The translations under genes were made by a program, and so were the position numbers. A stretch of 64,000 nucleotides of DNA from Paracoccus mutanolyticus (GTDB lineage: Bacteria > Pseudomonadota > Alphaproteobacteria > Rhodobacterales > Rhodobacteraceae). The notes below the pieces were generated by a model that made no database searches, was not told the DNA's origin, and was given only the letters and a program-made list of their open reading frames with translations. Of this stretch, positions 1 through 64,000 are shown piece by piece (position 1 is the first letter of the stretch; every line of letters starts with the position of its first letter). The stretch is from positions 1,880,501 through 1,944,500 of the forward strand of contig NZ_CP030239.1 of assembly GCF_003285265.1 (NCBI RefSeq), in the 5' to 3' direction.

Positions 1-461
1 ACCTTCTTCCGCTTCACGCCCCCCCTGCGGTCCGAGGATGACCGTCAGGCCATGGTCGAGGCGGTGGCCGACGGCACCATCGACGTGATCGCCAGCTTCC
101 ACACCCCGCAGGACGAGGAAAGCAAGCGCCTGCCCTTTGCCGAGGCGGCGCCCGGCGCGGTCGGGTTGCAGACCCTGCTGCCGGCCGCGATGCGGCTTTA
201 CCATGCGGGCGGGCTGAGCCTGCCGCAGCTGTGGCGGGCGCTGGCGCTGAACCCGGCCAGGCGGCTGGGTCTGGAGGCCGGGCGGCTGGTCCCGGGGGCG
301 CCCGCCGACTTGGTCCTGTTCGATCCCGACGCGCCCTTCGTGCTGGACCGCTTCGCGCTTTTGTCGAAATCCAAGAACACCCCCTTTGACGGCGCGCGGA
401 TGCAGGGCCGGGTGCTGGGAACCTGGGTGGCCGGCCGCCCTGTCAACGGAATGCCGCATGA
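1..461 (+). CDS. pyrC: Dihydroorotase-family protein, 3' part (5' end outside window)
   Basis: C-terminal part of an amidohydrolase of the dihydroorotase family (pyrimidine synthesis, carbamoyl-aspartate to dihydroorotate), open from base 1 in frame 1. The segment DEESKRLPFAEAAPGAVGLQ matches the family's substrate loop, and the C-terminal beta-sandwich (VPGAPADLVLFDP, TPFDGARMQGRVLGTWVAG) is intact. Where active dihydroorotases have D-H-A-P-H, this protein reads F-H-T-P-Q, so the catalytic Asp appears absent; it may be an inactive or divergent paralogue. No in-frame stop precedes plsY: the frame runs on into it. The likely true stop is TGA 459-461, overlapping the plsY ATG (ATGA), which needs an indel near 440-450. 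Dihydroorotase followed by plsY is the usual Rhodobacteraceae order. Confidence 0.8.
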
Positions 462-1038
462 CCCTGATCGCCCGCCTGCTGGGATCCTGCTGGGCTCGAT
501 CCCCTTCGGCATCGTCATCACCCGGGCGCTGGGACTGGGCGACCTGCGCCAGATCGGCTCGGGCAATATCGGCGCGACCAATGTGCTGCGCACCGGCAAC
601 ATGCCCGCGGCCCTGGCGACGCTGCTGCTGGATTCGGGCAAGGGCGCCATCGCGGTGCTGCTGGCGCGCTGGCTGGCGGGCCCCGACGCGGCGCTGGTCG
701 CGGGGGCGGCGGCCTTCCTGGGCCACCTGTTCCCGGTCTGGCTGGGCTTCAAGGGCGGCAAGGGCGTCGCGACCTTCCTGGGGACGGTGCTCGCGCTCGA
801 CTGGCGGCTGGGGCTGATTGCCTGCGGCCTGTGGCTGCTGACGGCGGCGGCGGGGCGCATCTCGTCGCTGTCGGCGCTGGTGGCGGCGGCGCTGACGCCG
901 GCCTTTGCCTGGTGGCTCGACGGTCCGCGCATGGCGGTGGTGACAGGCTTCATGGCGGTGCTGATCTTCATCCGCCATCACGCCAACATCGGCCGCATCC
1001 TGGCCGGGACCGAGCCGCGCATCGGCCGCAAGGGCTGA
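458..1038 (+). CDS. plsY: Glycerol-3-phosphate acyltransferase PlsY (frame-damaged near start)
   Basis: Membrane acyltransferase that moves the acyl group of acyl-phosphate to glycerol-3-phosphate, the first step of phospholipid synthesis. Hallmarks are LLGSIPFG in the first membrane helix, GSGNIGATNVLRTG and FKGGKGVAT; about five hydrophobic helices follow. The ATG at 458 gives MTLIARLL and, if one G is restored in the G run at 481-483, continues as GILLGSIPFG, a normal PlsY N-terminus. Without it the PlsY body is fused in frame to the preceding dihydroorotase. PlsY is normally essential where it is the acyl-phosphate route, so a sequencing or assembly error is more likely than a real fusion. 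Confidence 0.88.
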
Positions 1039-1083
1039 ATTCACCGTTTCCGAAGTACCCCGGGGTCCGGGGCAGAGCCCCGG
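1039..1083 (+). repeat. Stop-adjacent 3'-UTR hairpin element, copy 1 (plsY)
   Basis: Immediately after the plsY stop: TTCACCGTTTCCGAAGTACC, then CCCGGGG and a perfect hairpin CCGGGGC-AGA-GCCCCGG at 1067-1083. The same box-plus-hairpin follows etfA, the first tctC and cbiX in this window. Confidence 0.65.
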
Positions 1084-1098
1084 CCGCCCGGTCCTGGT

Positions 1099-1974
1099 CT
1101 AGCGCGTGGGAACCGGCGTCTCGCCCGAATAGTCATAGAAGCCGCGGCCGGTCTTGCGGCCCAGCCAGCCCGCCTCGACATATTTGACCAGCAGCGGGCA
1201 GGGGCGATACTTGGTGTCGGCCAGCCCGTCGTGCAGCACGTTCATGATCGCAAGGCAGGTGTCCAGCCCGATGAAATCGGCCAGTTCCAGCGGACCCATC
1301 GGGTGGTTTGCCCCGAGCTTCATCGATTCGTCGATGGACCGGACGCTGCCCACGCCTTCGTACAGCACATAGACCGCCTCGTTGATCATCGGGATCAGCA
1401 CGCGGTTGACGATGAAGGCGGGAAAATCCTCGGCGCTGGCGGCGGTCTTGCCGATCTTCTCGACCACCTCCAGCAGCTGCTTGTAGGTCGCCTCGTCGGT
1501 GGCGATGCCGCGGATCAGCTCGACCAGCTGCATGACCGGCACCGGGTTCATGAAGTGCACGCCGATGAAGCGTTCCGGCCGGTCGGTGCGGCTGGCAAGC
1601 CGCGTGATCGAGATCGAGGAGGTGTTCGAGGCCAGGATCGTCTCGGGTTTCAGATGCGGCAGCAGGTCCTCGAAGATCGCCTGCTTGACGGTCTCGCGCT
1701 CGGTCGCGGCCTCGATGATCAGATCGCACTGGCCGAGGTCGGAGAGTTGCAGCGTGGTCCTGATGCGGCCAAGCGCCGCGTCCCTGTCCTGGTCCGAGAT
1801 CTTGCCCCGGCTGGCCTGGCGCGACAGGTTCCGGTCGACCAGCGCGACCGCCTTGTCCAGCGCCTCGCGCGAGATATCGGTCATCAGCACGTCATAGCCG
1901 GCCAGCGCAAAGACATGCGCGATCCCATTGCCCATCTGGCCCGCGCCGACGATGCCTACCGATTGAATCGCCAT
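1099..1974 (-). CDS. hbd: 3-hydroxybutyryl-CoA dehydrogenase
   Basis: NAD(P)-dependent 3-hydroxyacyl-CoA dehydrogenase, 291 residues, the usual length for Hbd/PaaH. The Rossmann fold begins at residue 5 with [26 protein letters not shown] and the catalytic histidine segment [15 protein letters not shown] follow; the C-terminal helical dimerisation domain has [15 protein letters not shown] and [11 protein letters not shown]. It interconverts acetoacetyl-CoA and 3-hydroxybutyryl-CoA in short-chain fatty acid, butyrate or PHB metabolism. The start was set at MAIQSVGIV (CAT 1972-1974), because the frame open further upstream crosses a terminator and non-coding sequence. It lies downstream of etfB-etfA on the same strand, consistent with electrons going to ETF from the associated beta-oxidation steps. 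Confidence 0.93.
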
Positions 1975-2035
1975 GTTTTCACCCCTTTGACCTTTGCAGG
2001 GGACGATGGCGCAAGCCCGGGGATCATTCAATGCA

Positions 2036-2062
2036 AAACCGCCCCTTTTGCGGGGGCGGTTT
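2036..2062 (-). terminator. Intrinsic terminator between etfA and hbd
   Basis: Perfect 10-bp stem AAACCGCCCC/GGGGCGGTTT. Read on the minus strand it ends in a short U run, downstream of etfA and before hbd, so hbd probably has its own promoter or depends on read-through. Confidence 0.7.
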
Positions 2063-2100
2063 CGGTTCGGGGCTGGGCCGGCGCGTTGCGTGGGGTGGCC

Positions 2101-2188
2101 GGGGGGCTCTGCCCCCCGCGGCCCCGTGGCCCCTCGACGGGGCCTCGGGGACGCGCCCACCGGGGTATTTGCGCAGACGGTGAAGCGC
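2101..2188 (-). repeat. Stop-adjacent 3'-UTR hairpin element, copy 2 (etfA)
   Basis: Read on the minus strand, directly after the etfA TGA: TTCACCGTCTGCGCAAATAC, CCCGG, a G/C-rich middle part with nested inverted repeats, then the hairpin GGGGGGC-AGA-GCCCCCC (2101-2117). Confidence 0.65.
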
Positions 2189-3115
2189 TCAGAGCTTTCC
2201 TGTGAGCTCTGGCACCACGGTGAAGAGGTCACCGACGAGGCCGTAGTCGGCGACCTGGAAGATGGGGGCCTCCTCGTCCTTGTTGATGGCGACGATCACC
2301 TTCGAATCCTTCATCCCCGCCAGGTGCTGGATCGCGCCCGAGATGCCCACGGCCACGTAAAGCTCGGGCGCCACCACCTTGCCGGTCTGCCCGACCTGCC
2401 AGTCGTTCGGCGCATAGCCACTGTCGACCGCCGCGCGCGACGCGCCGACCGCCGCGCCCAGCTTGTCGGCGAGCTGCTCGATGATCGCGAAGCTCTCCTT
2501 CGACCCCAGCGCCCGGCCGCCCGAGACCACGCGTTTCGCGCTTGTCAGTTCGGGACGGTCGCTCTCGGCCACCTCGTCGGCGACCCAGGACGACAGCCCC
2601 GGATCGGCCGCGGCCGCCGCCTCGGCGATCGCCGCCGAGCCGCCGCCGGGCGCCGCCTCGAAGCTTGCCGTGCGCAGCGTGAAGACCTTGGTCGCATCCT
2701 TCGAGCGCACCGTCTGGATCGCGTTGCCGGCATAGATCGGGCGCTCGAACGTGCCCTCGTCGATCACCTTCGAGACCTCCGACAGGACCATCACGTCCAG
2801 AAGCGCCGCGACGCGCGGCAGCACGTTCTTGGCATCCGTCGTCGCCGGCGCCGCGATATGGCTGTAGTCGCCGGCCAGCGACACGATCAGCGCCGCCGTC
2901 GGCTCGGCCAGGCGGTGGCCGTAAAGCGGGCTTTCGGCCACCAGCACCTTCGCCACGCCGGCGATCTTGGCCGCCTCGGCGGCGGCGGCGCGGGCCTGCG
3001 CGCCCGCCACCAGAACCGTCACCTCGCCCAAAGCCCGGACCGCGCCCACCGCCTTCGCGGTCGCGTCCAGGTTCAGCGCGCCGTCGGTGACTTCCCCCAG
3101 GATCAGAACAGCCAT
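2189..3115 (-). CDS. etfA: Electron transfer flavoprotein subunit alpha
   Basis: FAD-binding alpha subunit of ETF, 308 residues, full length. It begins MAVLILGEV and carries the alpha-subunit C-terminal FAD domain: [12 protein letters not shown], then [40 protein letters not shown], and the end segment [23 protein letters not shown] passes electrons from acyl-CoA dehydrogenases to ETF:ubiquinone oxidoreductase. Its ATG overlaps the etfB stop (TGATG at 3113-3117), a translationally coupled pair. The alpha chain is undamaged although its partner is not. Confidence 0.96.
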
Positions 3116-3875
3116 CAGATCACCCCCGCTTCTTTCAACTTGCCGACCAGCTCGTCGACCGATCCCACCTTGATGCCGGCCTTGCGGCCCTCGGGCTCGC
3201 GCACCGAGACCACCTCGAGCCGCGGCGCGACCTCGACCCCGTAATCGGCCGGGGTCTTCTCCTCCAGGGGCTTCTTCTTGGCCTTCATGATGTTCGGCAG
3301 CGACGCATAGCGCGGCTCGTTCAGCCGCAGGTCGGCGGTCACGACCGCGGGCAGGCCGACCTCGATGGTCTGCAGGCCGCCGTCGACCTCGCGCGTCACC
3401 TTGGCCTTGGCTCCCTCATCTCGTGCTTCGAGGCGTGGTGCAGGACCGCCACCGCGCAGGAGGCCAGCCGCGACATCGGGCTGTCCGAGCGCGAGTTCAG
3501 GATCACCGGCACCCGCGCGCCAAGGACCAGCCCGGCGCCCTCGGCCATGGCGACCGCGGCCAGGATCTTGGCCACCGCCAAGGGCTCGATGTCCTGGTGC
3601 ACGTCATCCGCAGCAGTGACGAGAATGGCCCGGTCCGCGCCCATCGCCAGCGCCGTGCGCAGCGTTTCCTGGGCCTGCTTCACGCCGATCGAGACCGCGA
3701 TCACCTCATCGGCCTTGCCGGCCTCCTTCAGCCGGATCGCCTCCTCGACCGCGATCTCGTCGAACGGGTTCATCGACATCTTCACATTCGCAAGGTCAAC
3801 CCCAGACCCGTCGCTCCGAACCCGAGCCTTCACGTTGTAGTCAATAACCCGCTTTACCGGCACGAGAACCTTCAT
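3115..3875 (-). CDS. etfB: Electron transfer flavoprotein subunit beta (interior replaced, frameshifted)
   Basis: N-terminal 115 or so residues ([46 protein letters not shown]) and C-terminal 95 ([40 protein letters not shown]) are normal EtfB. The roughly 32 residues between them, which should hold the AMP-binding GKQAIDND segment, are replaced at about 3435-3530 by sequence reading [18 protein letters not shown] and [12 protein letters not shown], which looks like the C-terminus of a phosphate acetyltransferase. Native sequence resumes at ASK.EIEGAKAKV with one base missing, so two reading frames cover the gene. As given, no functional EtfB could be made. Replacement of equal length suggests misassembly. 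Confidence 0.85.
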
Positions 3876-3995
3876 CGGCCTCTCCCCTTTGGTTTTGCCA
3901 CCTGTTCGGTCAGTTTGTTAGCGGTCCGCCCCGCCTTGTAACAGATTAAAAACGACAGGATTGCGTCGTAACGCGGCGATCCTGTCCTGTTGTCG

Positions 3996-4549
3996 CTAAC
4001 GGCTTGCCCCGGGCACCCAGAGCACGTCCCGGGCGCCGTTTTCATTGGCAACCCGGCCCGCGACGAACAGCCAGTCGGACAGGCGGTTCAGGATTTCACA
4101 GCCGCCTGTTTGAGGCCCAACCGGGTTCAGACACACTGCCCGTGCCGACTTGGCTTCATGCGCGCGGGCAGACAATCCCAAAAGGTTCAGGCGTCCCGCC
4201 GGGCATATTGCCGCTTCATCTGCCGCCGTCGGACGTCATCCCCTTGATGCGTTACGGCACCTGTCCGTGCGATGATGCGCAGCACCGGGTACGGGGCCTC
4301 GGCATCCTCGTGCATCCTGGGACGCGACAGGTCGGCCCCAAGGTCGAACAGGTCGTTCTGGATCGTTGCGATCCGGTCGGCCAGGGGGCCGGTCGCGTAA
4401 AGCCGCGCCAGGCCCAGCGTGGCGTTCAACTCGTCCACGGCGCCATAGGCCTCGACCCGCAGGCTGTCCTTGCGCACGCGCTCGCCGTTCGACAGCGCGG
4501 TGTCGCCCTTGTCGCCGGTGCGGGTATAGATCTTGTTCAGGACGACCAT
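3996..4549 (-). CDS. ATP:cob(I)alamin adenosyltransferase, PduO type (interior replaced)
   Basis: Makes adenosylcobalamin from cob(I)alamin and ATP. The N-terminal 100 residues are canonical: KIYTRTGDKGDTALSNGERV (nucleotide-binding loop), YGAVDELNATLGLAR, IQNDLFDLGADL, PYPVLRI. The last 32 are canonical too: LNRLSDWLFVAGRVANENGA followed by RDVLWVPGASR. The middle (about 4095-4270), expected to hold the ILPGG and RRAER segments, is a stretch of visibly lower G+C with an in-frame stop in both halves' frames. Total length is about right for a 185-190 residue protein, so the block is a replacement, not an insertion. The start overlaps the HIG1 stop (TGATG). Rhodobacteraceae commonly place this gene upstream of etfBA. 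Confidence 0.8.
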
Positions 4550-4749
4550 CAGCCGCTCCGCATCCAGAGGTAGAACAGGAACACCGCGATGGCCACGGCC
4601 TGGGCGATGATGCGCCAGCGCATCAGCCGGTTGCCGTGCTTGCGGTTGAATTCGCCGCCCCGGGCAAAGCCGCCGATCCCGGTGGCCAGGATGGCCACCA
4701 CCGCAAGGCAGCACAGGGCAAGCAGGTAGAACAGCGGGTCGTCGCGCAT
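4549..4749 (-). CDS. Twin-transmembrane HIG1-domain protein
   Basis: 66 residues with two membrane helices (about 6-27 and 44-63) separated by a basic loop GGEFNRKHGNRLMRWRIIAQ, the pattern of the small HIG1/hypoxia-induced family. Its role in bacteria is not established; eukaryotic members associate with respiratory chain supercomplexes. It is translationally coupled to the adenosyltransferase gene through TGATG. Confidence 0.8.
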   Translation of the reverse strand: MRDDPLFYLLALCCLAVVAILATGIGGFARGGEFNRKHGNRLMRWRIIAQAVAIAVFLFYLWMRSG

Positions 4750-4773
4750 GAAGGGCCCCTTCCGCCGGCCAGC

Positions 4774-5592
4774 CTAGCCCCGGCGCGTCACCCAGTCCAG
4801 ACCGCGCGTGGGCAGAAGCCGCCGCGCGATCCCCGAAATGCGCGTGGGCACCGTGACATAATAGCGCGGGCGCGGATTCGCCGCCTCGAGCGCATGGGCG
4901 ATCCTTTCGCTGACCGCGCGGGGCGGCAGTTCGAAGCGGTCCTTGCGCGCGGCAGGCTGATAGAGCCGGCGGAGCAGGCTGCGGCGGTACTGCTCGGCGC
5001 GTGGGCTGTTTTCCCAGTCGATCCAGCGTTCGAAATGCGGGATGGAGTTGGCGCGGATCCGGGTCGCGATGGGGCCGGGTTCGATCAGCACCACCTTGAC
5101 CGGGGTGCCGGCCATCTCGATGCGCAGCACGTCGGTCAGCCCCTCCATCGCGAACTTGGTCGCGACATAGGCACCCCGCCAGGGCACGCCGACCAGACCC
5201 AGGACGGACGAGACATTGATCACCCGCCCGCCGTGCTGGCGGAAATGCGGGATCAGCCGCCGGGTCAGGTCGTGGGTACCGAACAGGTTCGCCTCGAAGA
5301 TGGCGCGCAGGGCGCCGCGGGGCAGGTCCTCGACCGCGCCGGGGATGGCGAAGGCGGCATTGTTGACCAGAGCGTCGATCCGCCCCAGCGCCAGCGCCTG
5401 GGCGGCGGCGCGGGCGGTGCTGCCCTCGTCGGCCAGCTCCAGGTGGATCGCCTCCATCCCCTCGGCGCGGCGGGCGTCCAGGTCGTCGCCGCGCCGGCAG
5501 GTCGCGATCACCCGCCAGCCGCGCGCCTGCATCAGGCGCGCCGCATCCAGCCCGATGCCCGAGGAACAGCCGGTGATCAGCACGGTCTTCAT
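4774..5592 (-). CDS. SDR family oxidoreductase
   Basis: Classical short-chain dehydrogenase of 272 residues. Cofactor site TGCSSGIG at residues 7-14, [13 protein letters not shown], catalytic Ser in INVSSVLG, and YVATK as the YxxxK motif. After residue 190 there is a long C-terminal extension with [20 protein letters not shown] and [20 protein letters not shown], typical of the SDRs that act on larger lipophilic or retinol/steroid-like substrates. Substrate unknown. The start is MKTVLITG (CAT 5590-5592); the longer open frame upstream lacks a ribosome site. parC is divergent, with about 100 bp between. Confidence 0.88.
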
Positions 5593-5695
5593 CGAAAGCC
5601 TCCGTTTTCGGCAGGTTCTGGGGCATGGCAGCGGGCCGCGCAAGACGCACATTTCCGGCTGGACCGGGGCGCGGCCGGGGCCTATTCAGGCGTGC

Positions 5696-7927
5696 ATGTC
5701 CGACGATCCGAACACCACCGATCCGGCCCAGCCCGATCAGACCGTTTCCGAACCGCTGTCGCGCGCCATCGGCGAGCGCTACCTGACCTATGCGCTGTCC
5801 ACGATCATGCACCGGGCGCTGCCCGACGCCCGCGACGGGCTGAAGCCGGTGCACCGCCGCATCCTGTATGCGATGCGGGAATTGCGGCTGTCGCCGACGG
5901 GGGCGTTCCGGAAATCGGCCAAGATCACCGGCGACGTGATGGGCAACTATCACCCGCATGGCGACGCCGCGATCTATGACGCCATGGCGCGTCTCGCGCA
6001 GCCCTTCGCGATGCGCTATCCGCTGGTCGACGGGCAGGGGAACTATGGCAACATCGACGGCGACGGGCCCGCCGCCAGCCGCTATACCGAGGCGCGCCTG
6101 ACCGCCACGGCCGAGGCGCTGATGGAGGGGCTGGCCGAGAACGCGGTCGATTTCCGCCCGAACTACGACGGCACGCTGGAAGAGCCGGTCGTCCTGCCCG
6201 CGGCCTTTCCGAACCTCTTGTGCAACGGCGCCAGCGGCATCGCGGTCGGCATGGCGACGAACGTGCCGCCCCACAACCTGCACGAGGTGATCGACGCCTG
6301 CCTGCACCTGATCAAGTCGCCCGATGCCCGCGACGAGACGCTGGTTTCGATCATCCCGGGTCCGGATTTTCCGACCGGCGGCGTTCTGGTCGAAAGCCGC
6401 GAGACCATCGCCGAGGCTTACCGCACCGGGCGTGGCAGCCTGCGCCTGCGCGCCCGCTGGTCGGTCGAGGACCTGGGCCGCGGCATCTGGCAGATCGTCG
6501 TCACCGAAATTCCCTATCAGGTGCAGAAATCCAAGCTGATCGAGCGCCTGGCCGAGCTGATCCAGCTGAAGAAGGTGCCGATCCTGGCCGATGTCCGCGA
6601 CGAATCGGCCGAGGACGTGCGCATCGTGCTGGAGCCCCGCGCCCGCAACGTCGATCCCGATCAGCTGATGGGGGCGCTGTTCCGTGTCTCGGACCTCGAG
6701 GTGCGGTTCGGGATGAACATGAACGTGCTGATCGACGGCCGCGTGCCCAAGGTCTGTTCGCTGAAGGAGGTGCTGCGCGCCTTTCTCGACCACCGGCGCG
6801 AGGTGCTGGTGCGCCGCAGCAATCATCGGCTGGAAAAGATCGCGGCCCGGCTCGAGGTGCTAGAAGGCTACATGATCGCCTTCCTGAACCTGGACCGGGT
6901 GATCGAGATCATCCGGCACGAGGACGATCCGAAATCCGTCCTGATGGCCGAGTTCCGCCTGACCGAGGTGCAGGTCGAGGCGATCCTGAACATGCGCCTG
7001 CGCGCCCTGCGCAAGCTTGAGGAAATCGAGCTGCGCACCGAGCACGGCAAGCTGACCGAGGAGCGGGCGGGGCTTGTCGCCATGCTGGCCGATCCGGCCG
7101 CGCAATGGGGCCGCATCGCGCAGGAGCTGCGCGAGACGCGGGGCAAGTTCGGCAAGTCCGCCCCGGGCGGGCAGCGCCGCACCGAGATCGGCGAGGCCGG
7201 CGAGACCGCCGAGATCGACATGGATTCGATGATCGAGCGCGAGCCGATCACCGTGATCCTGTCGAAAATGGGCTGGATCCGCGCGATGAAGGGCCATCAG
7301 CCGCTGGACGCCGAGGTCAAGTTCAAGGACGGCGACGGGCCCTTCATGGCGCTGCACGCCGAGACTACGGACAAGCTGATGCTCTTTGCCGGCAATGGGC
7401 GGTTCTATACCCTGCCGGCCAGCAACCTGCCCGGCGGGCGCGGCATGGGCGAGCCGGTGCGGCTGATGATCGACCTGCCGAACGACGCGCCGGTGATCGC
7501 CATGTTCCCCTGGCGCGAGGGCGCGCGCTACCTGGTCGCCTCGAAGGCCGGGGACGGGTTCGTGGTGCCGGCGGGCGACATCCTGGCGCAGACCCGCGCC
7601 GGCAAGCAGGTCCTGAACGGCGAGGCGGTGCTGTGCCGGCCCGTCAGCGGCGATCATGTCGCCGTCGTGGGCGAGAACCGGAAGCTGCTGGTCTTTGCCC
7701 TGTCCGAACTGCCCGAGATGGGTCGTGGCAAGGGCGTGCGGCTGCAGAAATACAAGGACGGCGGGCTGTCGGATGCGATCTGCATCACCCTGGCCGACGG
7801 CCTGCGCTGGCAGGAGTCGGGCGGCCGCACCCGCACCGAACCCGACCTGACCCCCTGGCTGGGGAAGCGCGCGGGGACGGGCTACATGGCGCCGCGCGGC
7901 TTTCCCCGTGACAACCGGTTCAACTGA
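5696..7927 (+). CDS. parC: DNA topoisomerase IV subunit A
   Basis: Type IIA topoisomerase subunit that cuts and re-seals DNA to decatenate daughter chromosomes with ParE. 743 residues. N-terminal breakage-reunion domain with [40 protein letters not shown] and the catalytic tyrosine in [11 protein letters not shown]; tower and coiled-coil around 440-480; C-terminal beta-pinwheel from about 500 ([54 protein letters not shown]). The short pinwheel and the sequence type fit ParC, not GyrA. The start ATG at 5696 leaves a 15-residue acidic leader before the conserved domain. Confidence 0.95.
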
Positions 7928-7947
7928 GAAGAGCGGGCGGTTCAACT

Positions 7948-7977
7948 GAAACGGGCGGGACATGTCCCGCCCGTTTC
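7948..7977. terminator. Perfect palindromic terminator between parC and the small-protein gene
   Basis: 30-bp perfect palindrome, GAAACGGGCGGGACA and its complement, starting 20 bp after the parC stop and ending 20 bp before the stop of the convergent small gene. It ends in TTTC on either strand, so it can serve both genes. Confidence 0.75.
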
Positions 7978-7997
7978 GGAAATGTCGTGACCGACCC

Positions 7998-8147
7998 CTA
8001 GCTGCTGGTCGTGGGCCGCACCACGGGTTGTTGCGGCGTGGTCTGGGCCGAGGTGTCGGTTTTCATCTTGTGCCCCGCGCAATCGGCAAAGGCAGGCGCC
8101 GCGGCCGCCGACAGGGCAAGGGCAACGGCGAGGGTCTTGGCAATCAT
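7998..8147 (-). CDS. Small secreted protein, 49 residues
   Basis: Too short for standard ORF cut-offs but well supported. Starts MIAKTLAVALALSAAAAPAF and reads ADCAGHKMKTDTSAQTTPQQ then PVVRPTTSS. The first 21 residues are a clean signal peptide with AFA-D as the expected cleavage site; the mature part would be 28 residues with a single Cys. A strong ribosome site, AAGGAGAA, lies 8 bases before the ATG, and third positions are G/C-rich. The stop (TAG, 7998-8000) faces the parC terminator. I recognise the type (short exported ADC-start proteins are common in Rhodobacteraceae) but not a function. Confidence 0.7.
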   Translation of the reverse strand: MIAKTLAVALALSAAAAPAFADCAGHKMKTDTSAQTTPQQPVVRPTTSS

Positions 8148-8399
8148 CGCGTCAGTTCTCCTTGGATCGTTGGTCCTGGGTCCAGCCTTGCATGCAGGGG
8201 TGATTCGTTCAATCGAGGCCGGCGGCGATCACGCATCCGTTTGCATGTCGGCGCCGACGGGCCCCCGAGGGCCAGGCGCATCCGCTTTTTTCATCGCCTG
8301 CGTGGCCGGCTGGCGCGGAAAAAGGCAGGGGCCGCATGGATGCGGGTGCAGAACGGATTGCGATTGCCCGATGCCGCATTGCGGCGCAACCTGAAGGGG
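8148..8399. other. Gene-free stretch upstream of the small RNA
   Basis: Part of a 516-bp interval without a protein gene. No convincing start site, ribosome site or conserved peptide on either strand. It holds the promoter of the 49-residue protein and presumably that of the small RNA that ends near 8508. Confidence 0.5.
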
Positions 8400-8508
8400 A
8401 CGGGGCCCGCATCCCCGCCACCCCGGGCCGCACGGGGTTCTTCATGGCAACCGCCGTTCCTGTCGCGTCTCTCCTCCCTCCGCGCAGACAGGAACGGCGG
8501 TCTTTTTC
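8400..8508 (+). ncRNA. Putative cuckoo/CcsR-like small RNA
   Basis: A 15-bp perfect stem (8450-8464 with 8487-8501) encloses a 22-base loop containing CTCTCCTCCCTCC, an anti-Shine-Dalgarno motif. TCTTTTT follows directly, so the hairpin is a factor-independent terminator for + strand transcription. No + strand protein gene lies upstream, so the transcript would be non-coding. A weaker hairpin CCCCG-GGCCGCA-CGGGG precedes it (about 8422-8438). Tandem hairpins with CUCCUCCC loops are the signature of the alphaproteobacterial cuckoo family, which includes Rhodobacter CcsR1-4, stress-induced RNAs. The 5' end is a guess. Confidence 0.5.
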
Positions 8509-8564
8509 CGACAAAAAGGCGTGGCGCGCTGCGGACAGGCGATCCACCGGCTGCGGCGTGGCGC

Positions 8565-8663
8565 GGGGGGCTGTCTGCCCCCCGGCATGCAATTCGCCCC
8601 GGGGGGCGTATCGCATGCTCCCCCGAGGATATTTGTGCACGAAAGAAGCCCTGGGCCTTGCCT
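8565..8663 (-). repeat. Stop-adjacent 3'-UTR hairpin element, copy 3 (first tctC)
   Basis: Read on the minus strand after the tctC stop: CTTCTTTCGTGCACAAATAT, CCTCGGGGG, a GCATGC-flanked middle, then the hairpin GGGGGGC-AGACA-GCCCCCC (8565-8583). This is the most diverged of the four copies; the conserved box starts about 13 bases from the stop. Confidence 0.55.
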
Positions 8664-9635
8664 TCAGTCCAGGCTGACGTTCGCGTCGCGGACGACCGGC
8701 TCCCATTTCGCCATCTCGGCCTTGACGTGCTCGGCCAGTTCCTCGGGCGAGGAGGCGACGATGGTGGCCGAGAAATCCGCCATGCGCTTGACGACCTCGG
8801 GGTCGGCCATGGCGGCGCGGGCGGCGGCGTTCAGCCGGGCGACCGCCTCGGGCGGAGTGCCCGCCGGGGCGAAAAGCGCGTTCCAGGTATAGGTTTCATA
8901 GCCCGGCAGGGTTTCGGCGATGGCAGGCACGTCGGGGAAGCTGGGCGCGCGTTCGGCGGTGGTCACGCCAAGCGCCCTGAGCTTGCCCGAGGCGATGTGG
9001 CTGGAGGCCGAGGGCAGGTTGTCGAAGATGATCGGCACCTGGTTGCCCAGGACGTCGGTCAGCGCCGGGCCCGAGCCCTTGTAGGGGATATGGGTCAGAT
9101 CGACCCCCGCCATCGACTTGAAAAGCTCGCCCGACAGGTGGAGCGGCGTTCCGTTCCCGGACGAGGCATAGGCCAGCGTGCCGGGTTCCTTCTTGGCCAG
9201 GTCGATCAGTTCCTGCACACTGTTGACCGGCAGTTCGGGGTTCACCGCCAGCACGTTGGGCACCAGGACCAGCAGCGACACGGGGGCGAAATCCGCCACC
9301 GGGTCATAGGGTTTCTGCTTGAGGATCAGCGGGTTCAGCGCATGCGTGGCGACCGTGGCCATCAGGATCGTGTAGCCGTCCGGGTCGGCCTTGGCGACCT
9401 GTTGCGCGCCCAGGGAGCCGCCGGCGCCGCCCACGTTCTGGACCACGACCTGCTGGCCCAGGTCGCGGCTCATCCGGTCGGCGACGATGCGGCCCACGAC
9501 ATCGGTCGAGCCTCCGGCGGCGAAGGGGATGACCAGCGTGACCTGGCGTTCGGGAAATTCGGCGGCGGCGGCGCCGGCCAGCCCCAGCGCCATGGCGGCG
9601 CCCAGCAGGAGCCTGCGGGTGATGGATGGTGTCAT
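8664..9635 (-). CDS. tctC: Tripartite tricarboxylate transporter substrate-binding protein (TctC/Bug family), first copy
   Basis: Periplasmic solute-binding protein of 323 residues that presents a carboxylate to the TctAB permease. Twin-arginine-like start MTPSITRRLLLGAAMALGLA, probable cleavage after AAAA. Bug-family hallmarks: PFAAGGSTDVVGRIVADRMS, VVVQNVGGAGGSLGAQQVAK, DPDGYTILMATVATHALNPL, IPYKGSGPALTDVLGNQVPI. GGGAGGC lies 6 bases before the ATG. Last gene of the minus-strand transporter set and undamaged. The ligand cannot be told from sequence. Confidence 0.92.
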   Translation of the reverse strand: MTPSITRRLLLGAAMALGLAGAAAAEFPERQVTLVIPFAAGGSTDVVGRIVADRMSRDLGQQVVVQNVGGAGGSLGAQQVAKADPDGYTILMATVATHALNPLILKQKPYDPVADFAPVSLLVLVPNVLAVNPELPVNSVQELIDLAKKEPGTLAYASSGNGTPLHLSGELFKSMAGVDLTHIPYKGSGPALTDVLGNQVPIIFDNLPSASSHIASGKLRALGVTTAERAPSFPDVPAIAETLPGYETYTWNALFAPAGTPPEAVARLNAAARAAMADPEVVKRMADFSATIVASSPEELAEHVKAEMAKWEPVVRDANVSLD

Positions 9636-9652
9636 GTCTATGCCTCCCATTA

Positions 9653-11159
9653 TCATGCATCGCTTTCGGTAAAGACCTCGTCCCGGCGCCGGCGGATCTG
9701 CGGCAGGAACACCAGCACCAGCACGGCGGCGGCCATCAGCAGCAGCGCCAGGCTGATCGGGCGGGTGATGAAGGTCGAGGGATCGCCGCGCGACAGGATC
9801 ATGGCGCGACGCAGGTTTTCTTCCAGCAGCGGGCCTAGGACAAAGCCCAGGAGCAGCGGTGCCGGTTCGCAGCGCAGCTTGGACATGACATAGCCCAGAA
9901 GCCCGAAGCCGGCGACGGCGAACAGGTCGAAGGTGTTCGTTGCCACCGAATAGACCCCGATCGAGCACATCGCCATGATGATCGGGAACAGGACGAAATA
10001 GGGCACGGTCAGCAGCCGCACCCACAGCCCGATCAAGGGCAGGTTCAACACGACCAGCATCAGGTTGCCGATCCACATCGACGCGATGATGCCCCAGAAC
10101 AGCTGCGGCTGTTCGCTGACCACGTTCGGCCCCGGCACGATGCCCTGTATGATCATTGCGCCGATCATCAGCGCCATGACCGGGTTCGCCGGGATGCCCA
10201 GGGTCAGAAGCGGGATGAAGCTGGTCTGCGCGCCGGCGTTGTTGGCGCTTTCCGGCCCGGCGACGCCGGCCAGCGCGCCCTTGCCGAACTCCTCGGGGTG
10301 TTTCGACAGCTTCTTTTCCACCGTGTAGCTGGCGAAGCTGGCCAGGATCGCGCCGCCGCCCGGCAGGATGCCCAGGACCGAGCCGACGCCCGTGCCGCGC
10401 AGCACCGGGCCGATCATCTGCCTGAGTTCGGCCCCGGTCGGCAGCAGGCGGTTGATGCTTTTCGTCATCACCTCGCGGTCATGCTCGTCCTCGAGGTTGC
10501 GCAGGATCTCGGCGATGCCGAAGACGCCCACGGCCAGCGCGACGAAGTTCAGCCCGTCGGCGTATTCCGTGATGCCCAGGGTAAAGCGCGGCGTGCCGGT
10601 ATAGATGTCGGTGCCGACCATGCCCAGCAAGAGGCCCAGCACCACCATCGCCAGCGCCTTCAAGACCGAGCCATGCGCCAGCGCGACCGACATGACCAGG
10701 CCCAGCACCATCAGGCTGAAATATTCAGCCGCGCCGAATTTCAGCGCGACCGCGGTCAGCGGCGGGGCAAAGATCGCCACCAGGAAGGTCGCGACGGTGC
10801 CGGCAAAGAACGACCCCAGCGCGGCCACCGCCAGCGCCGTCCCGGCCCGGCCCTTGCGCGCCATCTGATAGCCGTCGATCGCGGTCACGGCCGACGAGCT
10901 TTCGCCCGGCATGTTGATCAGGATCGCCGTAGTCGAGCCGCCGTATTGCGCGCCGTAATAGATGCCCGCCAGCATGATGAGCGAACTGACCGGCTCAAGC
11001 TGGAAGGTGATCGGCAGCAGCATGGCGATGGTCGCGGTGGCGCCGATGCCCGGCAGCACGCCGATCAGCGTGCCGAGGATCACGCCGATCAGGCAGAAGG
11101 CCAGGTTCGCCGCGACGAGGCAACCGAAAACCCATGGCGAGGTTGGTTAGCAGGTCCAT
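9653..11159 (-). CDS. tctA: Tripartite tricarboxylate transporter large permease TctA (two indels near start)
   Basis: Large membrane subunit with about 10-12 helices. Hallmarks ILGTLIGVLPGIGATATIAM, YYGAQYGGSTTAILINMPGE, GVAGPESANNAGAQTSFIPL and TLGIPANPVMALMIGAMIIQ. The continuous frame starts at internal Met 11083, but the real start is MDLLTNLAMGF at 11159: restoring one T in the TTTT run and one C in the adjacent GCC gives MGFSVALVAANLAFCLIGVI, a textbook TctA N-terminus. Both missing bases sit in short homopolymers at about 11122-11132. It follows tctB by 10 bases. Confidence 0.9.
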
Positions 11160-11169
11160 GTGCGCCCCC

Positions 11170-11630
11170 TTACAGCGGCACCAGGGGCCGAAGCGCCGGA
11201 ACGGCAGCCCAAGGCCATAGCTGAAGATCAGCGTCGACAGGATGGTGACGGCGACCGCCAGCACCAGCGCCGGCAGCGGCCGCATCCTGACCGAGGCCTG
11301 GGACGCGATCAGCGTGGTGATGAACAGCGCCGGGACAAAGCCCAGGCCCCGCACCGTCAGCCCGAAGAACACCGGCGCCGGCAGGATGAAGACGAGCCCC
11401 CGCCAGGCGATCTTGCCAAAGGGTTCGCCTTCGCGGCCGAAGGCCTTCAGCGTGACCAGCGCGCCCAGCACGAACAGCAGCCCCGACAGCACCATCGGGA
11501 AATAGCCCGGGCCCATGCGCAGCGATGTGCCGATTTCCAGATCCAGCGTCTGCCAGCCGAAGAAGGCGGCGATGGCCATCAGCAGCAGGCCGGCCGCAAG
11601 ATCGGTCGAATCCTTGGGTTTCGTGGACAT
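11170..11630 (-). CDS. tctB: Tripartite tricarboxylate transporter small permease TctB
   Basis: Small four-helix permease subunit, about 153 residues. Begins MSTKPKDSTDLAAGLLLMAI; typical TctB segment SLRMGPGYFPMVLSGLLFVL at residues 36-55. Frame is intact until the last few codons: the straight reading runs into tctA, whereas a one-base shift gives an end FGPLVPL and TAA at 11170-11172, which is the likely natural stop. AGGGGGGACC precedes the ATG. Confidence 0.85.
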
Positions 11631-11678
11631 GGTCCCCCCTTGTTCGGAAAGCGGCCCCGCACCGCGCGGGGCCCTTCA

Positions 11679-12654
11679 TCAGTCGGCATAGACCCCGGCG
11701 GATTCGATCACCGGCTTCCAGCGCGCGATCTCGGATTCAAGCTTGGCCTTCAGCGCGGCGGGGGTGGCGTTCTCGGCCGGCTCGGGCGCGGTGCCCAGAT
11801 CGGCCATGGCCTTGGAGACGCCTTCGTCGGCCAGGGCCTTCTGCAGCGATTGCGACAGGCGCTCGTTCACTTCGGCGGGCGTGCCCTTGGGCGTATAGAT
11901 GCCGTGCCAGATGCCCACCTGCAGCGCCGGCAGGCCGGCTTCGGTCGCCGTCGGCAGGTCGGGGAACAGCGGCAGGCGCTCGGCCGTGGTGGTGGCATAG
12001 GCCTTGATCGTGCCGCCCTTGATCTGCTGGGTGGTGTTGGTGGTCTGGTCGCACATGATGTCGGTCTGCCCGCCCAGCAGGTCGGTCATCGCCGGGCCGG
12101 TGCCCTTGTAGGGAACGGTCACCAAGGGCGCCTCCAGCGCCTGCATCAGCAGCATCCCGCACAGATGGCTGGCCGAGCCGATGCCCGCGTTCGCCAGCGT
12201 CAGCTTGTCGGCGTTCGCCTTGACGTATTCGGTGAAGCCCTTGAAATCCGCCGGCTCGAAGTCCTTGCGGGCGACGACGACCATCGGCACCTCGGTCACA
12301 AGCCCCACATAGTCGAAGGCCGTCAGCGGGTCATAGGCCAGCTTGCGGTAAAGCGTGGCCGCAGGTCGCCATGCCGATGTGGTGCAGAAGCACGGTATAG
12401 CCGTCGGGCTCGGCCTTGGCGACATTGCCCGCGCCCAGCGTGCCGCCGGCGCCGCCGACGTTTTCCACGACGATCTGCTGGCCCAGGTCGGACGACATCT
12501 TTTCCGCGACCAGCCGGGCCACGGTGTCGGTCGGCCCGCCGGCCGAAAACGGCACCACCATGGTGATCTGGCGGTTGGGATAATCCTGCGCCTGGGCCGC
12601 GCCGGTCAGGCTTAGCGCCGCCGCAAGGGCGGCGACGATCCTCGGGTATGCCAT
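11679..12654 (-). CDS. tctC: Tripartite tricarboxylate transporter substrate-binding protein (TctC/Bug family), second copy (frameshifted)
   Basis: Second Bug-type binding protein, first gene of the transporter set. MAYPRIVAALAAALSLTGAA is the signal peptide, followed by PFSAGGPTDTVARLVAEKMS, VENVGGAGGTLGAGNVAKAE, VPYKGTGPAMTDLLGGQTDI and a full C-terminus. One extra G near 12358 splits the frame; removing it gives GMATCATLYRKLAYDPLTAF without a break. Around 325 residues, like its partner at 8664. The two mature proteins differ substantially, so this is not a recent duplication. Confidence 0.88.
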
Positions 12655-12817
12655 GAGTTCCTCTCCCTGGGGTTTGGGCCGCACTCCCCTGCGGCCGCTG
12701 CAGGGCAGGTTGCGCGCGCGGGCGCGGGCCGACAAATGCAAAATCGCCCAAGCCGGGGGGCGGCTGCGGGTTCTCGCGGGAAAACGGGTGGAAAGGGTGA
12801 CGGCCTGCCGGTGGCGT

Positions 12818-12833
12818 GGGTGGAAATCCACCC
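12818..12833. promoter_or_regulatory. Inverted repeat between the response regulator and tctC
   Basis: GGGTGGA-AA-TCCACCC, starting 3 bases past the regulator's stop and about 165 bp upstream of the tctC start. No U run, so a poor terminator; its position upstream of the operon that the regulator probably controls makes it a candidate binding site. Confidence 0.35.
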
Positions 12834-12835
12834 AT

Positions 12836-14163
12836 TCACCCCATGTCTTCGGGCGCCTCGACGATCAGCCGCCGGTCCAGCCCGTATTTCTGCATCTTTT
12901 CGTACAGCGTCTTGCGCGAGATCCCCAGCGTTTCATAGACCGCGCGCAGCCGTCCGCCATGGGCGGCGATGGCGCCCGCGATCAGGCTGCGTTCAAAGGC
13001 CGCGACCCGTTCGGCCAGTCGGGCGCCGTCCGCCTGCGGCGTCTCGGTCCCTTCCAGCCCCAGCACGACGCGTTCGGCCAGGTTGCGCAGTTCCCGCACG
13101 TTGCCCGGCCAGTCCCGCGCCGCAAGGCCCGACAGGAGGGCCGGCGGCACGTCGCGTTCGGGCACGGAATGGCGGGCGGCGGATTCGCGGACCAGCTGCA
13201 GGAACAGCAGGGGAATGTCCTCGCGCCGGGCGGACACGGGCGGGACGTGCAGCACGGCGACGTTCAGCCGCCAGTACAGGTCCTCGCGGAACGCGCCGTG
13301 CCGGACCAGATCGGCCAGGTCTGTCTTCGAGGTGGCGATGAAGCGGACGTCCAGCGCCACCGGGTCGTTCGAGCCGTAGCCGGCAGATGCCGCGTTCCTG
13401 AGCACTCGCGCAGCTTGGCCTGCAGCAGCTTGCGGCCGACCAGAAGCGCCCGCACGGCCTGGGCATCCGCAGACTTGCCATAGCGTGGCCGCAGCGCGCC
13501 GGGAAAGGCGCCGGCCCATGCCCGAACAGTTCGGATTCGATCAGCGCCTGGGGCAGGGCCGCGCAGTTGATGGCGATGAAGGGATGGCCCGCGCGCGGCG
13601 ACATGTCGTGAAGAGCGCGGGCCACGACCTCTTTTCCCGCGCCGGTGGGGCCGATGATCAGCGCATCCGCGTCCGAGGCGCCGATGGCGCGCAGCCGGTG
13701 GCGCAGGTCGACCATGACCGGCGTGCGCCCGGGCAGCCGGGCCTCGAGATCGTCGCGCTTGCCGGCGACGGCGCGCAGGCGGCGGTTCGCCAGGACCAGC
13801 CCGCGATGATCGACGGCGCGGCGGATCACGGTCGCCAGTTCCTGCACCACGAAGGGCTTTTCGATGAAGTCATAGGCGCCGCCGCGGATCGCCTCGACCG
13901 CCAGCGGCACCTCGGCATGGCCGGTGACCAGGATCACGGGAAGCTCGGCGCGATCTCGTGCAGGCGCGACAGCAGGGTCATGCCGTCCATGCCGGGCATC
14001 GGATGTCGCTGACCACGGCGCCGGCAAAGCCGGGGCCCGCCAGCGCCAGAGCCTCCTCGCCCGAGGCCAGGGGCTCGACCGCGAAGCCGGCCAGTTCCAG
14101 CGCCTGCGCGGTCGAATTGCGCATCCGGTCGTCGTCGTCGACCAAAAGGACGCGGGGGATCAT
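12836..14163 (-). CDS. DctD-like sigma54-type response regulator (several indels)
   Basis: NtrC-family regulator reconstructed from three frames. Receiver: [20 protein letters not shown], phospho-acceptor Asp in VVSDI followed by [16 protein letters not shown], Thr in ILVTGHAEV, Lys in [11 protein letters not shown]+ domain: Walker [15 protein letters not shown], then [14 protein letters not shown] where sigma54 activators have GAFTGA, and later [38 protein letters not shown]-terminal Fis-type [23 protein letters not shown]. Frame breaks lie near 14000, 13520 and 13385; the stretch 13385-13480 (Walker B region) is too corrupted to read. The start overlaps the kinase stop as ATGA. Confidence 0.85.
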
Positions 14164-16023
14164 GCGGCGGCCTCCAGCGCGATGGGCAGGGCAATGCGGA
14201 ACTCGGCGCCGGGGGCGGCGTCGTGGACGCTGATGTCCCCGCCGAAGTCGCGCACGATGTTGGCGGTGATCGACAGGCCCAGGCCCAGCCCCGCGCCGAT
14301 GCCCTTGGTGGTGAAGAACGGGTCGAAGATGCGGGCCGCGATGGCGTCGGGCACGCCCGCGCCCCGGTCGCGCACCGCGATCACGACATGCCCGCCCGCG
14401 GCCCGCGCCGACAGCGTGATGCGGCGGTCGTCCCGTCCCTCGACCGCGTCGGCGGCATTGGCGATCAGGTTGACCAGCACCTGCTGCAGCCGCGTCGGCC
14501 CCGCGCGCAACGCCGGCAGATCGGCCGGCAGGTCCAGGTCCAGCGTCGCGCCGGCGGCGGCCAGGCGCGGGGCGACGATGGTTCGCGTTCGCGAGCAGGG
14601 GCGCCAGGGCCACGGCGCCCAGCACCTCGTCGGGCTTTCGCGCGGCCTGGCGCAGGTGCCGGCCGATGGCGGCCATGCGATCGACCAGGGCCAGGATCTC
14701 GGCGATGTTGTCGCGGGCGCGGGCGTAATCGCCGCGCTCGATCAGGATGGCGGCGCTGTCGGCGTAATTGCGCGCCGCGGCCAGCGGCTGGTTGATCTCG
14801 TGGCTCAGCGAGGCCGACATCTGCCCCAGCGCGGCCAGCTTGCCGACCTGCACCAGGCTTGCCTGGGCGGCGCGCAGCTCGTCCTCGGTCGCGCGGCGCT
14901 CGGCGATCTCCTGCTCCAGCTGGCGGTTCACGCGGGCAAGGTCGGCGGTGCGCTGCGTCACCCGCCGTTCCAGTTCCTCGGTCGCGGCCAGCCGCTCGGC
15001 GATGCGGGCGCGGCGCTGGCGCAGCATCAGGGCGCCGCAGGTCGCGGCCGCCAGCAGCAGGACCAGGCTGGCCAGCGCCAGCCGTGCCTCGGCCCGCAGG
15101 GGGGCGCTGTCCAGCAGCACATGGACCGTCCAGCCCGCCTCGAACATCGGCTGCGAGGCGATGATATAGTCCCGCGCGGGGCTGGCGGGGCTGCCCGGAT
15201 CGTCGGGCAGGCGCAGCACGTCGACCCCGTGGCTGACCTGGCGCGGATGGGGAAATTCGCTGAGCGGCGTTTCGGCATAGCGGCGCGAGGCCTCGGTCCG
15301 GGCCATCCGCGCCGGCGTCAGCGGGTAAAGGCTGCGGTAAAGCCAGGCGCGGTTCGACGACAGGAACGCCGTGCCGTCGGGGTCGGTCACCAGCACGCCG
15401 TGGTCGCTGCCGGCCCAGCCCGCCTCGAGCCGGTCCACGCCGATCTTGACCGCGACCACGGCGACGATGGCGCCCGCCGCGTCCCTGACCGGCGCGGAGA
15501 AGAAATAGCCCCGCACCCCCGAGGTGGTGCCGACCCCGTAGAACCGCCCCGGCATGCCCCGCATGGCGTCGATGAAATAGGGCCGATAGCTGAAGTTCTG
15601 CCCCACGAAGCTGAGTTCGGCCTGATAGTTCGAGGCGGCGATCGTCTCGCCATCGGGCCGGATCAGGTAGATGTCCGAGGCCATCAGCGCGGCGTTCAGC
15701 TCGGCCAGCTTGCGGTTCGTCGCCTCGACCAGCGCCGGATCGCCGGGTGCCGCCGCCAGCCGGTGGATCAGGTCCAGGTCGCCGATCAGCTGCGGGGTGT
15801 GCTCATAGCGGGCAAGATCCGCGTTCAGCGCGTTGACGGTCAGGCGCAACGCCGCCTCGGCCCGGGCCAGACCCTGCGCCATCGCGTGCTGAAAGGCCAG
15901 CCGCCCGCCCAGGCCCACCAGCAGCGCCAGCGCCACAGCGCCAGCCAGCCAAGGGGTCAGGCGCCCCAGGCGGGCCGGAACCCAGGCCCGCGCGGCGGCA
16001 GGCGGGGCGGGTCCGAGCGGCAT
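14160..16023 (-). CDS. DctB-like sensor histidine kinase (one frameshift)
   Basis: Membrane sensor of about 621 residues. Helix at about 25-46, a periplasmic double-Cache-type sensing region of about 240 residues (SDIYLIRPDGETIAASNYQA, VGTTSGVRGYFFSAPVRDAA), a second helix near 305-325, a coiled coil, then HisKA with the phospho-acceptor His in LSHEINQPLAAARNYADSA, and HATPase with NLIANAADAV, DRGAGVP, FFTTKGIGAGLGLGLSI. One indel near 14580 separates the HisKA and HATPase halves. DctB-type sensors usually detect C4-dicarboxylates; next to a tricarboxylate transporter the signal may be the transported carboxylate. The gene precedes and overlaps its cognate regulator. Confidence 0.87.
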
Positions 16024-16097
16024 GGCCGGGCGTCCTTCTGGCTTTGCGTCGCCGCGATGTTACAGCATGGAGAGGGCCATGCAATCGCGCCGCGGCC

Positions 16098-16749
16098 TTA
16101 TCGGCACGCGGCCGGGTTCACCCCCACGCCGCGCAGGCCCCAGTCCGTCATCTGCCCCAGCAGTTCGCGCCCGGCGGCATCGAAGGCAGGGATCAGGTCC
16201 TCGGTCCTTGTGCTGGACGCGGTGGCGGTGGCGCTGAAGCTGCCCCGCGCGGCGACCGAGGCATCCATTTCGCGCACCAGCTGGGCATCGACCGACAGGC
16301 GCACGATGGCGCCCTTGCCCGCGACCTCGGCATTGAAGTCCCGGATCTCGCTGATCAGGGCGAAATCGCCGGCCGGTCCCCAGGGGCGCGCGGCCCACAT
16401 GGGTGAAGGCGTCATAGGGCGAAAAGCTGCGCACCAGCAGGTTCTGCAGCGTGACGGGCACGGTGTCGCCCCATTGCGCATCGGGCAGGTACTGGGTCTG
16501 AAGCGCGTTGGGGCGGATCATGATGCGCTCGGTATCCAGGGTGCCGCGGGCCTTGGGCTCCTCGATCACCAGTTCGGCGCGGCGGCCGCGGCCGCAGGAC
16601 TTCGGCGTTTCGTCGGGGGCGCGCAGTTCGAACACGTCCAGCGCCGGCCCCCCCGACAGGGCCGACAGCGCGCCGCAGCCCGGCAGGGCCAGGGTCAGCG
16701 CCAGAATGGCTGCGGCGGTTCTTGGGCGGGTCGTCCTCGCAAGGGTCAC
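16098..16749 (-). CDS. ABC-type transport auxiliary lipoprotein, PqiC/DUF330-like (one frameshift)
   Basis: Outer-membrane-type lipoprotein partner of an MCE transporter. GTG start at 16749 with AAGGAGAG eight bases upstream. Signal peptide ending in the lipobox LALPGC. The mature part shows the family's pattern: DVFELRAP, ELVIEEPKARGTLDTERIMI and RPNALQTQYLPDAQWGDTVP, SPYDAFTHVGRA, then after an indel near 16390 GPAGDFALISEIRDFNAEVA, ending GLRGVGVNPAACR. About 217 residues. It follows mlaD by 13 bp and completes the E-F-D-lipoprotein transporter unit. Confidence 0.82.
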
Positions 16750-16762
16750 GGGCACCTCTCCT

Positions 16763-18040
16763 TCAGCGGCGGAACTCGGGCGTTCTTGGCCCGGTGATGA
16801 CCTGCGCCGGGTTGCGGCGCAGGGTGGTGACAAGCTGGTTCAGGTTCTGCGACAGATTGCGCAGGTCGCTGGCCAGGCGGGTGAATTGCGGCAAGCCGTC
16901 CCGGGCAAAGCTTTGCACCGGCGCGCGGGCCCCGTCCAGCATCCCGCGCAGGCTGACGAAGGCCGCGTCGGCGCTGTCGGCGGCATTGCGCAGCCGCGCG
17001 GTGATCGCGGGAATATCCTCGGTCACGCTGCCGATGGCGTCGTTGAAGCGCGCCAGCGTCGCGCGCAGGTCGGTGACGACCGGCTCGATCTGGCTGTTCA
17101 TCACCCGGTCGGCGCTGCCGAAGGCGCCCTCGGCGCTGGCAAGCGCGCGCTCGCCCACGGCCAGGGCCGCGTCCAGCCGGTCCATGGTGGTGCCGGCCCG
17201 CTCGGTCAGCCGCGACAGGGGCTGATGGCCGGCTATGCGATCCAGCTCTGGCCGATCCTGCAGGATATGAGCCAGCTGAAGGATCTCTACGGCACCTTCA
17301 TCGCCAGTGCCGGCGTCCAGCAGGTGTTCGGCGCGCTGGCCGACCGTCGAACTGCGCCAAGGCGGTATCGGCATTGCCCAGCGTCCTTTGCGCGGCCTCG
17401 CCCAGGCTGCCCAGCTGGTCGCCGAAGCCCAGATGTCGCTGGCGGCGCTGGCGATCGAACGGAGGCCTTTCACGTCGGCCAGCGCCTTGTGGACGGTCAC
17501 GCGGGCCACAAGGTCGCGGGGGGCATGGCCGAAATATTCCTGGCCCAGCAGCCGCGTCATCTGCTCGGCCACCGTGTTCAGGCGGGCAATCATCTCGGGG
17601 CCCTGGTCCGACAGGGTCTGGAGCGCCGAGCGGTTGGCCGGGATCACCGGTACCCCGTCGGGCTGGGCCACGCGCAGCAGCTCCGCGTCCTGCGATCCGG
17701 CGGTGATCGCCACGTTCGACGTTCCGGTGACGCCGGTGATCTCGATGGCGGCGCGGCTGTCGGTGCGGACGGGCGTGTCCTCGGCCACCTCGACGCGGAC
17801 GCGGACGGCGCCGGACTGGCCCTGGGCCAGCTGCATGTCGATGACCTTGCCCACGGTCAGGCCGGCATAGGTCACCTCGGACGATAGGCCCAGGCCCGAG
17901 ACCTCGGGGAAATAGATGTCGTACCAGGCGAACTGCCGGTTCAGGGACAGGTTCGCGAACCACATCAGAAAGGCCACCAGCCCCAGGAAACCGGCGATGG
18001 TAAAGGCCCCGATCAGGACGAAATTGGCCTTGGTCTCCAT
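16763..18040 (-). CDS. mlaD: MCE-family lipid-binding protein MlaD (frameshift plus foreign block)
   Basis: Periplasmic phospholipid-binding subunit anchored by one N-terminal helix (residues 7-30). MCE domain at about 40-115 (EVTYAGLTVGKVIDMQLAQG, AAIEITGVTGTSNVAITAGS), then a long helical C-terminal tail. An indel near 17430 shifts the tail, and about 17215-17345 is occupied by unrelated sequence that is coding on the opposite strand (see findings). Native sequence resumes at RLTERAGTTMDRLDAALAVG and runs to the stop. The start is 3 bases after the mlaF stop. Confidence 0.85.
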   Translation of the reverse strand: METKANFVLIGAFTIAGFLGLVAFLMWFANLSLNRQFAWYDIYFPEVSGLGLSSEVTYAGLTVGKVIDMQLAQGQSGAVRVRVEVAEDTPVRTDSRAAIEITGVTGTSNVAITAGSQDAELLRVAQPDGVPVIPANRSALQTLSDQGPEMIARLNTVAEQMTRLLGQEYFGHAPRDLVARVTVHKALADVKGLRSIASAASDIWASATSWAAWARPRKGRWAMPIPPWRSSTVGQRAEHLLDAGTGDEGAVEILQLAHILQDRPELDRIAGHQPLSRLTERAGTTMDRLDAALAVGERALASAEGAFGSADRVMNSQIEPVVTDLRATLARFNDAIGSVTEDIPAITARLRNAADSADAAFVSLRGMLDGARAPVQSFARDGLPQFTRLASDLRNLSQNLNQLVTTLRRNPAQVITGPRTPEFRR

Positions 18041-18043
18041 CGC

Positions 18044-18811
18044 TTACTCCTTTTCCGCCAGGGCCGCGCGGGCGCGGGGGCCGTGGAAATATTCGTGCAC
18101 CCAGGGGTGATCGACGCGCAGCATGTCGGCCATGGTGCCGGTTGCCAGCACCTTTCGTTCGGCCAGGACCGCGACCCGGTCGCAGCAGGCGTGCAGCGTG
18201 TCAAGGTCGTGCGTGACCAGAAAGACCGACAGGTTCAGCGCGTCGCGCAGGCCCACGATCAGCCGGTCGAAGGCATCCGCCCCGATCGGGTCCAGCCCCG
18301 CCGTGGGCTCGTCCAGAAAGACGATTTCCGGGTCCAGCGCCAGGGCCCGCGCCAGGCCCGCGCGCTTTTTCATGCCCCCCGACAGGTCCGAGGGATACTT
18401 GCCGTTCGCGTTCCAGGGCAGCCCCGCCATCGCGACCTTGAGCTGCGCCAGCCCCTGGCGCGCGGTATCGGAAAGGCCGGGGACGGCGCGCAGCGGGACC
18501 TCGACGTTTTCCTGCACGGTTAGGGCGGAAAACAGCGCCCCGTCCTGGAACATCACGCCCCAGCGCCGCTCAAGCGCCTCGCGCGCGGGGCCCGACAGGC
18601 CGGTCACGTCCTGGCCCAGCACGCGCACCGTCCCGGCGGTGGGCCGGATCAGCCCGACGATGGTGCGCAGCAGAACCGATTTCCCGGTGCCCGAGCCGCC
18701 CACCACGCCCAGGATCTCGCCGCGCTTCAGGTCCAGGTCCAGGCCGTCATGGATGACATGGCTGCCGAACTGGGTGCGCAATCCCCGAACCTCGATCACG
18801 TTTTCGGTCAT
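18044..18811 (-). CDS. mlaF: Mla-type ABC transporter ATP-binding protein MlaF
   Basis: 255-residue ATPase that drives phospholipid transfer between the membranes. Walker A GGSGTGKSVLL, Q-loop MFQDGALF, signature LSGGMKKRAGLARALALDPE, Walker B IVFLDEPTAGLDPIGADAFD, switch His in FLVTHDLD. The MKKR variant of the signature and DEPTAGLDP are typical of MlaF. Its start overlaps the mlaE stop (TATGA). Intact. Confidence 0.94.
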   Translation of the reverse strand: MTENVIEVRGLRTQFGSHVIHDGLDLDLKRGEILGVVGGSGTGKSVLLRTIVGLIRPTAGTVRVLGQDVTGLSGPAREALERRWGVMFQDGALFSALTVQENVEVPLRAVPGLSDTARQGLAQLKVAMAGLPWNANGKYPSDLSGGMKKRAGLARALALDPEIVFLDEPTAGLDPIGADAFDRLIVGLRDALNLSVFLVTHDLDTLHACCDRVAVLAERKVLATGTMADMLRVDHPWVHEYFHGPRARAALAEKE

Positions 18812-19896
18812 AGGCCCACCTTGGCGAAGAAGACCGAGAAAAGCGCGTCGATCACGATCACCGCAAAGATCGCGTTGACCACCGCGGTCGAGGTCTGCGC
18901 GCCCAGGCTTTCGGCGTCCTTGCCGACCTTCATGCCGGCGTGGCAGCCGATGACGCCGATCACCAGCGCAAAGACCGGCGCCTTGGACAGACCCACGATC
19001 ACATGGTCCACGCTGGTTTCCGAGATCAGCCGATAGCGGAACATCGAGGGCGAGATGCCAAGCTCGATCCAGGACATGATCGCGCCCCCCACCAGGCCCG
19101 AGACATTGGCGACCAGCCCCAGGATCGGCAGCGTGATGATCAGCGCCAGCACGCGGGGCAGGATCAGCACCATGTCGGGGTCCATGCCCAGCGTGCGCAT
19201 GGCGTCGATTTCCTCGCGCATCTTCATCGAGCCGATCGAGGCCGTCAGCGCCGAGGCCGTGCGCCCGGCGACGATGATCGCCGTCAGCAGGATGCCCAGT
19301 TCGCGCAGGATCGAGATCGCGATCAATTCGACTACAAAGATCTCGGCTCCGAACTGGCTGAGCTGCGCCGCGCCCTGGAACGCCAGCACCACCCCGATCA
19401 GGAAGGACATCAGCGCCACGATGGGCACGGCCCGCAGCCCGGTTTCCTGGCAATGGTGCACCAGCGAGGTCAGCCGGAAATCGCGCGGATGGCGGATGGC
19501 GCGGGCCAGCGCCGCCAGGAAGCGGCCGAGGTATTCGCAGATCTCGCGCAGAAAGACCCCGGCCCGGACCACGCGGCGCCCGGTCGCGTCCAGGGCGGCG
19601 CGCCAGCGCGCCATCGCGGGGGGCGCGGGCTCGGGCTGGGGAACGGCCTTGGTCACGGTGTCAAGCAGCGCCTGCTGCGCCTCGTCCAGCCCGTCGATCC
19701 GGGCGCCCTCGGCGCGGAGGCGGACCAGATGCCAGGCGCCCGCCGTGTCAAGGCGGGTCAGGCCCGAAAGGTCGATCCGCGTCGCGCCGCCGCCCTGGGG
19801 CAGGCGGGGCAGGGTCCAGACGGTCAGCGCGCCACCCAGGTGCAGCGCGTCGCCATCGGCCCGGACGGTCAGGTCCTGGTCGGGCGGGGCGGTCAT
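18808..19896 (-). CDS. mlaE: Mla-type permease MlaE with N-terminal STAS domain
   Basis: 362 residues. Residues 1-95 are a STAS-like fold (GGALTVWTLPRLPQ, ATRIDLSGLTRLDTAGAWHL), the part that in E. coli is the separate protein MlaB. Residues from about 115 are the MlaE permease: RAVPIVALMSFLIGVVLAFQ, ELGILLTAIIVAGRTASALT, MKMREEIDAMRTLGMDPDMV, five to six membrane helices. A fused MlaB-MlaE is common in alphaproteobacteria. First gene of the transporter unit. Confidence 0.93.
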   Translation of the reverse strand: MTAPPDQDLTVRADGDALHLGGALTVWTLPRLPQGGGATRIDLSGLTRLDTAGAWHLVRLRAEGARIDGLDEAQQALLDTVTKAVPQPEPAPPAMARWRAALDATGRRVVRAGVFLREICEYLGRFLAALARAIRHPRDFRLTSLVHHCQETGLRAVPIVALMSFLIGVVLAFQGAAQLSQFGAEIFVVELIAISILRELGILLTAIIVAGRTASALTASIGSMKMREEIDAMRTLGMDPDMVLILPRVLALIITLPILGLVANVSGLVGGAIMSWIELGISPSMFRYRLISETSVDHVIVGLSKAPVFALVIGVIGCHAGMKVGKDAESLGAQTSTAVVNAIFAVIVIDALFSVFFAKVGL

Positions 19897-19938
19897 GGCC
19901 GCCCCCGCGGGCGCCTGGGATGGGGATGCCGGCCCATG

Positions 19939-20992
19939 TCAGCCCCCCGCCAGGTCCAGCGTGCGCAGCAGGTCGTCCGGGTTCAGCCGGAAATCCGTGG
20001 CACCGCCTTCGGCCAGCACATAGGCGTAGCCCAGGCCCAGGGCGTCGGTATAGTCCTTCCACGGGTTGTTGAACCGCCAGGGCGGCTGGATCGCGACAAT
20101 GGCGCCGCCGTCTGCCATGCCAAGCAGGGCATGGGCAAAGGCGCTGCCCTCGACCGAACAGACCACGGCCGCGCCGTGCAGCAGGGCGGCGATCTGGTCG
20201 ACGGGCTGGCTGGCCGTATCCACGATGTCGAAGCCCCGCGCCGCCAGCAGCGCCTCGACCTCGGGCTCGTTGGCCAGATTGCGGGCCTGGCCGCCGGTGC
20301 GGCGGATGAACACCCCGTGCCCGGACCGCCGCCCGCCGCCAGCCCGCATCCGGCGGCGCAGCTCGACCAGGCGGGCGCGGCGGTCGGCGGTCATGCCGTG
20401 GTCGCGAAACACCCAGGCATCGCGGATCAGGGCATGGCCCACGGGCGGGATGGCGATGCCCAGCCGCTCGCGATAGCGCAGGGCATGGGACCAGCCCTGG
20501 CGCGCGGTCGGTCGGGGCAGGCGCGGCGGGGCAAAGCGTTCGGCCAGCAGCGCGGTCGCGGAATCGTCGATCAGGAAATGGCCGAAGAACTGGTCGCCGA
20601 CCGTGGTGCCGGGCAGCGAGCAGCAGTCGATCTCCTCGACCGGGCCGCGGCCCAGCAGCGGCTCGGGGCGGACGACCTGCTGGCGGCGCATGCCGCCGCG
20701 TACTGGAACCCGTCGAAATACTGCAGGTCGCGAAAGCGATAGGCCCGGGTCGCGTCATGCCGGACCGTGCCGCCCGTGATCCGCGCCATCTCGTTCCCAG
20801 CGTGGTATCGGAGGCGGTCGCCCTGACCCGCTCAAGCTGGCCAGGCAGGGCAAAGGCCGCGGGGCGCTGCGCCTGTTCGTCGGGCGAGACCTTGACCACC
20901 TCGGCCGCAACGGCCTGATCGGCCGGATCGCGGCCCAGCTTGCGCGCGATCCGGGTGGAAAGCCTTTGCAGAAACAGCGTTGGCGCGATCAA
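19939..20992 (-). CDS. Family 61 glycosyltransferase (two frameshifts)
   Basis: Reassembled from three frames into about 351 residues. N-terminus from a TTG start with GGGGAGAAG upstream, encoding (M)IAPTLFLQRLSTRIARKL; then after an indel near 20795 MARITGGTVRHDATRAYRFR and DLQYFDGFQY; after another near 20695 EEIDCCSLPGTTVGDQFFGH and the conserved GT61 C-terminal half (VFIRRTGGQARNL, AAVVCSVEGSAFAHALLGMA, NNPWKDYTDALGLGYAYV). GT61 enzymes transfer sugars in exopolysaccharide or lipopolysaccharide side chains. It sits alone upstream of mlaE. Confidence 0.78.
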
Positions 20993-21054
20993 GGATCTTC
21001 TCCCCTGCGGTGACGGTGGGAACAGTGACGCATCCTGCGGGCGAACGCCAGCAC

Positions 21055-21954
21055 TCAGCCCCGCATCATGCGCACCGGCTCGGTCCGGGCCAGCCGCAGG
21101 ACATGGGCGACGAAGGGCTGGCCCAGGTCGTCGGCGCGCACCGCGGCGTAAAGCCGGCGCAGCATGCCCTGCGGCCCCAGCGGCAGCAGCGCCAGTTCCG
21201 GGTTGCCGGCATGGGCGCGCAGCACCCAGTCAGGCATCACCGCCACCCCCCGCCCCGAGGCGATCAGCATCAGGGCCACCGCCGTCTGTTCGACCTGACG
21301 GTGATGGGCAGGCTCGACCCCCGCCGGGTCCAGGAACGCGTGAACACGTCCAGCCGCGCGCGGTCCACGGGATAGGTGATCAGCGCCTCGGCCGCCAGGT
21401 CCGCGGTTCGGCTAACCGGCGACCAGCGGGTGGCTGGCCGGCACGACCATCGTCGGCGCATAGTCGAACAACGGCTGAAAGGTCACGCCCTCCATCTCCT
21501 CGGGGTCCGAGGAAATCACCAGGTCCACCTGCCCCCGCACCAGCGCCGGCAGCGCCTTGAGCGCGAGGCTTTGGCGGATGTCCAGGTCCACCTCGGGCCA
21601 GGCGCGGCGGAACTGGTCCAGCACCGGCAAGAGCCAGTCGAAGCAGTGGTGGCATTCCATCGCGACATGCAGCCGGCCCGCCCGGCCCAGTTCCACGGCG
21701 CGGAACTCGGCCTCGGCGGCGTCGATCAGCGGCAGCACCTGTTCGGCGGTGCGCAGCAGGCGCATTCCCGCCGCCGACAGGCGCAGAGGCTTGGTCTTGC
21801 GTAGGAACAGTTCGACCCCGGCCTGTTCCTCAAGCGCCTTGATCTGGTGGGACAGGGCCGATTGGGTCAGGTTCAGCAGCTCGGCCGCGCGCGCCAGCCC
21901 GCCCTGTTCATGGATGGCGCGCAGGCTGCGCAGATGGCGAAGTTCCAGATGCAT
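21055..21954 (-). CDS. metR: LysR-type regulator MetR (frameshifts)
   Basis: About 299 residues across three frames. N-terminal winged HTH: MHLELRHLRSLRAIHEQGGL, NLTQSALSHQIKALEEQAGV. Effector domain with MECHHCFDWLLPVLDQFRRA, a stretch characteristic of MetR, and the C-terminal end MALMLIASGRGVAVMPDWVL. Indels near 21415 and about 21290-21330. Divergent from metF, 90 bp apart, the classic MetR arrangement, where the protein activates methionine synthesis genes with homocysteine as coeffector. Confidence 0.87.
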
Positions 21955-21956
21955 CT

Positions 21957-21982
21957 TGAGCCGGCCTCATCACGATCTTGAG
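21957..21982. promoter_or_regulatory. Candidate MetR operator in the metR-metF intergenic region
   Basis: Overlapping dyads TGAG-N5-CTCA (21957-21969) and CTCA-N9-TGAG (21966-21982), with a T-N11-A LysR-type spacing possibility. The canonical enterobacterial TGAA-N5-TTCA is not present, so the assignment rests on position and symmetry. Confidence 0.35.
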
Positions 21983-22044
21983 GATTATGAATTTGTCTCA
22001 CGTCCCGCATCGTGTCACAAGCCTTGCGACAAAAGGATAGTGCC

Positions 22045-22911
22045 ATGACGACGCCCGCCATCAGTTTCGAGTTCTTTCCCCCCAAGACGCTGGACCAGTC
22101 CTTCCGGCTTTGGGAAACCGCGCGCGCGCTGGCGCCGCTGGGGCCGGACTTCGTCAGCGTGACCTATGGCGCGGGCGGCACCACGCGGCAGTTGACGCAC
22201 GAGGCGGTGACGGCGCTGGCCAGCCACTACGGGCTGAACGTCGCGGCCCACCTGACCTGCGTGGACGCCACACGAGAGGAGACGATGCAGATCGTTGCCG
22301 ATTACGCAGCCGCCGGCGTGCATGAAATCGTGGCCCTGCGCGGCGATGCGCCCCAAGGGCAGGACCGTTTCGCCCCCCATCCCCAGGGGTTTGCCAATTC
22401 CGTCGAACTGATCGAGGCGATTGCCGCGCGCGGCGACATGACCATCCGCTGCGGCGCCTATCCCGAGCCGCATCCCGAAAGCCCCGACACCGCCGCCGAC
22501 GTGGCCTGGCTGAAGCGCAAGACCGACGCCGGGGCGACCAGCGCGATCACCCAGTTCTTTTTCGACGCCGAGACCTTCTTCCGCTTTCGCGACCAGTGCG
22601 AACGCGCGGGGATCACGGCGCGCATCATCCCTGGCATCCTGCCGATCCAAAGCTGGGCCGGCACCCGCCGCTTTGCCGAGCGCTGCGGCACCTCGGTCCC
22701 AGCCTGGGCCGAGGACGCCTTTGCCGCCGCCGGCAAGGCGGGCGAGGCCCAACTGGCGCTGGAAACCTGCGTGCAGCTGTGTTCGGACCTGGTGGCGGGG
22801 GGTGTGGACAGCCTGCATTTCTATACGCTGAACAAGCCGGACCTGGTGCAGAAGGTCTGCGCGGCGCTTGGCGTGGTCCCGCCCCGGGGGGCGATGTCGG
22901 ACGTCGCCTGA
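22045..22911 (+). CDS. metF: Methylenetetrahydrofolate reductase
   Basis: 288-residue FAD enzyme that reduces 5,10-methylene-THF to 5-methyl-THF for methionine synthesis. TIM-barrel markers: ISFEFFPPKT with the catalytic Glu, FVSVTYGAGGTTR, HLTCVDATREE, VALRGDAP, GAYPEPHPES, ITQFFFDAETFFRFRDQCER, IIPGILPIQSW, LHFYTLNK. The ATG at 22045 was preferred over one 33 bases upstream because AAAGGAT precedes it and the protein begins at the conserved core. Divergent from metR. Confidence 0.95.
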   Translation: MTTPAISFEFFPPKTLDQSFRLWETARALAPLGPDFVSVTYGAGGTTRQLTHEAVTALASHYGLNVAAHLTCVDATREETMQIVADYAAAGVHEIVALRGDAPQGQDRFAPHPQGFANSVELIEAIAARGDMTIRCGAYPEPHPESPDTAADVAWLKRKTDAGATSAITQFFFDAETFFRFRDQCERAGITARIIPGILPIQSWAGTRRFAERCGTSVPAWAEDAFAAAGKAGEAQLALETCVQLCSDLVAGGVDSLHFYTLNKPDLVQKVCAALGVVPPRGAMSDVA

Positions 22912-22997
22912 GGGGCTTTGGCCCTTGTCGCCAACGGGCTGATCGGGCCGCGCGCGCCAGGGGTCTCCGATGATCCGGGAAAGATGGTCCTGCCCCC

Positions 22998-24055
22998 TCA
23001 GGCCGGGGCCGAGGGGTCCATGCCCCGGGGCCCGGACAGGCGCAGGCGCAACCGGCGCGCGCGGCCGGGACGCGCGGCGGCGGCCAGGTGGCCGGTCAGC
23101 AGCGCCGGACCGTCATAGGGTCCGACGCTGGGATGCAGGGCTTGGGATGCATCGGCGCCAACCCGGCGCGGCGCGCGCGTCAGGAAGATCTTGCCCCAGC
23201 TGCGCCCGAGCCGACCGCCGGTGCGCCGTGGTCGCAGGGATGATGGCGGCGCCAGCCTTCGGGCAGGGGCAGGCCCAGCCCTTCGGCCTGGGTCAGCAGC
23301 CAGACCAGCGGCACATTGGCCAGCGGCCGGGCGGTTTCCTGCCCGCCAAGCTGGCCGCCCACGTCGGGGTGGCAGCCGCGGAACCACATCTGCTGGACCC
23401 GGCCGTCGGCGTCGTCCCACAGGATCGGCGCGAAGGCGACGCGGGTTTCGTCCAGGGCCAGGGCATGGACGCCATGTTCCACGTTCGGGGCCAGCCGGCC
23501 CTTGGCATAGGAAAAATCAGGCTCGGACAGGGTCCACAGGAAGGGCAGGCGCAGGCCCAGCGACATGACCGTGTCCAGAAGCCCGACCATGCGGACGGGC
23601 ACATGGTCATGGCAGCGCGCCGGGTCGAGCCGCTCGCCCGGGCAGTGGCGATAGATGTTCCAGGCACAAAGCACGGCGTCGCCGGTGGCCTGGTCGGGCG
23701 TCAGCAGGCCGATGCGCGCGATCATGTCGGCCAGGGCGCAGACCCCGACCCCGCCGCGCGAATAGCCGAACAGATAAAGCCGGTCGCCGGGCCGCCAGGT
23801 CTGCGCCAGCCAGCCGTAGGCGGCGCGGATGTTGCAGTCCAGCGACGCGCCCGACACCAGTTCCGGCACCGTTCGCCAGGCCGCCCATTGCTGGCCCGGC
23901 GCGTAATGCAGCAGCACCTGGCCGCCCGGTGGGCCCATGTCGCCCGACAGCATCCCGTGGATCCGCGCGATCGAGGAACCCCGTCCTTCGGTCAGAGAGG
24001 CGAAGGTGCCATCCATCAAGACAACCAGGGTGCGGGGTGGGGTGCTGTTTTCCAT
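22998..24055 (-). CDS. DUF2235-domain putative hydrolase (one frameshift)
   Basis: About 352 residues. N-terminal LVVLMDGTFASLTEGRGSSI is the DUF2235 opening (Asp of the first strand), YLFGYSRGGVGVCALADMI is the GxSxG-like nucleophile elbow, and GLLDTVMSLGLRLPF and GCHPDVGGQ supply the expected Asp and His. This is an alpha/beta-hydrolase fold found in T6SS phospholipase effectors and in free-standing enzymes; no secretion partner genes are nearby, so a free-standing role is more likely. Frame breaks near 23215; the C-terminal part continues as SWGKIFLTRAPRRVG in the other frame to the stop at 22998. Confidence 0.72.
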
Positions 24056-24097
24056 GGCCTTATACTAGAACGAAAATACGAATGAAAAGTTGCGGCC

Positions 24098-25254
24098 TTA
24101 CGAAACTGTCCTGACAGTCAGATGGGAAATCTGGCCGAAGCCGTTGAAACGGGTGTTGGTGACGGTGGAATAGGCACCTGCACCATGAAAGATCACATAA
24201 TCGCCCTCGCGCAGGGTGGCGGGCAGGGGCAGTTCGCCCGGCAGGCGGTCCACGGAATCGCAGGTCGGGCCAAAGACCGGCCGGGGCCGGACCCGCCCGC
24301 GCCGGACGGTGCCCTGGGGGGTCAGCACCTCGATCCGGTCCAGATTGCCGATCAGCGGCAGTTCGGTCAGCCCGCCATAGACGCCGTCGTTCAGGAACAC
24401 GTCGCGCCCGTCGCGCAGGGCCTTGACCCGGGCGATCAGCGAAAACGCATCGGCGCAAAGGCCGCGTCCGGGTTCGCAGACCAGTTCGGGCGCATGCTCG
24501 CTAAAGGCCGCGCGATGAGTCTCGCGGATGCAGGCGAAGATCGCGGGCAGGTCGGGCGCCACCGCCGCCACCCGGGCGAGGGAAAGCCGCCGCCCAGGTT
24601 CAGCCGGCGCGGCCGGACGCCCGCCGCCGCCGCGATGCGGGCCGCGGTCTGGATATAGGCCCGCCAGGCCTGCGGATCGGTGCATTGGGTGCCGGGATGA
24701 AAGGTCAGGGACGGCAGATGGCCATGGTCGGCGACACTGCGCAAAAGCGCGGCCGCCAGCTCAGGCAGGGCGCCGAACTTGGACCCGAAGTCATAGGCGG
24801 CGCCGCCGACCGGCAGCTTGAAGCGGACGGCGATCTCGTGCCCGCCGGCGGGCAGTTCGGCGAAAAGCTTGTCCAGCTCGCTGTGGCTGTCCACCGACCA
24901 GGACCGGATGCCGGCCGCCAGGGCATGGCAGATCTCGGCCCGCGCGCGGACGGGGTTATGATAGTGCCGCGCAGCCCCCGGCGCCAGGCGTCCGATCCAG
25001 TCGATTTCCCAGGGCGAGGCCACGTCGAAGCCGCCGACCCCTTCGTCACACAGGGCGCGGATCACGGATTCGTCGGGGTTGGCCTTGACGGCATAGGTGA
25101 CAAGCCCCGGAAAACCGTCCAGAAAGCGACGCGCGGTGGCGCGCAGGACCGAAGGCGCAAAGGCCATGACCGGGTGATCCGGGGCCAGCGCGCGGATGAT
25201 CTGGGCGGGGTTGTTCCACAGGGTGCGGGGGCCACGCCCCTCGGTCAGTCCCAT
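24098..25254 (-). CDS. Type III PLP-dependent decarboxylase, ornithine/diaminopimelate type (one frameshift)
   Basis: About 385 residues, alanine-racemase-fold decarboxylase. PLP lysine in TYAVKANPDE, FDVASPWEI, SVDSHSELDKL, TFHPGTQ, glycine loop LNLGGGFPS, CEPGRGLCADAFSL, YGGLTELPLIGN, and the partner-subunit loop FGPTCDSVD. These features fit the ornithine decarboxylase branch that starts polyamine synthesis. One indel near 24595 splits it. Divergent from an Lrp-family regulator, as is usual for this gene in Rhodobacteraceae. Confidence 0.85.
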
Positions 25255-25349
25255 CGGCGTCTCCTTTGTTCCTGGCTTCAGGATCGCGCCGGGGCCGGTC
25301 AGGCGCAGCACCCAAAAGGGTGGAAATGGTGCGCCGCATCGGTAAATAT

Positions 25350-25364
25350 GACGAAAACATCGTC
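25350..25364. promoter_or_regulatory. Inverted repeat in the decarboxylase-lrp intergenic region
   Basis: GACGA-AAACA-TCGTC in a locally A/T-rich stretch, about 20 bp before the lrp start and 96 bp from the decarboxylase start. Plausible binding site for the adjacent Lrp-type regulator. Confidence 0.35.
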
Positions 25365-25384
25365 GAAATGACAGGCGGAACAGC

Positions 25385-25816
25385 GTGGATGATCTTGATC
25401 GGGGCATTGTCGCCCATCTGGCGCAGGATGCGCGGCTTTCGGTGGCGGTGCTGGCGCGGCGGCTCAAGGTCGCGCGTTCGACCGTGCAGGCCCGGCTGGA
25501 ACGGCTGGAAACCTCGGGCGCGATCGCGGGCTATACGCTGCGGCTGGGCGATTCCGCGCGCGAACACCGCATCCGCGCCACCTGCCTTCTGACCATCGAG
25601 CCGCGTTCGCAGGTGGGCATCCTGTCGCGGCTGCGCAACATGCCCGAAGTCGAGCGCATCCACACCACCAGCGGCCGCGTGGACCTGCTGCTGCAACTGG
25701 CCGCGGCCTCGACCAGCCAGTTGGACGACGTGCTGGACCAGATCGGCGGGCTGACCGGCGTCAGGTCCTCCGAAAGCCTGATCCACCTGTCGACCAAGCT
25801 GGATCGGTCCAGCTAG
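25385..25816 (+). CDS. Lrp/AsnC family transcriptional regulator
   Basis: 143 residues from a GTG start. N-terminal HTH (DDLDRGIVAHLAQDARLSVA, RLKVARSTVQARLERLETSG), then an RAM/ACT-like ligand domain (LTIEPRSQVGILSRLRNMPE, VERIHTTSGRVDLLLQLAAA). Lrp-family proteins sense amino acids. Its divergent neighbour decarboxylates a basic amino acid, so local control of that gene is the natural inference. Only a weak ribosome site precedes the GTG. Confidence 0.88.
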   Translation: MDDLDRGIVAHLAQDARLSVAVLARRLKVARSTVQARLERLETSGAIAGYTLRLGDSAREHRIRATCLLTIEPRSQVGILSRLRNMPEVERIHTTSGRVDLLLQLAAASTSQLDDVLDQIGGLTGVRSSESLIHLSTKLDRSS

Positions 25817-25825
25817 GCGGTCCAG

Positions 25826-26392
25826 TCAGGCGTTTTCGGGGCGCAGCAGGGTGACGGTGGTGTCGCCGTATCTGCGCTGGTCGATCCGGGCCAGGCCGGG
25901 GACCGGGGGCGGGGGGGCGGCCTCCTCCCAGACGATCATGGCGTCCGGGGCGATCCAGCCCCCGGCCAGCGCCGAGGCCAGCGCGCGTTCCCCCAGGCCC
26001 AGCCCATAGGGCGGGTCCAGGAACACCAGCCCATAGGGCGCGCCGCGGTTTTCCCCCAGCCGGGTCGCGTCGCGGCGCCACACGTCGGTCACGCCCATCG
26101 CCCGGGCCTTTTCGATGTTGCTGCGCAGCAGGCCGCGCGCCGCCACGCCATCGTCGACAAAGGCCACGCGCGCCGCGCCCCGCGACAGCGCCTCAAGCCC
26201 CAGCGCGCCGGTGCCCGCGAACAGGTCCAGCACCCGCGCGCCCGGGATCGGGTCGCCATGAACGCCATTGACCAGCAGGTTGAAGATCGATTCCCGCACC
26301 CGGTCGGTGGTCGGGCGCAGATGCGCGCCAGGGTCGCCCGCGCCGACATCGGCCAGCTTCAGCCCGCGCAGGGTGCCGCCGATGATCCTCAC
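25826..26392 (-). CDS. rsmD: 16S rRNA (guanine966-N2)-methyltransferase
   Basis: 188 residues, Rossmann-fold SAM methyltransferase. Opens (M)RIIGGTLRGLKL from a GTG start, has the conserved RPTTDRVRESIFNLL, SAM loop VLDLFAGTGALGLEALSRGA, and catalytic LVFLDPPYG (the D/N-PPY motif for exocyclic amino methylation). Methylates G966 of 16S rRNA near the decoding centre. The GTG overlaps the preceding gene's TGA by two bases. Confidence 0.93.
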   Translation of the reverse strand: MRIIGGTLRGLKLADVGAGDPGAHLRPTTDRVRESIFNLLVNGVHGDPIPGARVLDLFAGTGALGLEALSRGAARVAFVDDGVAARGLLRSNIEKARAMGVTDVWRRDATRLGENRGAPYGLVFLDPPYGLGLGERALASALAGGWIAPDAMIVWEEAAPPPPVPGLARIDQRRYGDTTVTLLRPENA

Positions 26393-27580
26393 AGCAGGGC
26401 CTTCAGGTCGGGGGCCTCGGCGATGGCCTCGGGGGCAGGGGACCGCCCGGCCTCGATCAGCCGCTTGCCGATCATGTAGGCGCGCGGGTCGTTCAGCGCG
26501 TCGACCGCGATCAGCCCGCCGTCGCGGAAATACCAGACCGAGCCGCCGTTGGCGCCGGGCCGCGTCACCACCCTGTCATAGCCCAGGTTCAGGCCGGCGA
26601 TCTGCAGCTTGGCGTCGAACTGATCGGACCAGAACCAGGGCTTGGGCGTAATCCGCGCCGGCGCCCAGCATGTTCGCGGCCACCGCCTCGGCCATGTCGA
26701 TGGCATTGCCGACGCTTTCCAGCCGCAGCCGGCCCCGCGACATCGGAAAGCTGGCGCAATCGCCCGCGGCCCAGACAGCCGGGTCCGAGGTCCGGCCCTG
26801 CGCATCGACCGCGATGCCGTTGTCGATCTCCAGCCCGGCCGCTTCGGCCAGCGCCGTCTCGGGCGAAACGCCGATGCCGCAGATCACCAGGTCGGCGGGC
26901 AGGTGGCGACCGTCGGCCAGCGCCACGCCGTTCGCCGCCGTATCGCCGGTGATCCGCGCGATGCCCACGCCCTCGATGATCTCGACCCCGTGCGTGCGGT
27001 GCAGGTCGCGGATCATGTCGGCGGTCTCGGCTGCTGCGACGCGGCCCAGGATGCGGGGCGCGGCTTCGACCAGCGTGACCGCCAGGCCCAGTTTGCGGGC
27101 GACGGCGGCGGCCTCCAGCCCGATATAGCCGCCGCCGATCACCACCAGCCGGCGGCCGGGGGCCAGCGCCGGGCGCAGCGCGGCGATGTCGGCCAGGTTC
27201 CTGACCACATGCACGCCGGGCATCTCGCCGCCCATCGCCGCGGGCAGGCGGCGCGGCCGGGCCCCCAGGGTCAGGGCCAGCCGGTCATAGGGGTATTCGC
27301 CCTGGTCGGTTCTCACCACCCGGGCGTCGCGGTCGATGGCGGTCGCGGTTTCGCCCAGGCGCAGCGCGATGTTCTGGTCCGCCCACCAGTCCGGCGCGCG
27401 CAGGGTCAGCCGGTCCAGGTCCATCTGGCCCAGCAGATAGGCCTTGGACAGGGGCGGGCGCTGATAGGGCGGCGCGGTCTCGTCGCCGATCACGGTGATC
27501 GGCCCGCCATGCCCCAGTGCCCGCAGCCTGGCCGCCAGCGAGGCCGCCGCCTGACCCGCCCCCAGGATCACGATGTTCAT
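26389..27580 (-). CDS. NAD(P)H:ferredoxin reductase-like flavoprotein (one frameshift)
   Basis: About 397 residues, the FAD-dependent reductase family that serves ferredoxin-linked oxygenases (ThcD/PuR type). FAD site VILGAGQAAASLAARLRALG, PPYQRPPLSKAYLLG, NAD site LVVIGGGYIGLEAAAVARKL, and second FAD contact VWAAGDCASFPMSRGRLRLE and SVGNAIDMAEAVAANMLG. The C-terminal reductase domain PKPWFWSDQFDAKLQIAGLN lies in another frame after an indel near 26645. No ferredoxin or oxygenase gene is adjacent, so its partner is unknown. Confidence 0.87.
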
Positions 27581-27656
27581 CTTACGCCCTCGCTGGTGTT
27601 TCGCGGGGCGAACCCTATAGTCCGCCCCGAACCGATGCAATTCATGGAGAAAGCGC

Positions 27657-28139
27657 ATGGCAATCGCAAAGGGTGACACGCTGCCCCAGGGCAAGCTGGT
27701 GAAACTGGGCGAAAACGGCCCCGAAACGGTCGAGGTCTCTGATCTGGCGCAGGGCCGGGTGGCGATCTTTGCCGTTCCCGGCGCCTATACGCCCACCTGC
27801 AACAACAGCCACATGCCGAGCTTTGTGAAGAACGTGGACAAGTTCCGCGAAAAGGGCGTCTCGCGCGTGGTCTGCATCACGGTGAACGACCCGTTCGTCG
27901 CCGGCGCCTGGGCGAAATCGACCGGCGCCGCGGATGCCGGGATCGAGGTGCTGGCCGATGCCGACGGCAGCTGGACCAAGGCCCTGGGCATGAACATCGA
28001 GGGCGCGGGCTGGATCAACGGCCGCTCCAAGCGCTACGCCATGCTGGTCGATGGCGGCACCGTGACCGAGCTTCAGGTCGAGGAAAGCCCCGGCACCTGC
28101 GCACTGTCCTCGGGCGATGCGCTGCTGGACCTGGTCTGA
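27657..28139 (+). CDS. Peroxiredoxin, Prx5 type
   Basis: 160 residues. Thiol peroxidase with the peroxidatic Cys in PGAYTPTCNNSHMPSFVKN; Prx5-family segments VVCITVNDPFVAGAWAKSTG and GSWTKALGMNIEGAGWINGR, SKRYAMLVDGGTV. One further Cys in the C-terminal PGTCALSSGDALL could resolve the disulfide. Reduces hydroperoxides at the expense of thioredoxin or glutathione. Its last 67 bp overlap the end of the convergent HxlR gene. Confidence 0.94.
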   Translation: MAIAKGDTLPQGKLVKLGENGPETVEVSDLAQGRVAIFAVPGAYTPTCNNSHMPSFVKNVDKFREKGVSRVVCITVNDPFVAGAWAKSTGAADAGIEVLADADGSWTKALGMNIEGAGWINGRSKRYAMLVDGGTVTELQVEESPGTCALSSGDALLDLV

Positions 28140-28786
28140 GGCCGCAGGCTGAACAGATCCGTGAACGCCTGCGCGGCGGCCTTGTCGCCGTGCAGGGAAA
28201 CCAGCCCCGCGCCCGCCAGCGTCACCGGCCCCGGGCCATAGACCGCGGCGGCTAGGGCATTGCCCGTCCCCTCCAGCAGGAAATCGCCCCGTGGCTTGCG
28301 CGCGGCCACGACCTGGGGTGCGCCCTGGGGTGAAAAGACGACCTCGAACCCCTCTTTCCCCGACAGAAAGGCGCCGCGCAGCCCCGATCCCGCCGCACGC
28401 GCCGCATCGACCGTCGCCGAGATCGAGATCATCAGCGCCGTGATGCTGATGAACATCCGGGGATCGTGCCCCGGCATCAGCAAGGCCCAGCGGCACAGTT
28501 CGCGCAGGACGGGATGCAGGGCGCGGCCGGCCTCGGTCAGGGCATAGGTGCCCAGGACGGCATCATGCGCGACCACACCCGCCTGCGCCAGTTGCGCCAG
28601 CCTTTGGGTCAGCACGCTGGCGGTGATGCCGGGAAGCCCGGCGCGGATCATCTGGAACCGCTTGGGCGCAAACATCAGCTCGCGCACGACAAGCAGCGCC
28701 CAGCGGTCGCCGACCAGGTTCAGCGCATGGGCGCCAAGGCAGCCTTCTTCGTATCGCAGACGCGGGTTTTTGCCAGGTTCAGTCAT
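28073..28786 (-). CDS. HxlR-family transcriptional regulator
   Basis: 237 residues. Winged HTH typical of HxlR: EEGCLGAHALNLVGDRWALL, VVRELMFAPKRFQMIRAGLP, GITASVLTQRLAQLAQAGVV, with the single conserved N-terminal Cys that in this family can sense thiol-reactive compounds. The C-terminal half (about 110-237) is an extra SCP2/sterol-carrier-like domain as seen in longer family members. The 3' end overlaps the peroxiredoxin gene convergently. Divergent from the DUF1428/VOC/YceI set, which it may control. Confidence 0.85.
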   Translation of the reverse strand: MTEPGKNPRLRYEEGCLGAHALNLVGDRWALLVVRELMFAPKRFQMIRAGLPGITASVLTQRLAQLAQAGVVAHDAVLGTYALTEAGRALHPVLRELCRWALLMPGHDPRMFISITALMISISATVDAARAAGSGLRGAFLSGKEGFEVVFSPQGAPQVVAARKPRGDFLLEGTGNALAAAVYGPGPVTLAGAGLVSLHGDKAAAQAFTDLFSLRPQTRSSSASPEDSAQVPGLSST

Positions 28787-28877
28787 GAAACAATATTACC
28801 AGTTGCATTTTGATACTTCAAGTGCCAGCCTTCGACTCGGGCCGGTACATCCGTGCCGGGACAGGAGGGAACGCATC

Positions 28878-29231
28878 ATGACCTATTATTCGGGATTTCT
28901 TCTGGCGGTGCCGACCGCGAACAAGCAGAAGTACATCGACCACGCCAAGATGGCTGCGCCGATGTTCAAGCGCTTCGGCGCCCTGCGGATGGTCGAGGCC
29001 TGGGGGGTGGACGTGCCGCGCGGCAAGGTCACGGACTTCTACATGGCGACCCAGGCCAAGGAGGACGAAAGCGTCGTCTTCTCGTGGATCGAATGGCCCG
29101 ACAAGGCCACGGCCGACGCCGCCTATGAAAAGATGATGTCCGACCCCGACATGCAGAAGATGGGCGAGATGCCCTTCGACGGCATGCGCATGATGTGGGG
29201 CGGGTTCGAACCCGTCGTGGACGAGCGCTGA
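28878..29231 (+). CDS. DUF1428 domain-containing protein
   Basis: 117 residues, complete: MTYYSGFLLAVPTANKQKYI, WGVDVPRGKVTDFYMATQAK, FSWIEWPDKATADAAYEKMM. A dimeric ferredoxin-like fold of unknown function, often next to glyoxalase-type and MarR/HxlR genes. ACAGGAGGG precedes the ATG at 28878. The intergenic region to the HxlR gene is A/T-rich, as expected for a regulated divergent promoter. Confidence 0.87.
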   Translation: MTYYSGFLLAVPTANKQKYIDHAKMAAPMFKRFGALRMVEAWGVDVPRGKVTDFYMATQAKEDESVVFSWIEWPDKATADAAYEKMMSDPDMQKMGEMPFDGMRMMWGGFEPVVDER

Positions 29232-29242
29232 AGGGGGCGGTC

Positions 29243-30034
29243 ATGTTTCACGGAAAACCCTGCTGGTTCGAACTCGCGACCGTGCGCGGCGGGCTTGCCG
29301 ATGCCGAGGCCTTCTACAACCGCCTTCTGGGCTGGACCTGCAAGGATGCGGGCGTGCCGGGCTTTGACTATCACCTGGCCAGCCAGGGCGGGGACATGGT
29401 CGCTGGCCTGATGGAAACCCCCGAGGATCGCAGCGGCGTGCCGCCGCATTGGGCGGTCTATTTCGACGTGGACGAGATCGACGCCGCCGTGGCCAAGGTC
29501 GGGACCCTGGGCGGCAAGGTCCTGATGGGTCCGCAGCCGATCCCCGGAACCGGGCGCTTCGCCATTGTCGCCGATCCGCAGGGTGCCGTCTGCGGGCTGC
29601 TCGAGCCCGGCGCGATGGATCCGCGCCCGCCGGTCGAGGCCGGGGCCTGGAACCAGCAGAAGGACGGCCACGGCAACTGGCTTGAACTGATGTCCCCCGA
29701 CCCTGGGGCGGGGTTCGAGTTCTATTCGGAGCTGTTCGGCTGGACCCGGGGCGACGCGCTCGACATGGGCGAGATGGGCACCTATCAGCTGTTCCGCTGG
29801 CAGGGGGCCGAGATCGGCGGGATGATGGGCCAGGGCAACGCGCCCGTACCGACCTGGCTGCCCTATTTCGGCGTGAACGGCGTCGCCGAGGCCATCCAGC
29901 GCATCCACGACGGCGGCGGCACGGTGCTGCACGGCCCGACCGAGGTGCCGGGCGGCGCCTTCATCGCGGTCGCCCGCGACCCGCAGGGCGCGCATTTCGC
30001 CCTGGTCGGCCCAAAGGAACATGCGCCGTCATGA
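29243..30034 (+). CDS. VOC family (glyoxalase-like) protein, two domains
   Basis: 263 residues made of two VOC modules (about 1-125 and 135-263). Each shows the family pattern: CWFELATVRGGLADAEAFYN and GRFAIVADPQGAVCGLLEPG in the first, WLELMSPDPGAGFEFYSELF and AFIAVARDPQGAHFALVGPK in the second. Resembles the actinobacterial hydroxylase-like 27-kDa antigen group of VOC proteins. Metal ligands and substrate are not certain. The gene overlaps the YceI gene by 4 bp (ATGA). Confidence 0.87.
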   Translation: MFHGKPCWFELATVRGGLADAEAFYNRLLGWTCKDAGVPGFDYHLASQGGDMVAGLMETPEDRSGVPPHWAVYFDVDEIDAAVAKVGTLGGKVLMGPQPIPGTGRFAIVADPQGAVCGLLEPGAMDPRPPVEAGAWNQQKDGHGNWLELMSPDPGAGFEFYSELFGWTRGDALDMGEMGTYQLFRWQGAEIGGMMGQGNAPVPTWLPYFGVNGVAEAIQRIHDGGGTVLHGPTEVPGGAFIAVARDPQGAHFALVGPKEHAPS

Positions 30035-30666
30035 TCCGGGCCGCGCTGCTATTGTGCGCCCTTTGCGCCGCCCCGGTGGCGGCGCAAGCGGTGCAGCCCC
30101 AGGACATACCGCAGGGCCAGAAGGACTATCACGCCGCCGAGGCGGGAGATTACCGCCTTGACCCTTATCACAGCGCGGTCATCGCCCGGGTGCCGCACAT
30201 GGGCTTTTCCTACAGCGTGTTTCGTTTCGACCGGGTTTCGGGCGAACTGGCGTGGCACCCCGAGGACCCGGCGCAAAGCCGGCTCAGGGCCGAGGTGCAG
30301 GTCGGCTCGATCTCGACCCCGGTGGAAGGGTTTGCCGAGGCGCTGAAGGGCGCCGACTACCTGGATGTCGCGGCCGATCCGGTGGCGCGTTTCGTGTCCG
30401 ACAGCTTCACTCCCGAAAGCGACACCAAGGGCATCGTGTCGGGGCAGCTGACGCTGATGGGCCGGACCCATCCGGCGACCTTCGCGGTCGAACTGGTCGG
30501 CGCCGGCCAGGGCTATACCGGGGACGAGAACGGCAATCCGGTGATCCGCAACCTGTTGGGCGTCCATGCGGAAACGCAGATCGACCCGCAGGCCTATGGC
30601 ATGAGCCCCTTTTTCACCGCGCCGATCCCCATCGTGATCGACGCCGAATTCGCCCGGCAGGAGTGA
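30031..30666 (+). CDS. YceI family periplasmic lipid-binding protein
   Basis: 211 residues with an obvious signal peptide (MIRAALLLCALCAAPVAAQA). The mature lipocalin-like barrel has the YceI signature: DYRLDPYHSAVIARVPHMGF, SVFRFDRVSGELAWHPEDPA, ADYLDVAADPVARFVSDSFT and GQLTLMGRTHPATFAVEL. Members bind isoprenoid lipids; YceI in E. coli is induced by base and acid. Third gene of the set after DUF1428 and VOC. Confidence 0.9.
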   Translation: MIRAALLLCALCAAPVAAQAVQPQDIPQGQKDYHAAEAGDYRLDPYHSAVIARVPHMGFSYSVFRFDRVSGELAWHPEDPAQSRLRAEVQVGSISTPVEGFAEALKGADYLDVAADPVARFVSDSFTPESDTKGIVSGQLTLMGRTHPATFAVELVGAGQGYTGDENGNPVIRNLLGVHAETQIDPQAYGMSPFFTAPIPIVIDAEFARQE

Positions 30667-30669
30667 GCG

Positions 30670-30864
30670 ATGGATGAGATCGCGACCTGTGACTGGGTGC
30701 CCGAGCTGGCGCGCGGCTATGTCCGCGACCTGCGCATCCGCTGGGCCTGCGACGAGGCCGGCCAGCCCTGTCGCGTTGAGACGACCGCCGGGCGGGACGA
30801 GACCCCCGAGCATTTCGCCCGCCAGCCTTGTGGCCGGCCGAGGCATTTCGGAAAGGCCGCCTGA
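30670..30864 (+). pseudogene. Fragment of a glutathione S-transferase (N-terminal remnant)
   Basis: 64 codons: VPELARGYVRDLRIRWACDE matches the thioredoxin-fold start of one GST branch, continuing through HFARQPCGRPRHFG, where intact relatives read F-x-Q-V-P and go on for another 150 residues. After that the frame ends (TGA 30862-30864) and overlaps the ATG of a complete but different GST. Either a degraded gene whose remainder has been lost or a sequence collapse between two neighbouring GST genes. Confidence 0.55.
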
Positions 30865-31523
30865 TGCTCGAACTGTTCGGTCATCCGCTGTCCTCCTATA
30901 CCCAGAAGGTGCTGGTCGCGCTTTACGAGACCGGCGCCGATTTCACCCTGCGGACCGTCGATCTGAGCCAGCCCGAGGACCGCGCGCTGATGCAGTCGCT
31001 GGAGCCAATGGGCCGGATGCCGGCGCTGCGCGACGGCGACCGGGTGCTGTCGCAAAGCTCGCTGATGATCGAATGGCTGGACCGGCACCATCCCGGGCCG
31101 CAGCGCCTGCTGGACCCGGACCCCGATGCCTCGCTGGTCGCGCGGCAATGGGACCGCTTCCTGGATTTCCAGGTCATGCAGATGATGCAGCAGATCGTCG
31201 ATGCCCGCATCTTCATGGGCGAGGGGGCCGAGGACCGCGTGGCCCCTTTGCGCGGGCCGAAGCTGGAGCTGGCCTATGCCGCGCTGGACCGCCGCCTGGA
31301 CGGGCGCGACTGGATCGCGGGCGGCTTCGGCCTGGCCGATTGCGCGGCGTTTCCGGCGCTGTTCTATGCCGGCGCCATCCACCCCTTTGCCGGGCATTCC
31401 CGGCTGATGGCCTATTTCGACCGGCTGGCCGGCCGCGCTTCGGTCCAGAGGGTGATCGAAGGGGCACGGCCCTGGTATCGCTGGTTCCCCTTTGCCGAGG
31501 GGATTCCGGCCCGGTTCCGTTAG
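30864..31523 (+). CDS. Glutathione S-transferase family protein
   Basis: 219 residues. N-terminal thioredoxin fold [20 protein letters not shown] with Ser in the activating position, [20 protein letters not shown] as the cis-Pro and glutathione contact region, and a helical C-terminal domain ([20 protein letters not shown]). Conjugates or reduces electrophiles with glutathione; substrate unknown. The start at 30864 overlaps the TGA of the preceding fragment. Confidence 0.9.
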
Positions 31524-31584
31524 CGCCTCTTGGCCTTTGGCCTTGGTTTCGCTATCCCCTTTCGCAATTCAAGGGGTGAGCGAC

Positions 31585-34500
31585 ATGGCCATGGACAAGA
31601 ACTTCGACGCGCAATCCGCCGAGGCGCGGATCGCCGGGGAATGGGCGGCGAAAAACGCCTTTGCCGCCGGCGCCAATGCGAAACCGGGGGCGGACAGCTT
31701 CTCGGTGGTGATCCCGCCCCCGAACGTGACCGGCAGCCTGCACATCGGCCACGCGCTGAACAACACGCTTCAGGACATCCTGGTGCGCTGGCACCGGATG
31801 CGCGGTTTCGACACGCTGTGGCAGCCCGGCCAGGACCATGCCGGCATCGCCACCCAGATGGTCGTCGAACGCCGGATGGCCGAGCGGCAGGAGCCGGGCC
31901 GGCGCGAGATCGGGCGCGAGGCCTTCCTGCAGAAGGTCTGGGCCTGGAAGCAGGAATCCGGCGACACCATCATTGGCCAGCTCAAGCGCCTGGGCGCCAG
32001 CTGCGACTGGTCGCGGAACGCCTTCACCATGTCGGGCGCGCCGGGCGCGCCAGCAGGCGAGGGCGGCAACTTCCACGACGCCGTCATCAAGGTCTTTGTC
32101 GACATGTACGACAAGGGCCTGATCTATCGCGGCAAGCGGCTGGTGAACTGGGACCCGCATTTCGAGACCGCGATTTCCGATCTCGAGGTCGAGAACCGCG
32201 AAGTGCCCGGCCATATGTGGCATTTCAAATACCCGCTGGCCGGCGGCGAGACCTATGAATACATCGAGCGCGACGCCGACGGCAACGTCACCCTGCGCGA
32301 GACGCGGGACTATATCAGCATCGCCACCACGCGGCCGGAAACCATGCTGGGCGACGGCGCGGTCGCGGTCCACCCTGACGACGCCCGCTATGCACCCATC
32401 GTCGGCAAGCTGGTAGAAATCCCGGTCGGGCCGAAACAGCATCGCCGGCTGATCCCGATCATCACCGACGAATACCCGGACCCGCATTTCGGCTCGGGCG
32501 CGGTCAAGATCACCGGCGCGCATGACTTCAACGACTATGCCGTGGCGATGCGCAACGGCATTCCGCTGTATGCGCTGATGGACGGCAAGGGCGCCATGCG
32601 CGCGGACGGGCTGAGCTATGAGGAAAGCGCCGAGATCGCCACGCGGGCGGCGCGGGGCGAGGACGTGGGCGACGTGTCCGCGGTCAACCTGGTGCCCGAG
32701 GAATTGCGCGGCCTGGACCGCTACGAGGCCCGCAAGCGCGTGGTCGAGGCGATCACCGGCGAGGGGCTGGCCGTCACCTATCTGCACAAGGAAATCGACA
32801 GGGAAACCGGCGCCGAGCATCTGGAGCGCCGGCCCCTGGTCGAAGCCAAGCCGATCATGCAGCCCTTCGGCGACCGTTCCGGCGTGGTGATCGAGCCGAT
32901 GCTGACCGACCAGTGGTTCGTCGATACGCCGAAGATCGTCGGCCCGGCGCTGGAGGCGGTGCGGTCCGGCGCGACGAAGATCCTGCCGGAACAGCACGAA
33001 AAGGTCTATTTCCACTGGCTGGAGAATATCGAGCCCTGGACCATTTCCCGCCAGCTGTGGTGGGGCCACCAGATCCCGGTCTGGTACGGCTTGGACCTGC
33101 GGCTGGAAGGCCAGGTCGATGACGACCACGACGGCGCGCTGGACGATGTGGAGATCTTCGCGCTGCTCGAGGAGGGGCTGGTCCATAGCGACGAGATCCG
33201 GCAATGCGCCGCGAATTTCGAGAGCGTGGCCGAGAAGTTTCGCGATGCGCTGGCCGAACTGCCCCAGCCCCTGGAAATCGCCCGGGTGGTCGAGGTCGAG
33301 GACCGCGAGGCGGCCGTCGATGCCTTTGCGCAGGGGCTGGCCGACTATAACCTGACGCAGGATCCGACGAAGCTCGTCTATCCGGTCTGGCGCGATCCCG
33401 ATGTGCTGGACACCTGGTTTTCCTCGGGGCTGTGGCCCATCGGCACGCTGGGCTGGCCCGAGGACACACCGGAACTGCGGCGCTATTTCCCGACCTCGAC
33501 CCTGATCACCGGGTTCGACATCATCTTCTTCTGGGTCGCCCGGATGATGATGATGCAGCTGGCCGTGGTCGGGCAGGTGCCGTTCCGCACGGTCTATGTC
33601 CACGGTCTGGTGCGCGACGAAAAGGGCGCCAAGATGTCGAAGTCGAAAGGCAACGTCATCGACCCCCTGACCCTGATCGACGAATACGGCGCCGACGCGC
33701 TGCGCTTCACGCTGACCAGCATGGCCGCCATGGGTCGCGATCCCAAGCTCGGCCCGAAGCATGTCGAGGCGAACCGCAACTTCGTCACCAAGATCTGGAA
33801 CGCCAGCCGCTTTGCCGAGATGAACGGCGTGCGCGGCGGCGTTGCCCGGCCCGAGCCCCGGCATGTCGTCAACCGCTGGATCATCGGCGAGGTCGCCCGC
33901 ATCCGCATGGCGACCGATGAGGCGCTGGCCAGTTACCGCTTCAACGACGCCGCGACCGGGCTTTACGCCTTTGTCTGGGGCAAGGTCTGCGACTGGTACG
34001 TGGAATTCTCGAAGCCGCTGTTCGACGGCGCGTTCGCGGACGAGACGCGGGCCACCATGGGCTGGGTGCTGGACCAGTGCTATACGCTGCTGCACCCGAT
34101 CATGCCCTTCGTCACCGAAGAGCTTTGGGCGCTGACCGGCGACCGGGCCAGGCTGCTGGTGCATGGCGACTGGCCAAGCTATGGCGCCGAACTGATCGAC
34201 CCCGAGGCCGACCGGCAGATGAACTGGGTGATTGCGCTGATCGAGAACATCCGCTCGGCCCGGGCGCAGACGGCGTGCCGGCGGGCGCGCGTCCCGACCT
34301 GATCGTGACCGAGGCCGATGCGGCCGCGCGCGCGGCGCTGGAGGCAAACGGCGCGTTGATCGAGCGGCTGGCCCGGGTCAATCCGCCGCAGGCGGGGGCG
34401 ATGGGGCCGGGCATGATCTCGGTCGCGGCGCTGGGGGCGAGCTTTGCCCTGCCGGTGGGCGAGATGATCGACGTCAAGGCCGAGACCGCGCGGCTGGAAA

Positions 34501-34676
34501 AGGCTGCCGCCAAGACCGAAAAGGACGCCGCGGGCCTGCGCAACCGGCTGGGCAATCCGAAGTTCGTCGAGAACGCCGAGCCCGAGGTGATCGAGGAAAC
34601 CCGCGAGAAGCTTGTGGCGCTGGAGGATGATCTGGCGCGGATCAGGGCGGCCCTGGCGCAACTGGCGGCGATGTAG
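31585..34676 (+). CDS. valS: Valyl-tRNA synthetase (one frameshift)
   Basis: About 1030 residues, class I aminoacyl-tRNA synthetase. HIGH motif in [18 protein letters not shown], editing domain with [30 protein letters not shown] motif in [20 protein letters not shown], anticodon domain, and a C-terminal coiled-coil arm ([38 protein letters not shown]). A single indel near 34275, after ENIRSARAQ, shifts the last 130 codons. An insertion of about 80 residues around 510-590, between the synthetase core motifs, is common in Rhodobacteraceae ValRS. The gene is essential, so the frameshift is very probably an error. Confidence 0.94.
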
Positions 34677-34677
34677 C

Positions 34678-34721
34678 CGCCCCGCCGCGCGGCCGCATGG
34701 GTATTTGGAAAACGGTGAACA
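34678..34721 (-). repeat. Stop-adjacent 3'-UTR hairpin element, copy 4 (cbiX)
   Basis: Read on the minus strand, two bases after the cbiX TGA: TTCACCGTTTTCCAAATACC, then a G/C-rich tail. The best-preserved box, but the terminal GGGGC-AGA-GCCCC hairpin is missing. Confidence 0.55.
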
Positions 34722-35411
34722 TCAGGGCCGCTCGGACAGGGCGGCCCTGATGCTTGCGGCGATCATGGCGGGGACTTCGGCGGCCATGCCGACCGGGGGC
34801 AGGGTGATGCCCTGGAACCCTGCGGCTTGCAGCGCGGCGGGCAGGTCGTCGGTGACATGCTCGGCCCGGGTGGCGAACAAGGGCAGGCAGATCGCCCGTG
34901 CGGGCAGATGGCGGGCGGCATCCGCGATGAAGGGCGCTTCCTCGATGAAGCCGCAGGTTACGGTCAGGGGCGCAAGGTCGCGGGCCATGGCCTGCGCCGC
35001 CTCGGCCGGCGCGCGCGAGCGGCCCGAGCCATGGGCCGCCAGCAGGATGTGGGTTTCGGAAAGCGCCCAGCCTTCGGCGGCGGCGGCCTGGTCCAGCAGG
35101 CGCCGGCACAGCGCGGGCAGGCCGGGATCGGCGCCGAAGGGCGGCAGGATGCGGGCCCCGGCCGCGCCTGCCAGCGCCAGGCGGCGCGGCAGTTCGCTGC
35201 GGGTGAACCAGCCCTGCGCCATGAACAGCGGATAGATCAGCGTCTCGTCGCGGGCGATGTCCAGCGCCCCGGCGATGGCCAGCGTCGCGCCCCGGCGGTC
35301 GCGCGGGACCTGGACGCGGGCGGCCAGCGCCTCGGCCGCCCGTTGCTGGGGGCCGGGATCGCCCGGCTGGCCATGGGCGACGATCAGCGCGTCGGGCAGG
35401 GGCTCAGCCAC
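34722..35411 (-). CDS. CbiX/SirB-like chelatase family protein
   Basis: 229 residues made of two tandem CbiX-type half domains, each opening on a hydrophobic strand followed by A-H-G: LPDALIVAHGQPGDPGP near residue 6 and THILLAAHGSGRSRAPAEAA near 140. In SirB/CbiX the histidines of these loops bind Fe or Co for insertion into sirohydrochlorin. Next to a DUF4202 gene, which often accompanies siroheme-dependent sulfite or nitrite reduction; a siroheme role is the inference. Confidence 0.75.
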   Translation of the reverse strand: MAEPLPDALIVAHGQPGDPGPQQRAAEALAARVQVPRDRRGATLAIAGALDIARDETLIYPLFMAQGWFTRSELPRRLALAGAAGARILPPFGADPGLPALCRRLLDQAAAAEGWALSETHILLAAHGSGRSRAPAEAAQAMARDLAPLTVTCGFIEEAPFIADAARHLPARAICLPLFATRAEHVTDDLPAALQAAGFQGITLPPVGMAAEVPAMIAASIRAALSERP

Positions 35412-35967
35412 GGAAGGCCTGGGCGAAGGGTTCGGGGATGTCGAATTCCTTCAGCGCGATCATCCGCGCCTGGGACGACATCTTGCGCGCGGTCTTTTCC
35501 ACGATCCGGTGCAACTCCTGGGGGTCGCGGGTTTCGGCGAAGGGGCCGAGATACCAGCGGATGAAGGTGAAGCAGGCCACATCCTCAAGCGCCTGCACCT
35601 GCGCGTCGCGCTTGATGCCCTGTTTCGTCAGCATCCTTTCGGCCTGGGCGATCTGTTCGTCGTCATAGCCCGCCTCGCGCATGATCCCGGCCACGCGGGC
35701 GGCATGGCGGCGGCCCTGTTCGGTGCGCCAGGCCAGATAGCCGGGCCGGTCCATCGGATAGGCGTCGCGCGGCAGCAGCCAGCGTTCGACATGCTGCCCG
35801 CGGCAGGCGATTTGCAGCGGCTCCGAGGCGTCGGGGTAAAGCGCCTGCTGCTCGGCCGTCATGCGCTGGCCATAGAGCAGTTCCTTGGGCTGGCCGGTTT
35901 CGTCCAGGTGCGGATCGGCGGCATTGGCCCTGTCGATGGCGTCGAAGGCGGTCTGAAGGCGGCTCAT
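35404..35967 (-). CDS. DUF4202 domain-containing protein
   Basis: 187 residues: LQTAFDAIDRANAADPHLDE, GQPKELLYGQRMTAEQQALY, ACRGQHVERWLLPRDAYPMD, EDVACFTFIRWYLGPFAETR. Histidine- and Asp-containing helical fold reminiscent of HD-domain proteins (QIACRGQHVERW). Function unknown; usually linked to sulfur or nitrogen assimilation genes. Overlaps cbiX by 8 bp. Confidence 0.82.
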   Translation of the reverse strand: MSRLQTAFDAIDRANAADPHLDETGQPKELLYGQRMTAEQQALYPDASEPLQIACRGQHVERWLLPRDAYPMDRPGYLAWRTEQGRRHAARVAGIMREAGYDDEQIAQAERMLTKQGIKRDAQVQALEDVACFTFIRWYLGPFAETRDPQELHRIVEKTARKMSSQARMIALKEFDIPEPFAQAFRG

Positions 35968-36060
35968 GGGGGTCCCTTTGGCTTTTGCGCCATCATGCCG
36001 CAGCCGGGCGCGGGGTCAATCCGATTGCCCGGCGGCGGGCGGCGGCCTAGAAGCGGGACC

Positions 36061-36561
36061 ATGGAATGGGCAGAATTCACCCTGGCGCTGGCGGCCTTTC
36101 TGGCATCGCACGTCATTCCGGCCCGGCTGCGCGGGCCGCTGGATCGCGCGATTCGGTGCGGCGGCAATGTCGCGGGCTACAGCCTGCTGTCGCTGGCGCT
36201 GCTGTACTGGCTGATCCTGGCCGCGGGAAGCGCGCCCTTTGTCGAGGTCTGGCCGCAGCTGCCCTGGATGCGCTGGCTGGTCAATCTGGCGATGCCGCTG
36301 GCGATCCTGCTGGCCGTCGCCGGCGGCATGCGCGGGCTGATGGCGGGGTTCGCGGTCTGGGCCGGGGCGCATCTGGTCGCTAACGGCGATCTGGCGCATG
36401 CGATCTTCTTTGGCCTGCTGCTGAGTTACGCGCTGTTCGGGCTGAAGGTCACACGCTTCCGCTGGCGGCTGTCCTGGCGGCGGGGGGCGCTGGCGCTGCT
36501 GGTCTGGGCGGCGCTGTTCCACCTGCATCCCTGGGTGATCGGGGTCAGCCCCCAGCCCTAG
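36061..36561 (+). CDS. NnrU family integral membrane protein
   Basis: 166 residues with five to six membrane helices: MEWAEFTLALAAFLASHVIP, YSLLSLALLYWLILAAGSAP, WMRWLVNLAMPLAILLAVAG, then WAGAHLVANGDLAHAIFFGL, the conserved NnrU-type His/Asn segment. The family was named for nitric-oxide-reductase-linked genes in Rhodobacter; the biochemical role is unclear, though relatives include heme-pathway isomerases. Its 3' end overlaps the convergent flavoprotein gene by 17 bp. Confidence 0.78.
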   Translation: MEWAEFTLALAAFLASHVIPARLRGPLDRAIRCGGNVAGYSLLSLALLYWLILAAGSAPFVEVWPQLPWMRWLVNLAMPLAILLAVAGGMRGLMAGFAVWAGAHLVANGDLAHAIFFGLLLSYALFGLKVTRFRWRLSWRRGALALLVWAALFHLHPWVIGVSPQP

Positions 36562-37573
36562 GATCGGGCACCCTGAACCCTTCGGGGATGGTGTCGCGCC
36601 CCTCAAGGATCAGGTCGGCCAGCATCCCCGCGCAGGCCGGTGCCATCGCCAGGCCGATCTTGAAGCCGCCATTGGCGACGTAATGCCCCGGCCGGTCCGG
36701 CCACGGCCCGACGATGGGCGCACGGGATTTCGCGCGGGGGCGGATGCCGGCCCAGCGGTCCACGACCGGGGCATCGGCCAGGGCCGGGCACAGCGCGCGG
36801 GCCTTGGCGATCAGCGCATCTAGCTGGGCGTCGGTGCCAAGGTCGGTCACGTCGCGCTCCGAGGTCGAGCCGACCGCCACCGTCCCGTCGCCATGCGGCA
36901 CGATATGGATGCCGTCGGCAAAGACCTGCGGCGCCTCGGGGGCGGCGAAGCCCAGCAGCGCCGACTGGCCCTTGACGCCGCCGCCACCGAAAGGCGCGAG
37001 CCCGGCCCAGCCGGTGGCCCAGATGGCGGGGCCTTGTGTGGTCGAACCTTCCTCGATGATGCCGCCCCGCGCCCGGATGGCTGCGACCAGCGCGGCGCAG
37101 GCGCGGCGCGGGCTGATCCGCGCGGTCAGCCGGTCGACCAGCCACAGGCCGCTGTCCGACACCGGGACCAGCGCCGCATCGGGGCTGTCGGTCAAGGCCA
37201 TCGCCGCCCAGCCGGGCCAATGGGAGCGAGCGGCGGCGATACGTTCGGCCATGCGCGCCTCGGTTCCCGGGGCGACGGGCTGGATGCGGCCGGTGCGGGC
37301 ATAGCCGGGGTCCACGCCGCCAGCCTGGGCCACCTCGGCCCACCAGGCCTCGGCGCCGATCAGCGCCTCAAGCTGGACCTGCTTCTTGGCGTTCCAGTTT
37401 TCCGGCGCATGGGGGGCCAGCGCGCCGACATGACCGCCCGAAGCCCCGGCGCCGATCCGGGCCGCTTCGACCACGCGCGCCGGCTGGCCGCGGCGCAGCA
37501 GTTCCCAGGCGCAGGCAAGGCCAAAGATGCCCGCGCCCGCCACCGTGACTGTCGGGGTGATTTCGCTTGCCAT
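36545..37573 (-). CDS. DAO-family FAD oxidoreductase, candidate MnmC2-like partner
   Basis: 342 residues. FAD-binding start VTVAGAGIFGLACAWELLRR, covalent-free DAO fold with GAGASGGHVGALAPHAPENW, GRIQPVAPGTEARM, and the C-terminal RWAGIRPRAKSRAPIVGPWP plus GHYVANGGFKIGLAMAPACA. Divergent from mnmD. In E. coli the two activities are fused as MnmC: a methyltransferase half and an FAD half that removes the carboxymethyl group from cmnm5(s2)U34. The pairing suggests the FAD half here, encoded separately; a D-amino-acid or glycine oxidase role is the alternative. Confidence 0.8.
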   Translation of the reverse strand: MASEITPTVTVAGAGIFGLACAWELLRRGQPARVVEAARIGAGASGGHVGALAPHAPENWNAKKQVQLEALIGAEAWWAEVAQAGGVDPGYARTGRIQPVAPGTEARMAERIAAARSHWPGWAAMALTDSPDAALVPVSDSGLWLVDRLTARISPRRACAALVAAIRARGGIIEEGSTTQGPAIWATGWAGLAPFGGGGVKGQSALLGFAAPEAPQVFADGIHIVPHGDGTVAVGSTSERDVTDLGTDAQLDALIAKARALCPALADAPVVDRWAGIRPRAKSRAPIVGPWPDRPGHYVANGGFKIGLAMAPACAGMLADLILEGRDTIPEGFRVPDPRAGG

Positions 37574-37619
37574 CCGCTTCCTTTCGCCGCATCTGCCGCC
37601 GAAACCGGAGTTAGCGCGA

Positions 37620-38297
37620 ATGCACGATGCGGACCAGAGCGGCGCAGACCTGGACTGGCGCGAGGGGGCGATCCCAGTCTCTCGCCGGTTCGACGACCCG
37701 TATTTCAGCCTGAACGGCGGGCTTGCGGAAACCCGCCACGTCTTTCTGGCCGGAAACGGCTTGCCGGCGCGGCTGCGGCCGGGGTTTCATGTGGCGGAGC
37801 TGGGGTTCGGCACCGGGCTGAACCTGCTGGCGCTGGCGCAGGTGGCGACGGCGCCCGTCCGCTTCACCAGCTTCGAGGCCTATCCGATGAGCCTGGCCGA
37901 GCTGACGCGCGCCCATGCCGCCTTTCCCGAGCTGGCGGTTCTGGCGGCCGAGCTGCGCGCCGGCTGGGCCGAGCGCCGGTTCACGGTCGGCACGGTCGAG
38001 GCCCGCATCGTCGAGGGCGATGCGCGGGACACCCTGCCGGCCTGGCCGGGGCGGGCGGATGCCTGGTTCCTGGACGGCTTCTCTCCGGCAAAGAACCCCG
38101 AGCTTTGGGGTGAGGCGCTGATGGACCAGGTCGCGCGCCATACCGCGCCGGGGGGCACCTTCGCCAGCTATACGGCGGCGGGGCACGTCCGGCGGGCGCT
38201 GGCGGCGGCGGGCTTCGCCGTCAGCCGGGCGCCGGGCTTTGCCGGCAAGCGGCACATGAGCCGGGGCGTCCTAGCGCCGCACGACCGGGATGCGTGA
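37620..38297 (+). CDS. mnmD: tRNA 5-methylaminomethyl-2-thiouridine methyltransferase domain protein (MnmD)
   Basis: 225 residues, the methyltransferase half of MnmC. SAM site VAELGFGTGLNLLALAQVAT, substrate strand PVRFTSFEAYPMSL, catalytic region WPGRADAWFLDGFSPAKNPE, and C-terminal FASYTAAGHVRRALAAAGFA, PGFAGKRHMSRG. Methylates nm5(s2)U34 in the wobble position of several tRNAs. Divergent from the FAD oxidoreductase by 46 bp; its end overlaps the convergent rhomboid gene by 27 bp. Confidence 0.87.
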   Translation: MHDADQSGADLDWREGAIPVSRRFDDPYFSLNGGLAETRHVFLAGNGLPARLRPGFHVAELGFGTGLNLLALAQVATAPVRFTSFEAYPMSLAELTRAHAAFPELAVLAAELRAGWAERRFTVGTVEARIVEGDARDTLPAWPGRADAWFLDGFSPAKNPELWGEALMDQVARHTAPGGTFASYTAAGHVRRALAAAGFAVSRAPGFAGKRHMSRGVLAPHDRDA

Positions 38298-38990
38298 GGG
38301 CGCGTAATCCGCCGCGCGATGCGGCGGGCGGCCATGCGTCGCCTGCCAGAAGCGCGGCCCGCCCCGCCGGATGAACAGCGGCAGCGCCAGCACGCCTCCG
38401 GCCAGGAAGCCGCCGATATGGGCGACATAGGCCACGCCGTCGTCCAGCATCGCATAGCCCGAGAACAGCTGGATCCCGAACCACAGCATCAGCACCACCC
38501 AGGCGGGCAGGGTGAAGCGCTTGATGAAGACGATGATGATGGCGATCACGTCGATCCGGGCGCGGGGAAACAGCAGCAGATACCCCCCCATCACCCCCGC
38601 GATGGCGCCCGAGGCGCCGACCATGGGAATCCCGCTGTCCGGGTCGGCCGCGATCTGCCCCGCCGCGGCCGCCAGCCCGCAGGCCAGGTAAAAGGCCAGA
38701 AAGCCCAGGGGGCCCATCTGGTCCTCGAGATTGTCGCCGAACACCCACAGGAACAGCATGTTGCCGCCCAGATGCAGCAGCCCGGCATGCAGGAACATGT
38801 GCGTGACCAACCCCCACAGCCATTGTTCGTGCATGATGGCGACCGGATACAGCGCCAGCCTGTCCCACAGCCCGATGGCGCCGCCGCCCCAGGGCTCGGT
38901 CAGCAGGAACATCGCGATGTTGAGCAGGATCAGCAGGTTCCTGACATGGGGCGTGCGGGTCGAGGGATTGTGGTCTCGGATCGGAAACAT
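38271..38990 (-). CDS. Rhomboid family intramembrane serine protease
   Basis: 239 residues, six membrane helices. Catalytic Ser in GASGAIAGVMGGYLLL and His in YVAHIGGFLAGGVLALPL; the HMFLHAGLLHLGGNMLFLWV loop carries the conserved His-Asn of the oxyanion site. Cleaves membrane proteins within the bilayer; substrates unknown. The start is MFPIRDHNPS at 38990. Confidence 0.92.
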   Translation of the reverse strand: MFPIRDHNPSTRTPHVRNLLILLNIAMFLLTEPWGGGAIGLWDRLALYPVAIMHEQWLWGLVTHMFLHAGLLHLGGNMLFLWVFGDNLEDQMGPLGFLAFYLACGLAAAAGQIAADPDSGIPMVGASGAIAGVMGGYLLLFPRARIDVIAIIIVFIKRFTLPAWVVLMLWFGIQLFSGYAMLDDGVAYVAHIGGFLAGGVLALPLFIRRGGPRFWQATHGRPPHRAADYAPSRIPVVRR

Positions 38991-39107
38991 GGGGGCCTTC
39001 CTTGGCCGGGCCAGCGTGGCAGAGCCGGCGGCGGGGCGCAAGCGGCCCCTGTTCGCGGCCCGGCCGGGCGTATAGCATCGCCCTGAATCGCAGCAGGGAG
39101 AGGGCCG

Positions 39108-40376
39108 ATGACCAGCCTGACCGACCGCAAGAACGCCGCCATCTCGCGCGGGGTGGGCATGACGACGCAGATCTATGCCGAGCGCGCCGAGAATGCCGAG
39201 ATCTGGGATGCCGAGGGCAACCGCTATATCGATTTCGCCGCCGGCATCGCCGTGGTCAACACCGGCCACCGCCACCCGCGCGTGGTGCAGGCGGTCAGGG
39301 ACCAGCTGGACCGCTTTACCCACACCTGCCACCAGGTCGTGCCCTATGAAAGCTATGTCGCCCTGGCCGAGCGGCTGAACGCGGCGGTGCCGGGCGACTG
39401 GCCCAAGAAGACCGCGTTCTACACCACCGGGGCCGAGGCGGTGGAAAACGCCGTCAAGATCGCGCGGCATCACACGGGCCGGGCCGGGGTGGTGGCCTTC
39501 TCGGGCGGGTTTCACGGCCGCACCTATCTGGGCATGTCGCTGACCGGCAAGGTCCAGCCCTACAAGGCGGGCTTCGGGCCGATGATGAACGACATCTGGC
39601 ACCTGCCCTTTCCGGTCGAACTGCACGGCACCAGCCAGCAGGATGCCTTGGCGGCGCTGGACCGGCTGTTCAAGTCCGACATCGACCCGGCCCGCGTCGC
39701 CGCCATCGTCGTCGAGCCGGTGCAGGGCGAGGGCGGCTTCTATGAGGTCCCGCCCGGCTTCATGCAGCGTCTGCGCGAGATCTGCGACCAGTATTCCATG
39801 CTGCTGATCGCCGACGAGGTGCAGACCGGCTTTGCCCGCACCGGCCGGCTGTTCGCGATGGAGCATCACGGCGTCGCGGCCGACCTGACCACCATGGCCA
39901 AGGGCCTGGGCGGCGGGCTGCCGATCAGCGCCGTGACCGGTCGGGCCGAGGTGATGGACAGCCCCGCCCCGGGGGGCCTCGGCGGTACCTATGCCGGCAA
40001 TCCGCTGGCCGTGGCGGCCGCCCATGCCGTCCTCGACGTGATTGCCGAGGAGGACCTTTGCGCCCGCGCGACCCGCCTGGGCCAGCGGCTGAAGCAGCGC
40101 CTGGCCGGGATCGCCCATGATGTACCGGAAATCGTGGACATCCGCGGCCCCGGCTTCATGAACGCGGTCGAATTCAACATCGCAGGATCCGACAAGCCCA
40201 ACCCCGAAATGACGAACCGCGTCCGCGAGGAGGCGCTCGGGCGCAACCTGATCCTGCTGACCTGCGGCGTCCACGGCAATGTCATCCGCTTCCTCGCGCC
40301 GCTGACCATCCCCGAGGCGGTCTTCGACGAGGCGCTGGACATTCTGGAGGATTCGATCCGCGCCGCCCGCAGCTAA
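39108..40376 (+). CDS. gabT: 4-aminobutyrate--2-oxoglutarate transaminase
   Basis: 422 residues, class III aminotransferase. AGIAVVNTGHRHPRVVQAVR, TTGAEAVENAVKIARHHTGR, GGFHGRTYLGMSLTGKVQPY, EPVQGEGGFYEVPPGF, LIADEVQTGFARTGRLFAME, PLP lysine in LTTMAKGLGGGLPISAVTGR, and GGTYAGNPLAVAAAHAVLDV. The CGVHGNVIRFLAPLTIP end is typical of GabT. Converts GABA to succinate semialdehyde. Its last codons begin the 122-bp tandem duplication. Confidence 0.93.
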   Translation: MTSLTDRKNAAISRGVGMTTQIYAERAENAEIWDAEGNRYIDFAAGIAVVNTGHRHPRVVQAVRDQLDRFTHTCHQVVPYESYVALAERLNAAVPGDWPKKTAFYTTGAEAVENAVKIARHHTGRAGVVAFSGGFHGRTYLGMSLTGKVQPYKAGFGPMMNDIWHLPFPVELHGTSQQDALAALDRLFKSDIDPARVAAIVVEPVQGEGGFYEVPPGFMQRLREICDQYSMLLIADEVQTGFARTGRLFAMEHHGVAADLTTMAKGLGGGLPISAVTGRAEVMDSPAPGGLGGTYAGNPLAVAAAHAVLDVIAEEDLCARATRLGQRLKQRLAGIAHDVPEIVDIRGPGFMNAVEFNIAGSDKPNPEMTNRVREEALGRNLILLTCGVHGNVIRFLAPLTIPEAVFDEALDILEDSIRAARS

Positions 40377-40608
40377 GGCCGGCACCCGAAAAGGATCAGT
40401 CGCCCGACCAGCGGAAGTGCCGGTCAGGCCTTCGAGCCCATGGCCAGGAACTTCTGCGCCGGGCGCTGTCCGATGTCGAGGCGCGCGCCCGCAGCTAAGG
40501 CCGGCACCCGAAAGAGCATGCGGCGCCAGCCGCCGGCGGTCAGGCCAGGGCCTTCGAGCCCATGGCCAGGAACTTCTGCCGCCGGTCGCGGACGATGTCG
40601 GCGGGCTT
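40365..40608. repeat. Imperfect 122-bp tandem duplication across the gabT/accA junction
   Basis: Two copies offset by 122 bp (starting 40365 and 40487). Each contains GCCCGCAGCTAAGGCCGGCA (end of gabT with its TAA), then CACCCGAAA, then TCGAGCCCATGGCCAGGAAC and TTCTGC (end of accA) and a GATGTCG-ending tail. Between shared blocks the copies differ by substitutions and gaps. The second copy fits the native accA end. Confidence 0.8.
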
Positions 40609-41493
40609 CATGCCGTCGAGCTCGGCCAGCATCTCGGCAATCGCGTCGCCCACGGCGGCGATGGTTTCGGCGGGCGCACGCTGGGCGCCGCCCATCGGTT
40701 CGGGAATGATGCGGTCGATGACGTCCAGCTTCTTCAGGTCCTGGGTCAGTTTCAGCGCATGGCCAAACATCGCGCATCTTCTCGGCATCCTTCCACAGGA
40801 TCGAGGCGCAGCCCTCGGGCGAGATCACCGAATAGATCGAGTGCTCCAGCATGGCGATGCGGCTGGCGGTGGCGAAGGCGACGGCGCCGCCCGAGCCGCC
40901 CTCGCCGATGATGACCGAGACCAGCGGCACGCCGATCCGCAGGCATTTCTCGGTCGCCCGCGCAATCGCCTCGGCTGGCCGCGTTCCTCGGCGCCCTTGC
41001 CGGGATAGGCGCCGGGCGTGTCGACCAGGGTGATGACCGGCAGCCGAAAGCGGTCGGCCAGGTCCATCAGCCGGATCGCCTTGCGATAGCCCTCGGGTCG
41101 GGCCATGCCGAAATTGTGTTCCAGCCGGGTCCGGGTGTCGTTGCCCTTTTCGTGACCGATGACGACGCAGGGCGCGTCGCGAAACCGCGCGAGGCCGCCC
41201 ATCACGGCGTGATCCTCGCCGAAGGCGCGGTCGCCGGCCAGGGGCGTGTATTCGGTGAACAGGGCTTCGACGTAATCCTTGCAATGCGGGCGTTCGGGGT
41301 GGCGCGCGACCAGCGTCTTGCGCCAGGGATCAAGCGACTTGTAGAGATCGCGCAGCATGTCCTCGGCCTTGCGGTCGAGTGCCGCGGCCTCTTTCTCAAG
41401 ATCGACGCCTTCGCCCTTGCGGGCCAGTGCGCGCAGTTCCTCGGCCTTGCCCTCCAGGTCGGCAAGGGGCTTTTCGAACTCGAGGTAGGTCAT
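40540..41493 (-). CDS. accA: Acetyl-CoA carboxylase carboxyltransferase subunit alpha (two frameshifts)
   Basis: About 318 residues. Transfers the carboxyl group from carboxybiotin to acetyl-CoA in fatty acid synthesis, with Acc[98 protein letters not shown], then after an indel near 40975 [20 protein letters not shown] and [20 protein letters not shown], and after another near 40775 the C-terminal [20 protein letters not shown]. The gene is essential; frameshifts are probably errors. Confidence 0.93.
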
Positions 41494-41567
41494 GCGAGGC
41501 TCCGCGCTGTCATCCTGTCGGGTTGGCGATTATATGCTTGCGGACGGGGCGGATTGCAACGTGCCGC

Positions 41568-42002
41568 TCACCAGCGCGACAGGGCGCCTTCGTCGGCATC
41601 GCGCGCCTCGACCCATTGGCCGGGGCCGTCCGGGCCGATTTCGCGCTTCCAGAACGGGGCGCGGGATTTCAGCCAGTCCATCAGGTATTCGGCACCCTGG
41701 AATGCCGCCTGCCGGTGCCGGGCGGCGGTCGCGACCATCATGATCGGCTCCCCCACCGCGATCCGGCCGTGGCGGTGCACGATCCGCCAGTCGGTCAGGC
41801 CGAAGCGGCGGGCGGCTTCCTCGCCATAGGATTGCAGGGCCTTTTCGGTCATGCCGGGGTAATGCTCGATCTCCAGCGCGACAAGGCGCCCGTCCTCGGA
41901 CCGGACCAGGCCGGAGAAGGTGACGACGGCCCCGGCATCCCGGCCGAAGCCCGCGATCTCGGCCCCCAGGTCGAAGGCCTCGGCCTGAACCCGCGCGGAC
42001 AT
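41568..42002 (-). CDS. moaE: Molybdopterin synthase catalytic subunit
   Basis: 144 residues. Adds two sulfurs to precursor Z with MoaD as sulfur carrier. GAVVTFSGLVRSEDGRLVAL, LEIEHYPGMTEKALQSYGEE, IVHRHGRIAVGEPIMMVATA, RHRQAAFQGAEYLMDWLKSR, APFWKREIG with the catalytic lysines. Three bases after moaD stop. Complete. Confidence 0.95.
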   Translation of the reverse strand: MSARVQAEAFDLGAEIAGFGRDAGAVVTFSGLVRSEDGRLVALEIEHYPGMTEKALQSYGEEAARRFGLTDWRIVHRHGRIAVGEPIMMVATAARHRQAAFQGAEYLMDWLKSRAPFWKREIGPDGPGQWVEARDADEGALSRW

Positions 42003-42005
42003 CGC

Positions 42006-42257
42006 CTAGCCCCCGGTCATGGGCGGAAAGAACGCCACCTCGCGCACGCCGGCCAAGGGGGCGTCGAGGTCGGCCAGTTCCTGGTCCAGCGCCACGCGCA
42101 CCGCGCTCAGGTCCGAAAGCGCCGCCGCGTGCCAGTCGTCCATGGCCGCCAGTTGGGCCACCAGGGCGCGCACGGTGGCGGCCTCGGTCTCGACCGTCTC
42201 GCGCGGCTGGCCGATGCGTTCGCGCAGCCAGGCGAAGTAAAGCACGTCAAGCCGCAT
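42006..42257 (-). CDS. moaD: Molybdopterin synthase sulfur carrier subunit
   Basis: 83 residues, beta-grasp fold: MRLDVLYFAWLRERIG and the C-terminal VREVAFFPPMTGG, whose terminal Gly-Gly becomes the thiocarboxylate. Overlaps pgsA by 11 bp and is followed by moaE, the conserved pgsA-moaD-moaE arrangement of this group. Confidence 0.94.
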   Translation of the reverse strand: MRLDVLYFAWLRERIGQPRETVETEAATVRALVAQLAAMDDWHAAALSDLSAVRVALDQELADLDAPLAGVREVAFFPPMTGG

Positions 42258-42876
42258 CGGGATCCCTCAGGAAGGGGCGGGCCTTGTCGAAATAGTCCCA
42301 GCCCGTGATGGCGGTCAGCACCGCCGCCATCCAGATCAGCGCCAGGCCGATCTGGGTCGCGAGATCCGACCAGCTGTCGGACCAGGGCAGGCTGGTTTCG
42401 CCCACCAGGGGCGGATGGCCGACCTCGTAATAGTTCAGGCCGGTGCCCAGGAACAGGACCGAGATGGCGACCATCTGCGCGGTCGTCTTCCATTTGGCAA
42501 GCCGGGTGACCTTCAGCAGCTTGGCATTGGCACCCAGGAATTCGCGCAGGCCCGACACGAAGACCTCGCGGAACAGGATCACGGTGGCGGGCAGGATCAG
42601 CCAGGGGTTCATGCCGGAATAGCCGGTGATCACCACCACGGCGATGATGACCATGGCCTTGTCGGCGATCGGGTCCATCGCCGCGCCAAAGCGGCTTTCC
42701 TGGCCCCAGGCCCGTGCCAGATAGCCGTCGAACCAGTCGGTGATCGCGGCGACAAGGAACAGGACAAGGGCCGCGAAATCGGCAAAGGGCCGGCTGAGGA
42801 ACAGGAACATCAGCGGCACCAGCGGCGCGGCCAGAAGTCGCAGAACGGTCAGAAGGTTGGGCAAGGTCCAGCGCAT
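42247..42876 (-). CDS. pgsA: CDP-diacylglycerol--glycerol-3-phosphate 3-phosphatidyltransferase
   Basis: 209 residues, integral membrane. CDP-alcohol phosphotransferase motif spans TDWFDGYLARAW and GAAMDPIADKAMV (D-G-x2-A-R ... G-x3-D-x3-D). Four to six helices. Makes phosphatidylglycerol phosphate, the committed step to PG and cardiolipin. The start MRWTLPNLLTVLRLL is at 42876; the longer upstream frame lacks conserved sequence. Essential and undamaged. Confidence 0.94.
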   Translation of the reverse strand: MRWTLPNLLTVLRLLAAPLVPLMFLFLSRPFADFAALVLFLVAAITDWFDGYLARAWGQESRFGAAMDPIADKAMVIIAVVVITGYSGMNPWLILPATVILFREVFVSGLREFLGANAKLLKVTRLAKWKTTAQMVAISVLFLGTGLNYYEVGHPPLVGETSLPWSDSWSDLATQIGLALIWMAAVLTAITGWDYFDKARPFLRDPDAA

Positions 42877-42950
42877 GACGCTCAATCTAGGCGCTTGTGC
42901 GGGCCGGGGAAAGGGGGCGCGGACGGCAAGGGGTTGCATGGGGTGTGTTT

Positions 42951-42968
42951 GAAATGTAATAACATCAC
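42951..42968. promoter_or_regulatory. Zur-type zinc operator upstream of zinT
   Basis: GAAATGTAATAACATCAC, with dyad ATGT-AATA-ACAT, closely resembles alphaproteobacterial Zur boxes. It lies 31 bp before the ZinT start and 75 bp from the pgsA start, in an A/T-rich pocket of otherwise G/C-rich sequence. Confidence 0.7.
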
Positions 42969-42998
42969 CAAACTTGGCAAACGAGGGATGACGGACGA

Positions 42999-43674
42999 AT
43001 GCGGAACGGGATGATCGGCCGGATCGGCGCAGTGACGCTTGGCTTGGCGCTGCTGGCGGGGGGCGCGCTGGCACAGGGCACGGGCCACAACCATGACCAT
43101 GAGCACAGCCATGCGCATGGCCACAGCCACAATCATGGCGATGAGCGCATCTACAAGGGGTATTTCGAGGATACCCAGGTCCAGGACCGCCCCCTGTCGG
43201 ACTGGCAGGGCGACTGGAAGTCGGTCTATCCGCTGCTGCAGGACGGCAGCCTGGATCCGGTGATGGCCCACAAGGCCGAACACGGCGACAAGACGGCCGA
43301 GGCGTATCGCGCCTATTACGAAACCGGCTACAAGACCGACGTGGACCGGATCGAGATCGCGGGCGACACTGTCACCTTCATCAGCGGCGACACGGTGGCG
43401 CGCGGAACCTATGCCGCCGACGGGCACGGTCCTGACCTATGCCAAGGGCAACCGCGGCGTGCGCTATGTCTTCAGGAAGGTGTCGGGGGACGAGGCGGCG
43501 CCCGGCTATATCCAGTTCAGCGACCACAGGATCGCGCCGGCCAAATCCGACCACTACCACCTGTACTGGGGCGATGACCGCAAGGCCCTGCTGGAGGAGG
43601 TCACGAACTGGCCGACCTATTACCCGAATGCGCTGAGCGCCGAGCAGATCGTCGACGAGATGATGGCCCATTAG
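42999..43674 (+). CDS. zinT: ZinT family zinc-binding periplasmic protein (one frameshift)
   Basis: About 225 residues. Signal peptide to about residue 25 (GLALLAGGALAQG), then a histidine-rich stretch GHNHDHEHSHAHGHSHNHGD as a zinc trap, then the ZinT/YodA calycin domain: YKGYFEDTQVQDRPLSDWQG, DWKSVYPLLQDGSLDPVM, YETGYKTDVDRIEIAGDTVT, and after an indel near 43425 VRYVFRKVSGDEAAPGYIQF, SDHRIAPAKSDHYHLYWGDD, ending YYPNALSAEQIVDEMMAH. Binds Zn(II) and passes it to ZnuA under zinc starvation. A Zur-like box precedes it. Confidence 0.88.
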
Positions 43675-43688
43675 GGCCGGGACGGGAA

Positions 43689-43706
43689 AGGGGGCACTCG
43701 CCCCCT
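43689..43706. terminator. Terminator hairpin between convergent zinT and uvrC
   Basis: AGGGGGC-ACTC-GCCCCCT, 7-bp stem and 4-base loop, just past the zinT stop and touching the uvrC stop. No real U run; probably works for both genes. Confidence 0.5.
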
Positions 43707-45573
43707 AACCCTTGTGGAAGTGATCGACGATCTTCTGCGCCAGGGATTCGTTGATCCCCTCGACTGCGACCAGATCGGCCAGGCCCGCGCGGCTGACCGC
43801 CTTGGCGCTGCCGAAATGCTGAAGCAGCGCGCGCTTGCGCGCGGCGCCGACGCCCGCGATCTCGTCCAGCGGGTTCGCCATCACGGCCTTGGCGCGCTTG
43901 GCGCGATGCGTGCCGATGGCCCAGCGGTGCGCCTCGTCGCGCAGGCGCTGGATGAAATACAGCACCGGGTCGTTCATGCGCAGCGCGAAGGGGCGGGCGC
44001 CGAAACGGTGGAATTCTTCTTTCCCGTGGTCGCGGTCCTCGCCCTTGGCGACGCCGACCATGGGGATGTCCTCGACCCCCATCTCGGCCATGATCTGGTG
44101 CACCGCGCTGACCTGGCCCGCGCCGCCGTCGATCAGCAGAAGATCGGGCCAGGCATCGGTCTGGCGGTCGGGGTCTTCCTTCAGCAGGCGGGCGAAGCGG
44201 CGGGTCAGCACCTCCTTCATCATGCCGAAGTCGTCGCCCGGGGTGATCTCGGTGCCCTTGATGTTGAACTTGCGGTATTGGCTCTTGATCCAGCCCTCGG
44301 GGCCAGCGACGACCATCCCGCCGACGGCATTGGTGCCCTGGATGTGGCTGTTGTCATAGACCTCGATCCGCTGCGGCACGGCGGGCAGGTCGAAAGCCTC
44401 GGCCAGACCCTCCAGCAGCCGTTGCTGCGCCGCGCTTTCCGACATGCGGCGGGCCAGGCTTTCGCGAGCATTGCGCAGGGCGTTCTCCACCAGTTCGGCC
44501 TTTTCGCCGCGCTGGGGCACGCCCACGGCCACCTTGCGCCCGGCCTTCTGGGTCAGGATCTCGGCCATCAGGTCCGGGTCCTCGATGCCATGCGACAGCA
44601 GGATCAGCCGGGGCGGCACCTTGCCGTCGTAGAACTGCGCCAGGAACGCCTGCATCACCTCATCGGCGGATTCGACGCCGTTGAGCTTGGGGTAGAAGTC
44701 GCGGTTGCCCCAGCTTTGATTGCCGCGGATGAAGAAGACCTGCACGCAGGCCTGCCCCCCCTCCATATGCAGCGCGATCACGTCGGCCTCGGGGACGCCG
44801 CGCGGGTTGATCGCCTGGACCGACTGCACGGCGGTCAGCGCCTTGATGCGGTCGCGCAGCGCCGCGGCGCGTTCGTATTCCATCGCCTCGGCCGCCTCGG
44901 CCATCTCGCGCGCCAGGTTGGCCTGCACGGCGGTGGACTTGCCTTGCAGGAAGCGTTCGGCATCCAGCACCAGGGCGTTGTAATCGGACTGTTCGATGCG
45001 GCCGACGCAGGGCGCGCTGCACCGCTTGATCTGGTAAAGCAGGCAGGGCCGGGTGCGACTGCTGAATGTCGCATCGGTGCAGCTGCGCAGCAGGAACACC
45101 CGCTGCAACTGGTTCAGCGTCCGGTTCACCGCACCCGCGCTGGCGAAGGGGCCGTAGTAGTCGCCCTTTTCCGACTTGGCGCCGCGATGCTTCTTGATCT
45201 GGGCAAAGGGGTGCGACTTGGCGACCAGGATGTTCGGGAAGGACTTGTCGTCGCGCAACAGCACGTTGTAGCGGGGCTTCAGTTGCTTGATGAGGTTCTG
45301 TTCCAGCAGCAGCGCCTCGGTTTCCGTGCGCGTGGTCAGAAACATCATCGAGGCGGTTTCGCGGATCATCCGCGCGATGCGCCCCGAATGGCCGCTGCCG
45401 CGCGCATAGTTCGAGACGCGCGCCCGCAGATTGCGGGCCTTGCCGACGTAAAGCACGGCCCCCTGCGCATCCAGCATCCGATAGACCCCCGGCGAGCCGT
45501 CGAGCGTCTTCAGATAGTCCTGGATCAGCGCCTGGCCTGTCTTGGGGGGCTTTTCTGGGGTGGAATCGGTCAT
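43705..45573 (-). CDS. uvrC: Excinuclease ABC subunit C
   Basis: 622 residues, the nuclease of nucleotide excision repair, making both incisions with UvrAB. GIY-YIG domain ([37 protein letters not shown]), the Cys cluster region [20 protein letters not shown] and CSAPCVG, the UvrBC motif ([20 protein letters not shown]), the RNase-H-like half with [20 protein letters not shown] and [16 protein letters not shown], and a C-terminal double HhH ([20 protein letters not shown]). Full length, undamaged. Confidence 0.97.
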
Positions 45574-45689
45574 GGTCGTTCAGGAAATGATTCTGGGTCC
45601 GCGCTGCAAGGTCCGGGTGCGGAATTCAAGCGGAATCCTGTCCACGGAATCTGGGGATAAGTCTGTGAGTCTCCGTGGGACCAGCATGG

Positions 45690-45840
45690 CGCGAGCGAGC
45701 ATTTGTTGGGGTTTGCTTGGCCTGCGTAAATTTTAGGCAGGAAATCAGCACGTTGATTTTCAATGATATTTTTCATTCTGGCAACAATGTGCTGAATCCG
45801 TTGGAGGAATCGTAAAGAAATTACGACAGCTGTCCCGCAG
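45690..45840. other. A/T-rich pocket with inverted repeats upstream of uvrC
   Basis: Within a 307-bp gene-free interval, about 45715-45830 is roughly 40% G+C, against about 70% around it. Inside are the long-range dyad TCAGCAC (45745-45751) with GTGCTGA (45789-45795) and AATGA-TATTTT-TCATT (45762-45777), the second resembling a Fur/Mur-type half-site pair. I see no protein gene; a regulated promoter for uvrC or a small transcript is possible. Confidence 0.45.
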
Positions 45841-45853
45841 GTGGACAAGTAGG

Positions 45854-45876
45854 GGCGCCCGGACCATGCGGGCGCC
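45854..45876 (-). terminator. Hairpin downstream of the sppA unit
   Basis: GGCGCCCG-GACCATG-CGGGCGCC, 8-bp perfect stem, 5 bases after the stop of the 36-residue protein on the minus strand. No U run. Confidence 0.45.
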
Positions 45877-45880
45877 ACCG

Positions 45881-45991
45881 TCATTTCCAGCGGATGCCCA
45901 GCAGGCGGGCGATCAGCCGGCGCACGCCGGGCCCCGCTGCCAGCGCCAGGGCGATGAGGATCAGCAGGCACAGCAGGACGGTCTTGATCAT
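45881..45991 (-). CDS. Small membrane protein, 36 residues, coupled to sppA
   Basis: MIKTVLLCLLILIALALAAG followed by PGVRRLIARLLGIRWK. One hydrophobic helix (about 3-20) and a strongly basic C-terminal tail (pattern R-R-L-I-A-R-L-L-G-I-R-W-K), the topology expected for a single-pass inner-membrane miniprotein. Its ATG overlaps the sppA TGA as ATGA, so it is translationally coupled, and a stem-loop follows the stop. Function unknown; it could modulate the peptidase encoded just upstream. Confidence 0.6.
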   Translation of the reverse strand: MIKTVLLCLLILIALALAAGPGVRRLIARLLGIRWK

Positions 45992-46797
45992 GCGCCAGTC
46001 CCGAATCGCGCAAAGGCCGCGCGTTCCTCAAGGCTGTCCATCACGTCGCCCGCCGACAGGCCAAAGCGGCGCAGCAGCGGTACGCGCTGGCCATAGGGCA
46101 GGAAGCGGACCGTGTCGCCGTAAAGCGCGCGCATCCGGGGCACCAGATGGGCGATGCCATCCGCCAGGCCCAGCTCCACCGCCTCGCGCCCGGTCCAGAT
46201 CTCGCCGGTGAACAGGTCGCGGTCGGCGGCCAGCCGGGTGCCGCGCCGCGCGCGGACGTGATCCTTGAACGCTTCGTGGATCGGGAGCAGCAGACGGTTC
46301 AGCCGCTCGACATCCTCGGGGGTTTCGGGGCGGAATGGGTCCAGCATGGACTTGGACCGGCCGGCGGTGTGGACGCGGCGCTGGATGCCCCAGCGCTCGA
46401 TCAACTCGTGAAAGCCGAAGCCCGCCGAAATCACCCCGATCGAGCCCAGGACCGAGCTTTCGTCCGCCCAGACATGATCCGCGCTGGAGGCCAGCCAGTA
46501 GCCGCCCGAGGCCGCCATGTCCTCGACAAAGGCGTGGACGGGAACCTTGCGTTCCTCGGACAGGCGGCGGATGCAGGCGCCGATCAGGCTGGACTGCACC
46601 GGCGAGCCGCCGGGCGAATTGACCGCCAGCGCCACGGCGACGGGTTTCTTGCGCTTGAAGGCGCGTTCCAGCACCGGGGCCAGGCCGGCATCCGTCATGC
46701 CGCCCCCGCGCGAGGCCATGCCGATCACGCCCTGCAGCCGGATCACGGCGACATGCGGCGCAGGGTTCAGAAGACGGTTCAGGAAGGGGATTTTCAT
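45988..46797 (-). CDS. sppA: S49 family peptidase (SppA-like signal peptide peptidase)
   Basis: 269 residues. VAVALAVNSPGGSPVQSSLI as the oxyanion loop, nucleophile Ser in VEDMAASGGYWLASSADHVW, and the general-base Lys position replaced or displaced in the following SSVLGSIGVISAGFGFHELI region, ending TGREAVELGLADGIAHLV. Short SppA without the duplicated N-terminal half. Degrades cleaved signal peptides in the membrane. The start was placed at MKIPFLNRLL; the long upstream extension is a shadow of rbsK. Confidence 0.9.
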   Translation of the reverse strand: MKIPFLNRLLNPAPHVAVIRLQGVIGMASRGGGMTDAGLAPVLERAFKRKKPVAVALAVNSPGGSPVQSSLIGACIRRLSEERKVPVHAFVEDMAASGGYWLASSADHVWADESSVLGSIGVISAGFGFHELIERWGIQRRVHTAGRSKSMLDPFRPETPEDVERLNRLLLPIHEAFKDHVRARRGTRLAADRDLFTGEIWTGREAVELGLADGIAHLVPRMRALYGDTVRFLPYGQRVPLLRRFGLSAGDVMDSLEERAAFARFGTGA

Positions 46798-46834
46798 GGC
46801 TGTCAGATAGGCATGGAACGGGCGTTCGGCAAGT

Positions 46835-47728
46835 TCATGCGCCGTCTTTCGCTTGGGCCTGCGCGGCCAGAAACGCCATGACCTCGGCCCGGTCGGGCAT
46901 GGCGTCGCCCGCGCCCGGTCGCGTGACCTGGATCGCCGACGCCGCCGCCGCATGGCGCAGCGCGGTCGCCGCATCCTCGCCCCGGTCAAGCCCGGCGGCG
47001 AACCAGCCGGCAAAGCAGTCGCCCGCGCCGGTCGTATCCACCGCCTTGACCGCAAAGGCCGGCTGGCGCAGCACGCTGCCGGTCGCCATGTCGCGGTATT
47101 CGGCCCCTTCGGCGCCTTTGGTGATCAGCAGGCCCTCGATCGGCAGGTCCTCGCCCAGGGCGGCAAAGGTCTGGCGCGCTTCGCCCGCGTTCACCGCCAG
47201 AATCGAGACATGGGGCAGGACCAGGCGCAGCGCCGCCAGATCGAAGGGGGCGGCGGAATAGATCACGCGGGCGCCGGCGGCCCGGGCCTGCGCCGCTGCC
47301 TGGGGTTGCAGGCTGGTTTCGTTCTGCGCCAGCAGGATATCGCCCGGGCCGATGCCGGACAGGCCGCGCGCCAGCACCTCGGGCGGCAGGGCCACGTTCG
47401 CGCCGCCATGGACGACGATGCAGTTCTCGGCCGTCCGGTCGATCAGGATGATGGCATGGCCGGTGACATGGTCGGGCAGGCGGGCGATGGCCCCGGTCTC
47501 GACCCCGGCCATGGCAAGCCGGTCGTGCACCCAGTCGTCGGCGGGTCCGGTCGCCCCCAGGTGCACCACCCTGGCGCCGGCGCGGGCGGCCGCGACCGAC
47601 TGGTTGGCGCCCTTGCCGCCCAGGCCCAGGGCGTGGTCCAGCGCATGGATCGTCTCGCCCGCGCGGGGCAGTTCGGCCAGCCGATAGACATGGTCGATGT
47701 TGATCGAACCGAGGTTGTAGATGGTCAT
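46835..47728 (-). CDS. rbsK: Ribokinase, PfkB family
   Basis: 297 residues. N-terminal [20 protein letters not shown], sugar loop [19 protein letters not shown], and the ATP/anion-hole motif with the catalytic Asp in [20 protein letters not shown], then [20 protein letters not shown]. Phosphorylates ribose or a related pentose at O5. No transporter or other ribose genes lie nearby. Stops 37 bp before sppA start on the same strand. Confidence 0.9.
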
Positions 47729-47825
47729 TGCGCGCTCCCGCCCCTTGGGACGCATCCAAGCGGCAGGCGGCCTCCTTGTCCAGCGGGCGCGCGCCGGAAA
47801 ATGCGCGATGTCCCGCCGCCAAACG

Positions 47826-47851
47826 AAAAACGCGCCCCGAAGGGGGGCGCG
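47826..47851 (-). terminator. Intrinsic terminator after the cytochrome bc1 operon
   Basis: CGCGCCCC stem with a CCTTC-type loop and GGGGCGCG, followed on the minus strand by TTTTT, 23 bp after the petC stop. It isolates rbsK from the fbc operon. Confidence 0.8.
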
Positions 47852-47873
47852 CTTTCCTTGAGTCGGGACTGTC

Positions 47874-49402
47874 CTATTCGGGCTTGCGGGTGCCGTGCTT
47901 GATCCGCCACCACAGCTTCTGTTGGTCAGATACAGCAGCGAGGCCAGCACGATCAGGAAGATGACCGAGACGAAGCCCACCTGCTTGCGGTCCATCATCT
48001 TCGGCTCGGCCGTCCACATCAGGAAGGCTGCGACGTCGCGGGCCATCTGGTCCACACTCGCCTCGGTCCCGTCCTCATAGGTGACCTGGCCGTCGGACAG
48101 CGGCGGCGGCATCTTGATCCAGCCGGTCGAGAAGGCGGCGTTGTGATAGAAGGTGCTGCCCGCCTCTTCCTTTTCCTCGCCGTTGTAGCCCGCGAGGATC
48201 GCATGGATGTACTCCGGCCCGCCGATGCCCCGGAACAGCTGCGACAGGCCCGAGCCGTAAGGCCCATGGAAGCCGGCGCGCCCCTTGGCCATCAGCGACA
48301 GGTCCGGGCCCATGCCCTCGCCCGAAACGGTCGGGAAATGGTCGGTCGGCGTGCGCGGACGCTCCTCTCCGGTTTCGGCGTCCATGATGGTCAGGTTGGC
48401 CGCATAGGCGCGGACCTGATCCTCGGGCAGGCCGGGGCCGCCGGGGTCGCCCAGCGTGCGCAGCGGCACATAGCGCAGCCCGTGGCAGGCCGAACAGACC
48501 TCGGTATAGACCTGCAACCCGCGCTGCAGCTGGAACTGATCGAACCTGCCGAACGGCCCCTCGAAGCTGAACGAGATGTCCTCGATATGGGGCGCGGCAT
48601 GGCCGCCGGCGGCTTCGCCCTCGGCCTCGGCATGGCCACCCGCGGCCTCGCCCGGCGCGGGGGGTTCTGCCGGGGGCTCACCCCCGCTCTCGACCGGCGT
48701 GTCGGCGGCGGATTCGGCGGCGGGCGCCGGGGTTTCGACCACGGTGCCGGTCTGGCCCGCAGCTTCGCCCGCTGCGGGTTCGGTGGCCGCTTCGGCTGCG
48801 GTTTCAGCGGCCGCAGGCTGCTCGCCAGCGGTTTCGGCCGAAGCGTCGGGCGCCGGAGCCTCGGGCGCAGCGGCGGCGGGCGCGTCGGCTGCCGGAGCCT
48901 GGTCCTCGTCCATCGCGGGGGTTTCACCCGCGCTGTCCGGTGCAGGTTGCGAGGCGGTTTCCGACGCCCCCGCCTCGGGCAGCGGAGCCGCGTTCTCGGC
49001 GGCGGTTGCCGCCTCGCCCTCGGGGGCGGTGGGCTCGGCAGCCGGCTTGGCGGTCTGGGGTTCCGTGGACTGCGGTTCGGCGGCCTGCGGTTCGTCCGTC
49101 TGCGGCTCGGCGGTCAGCGGAGCCTCGGCGGCATTCGTCGGCGTGTCGGTCGGCGCCTCGGCGCCGGTCGTGCCGCTCTGGTTGGCGCCGGTGCCGGTCT
49201 GACCCGGCGCGGCGGGTGCCTCGGATGTCGTGGAGGTCCCGGCGGTGCCGCCCGCCCCGGGCTGGGGCGCTGGCGTCCCGGCCGGGGCCGGGGACGCGGG
49301 GGTCGCCTGGTCCGTTGCGGTCCCGTCTTGCGCCAGGGCGGCGCCCGACAGCGCAAGGGTCAGGGCCGCAACAGCCGCGAGCGGTGCGTTTCTCAGCGTC
49401 AT
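47874..49402 (-). CDS. petC: Ubiquinol--cytochrome c reductase, cytochrome c1 (one frameshift at end)
   Basis: About 509 residues. Signal peptide 1-24 ([20 protein letters not shown]), then about 247 residues of Ala/Pro/Glu/Thr-rich, strongly acidic low-complexity sequence without conserved motifs, then the heme domain: [20 protein letters not shown], heme site [27 protein letters not shown] with the axial Met, and a C-terminal anchor ([20 protein letters not shown]). One base missing near 47921; restored, the end reads [15 protein letters not shown] with TAG at 47874. P. denitrificans cytochrome c1 is known for an acidic insertion of about 150 residues at this position; here it is longer. 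Confidence 0.94.
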
Positions 49403-49413
49403 GTTGCCTCTCC

Positions 49414-51319
<1,906 letters not shown>

Positions 51320-51581
51320 GGGTTCATCTCCATTAACGCGCCCGTCTCCGGGCGATATGACGGAGTGGGCCGTGCATGCGCACTTCCCCCCCCTTGGCAG
51401 AGGTTGTAGCGATCAAAATCTTGTCAGTCCAGATTGGCCCCGGCCGCGGCCTGCAGCAAATCAGCGCAGGTGTGGGATTTTGGCTGCGCGCCGCCATGCC
51501 GCCGACCTCGCACGGCATAAGTCACGGCCGCCCGAAGCTTGTCCCGGAGTGCCGGCCGGGACAGGACGCAGGCCGGACGGA

Positions 51582-52376
51582 TCACAGCAGCCCCTCGGCC
51601 CGAAAGCTCAGTTCGCGCGCCTTGCCGATGATGAGATGGTCGTGCACCGTCATCCCCATGACCTCGGCCGCGGCGACGATGCGGTTCGTCATGGTGATGT
51701 CCGCCTGCGAGGGCGTGGGATCGCCCGACGGATGGTTGTGGACCAGAATCAGGGCGCTGGCCGTCAGCTCCAGCGCGCGGCGCATGATTTCGCGCGGATA
51801 GACCGGGACGTGGTCGACGGTGCCGCGGGCCTGCTCCTCGTCCGCGATCAGCACGTTCTTGCGGTCGAGGTACAGCACCCGGAACTCCTCGATCTCGCGA
51901 TGCGCCATGGCGGTGTGGCAGTAGTCCAGCAGCGCGTCCCAGCTGGTCAGCACCGGCCGGTGCATCACGCGCGACCGCGCCAGGCGCTGCGCCGCCGCCT
52001 CGACGATCTTGAGTTCCTGGACCACGGCGGGCCCCACCCCCGGCACCTCGGCCAGCCGGAGGACGGGGGCCGAGAGCACCCGGTTGAAGTCCCCGAAGCG
52101 GTCGATCAGCCGCCGCGCCAGGGGTTTGACGTCCTGGCGCGGGATGGCGCGGAAGAGGACCAGTTCCAGCAGTTCGTAATCGGGCATCGCGCCCGCGCCG
52201 CCCTGCATGAAACGGTCGCGCAGCCGGGCACGGTGGTCCGAGATATAGCTGGGCAGCCGGGCGCCGCGGGCCAGGGGCGCACCCCCGGCCTGCGGCACCT
52301 CATCCGCCGCGGTTCCTGGGCCGGGGCTGGGAAAAAGTGGAAGCGGCGCTTCCTGAAATGAGCGATTCGGGTCCAT
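51582..52376 (-). CDS. radC: RadC family DNA repair protein (JAMM domain)
   Basis: 264 residues. N-terminal HhH-like region (YELLELVLFRAIPRQDVKPL, AEVPGVGPAVVQELKIVEAA), C-terminal JAB/MPN metalloprotease-like domain with LILVHNHPSGDPTPSQADIT, the full HxH...D zinc motif. Role in repair is not settled despite the name. The ATG at 52376 or one at 52397 is possible; neither has a strong ribosome site. The region to petA (262 bp) holds only the fbc promoter. Confidence 0.9.
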   Translation of the reverse strand: MDPNRSFQEAPLPLFPSPGPGTAADEVPQAGGAPLARGARLPSYISDHRARLRDRFMQGGAGAMPDYELLELVLFRAIPRQDVKPLARRLIDRFGDFNRVLSAPVLRLAEVPGVGPAVVQELKIVEAAAQRLARSRVMHRPVLTSWDALLDYCHTAMAHREIEEFRVLYLDRKNVLIADEEQARGTVDHVPVYPREIMRRALELTASALILVHNHPSGDPTPSQADITMTNRIVAAAEVMGMTVHDHLIIGKARELSFRAEGLL

Positions 52377-52425
52377 GCCGCGATGCTGCCACGGCAAGGG
52401 TAAACGGGCGGTTAACGCGCGCCTG

Positions 52426-53583
52426 TCAGCCCTTCATCTCGTCCCAGAACCCCTTGATCTTTTGGAAAAAACCTTGGGTTTCCGGACTGTTGTCGGCCTT
52501 GATCCCCTCGAACTCGCGCAGCAGCTCGCGCTGCCGGGCGGTCAGGTTCACCGGGGTTTCCACCGACAGCTCGATCAGCATGTCGCCCGATTCGCCGTTC
52601 ATGCCGGGGCCGTGGCGCAGGGGCGGCATGCCCTTGCCCCGCAGCCGCAACTGGCGGCCCGACTGGGTGCCAGGCGGGATCTTGACGCGCGAGCGGCCGC
52701 CGTCGATGGTCGGCACCTCGATCTCGCCGCCCAGGGCCGCGGTGACCATGCTGACCGGCACCTGGCAGGCCAGCATCTTGCCGTCGCGCATGAAGATGGC
52801 GTGGTCCTTGACCTCGATGAAAATGTAAAGGTCGCCCGCAGGTCCGCCGCGCATGCCGGCATCACCCTCGCCGGCCAGACGGATGCGGGTTCCGGTCTCC
52901 ACCCCGGCGGGGATGTTGACCGACAGCGTGCGTTCCTTTTCGACGCGGCCGGCGCCATGGCATTCCCGGCAGGGATTCTTGACGATCTGGCCCTGGCCGT
53001 TGCAGGTCGGACAGGTGCGCTCGACGGTGAAGAAACCTTGGCTGGCGCGAACCTTGCCCATGCCGGAGCAGGTCGGGCAGGTCGCGGGCTCGACCGCGCC
53101 CTCGGCGCCGGTGCCCTCGCAGGCGGCGCAGGCGACCGAGCCGGGCACGGTGATCGCCTTTTGCGCGCCGGTGAAGGCCTCTTCCAGCGTCACCCGCAGG
53201 TTATAGCGCAGATCCTGGCCGCGGCTTGCGCGCGACCGGCTGCCGCCGCCCTGGCGGCGCCCCATCATGTCGCCGAACAGGTCCTCGAAGACATCGGCAA
53301 AGGCCGAGCCGAAATCGGGATGGGCCTGGCCGCCGCGGGTGCCGAAGCCGCCGCCGTTTTCGAAGGCCGCGTGGCCGAAGCGGTCGTAGGCCGCCTTCTT
53401 CTGATCGTCCTTGAGACAATCATAGGCTTCGTTCACTTCCTTGAACGCCGCCTCGGACACCTTGCAGTCCTTGTTCCGGTCGGGGTGAAGCTGCTTTGCC
53501 TTGGCGCGGTAGGCCTTCTTGATCTCGTCGGCCGAGGCGCCCCGAGTCACACCCAGAACTTCGTAGTAGTCACGTTTCGCCAT
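52426..53583 (-). CDS. dnaJ: Chaperone protein DnaJ
   Basis: 385 residues, type I Hsp40. J domain with [20 protein letters not shown] (HPD motif), a Gly-rich linker ([13 protein letters not shown]), four CxxCxGxG-type zinc repeats starting at [12 protein letters not shown] and including [28 protein letters not shown], then the peptide-binding C-terminal domains and dimerisation end ([14 protein letters not shown]). Delivers clients to DnaK and stimulates its ATPase. 81 bp downstream of dnaK with a strong hairpin between. Confidence 0.97.
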
Positions 53584-53613
53584 GTCGATCGCGTCCGGGG
53601 TCCTTCAAGAGAA

Positions 53614-53647
53614 AGCCGGCCCGCGCGGGTTGCGCAGCGGGCCGGCT
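53614..53647 (-). terminator. Attenuator hairpin between dnaK and dnaJ
   Basis: Perfect 11-bp stem AGCCGGCCCGC/GCGGGCCGGCT with a 12-base loop, followed on the minus strand by TTTCTC. It probably terminates part of the dnaK transcripts, giving less dnaJ than dnaK, or stabilises the dnaK message. Confidence 0.7.
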
Positions 53648-53664
53648 GGGTTCTTCATCGGCGC

Positions 53665-55581
53665 TTACTTGCGCTTGTCGCCGCCGAGATCCTCGAAGTC
53701 GGCGTCCACGATCTCGTCGTCATCGCGGCCGCGCGACCGGGGCTCGTCGGCCTCGGCGCCTTCTTCACCCGGCTGGCTGGCCTTGTAGATGGCCTCGCCC
53801 AGCTTCATCGAAGCGTCCATCAGGTTCTGGATGCCGCCCTTGATCTTGCCGGCGTCCTCGGTCTTGACCGCATCCTCCAGCGCGCCGACGGCCAGTTCGA
53901 TCGCCTCGACGGTCGAGCCGTCGACCTTGTCGCCGTGCTCTTCCAGCGATTTCTTGGTCGAATGGATCAGGCTTTCGGCCTGGTTCTTGGCCTCGACCAG
54001 TTCCTTGCGCTTCTTGTCAGCTTCGGCGTTGGCCTCGGCGTCCTTGACCATCTTCTCGATATCCGCGTCCGACAGACCGCCCGACGCCTGGATGGTGATG
54101 TTCTGCTGCTTGCCGGTGCCCTTGTCCTTGGCGCTGACCGAGACGATGCCGTTCGCGTCGATGTCGAAGGTCACCTCGATCTGCGGCATGCCGCGCGGCG
54201 CCGGGGGGATGTCCTCCAGATTGAACTGGCCCAGCAGCTTGTTGTCCGAGGCCATTTCGCGCTCACCCTGGAAGACCCGGATGGTCACGGCGTTCTGGTT
54301 GTCCTCGGCGGTCGAGAAGATCTGCGACTTCTTGGTCGGGATCGTGGTGTTGCGGTCAATCAGCCGGGTGAAGACCCCGCCCAGCGTCTCGATGCCCAGG
54401 GACAGCGGCGTCACGTCCAGCAGCACCACGTCCTTGACGTCGCCCTGCAGCACGCCCGCCTGGATGGCGGCGCCCAGCGCCACGACCTCGTCGGGGTTCA
54501 CGCCCTTGTGCGGCTCCTTGCCGAAGAAGGCGGTCACTTCCTCGACCACCTTGGGCATCCGGGTCATGCCGCCGACCAGGACGATCTCGTCGATGTCGCC
54601 CTTGGACATGCCGGCATCCTTCAGCGCGTCCTGGACGGGCTTCATGGTGCGCTTGATCAGATCGCCGACCAGGCTTTCCAGCTTGGCGCGGGTCAGCTTC
54701 ATGACCAGGTGCAGCGGCGTGCCCGAGTCGCGGTCCATCGAGATGAACGGCTGGTTGATCTCGGTCTGGCTCGAGCTCGACAGCTCGATCTTGGCCTTCT
54801 CGGCGGCTTCCTTCAGCCGCTGCAGCGCCATCTTGTCCTTGGTCAGGTCGACGCCGTGTTCCTTCTTGAACTCGTCGGCCAGGTAGTTGACGATGCGCAT
54901 GTCGAAGTCTTCACCGCCCAGGAACGTGTCCCCGTTGGTGGATTTCACCTCGAACAGGCCGTCGTCGATCTCCAGGATGGTGATGTCGAAGGTGCCGCCG
55001 CCAAGGTCATAGACGGCGATGGTCTTGCTGTCCTTCTTGTCCAGGCCGTAGGCCAGCGCGGCCGCGGTCGGCTCGTTGATGATGCGCAGCACTTCCAGGC
55101 CCGCGATCTTGCCGGCGTCCTTGGTGGCCTGACGCTGGGCGTCGTTGAAATAGGCGGGCACCGTGATGACGGCCTGCGTCACCGGCTCGCCCAGATAGGA
55201 TTCGGCGGTTTCCTTCATCTTCTGCAGGATGAAGGCCGACACCTGGCTGGGCGAATACTTCTCGCCCCGGACCTCGACCCAGGCGTCGCCATTGCCGCCG
55301 TCGACGATGGCATAGGGGACGAGCTTCTTGTCCTTTTCGACTTCCGGGTCGGTGGTGCGGCGGCCGATCAGGCGCTTGACCGCGAAGATAGTGTTCGAGG
55401 GGTTGGTGACCGCCTGGCGTTTCGCGGGCTGGCCGACCAGGCGTTCGCTGTCGGTGAAGCCGACGATCGAAGGCGTCGTGCGCGCGCCTTCCGAGTTCTC
55501 GATAACCTTGGGCTGGCTGCCGTCCATGATGGCGACGCAGCTGTTGGTGGTCCCGAGGTCGATGCCGATGACTTTAGACAT
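53665..55581 (-). CDS. dnaK: Chaperone protein DnaK (Hsp70)
   Basis: 638 residues. ATPase domain with [46 protein letters not shown] and [16 protein letters not shown]; hydrophobic linker [17 protein letters not shown]; substrate domain [20 protein letters not shown]; lid and an acidic C-terminal tail ending [19 protein letters not shown]. Central folding chaperone of the heat-shock response. A heat-shock-type promoter lies upstream; dnaJ follows. Confidence 0.98.
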
Positions 55582-55693
55582 GCAGTAACCTTTCTTGCGG
55601 CGATATTCTGGGCCTTGGGTCCTCAAGCGGCCCCCGAAGCCCGATCCCTTGGATTTCATCGGAGGGCCAGGCCCTTCCGAACTCTGTGGGGCT

Positions 55694-55722
55694 ATATAGG
55701 AAGGCCGCAAACGGCCTGCAAG
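55694..55722 (-). promoter_or_regulatory. RpoH (sigma32)-type promoter of dnaK
   Basis: On the minus strand: CTTG (55719-55722), 18 bp spacer, CCTATATA (55694-55700). This matches the alphaproteobacterial sigma32 pattern CTTG-N17/18-CYTATnT. It is about 113 bp before the dnaK ATG, leaving a long 5' leader. Confidence 0.75.
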
Positions 55723-55761
55723 CTGAGCCTGCGGCAGAATCTGTGGCCCTTGCGCAGGGCG

Positions 55762-56583
55762 TCAGCGCCCCGCGAGCGTCGAGATGGAAACCGACTTGCG
55801 GCTGACGTATTCCGCCATCAGCCCGATCATCAGCAGCGCCACGATGCAGTAAAGCGGATAGCTCAACGAGGAATTGCGCGGCGAATAATTGATGAAGGCG
55901 AAGCCCCGCGTCTGGTCGATGATGTGGAACAGCGGGTTCCAGGCAAAGGCGTGCAGCATGTAAAGCGGCAGGGTGTTGGCGACGAACATCTTGCCCGAAA
56001 AGATCATGTTCATGCGCTGGTAAAAGCTGGTCAGCACCTGCGACCCTTCGGGCCACCAGGGCCGGAAGGACAGAAAGATCAGCCCGATGCAGCAGCCCGA
56101 GAACCAGGCCATCAGCAGCATCCCGTAGCAGGCCAGCGGCTTGTCGATATGCACCGGCTGGATCAGGTAGTGATAGGCCGACAGCACCACGATGGCCGAG
56201 AAGGTCTGCCGGTAAAGCGCCGCCAGGGCCGCGCCCGCCATCATGACGGCGGTGTTCATCGGCCCGTGCTTCATCATCTGGTTCGTCGGGCTGCCCGCGC
56301 CCGCGACCGCGCCGATGGCCTGGGCATGGGCCATGAACATGAAGATGCCGCTCATGATGTAGACGATGAAGTCGCCGCGGATGGGCGAGTTCCGCACGCC
56401 CAGGATCGAGAACATCAGCCAGAACCCCGCGATCATCGTGACCGCCTGCAGGACCGTCATCAAAAGGCCCACGACGGCGTTGCGCTGGCCCTTGCGCAGG
56501 TTGTTTGCGGTGATGTGATAGATCAGCGCCAGCGTTGTGAACGCGGCCTCGACCAGATTGCGGCTGCGACGCTGTGCGAACAT
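55762..56583 (-). CDS. ABC-2 type polysaccharide export permease
   Basis: 273 residues from MFAQRRSRNLVEAAF, six predicted membrane helices (GLLMTVLQAVTMIAGFWLMF, FIVYIMSGIFMFMAHAQAIG, ALYRQTFSAIVVLSAYHYLI, LMAWFSGCCIGLIFLSFRPW, MLHAFAWNPLFHIIDQTRGF, PLYCIVALLMIGLMAEYVSR). Pattern and length fit the KpsM/Wzm capsule-export permease group. No ATPase partner is visible in the window. The start is uncertain: longer frames toward 56778 lack a ribosome site. Confidence 0.8.
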   Translation of the reverse strand: MFAQRRSRNLVEAAFTTLALIYHITANNLRKGQRNAVVGLLMTVLQAVTMIAGFWLMFSILGVRNSPIRGDFIVYIMSGIFMFMAHAQAIGAVAGAGSPTNQMMKHGPMNTAVMMAGAALAALYRQTFSAIVVLSAYHYLIQPVHIDKPLACYGMLLMAWFSGCCIGLIFLSFRPWWPEGSQVLTSFYQRMNMIFSGKMFVANTLPLYMLHAFAWNPLFHIIDQTRGFAFINYSPRNSSLSYPLYCIVALLMIGLMAEYVSRKSVSISTLAGR

Positions 56584-56713
56584 GTCTTGCGGGATTCCCT
56601 GACTGGCATGAGGGCGGCGCTTGCCCTGCGCGATGGCTGGCATCATAAGGAAGCAAACCGCCCAATTCAATCGCCGCCACATGCCCGGCCGGCCGCGACG
56701 AAAAGGATAAACC

Positions 56714-57511
56714 ATGCAATTCGATCGAATGATCGCCCAGATGCGCCGCCTTGCCCTGCAGGCGGGCGACGAAATCATGAAGATCTACGGGTCCGAGGAT
56801 TTCGACGTGCGCGCGAAATCCGACGCCTCGCCGGTGACGGCGGCGGACGAGGCGGCGGACGCGCTGATCTCGGCCGGGCTGCGCGAGGCCTTTCCCGACA
56901 TTCCGCTGGTGACCGAGGAACAGGCCGCCACGCACGGGCAAAGCCTGTCCACCTTCCTGATCGTCGATCCGCTGGACGGGACCAAGGAATTCGTGCAGCG
57001 CCGCGGCGATTTCACCGTCAACATCGCCTATGTGGAAAACGGCACGCCCCGGTTCGGCGTGGTCTATGCCCCGGCCAAGGGCCGGCTGTTCTATACCCTG
57101 GCCGAGGGCGGCTCGGTCGAGGAAAAGGCCCCCTTCGGCGATCAGCCGGGCGAGGTCACGCCGATCGGCGTCAACTCCATGCCCGACAACCGCGCGCTGA
57201 TGGTCGTCGCCTCGAAATCGCACCGCGACGCGGCGACGGACGAATACATCGCCCGCTACGGCGTGCGCGACATGACCTCGGCCGGATCGTCGCTGAAGTT
57301 CTGCCTGGTCGCCACCGGCGAGGCCGACCTTTACCCGCGCCTGGGCCGCACGATGGAATGGGACACGGCGGCGGGCGACGCGGTCCTGCGCGGCGCGGGC
57401 GGGCAGGTGGTGCGGTTCGACGACCACACGCCCCTGGCCTATGGCAAGGAAGGCTTTGCCAACCCCTTCTTCATCGCCTTCGCGCCGGGCGTGCTGCTGG
57501 CGCGGGACTAG
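56714..57511 (+). CDS. cysQ: 3'(2'),5'-bisphosphate nucleotidase
   Basis: 265 residues, inositol-monophosphatase fold. Metal sites: SPVTAADEAADALIS, LVTEEQA, FLIVDPLDGTKEFVQRRGDF and MEWDTAAGDAVLRGAGGQVV. Hydrolyses PAP to AMP, which protects sulfate assimilation. Divergent from the permease gene; four bases upstream of kdsB, so likely co-transcribed with it. Confidence 0.93.
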   Translation: MQFDRMIAQMRRLALQAGDEIMKIYGSEDFDVRAKSDASPVTAADEAADALISAGLREAFPDIPLVTEEQAATHGQSLSTFLIVDPLDGTKEFVQRRGDFTVNIAYVENGTPRFGVVYAPAKGRLFYTLAEGGSVEEKAPFGDQPGEVTPIGVNSMPDNRALMVVASKSHRDAATDEYIARYGVRDMTSAGSSLKFCLVATGEADLYPRLGRTMEWDTAAGDAVLRGAGGQVVRFDDHTPLAYGKEGFANPFFIAFAPGVLLARD

Positions 57512-57515
57512 GCCC

Positions 57516-58316
57516 ATGTCCGTCGTCATCGTGATCCCCGCGCGGCACGCCTCGACACGCTATCCGGGCAAGCCGCTGGTCGAATTGCGCGGCGCGACCG
57601 GGCAGGCCCTGACCCTGATCCGCCGCAGCTGGGAGGCCGCGCGCCAGGTCCGGGACGTGGACCGGGTGATCGTCGCCACCGACGACGAGCGTATCGCCGA
57701 CCATGCCGCGGGCTTCGGGGCCGAGACCGCCATGACCTCGACCCAGGCCCGCAACGGCACCGAACGCTGCGCCGAGGCGGTGGCCAGGCTTGGCCTGACG
57801 CATGAGATCGTGGTCAACCTGCAGGGCGACGCGCCGCTGACCCCCGCCTGGTTCGTCGAGGATCTGGTCGCGGGCCTGCGGGCCGATCCGGGCGCCGACG
57901 TGGCGACGCCGGTGCTGCGCTGCTCGGGCGCGATGCGCTCGGACCTGATCGCCGACCGCGTGGCGGGGCGGGTCGGCGGCACCACGGCCGTCTTCGGCCA
58001 TGACGGCCGTGCGCTTTACTTCTCCAAGGAGGTCATTCCCTTCGCGGCGGATGATTTCGGCCCCTCGGACCCGACGCCGGTGTTTCACCATGTCGGCGTC
58101 TATGCCTACCGCCCGGCCGCGCTGGCCGAATACCCCGGCTGGGGCGAGGGCCGGCTCGAGGCGCTCGAGGGGCTCGAGCAGCTGCGCTTTCTGGAGCGCG
58201 GCCGCCGCATCCTCTGCGTCGAGGTCGAAGCGCGCGGGCGCGAATTCTGGGAGCTGAACAACCCCTCGGACGTGCCGAAACTGGAAGCAATGATGCAGCG
58301 GATGGGCCTTGCCTGA
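57516..58316 (+). CDS. kdsB: 3-deoxy-manno-octulosonate cytidylyltransferase
   Basis: 266 residues. Activates Kdo to CMP-Kdo for lipopolysaccharide or capsule. IPARHASTRYPGKPLVEL (CTP loop), VIVATDDERIADHAAGFG, MTSTQARNGTERCAEAVARL, VVNLQGDAPLTPAWFVEDLV, RALYFSKEVIPFA, FHHVGVYAYRPAALAEYPGW. The T-x-x-x-x-x-G-T-E-R-C substrate box resembles the capsule-type KpsU group. Overlaps the next gene by 8 bp. Confidence 0.92.
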   Translation: MSVVIVIPARHASTRYPGKPLVELRGATGQALTLIRRSWEAARQVRDVDRVIVATDDERIADHAAGFGAETAMTSTQARNGTERCAEAVARLGLTHEIVVNLQGDAPLTPAWFVEDLVAGLRADPGADVATPVLRCSGAMRSDLIADRVAGRVGGTTAVFGHDGRALYFSKEVIPFAADDFGPSDPTPVFHHVGVYAYRPAALAEYPGWGEGRLEALEGLEQLRFLERGRRILCVEVEARGREFWELNNPSDVPKLEAMMQRMGLA

Positions 58317-59511
58317 TGACGTGCCCGCGCTGCGGGCCAGCGTCGTCGTCGTCTCGCGGCACCGGCCCGAGGCGCTGGCGCGCTGCCTGGCCGCGCTGAC
58401 CCTGCAGGACCACCCGCTGGAACTGGTGCTGGTCGCGGATCCCGGCGCGGTCGGGATCCGGCCCGACCTGCCCGCCAAGCGGGTGGCCTTCGACCGGCCC
58501 AACATCTCGCTGGCCCGCAACCTCGGGCTGGCCCGGGCGGCGGGCGATGTCGTGCTGTTCATCGACGACGACGCGCTGGCGGAACCGGGTTGGGTGCGCG
58601 ATCTGGTCGCGCCCTTCGCCGACCCGCGCGTCATCGCCGCGACCGGCTTCACCCGCGGTCCCGACGGGCTGAACTGGCAGGCGCGGGCCGAGCGGATCGA
58701 CGCCTCGGGACGCAGCTATCCGATCCCGGTCGACGGCCCGACCCTGCTGGCCCCGGAATGGGGCGATCCGGTCAGCACCCTGGGCACGAACTGCGCCTTT
58801 CGCCGCGATGCGCTGCTGGCAGTCGGCGGGTTCGATCCGGCTTTCGCCTATCACCTGGACGAAAGCGATGTGAACCGGCGGCTGGCCCAGGCCTTCCCGC
58901 AGGGCCTGACCGCCGTGGTGCCCGGGGCCGAGGTGATCCACGGCCTGGAGCCCGGCACCTCGCGCGCCAGCCGGGGGGTGCCGCACGACCTGCGCGCAGT
59001 GGGCCGCTCGACCGCGATCTTCGCGGCGCGCCATGGCGGCAGCGCGGACTGGCTGGCGGCCGCGCAGCGCAGGCGCCTGCTGCGGCTGATGGTGGCGGGC
59101 CGGCTGGAGCCCCGCGCCGTCGGCCGCGTGCTTGCCACCCTGCGCGCGGGCCTGGCCGAGGCGCAGGGCATGGCTCCGCCGCCGCCCGGGCCGCTTGTCC
59201 CCGATCCGCCGGCCTTCCTGCCCCTGCCGGCGCGCCCGGGCGAGGCGCTGTTTCTGGCCGGCTGGCACTGGCGCGCCCGTCCATTGCGCCGCCGCGCTGC
59301 GCAGGCGGTGGCGCAGGGCCGGCGCGTCACGCTGCTGCTGCTGACGCCCAGCGTCCTGCCGCACCGGCTGATCCTGACGCCGGGCGGCTGGTGGGAACAG
59401 CGCGGCGGCCTTTGGGGACCGTCGCGCCCGGGTGATTCTGCGCTGATGTTCTGCCGCCTGCAGGGCAGGACGGAACGGGAACGGAAGATTTTTGCCGCAC
59501 TGCGGCGTTAA
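58309..59511 (+). CDS. Family 2 glycosyltransferase
   Basis: About 400 residues. GT-A fold: VVVVSRHRPEALARCLAALT, SLARNLGLARAAGDVVLFID and IDDDALAEPGWVRDL with the DxD metal site, TNCAFRRDALLAVGGFDPAF, HLDESDVNRRLAQAFPQG. The C-terminal quarter (about 310-400) is an extra region with no hallmark I recognise (EALFLAGWHWRARPLRRRAA, PHRLILTPGGWWEQRGGLWG). The start is TTG 58309 overlapping kdsB, or GTG 58321. Undamaged. Confidence 0.85.
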   Translation: MPDDVPALRASVVVVSRHRPEALARCLAALTLQDHPLELVLVADPGAVGIRPDLPAKRVAFDRPNISLARNLGLARAAGDVVLFIDDDALAEPGWVRDLVAPFADPRVIAATGFTRGPDGLNWQARAERIDASGRSYPIPVDGPTLLAPEWGDPVSTLGTNCAFRRDALLAVGGFDPAFAYHLDESDVNRRLAQAFPQGLTAVVPGAEVIHGLEPGTSRASRGVPHDLRAVGRSTAIFAARHGGSADWLAAAQRRRLLRLMVAGRLEPRAVGRVLATLRAGLAEAQGMAPPPPGPLVPDPPAFLPLPARPGEALFLAGWHWRARPLRRRAAQAVAQGRRVTLLLLTPSVLPHRLILTPGGWWEQRGGLWGPSRPGDSALMFCRLQGRTERERKIFAALRR

Positions 59512-59546
59512 ATGGGCGGGAAGCTGCCGTCGGGCCTTGTTCTTTT

Positions 59547-59602
59547 CCGGCCATTACTGGCAAAAACCGGCCATTCCCTTTGTTAAGCGATTGTTGCGCT
59601 AA
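59547..59602. promoter_or_regulatory. Direct and inverted repeats upstream of galU
   Basis: CCGGCCATT occurs twice, 20 bp apart start to start (59547 and 59567), that is on one face of the helix two turns apart. An imperfect dyad GTTAAGCG...CGCTAAC follows (about 59581-59602). No other gene lies in this 149-bp gap. Confidence 0.4.
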
Positions 59603-59660
59603 CGGTGGCAAAAGAGGATAAGCTTTGCCAAACTGGCGCAGACATCAGGAGACCATATTG

Positions 59661-60551
59661 ATGAGCCGCAAAGTCACCAAGGCGATCTTCCCGGTTGCCG
59701 GCCTCGGAACCCGTTTTCTGCCTGCCACCAAAAGCGTCCCGAAAGAAATCATGACGCTGGTCGACCGCCCCCTGATCCAATATGCGATCGACGAGGCGCG
59801 CGCCGCCGGGATCGAGGAATTCATTTTCGTCACCTCGCGCGGCAAGGGCGCGCTCGAGGATTATTTCGACCATTCCCACGAACTGGAATCCAGCCTGAAA
59901 AAGGCCGGCAAGAACGACCTGCTGGATATCCTGCGGTCGACCAACATGGATTCGGGCGCCATCGCCTATGTCCGCCAGCACAAGGCCCTGGGCCTTGGCC
60001 ACGCGGTCTGGTGCGCCCGCCGCCTGGTCCATGACGAACCCGTGGCCGTGATCCTGACCGACGACGTCATCATGGGCGAGCCGCCCTGCCTGCAGCAGAT
60101 GATCGAGGCCTATCAGGAAACCGGCGGCACCATGGTCGCGACCATGGAGGTCCCGCTCGAAAAGACCAAGTCCTACGGCGTTCTCGACGTGGCCGAGGAC
60201 ATGGGCGCCATCGTGCGCGCCAAGGGCATGGTCGAAAAGCCCAAGGAAAACCCGCCCTCGAACCTGGCGGTGATCGGGCGCTACATCCTGGCCTCGACCG
60301 TCATGGAAAACCTCAACAAGCTCAAGCAGGGGGCCGGCGGCGAGATCCAGCTGACCGACGCCATCGCCGACGAGATCGAGGAGGGGCGCGACGTCTTCGG
60401 CCTGCGCTTCCGCGGCCAGCGCTTCGACTGCGGCTCGAAGGCCGGCTTCCTGCAGGCGACCGTCGCCTTCGGCCTGGCCCGGGATGAGCTCAAGGACGAA
60501 TTCGCCGACTATCTGGCCGATGTCATGGCCATGCGAAAAGCCGCCGAATAA
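59661..60551 (+). CDS. galU: UTP--glucose-1-phosphate uridylyltransferase
   Basis: 296 residues. Makes UDP-glucose. KAIFPVAGLGTRFLPATKSV as the nucleotide loop, PKEIMTLVDRPLIQYAIDEA, VILTDDVIMGEPPC (metal Asp), MEVPLEKTKSYGVLDV, MVEKPKENPPSNLAVIGRYI, QLTDAIADEIEE, RFDCGSKAGFLQATVAFGLA. CAGGAG lies upstream of the ATG at 59661; a longer in-frame start at 59625 lacks support. Two bases before galE. Confidence 0.95.
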   Translation: MSRKVTKAIFPVAGLGTRFLPATKSVPKEIMTLVDRPLIQYAIDEARAAGIEEFIFVTSRGKGALEDYFDHSHELESSLKKAGKNDLLDILRSTNMDSGAIAYVRQHKALGLGHAVWCARRLVHDEPVAVILTDDVIMGEPPCLQQMIEAYQETGGTMVATMEVPLEKTKSYGVLDVAEDMGAIVRAKGMVEKPKENPPSNLAVIGRYILASTVMENLNKLKQGAGGEIQLTDAIADEIEEGRDVFGLRFRGQRFDCGSKAGFLQATVAFGLARDELKDEFADYLADVMAMRKAAE

Positions 60552-60553
60552 CC

Positions 60554-61552
60554 ATGACCCAGACCGTATTGGTGACGGGCGGCGCCGGCTATATCGGCTC
60601 GCACGCCTGCAAGGCATTGCGCGACGCGGGCTTCGTGCCCGTGACCTATGACAACCTGTGCACCGGCTGGCAGGAGGCGGTGAAGTTCGGCCCCTTCGAG
60701 CAGGGCGACCTGATGGACCGCGCGCGGCTGGACCAGGTCTTTGCCACCCACAAGCCCGTCGCGGTGATGCATTTCGCCGCGCTGAGCCAGGTGGGCGAGG
60801 CAATGCGCGAGCCGGGCAAGTACTGGCGCGGCAATGTCAGCGCCTCGCTGAACCTCATCGAGGCGACGCTGGCCGCCGGGGTCGGGAACTTCGTCTTTTC
60901 CTCGACCTGCGCGACCTATGGCGACCATGACGGGGTGGTGCTGGACGAAAACACCGTCCAGACGCCGCTGAACGCCTATGGCGCCTCCAAGCGCGCGATC
61001 GAGGACATGCTGAAGGATTTCGGCGCCTCGGACGGGCTGCGTTCGGTGATCTTCCGCTATTTCAACGTGGCGGGCGCGGACCCCGATGGCGAGGTGGGCG
61101 AATTCCACCAGCCCGAAACCCACCTGATCCCGCTGATCCTGGACGCCGTCGACGGCAAGCGCGCGGCGCTGACCATCCACGGCACCGACTATCCGACGCC
61201 GGACGGGACCTGCATCCGCGACTATGTCCATGTCATGGACCTGGTCGATGCGCATGTGCTGGGCCTGCGCCACCTGCTGGCCGGCAAGGTCGCGGACGGC
61301 GGTCACGAGGTGTTCTGCCTGGGCACCGGCAACGGCTTCTCGGTGCGCGAGGTCGTGGCCGAGGCGCGTCATGTCACCAACCGGCCCGTGCCCATGCAGG
61401 ACGGGCCGCGGCGCGGTGGCGATGCGGTCAAGCTGGTCTCGGGTAGCGAAAAGGCCGTCTCGGTCCTGGGGTGGAACCCGGCGCGTTCGACCATGCAGCA
61501 GATGGTGGCCGATGCCTGGCGCTGGCACCAGAACGGCGGTTATGCCCGCTGA
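60554..61552 (+). CDS. galE: UDP-glucose 4-epimerase
   Basis: 332 residues, extended SDR. VLVTGGAGYIGSHACKALRD, VMHFAALSQVGEAMREPGKY, FVFSSTCATYGDHDG, YGASKRAIEDML (YxxxK), FRYFNVAGADPDGEVGEF, YPTPDGTCIRDYVHVMDLVD. Converts UDP-glucose to UDP-galactose and so feeds galactose to the polysaccharide glycosyltransferases. Complete; overlaps the next gene by 11 bp. Confidence 0.95.
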   Translation: MTQTVLVTGGAGYIGSHACKALRDAGFVPVTYDNLCTGWQEAVKFGPFEQGDLMDRARLDQVFATHKPVAVMHFAALSQVGEAMREPGKYWRGNVSASLNLIEATLAAGVGNFVFSSTCATYGDHDGVVLDENTVQTPLNAYGASKRAIEDMLKDFGASDGLRSVIFRYFNVAGADPDGEVGEFHQPETHLIPLILDAVDGKRAALTIHGTDYPTPDGTCIRDYVHVMDLVDAHVLGLRHLLAGKVADGGHEVFCLGTGNGFSVREVVAEARHVTNRPVPMQDGPRRGGDAVKLVSGSEKAVSVLGWNPARSTMQQMVADAWRWHQNGGYAR

Positions 61553-62795
61553 TCCGGCGATCCTGCTGGACATCTCGCGGCTCTTGTCCCGGCTGGGGCG
61601 CGGCACCGCCACCGGGATCGACCGGGTCGAGGCCGAATGGCTGGCCCATCTGCAGACCCGCGACCACCTGCTGCTGTGCCGCGTCCCCCGCGGCCAGCTG
61701 CTGCTGCCGCCCCCCGCCGGGGCGGCGCTGCTGCGCTGGCTGGCGGGCGATCTGGCCGACCGCCGCGCCCCGGCCCGTGGCACCGCCTGCTGGGCCGTGA
61801 CACGCTGCGGCTGCGGGCGGTCCGGGGGCTGCGGCGCATGGCGCTGCGCCGTATGGCCGCGCGCCCCGGGGCCTCGGCGCCGATTCGCGCGCCGGCTGGG
61901 CGCGGATGCGGCCTATCTGAACCTTGGCCATGCCAACTGGGACCGGCGGGTGATGGCCGCCCTGTCGCCGCTGCCGCGCGCGGTCATGGTCCACGACACC
62001 ATCCCGCTGGATCATCCCGAATATACCCGTCAGGGCCAGAGCGCGCTGTTTCGCGACCGCTTCGCCGCCGTGCTGGCCGGCGCCGACCTGGTGCTGACCG
62101 TATCGCAGGCCAGCGCCCAGTCGGTGCGGGACTGGCAGGGCAGGTTGCGCCAGCGCCGTGCCCTGCCGGTGGTCGCCGCCCCCATCGGCACGCGCCTGGC
62201 CGCGCCCGATCCGGCGGGGCTGCCGCCCGGCCTGGACCTGTCGCGGCCCTTCTTCGTGACCCTGGGCACGATCGAGCCGCGCAAGAACCACGCCCTGCTG
62301 CTGGACGCCTGGCAGGAACTCTCCCGCCGGCTGGACCCGCCGCGCCTGCCGCAGCTGTTCATCGTCGGCAGCCGCGGCTGGGAAAACGCGGAAACCTTCG
62401 CCCGGCTCGACGCGCTGCCGCCGGGCGGGCCGGTGCGCGAACTGAACGGGCTGGACGACGGCGCCGTGGCGGAACTCCTGGGCCGCAGCCACGGCCTCTT
62501 GATGCCCAGCCGCGCCGAAGGCTTCGGCCTGCCCCTGACCGAGGCGGCGGCGCGGGGCATTCCCGTCATCTCCGCACCACTTCCGGTTGCACGCGAGCTG
62601 CTGGGCGGTTACGCCCGGTACCTGCCACCCGACGATGCCCGCGCCTGGGCCGGGGCCGTGGCGCTGCTGGCGGCGGCTTTGCCCCTGCGCCTGCCGCCCC
62701 ATCCGGTGCCGCAATGGGACGGCCACTTTGCCCAGGTCGCGGCCGCGATCAGGGAACGATTGCCTGCCGGGGCGGCAGGCGCTATGCCGCGATAG
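61542..62795 (+). CDS. Family 4 glycosyltransferase (two compensating frameshifts)
   Basis: 417 codons in one open frame, but about 61785-61890 reads as a Cys/Gly/Arg-rich string; in a shifted frame the same stretch gives WHRLLGRDTLRLRAVRGLRR and MALRRMAARPGASA, clearly native, so two indels enclose it. Otherwise a normal GT-B enzyme: LLDISRLLSRLGRGTATGID, VMVHDTIPLDHPEYT, FFVTLGTIEPRKNHALLLDA, LFIVGSRGWENAETFARL, LMPSRAEGFGLPLTEAAARG with the nucleotide-sugar EGFG...E motif. Confidence 0.85.
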   Translation: MPADPAILLDISRLLSRLGRGTATGIDRVEAEWLAHLQTRDHLLLCRVPRGQLLLPPPAGAALLRWLAGDLADRRAPARGTACWAVTRCGCGRSGGCGAWRCAVWPRAPGPRRRFARRLGADAAYLNLGHANWDRRVMAALSPLPRAVMVHDTIPLDHPEYTRQGQSALFRDRFAAVLAGADLVLTVSQASAQSVRDWQGRLRQRRALPVVAAPIGTRLAAPDPAGLPPGLDLSRPFFVTLGTIEPRKNHALLLDAWQELSRRLDPPRLPQLFIVGSRGWENAETFARLDALPPGGPVRELNGLDDGAVAELLGRSHGLLMPSRAEGFGLPLTEAAARGIPVISAPLPVARELLGGYARYLPPDDARAWAGAVALLAAALPLRLPPHPVPQWDGHFAQVAAAIRERLPAGAAGAMPR

Positions 62796-62811
62796 GATGT
62801 GAACAAGACCC

Positions 62812-63837
62812 GTGCCGCGCTTTTTCAGGATCTTTCGCAAGAAACTCAGGCTTCGCGCCCGCAGGCAATATCTGCTGGCGCGGGCGATCCGACGTGGCCG
62901 CGGGCTGAAGCCGGTGCAGGACCGCACCCGCCGCATCCGCCCGGGCGACATCCTGCTGTTCATGGTGCTGCGCAACGAAAAGATCCGGCTGCCGTTCTTC
63001 CTGGACTATTACCGGCGCATGGGGGTGCAGCACTTCCTGGTCGTGGACAACGGCTCGGACGACGGCGGACGCGAATACCTGACCGAGCAGATGGACGTGT
63101 CGGTCTGGCTGACCCATGCCAGCTACAAGGAATCGCGCTTCGGCATGGACTGGATGAACTGGCTGCTGCGCCGCCATGGCGCCGGGCACTGGTGCGTGAC
63201 GGTCGATCCCGACGAGTTCCTGATCTATCCCCACCACGATTCCCGGCCGCTGAAGGCGCTGACGGACTGGCTCGACGCCTCGGCGGTGCGGTCCTTCTCG
63301 GCCATGCTGCTGGACATGTATCCCAAGGGTCCGCTGAACGCCCAGCCCTACCGCGAGGGGGGCGACCCGTTCCAGATCGCCAACTGGTTCGATCCGGCGA
63401 ACTACACGATCCGCAAGAACGGCGAATACTGGAACCTGTGGATCCAGGGCGGGCCGCGCGGCCGGGTGTTCTTTCCCGACAATCCCGAAAAGGGCCCGGC
63501 TCTGAACAAGATCCCGCTGGTGCGCTGGGAACGGCCCTATGTCTATGTCAGTTCGACGCACATGCTGCTGCCGCGCTCGCTCAATGTGGTCTATGACGAG
63601 GACGGGGGCGAAAAGGCCTCGGGCTGCCTGCTGCACGCCAAGTTCCTGTCCACCTTCGTCGAGAAATCGGCCGAGGAACTGTCGCGCCGCCAGCATTACG
63701 CCGACAGCCAGGAATACATGGCCTATCACTCGGGCCTGCAGGACGATCCCGATTTCTGGTGCGAGGAATCGCGCAGGCTCGAGGACTGGCGCCAGCTCGA
63801 GGATCTGGGCCTGATCTCCAAGGGGAACTGGGCATGA
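62812..63837 (+). CDS. Glycosyltransferase family 2/92-like protein
   Basis: 341 residues from a GTG start. Basic N-terminus (FFRIFRKKLRLRARRQYLLA), then ILLFMVLRNEKIRLPFFLDY and YRRMGVQHFLVVDNGSDDG, catalytic VDPDEFLIYPHHDSR (D-x-D), WKxx-type FGMDWMNWLLRRHGAGHWCV, and SSTHMLLPRSL toward the end. This is the Glyco_tranf_2_4 type found in exopolysaccharide loci of Rhodobacteraceae. The acceptor sugar is unknown. It overlaps the next gene by 4 bp (ATGA). Confidence 0.83.
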   Translation: MPRFFRIFRKKLRLRARRQYLLARAIRRGRGLKPVQDRTRRIRPGDILLFMVLRNEKIRLPFFLDYYRRMGVQHFLVVDNGSDDGGREYLTEQMDVSVWLTHASYKESRFGMDWMNWLLRRHGAGHWCVTVDPDEFLIYPHHDSRPLKALTDWLDASAVRSFSAMLLDMYPKGPLNAQPYREGGDPFQIANWFDPANYTIRKNGEYWNLWIQGGPRGRVFFPDNPEKGPALNKIPLVRWERPYVYVSSTHMLLPRSLNVVYDEDGGEKASGCLLHAKFLSTFVEKSAEELSRRQHYADSQEYMAYHSGLQDDPDFWCEESRRLEDWRQLEDLGLISKGNWA

Positions 63838-64000
63838 CGGGCGCGGCGGACAGGACGGGTGCGCCGGGGCCGGTGCAACTGGGCGTGGTGATGCTGTGCC
63901 ACAACGAGATGCCGACGGCCACGCGGATGGCCCGCGTCTGGGCCGAAGGCGGCGCCCGTGTCGGATCCATGTCGATGCCGATGTCTCGCGCGATGCCTTC
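63834..64000 (+). CDS. Family 14-like glycosyltransferase, 5' fragment (one frameshift)
   Basis: First 56 codons only; the rest lies beyond the window. LGVVMLCHNEMPTATRMARV and WAEGGARV match the opening of core-2/I-branching beta-1,6-N-acetylglucosaminyltransferase-like proteins. One base missing near 63960; restored, the sequence continues RIHVDADVSRDAF, which is the family's next conserved strand with D-x-D. Confidence 0.65.
   Translation, partial: MTGAADRTGAPGPVQLGVVMLCHNEMPTATRMARVWAEGGARVGSMSMPMSRAMP

Follow-up and report, generated by a model that had tools for sequence, protein, structure and literature searches.

Anti-Shine-Dalgarno small RNAs recur across Alphaproteobacteria, and the presence of one seed in several RNA genes raises the question of cross-talk between them. 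Cuckoo RNAs are described as having two to four hairpins with a conserved loop motif, and their helices are not conserved (PMC4504443). CcsR1-4 are given as processing products of the ccaF1 mRNA, a DUF1127 transcript made from an RpoHI/RpoHII promoter (PMC10253847), and RS0680a of R. sphaeroides is reported to have two stem-loops with the motif in each (PMC3927594). ar14, or NfeR1, is a trans-acting RNA with three hairpins that each carry CCUCCUCCC, and it silences transporter and ntrBC mRNAs; the same source ascribes anti-Shine-Dalgarno motifs to AbcR1 and AbcR2, whose regulon consists mostly of transport and metabolic mRNAs (PMC10746234). MmgR is described as carrying its anti-Shine-Dalgarno motif in one of three stem-loops (PMC7143759), and as being repressed by PhaR in S. 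meliloti (PMC12542648).

Here, we analyzed a 64,000-nucleotide stretch of Paracoccus mutanolyticus DNA (the window, whose numbering is used below unless stated otherwise). We show, by comparing the copies of one of its loci, a conserved promoter, three hairpins, a covarying stem, a near-invariant loop, the lack of a conserved reading frame and neighbors that shift between genomes. This element resembles cuckoo RNAs without fitting them, and its loop could mask ribosome-binding sites on other mRNAs. We consider it probable that it is a stand-alone gene with its own promoter (8364-8392) for a trans-acting RNA of about 109 nt that masks Shine-Dalgarno sequences; its transcription, Hfq dependence, targets and sign of regulation are inferred.

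Anatomy and conservation of the predicted RNA

An earlier note on this DNA had described a perfect 15-bp stem, a loop motif and a plus-strand T run, and all three were confirmed: 8450-8464 pairs with 8487-8501, followed by a C and five T at 8503-8507. In the predicted fold, four further inner pairs leave a 13-nt loop, CTCTCCTCCCTCC (8469-8481), in which the motif positions are unpaired across the ensemble. The stretch 8400-8510 folds at -55 kcal/mol versus a shuffled mean of -39.4 (z -4.5; none of 200 shuffles equals it). The hairpin is the only site in the window with a perfect stem of at least 14 bp and a loop of 3-25, a combination that did not occur in 12 dinucleotide shuffles of the window. 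It was not listed by a simple terminator scan, which covers loops of 3-8 only, and the minus strand has no T run after it. All 67 genomic CTCCTCCC sites were inspected. Two of them lie in the loop of a hairpin that has six or more contiguous stem pairs and then five or more T in eight bases; these are the site in the element and the one in the final hairpin of a DUF1127 array discussed below.

A covariance model built from six copies, R1, gave 22 strong matches in 125 Paracoccus genomes at E 1.6e-10 or better, the window and a same-species copy included, so that about one in six of the examined Paracoccus genomes keeps the element. R1 matches 35 genomes in all, and the 13 weaker ones were not counted as members. 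The alignment used below holds the 21 non-identical copies, with L055 (identical to the window) left out; mean identities to the window were taken from 20 rows, with the shorter match L075 also left out. On this basis, the features of the locus are as follows.

8364 to 8369, plus strand: -35-like element TTGCCC (TTG in 21 of 21 copies)
8374 to 8384, no strand assigned: promoter-spacer palindrome CCGCATTGCGG, PhaR-like (13 of 21 promoters contain YGCRNYGCR)
8387 to 8392, plus strand: -10-like element CAACCT (CANNNT in 21 of 21 copies)
8399 to 8507, plus strand: predicted small RNA of about 109 nt (conserved block from GACGGGG to the T run in the 21 aligned copies)
8402 to 8416, plus strand: hairpin 1, GGGG-CCCGCAT-CCCC (from the fold; 94.2% of cells paired in 21 copies)
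8417 to 8448, plus strand: hairpin 2, core CCCCG-GGCCGCA-CGGGG (from fold and alignment)
8450 to 8501, plus strand: hairpin 3, 15-bp terminator stem (perfect pairing; 97.1% of consensus cells paired)
8471 to 8481, plus strand: anti-Shine-Dalgarno seed CTCCTCCCTCC in the loop (unpaired probability 1.0)
8503 to 8507, plus strand: terminator T run (read from the sequence)

The RNA start is placed at 8399 for its distance of 7 nt from the -10-like element. In every non-identical copy, TTG-N17/18-CANNNT (17 nt in 14 copies, 18 nt in 7) is accompanied by two hairpins on the 5' side and by a terminator stem that covaries and encloses a CUCCUCCCUCC loop. Since the promoter is conserved, separate transcription is the likely origin of the RNA, rather than processing from an mRNA 3' UTR. 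A strict sigma-70 consensus scan returned no promoter at the element. An RpoH promoter was considered and rejected: of its marks, given as TTG and TAT for RpoHI/RpoHII (PMC10673084), TTG fits and TAT is absent. The idea of a small protein read from the ATG in CTTCATGGCA was likewise dropped: L065, L069, L070 and L071 lack this ATG, the frame is shifted among other copies, and there is no conserved reading frame. The loop of hairpin 2 (8426-8432) reads N-GCCGCA, with GCCGCA invariant in 21 of 21 copies.

The consensus structure was derived from the same alignment that was used to score its covariation, in which 96.3% of 564 cells are paired, 16 cells are changed on both sides and the covariation score is 0.195, values that none of 500 shuffles reaches. 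When the structures are slid by 1-3 columns, pairing is at most 51.1%. Two further counts do not clearly exceed the shuffles: 12 of 500 shuffles reach the 5 pairs with two-sided change, and 261 of 500 reach the 23 further pair types. Hairpin 1 has one pair changed on both sides and hairpin 3 has three among its 13 consensus pairs; the helix of hairpin 2 shows no two-sided change in the 21 copies. The 11-mer loop of hairpin 3 is exact in 19 of 21 copies, and the CCTCCCTCC loop letters are identical in all 21, although the adjacent stem varies.

Mean identity to the window falls to 0.44 in the upstream flank and 0.27 in the downstream flank, as compared with 0.85 in hairpin 1, 0.88 in hairpin 2 (0.90 in its loop), 0.83 and 0.76 in the two arms of hairpin 3 and 0.90 in the seed, which is thus barely above the stem arms. 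The conservation of hairpin 2 and its loop matches that of the seed. This would suit a sponge or decoy RNA that titrates another RNA or a protein and works through the invariant hairpin 2 (loop GCCGCA), and a carbon-starvation sponge RNA is described in Caulobacter (PMC12559287). We regard this reading as highly improbable, as it has no known partner and the varying stem around a fixed CCUCCCUCC loop argues for pairing by the loop of hairpin 3.

Relation to cuckoo-type RNAs

The earlier note had taken the hairpin for a likely cuckoo-family RNA, an assignment that did not survive comparison. Like cuckoo RNAs and CcsR1-4 (RF02791), the element has CUCCUCCC in a hairpin loop, occurs in Alphaproteobacteria and probably acts by antisense pairing. 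In contrast to them, it has one motif hairpin, hairpin 3 of its three, its own predicted promoter and no DUF1127 gene. Its 9-mer, UCUCCUCCC, matches 8 of the 9 letters of CCUCCUCCC. The Rfam comparison that the note had proposed gave no match to CcsR1 (RF02791) or ar14 (RF02344) in 8000-8900 up to E 10. As the note had stated, no DUF1127 gene lies near: none scored over the cut-off within 100 kb, and the nearest of four is about 122 kb away. A sub-cut-off DUF1127 match (12.8 bits, E 0.52) falls inside a TctC gene, on the minus strand and 0.4 kb downstream of the element. By the published description of the cuckoo family, the element as read from its sequence is not a cuckoo RNA. With ar14/NfeR1 (RF02344), it shares predicted trans action and an anti-Shine-Dalgarno loop, and it differs in having one motif hairpin and no Rfam match. 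The likeness to AbcR1/AbcR2, judged by function only and by the Rfam scan, is one of similar anti-Shine-Dalgarno motifs.

The real cuckoo-type locus of the genome lies elsewhere, at 2192209-2192920 of the contig (L047, G000:C1:2192209-2192920). There, a minus-strand DUF1127 gene (2192816-2192920) is followed on the same strand by 14 CTCCTCCC motifs, and 13 of these motifs lie in stems with six or more contiguous pairs. This array matches CcsR1 at E 4.3e-11 and ar14 at 3.1e-9, both below the gathering scores, and R1 finds no match in it at E 1. The array is perhaps made up of seven CcsR-like pairs, as compared with four CcsR RNAs in R. sphaeroides. Judged by these matches, the genome has a cuckoo-type array plus a separate predicted RNA at 8399-8507, that is, two RNA loci that look unrelated, share a seed and seem to be under different control.

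Other Paracoccus genomes carry a further orphan RNA, with CCUCCUCC twice, between otsA and aroQ (L008, L077-L082; also L150 and L151). This placement holds in all seven loci used to build its model, R2, which gave 38 matches; some genomes have further ones elsewhere, and one has five on five contigs. Eight of the 13 genomes with weaker R1 matches were examined by locus, and six of these matches lie between otsA and aroQ and two elsewhere; among the other five genomes, three matches coincide with R2 matches at the same place. Because the 22 strong-R1 and the 11 strong-R2 genomes do not overlap, no genome was seen with both forms.

These comparisons bear on whether the element could be a true cuckoo or CcsR RNA that lost the loop motif of its first hairpin and moved off its DUF1127 gene. 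The shared loop motif and kind of 3' hairpin would agree with such a history, as would the two-motif RNA at otsA-aroQ, whose model weakly picks up the window element (E 4.7e-4). Against it stand the single motif hairpin where two to four are expected, the element's own promoter, the lack of any genome with both forms, and the fact that CcsR1 and ar14 are silent at the element while they match the array of the same genome, which R1 in turn misses. We therefore think this descent unlikely and favor a separate gene.

Several R2 loci have, by eye, TGAC-N17-CANNNT-like promoters, and a CYGCN3GCRG box lies 60-90 nt upstream in 10 of the 20 R2 loci scanned. Two other loci, L076 and L083, lie by eye between genes for a nitrate-sensor/ANTAR-like pair and a nitrate-type solute-binding protein, and each has a terminator-like hairpin, with CUCCUCCC in L076 and a degraded loop in L083, that is possibly a nas/nrt leader.

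Genomic neighborhood and taxonomic range

The statement that no plus-strand gene lies upstream was accurate only in part. In the window, a plus-strand parC gene (gyrase/topoisomerase IV subunit A family by Pfam) ends at 7927, 471 bases before the RNA start, and a minus-strand 49-aa ORF lies between it and the element. However, parC was not found in the 1.5 kb upstream in 18 of the 22 homologous loci, and the orphan conclusion therefore stands. Just past parC is a perfect 30-nt palindrome (7948-7977) with no T run, perhaps a parC terminator or a protein site.

In a search with 13 probe proteins, the nearest gene found upstream lay on the opposite strand at all 22 loci. The downstream gene varies, with cob genes in 17 loci, an endo/exonuclease-family gene in three and TctC in two. 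The commonest setting is a minus-strand pair of cytochrome c' and cytochrome b561 genes upstream and minus-strand cobalamin genes downstream; the window's species has parC and the 49-aa ORF upstream and a TctC gene downstream. Neighboring genes thus differ between loci while the element persists. In L059 and L061, from two species, a minus-strand phage-type integrase gene lies immediately 5' of the RNA promoter.

A strong stem with a T run could also be a mere terminator, for read-through from parC or for converging cob genes, with an accidental loop motif. Indeed, the window and 3 of the 21 other loci have parC upstream in the same orientation, and cob genes converge on the element in 17 of 22. 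Yet the uniformly opposite orientation of the nearest upstream gene found, the lack of a minus-strand T run, the promoter, the two further hairpins and the conservation of a loop that a terminator does not need make this reading very unlikely. Use of the hairpin as a terminator by a plus-strand gene, which the note had named as refuting its reading, appears unlikely from conservation. The claim of an orphan small RNA with an accessible anti-Shine-Dalgarno loop is supported, and the element is conserved as an independent unit.

Among the genomes scanned, the element was found to be restricted, as far as sequence matches tell, to part of one genus. R1 and a further model, R3, were run over 394 family genomes (roughly one for each genus; two of them were Paracoccus, the window's own genome and another) and no member outside the genus was accepted, in scans that can miss weak members outside the genus because they score few candidates per genome (7 and 9). 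R3 matched only the window's own genome. The sole other R1 match, L153 (E 3.4e-4), was rejected as a stretch without CUCCUCCC. A pattern scan of 84,980 species returned 26 stretches, of which the 13 in Paracoccus were all confirmed by R1 and the 13 in other taxa were not.

Candidate action and control

The element has the general features of anti-Shine-Dalgarno small RNAs, including promoter-like elements, an accessible loop, the shape of an intrinsic terminator and conservation as an intergenic unit. We propose that hairpin 3 would be terminator and working part at once. Its stem would expose CUCUCCUCCCUCC as a single-stranded loop. By pairing with strong Shine-Dalgarno sequences, of GGGAGGAG or longer, in several mRNAs, those of transport genes included, this loop would block their translation.

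Apart from those in the element and the array, 51 distinct GGGAGGAG sites were counted in the genome, and 19 of them lie 2-11 nt before a possible start codon (that of an ORF of at least 60 aa, or of one that runs off the stretch). A non-random pick of 10 of these 19 genes, scanned with Pfam, included six transport proteins: two ABC ATPases, one purine-type permease and three periplasmic binding proteins, of which one is a fragment that scores slightly under the Pfam cut-off. The other four were two regulators, a PQQ-type protein and a protein that Pfam did not match. Across 12 genomes there are 25 exact copies of the 11-mer complement, and 11 of these are the element itself; 10 of the 14 further ones precede a possible start codon. 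In the window's own genome, the exact complement occurs nowhere except in the element. This placement fits a translation block, and no target is claimed, because the loop complements are strong Shine-Dalgarno sequences and are expected before start codons anyway.

The promoter spacer offers a lead on control. R. sphaeroides PhaR is reported to bind CTGCNNNGCAG and the core of the S. meliloti motif is YGCRNYGCR (PMC12542648). This core occurs in 13 of the 14 promoters with 17-nt spacing and in none of the 7 with 18-nt spacing, that of P. denitrificans (L068) among them; the box is missing in 8 of 21 copies in all. In the window, its arms are CCGC/GCGG. Each strand of the window holds 83 occurrences of YGCRNYGCR, and the box is a lead, not proof, because the core is common in GC-rich DNA and the copies are related. 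The genome has a PhaR-family gene, and two CTGCN3GCAG boxes lie upstream of an adjoining gene that we read by eye as phaP.

A PhaR-like box in 13 of 21 promoter spacers suggests a Paracoccus counterpart of the PhaR-repressed MmgR. The two RNAs would share control by PhaR at the promoter (putative here) and an anti-Shine-Dalgarno motif in one of three stem-loops; MmgR/ar8 carries this motif in its first loop, and the element carries it in the terminator loop. RF00519 (suhB), which we take to be the Rfam family of MmgR/ar8, did not match 8000-8900 even at E 10 and scored nowhere above the cut-off in the window's own genome. Where it is present, as in many species, the box between -35 and -10 suggests that PhaR may repress the RNA and release it as carbon storage granules form. 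It is tempting, though the idea is rather unlikely to hold, to hypothesize that PhaR represses the RNA through the spacer box, that polyhydroxybutyrate granules release it, and that the RNA then covers the Shine-Dalgarno sequences of uptake and other mRNAs, so that the work of MmgR would be done by a different RNA. If this were true, two unrelated RNA genes of one genome would share one seed under two signals, and a working PhaR box would tie carbon storage to the translation of uptake genes in the genus of a model denitrifier.

The RNA gene is apparently undescribed, as judged by Rfam and by word searches, rather than sequence searches, of open papers. Its P. denitrificans homologue (L068/L096) may be among the 167 published sRNAs of that species, 16 of which have positions in the main text (PMC5107571). 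Cytochrome cd1-type genes lie 44-51 kb from this homologue on the same contig. Elsewhere in the window, a match to Rfam RF02645 (Cis2_sRNA) lies at 55873-56019 on the plus strand, above the gathering score.
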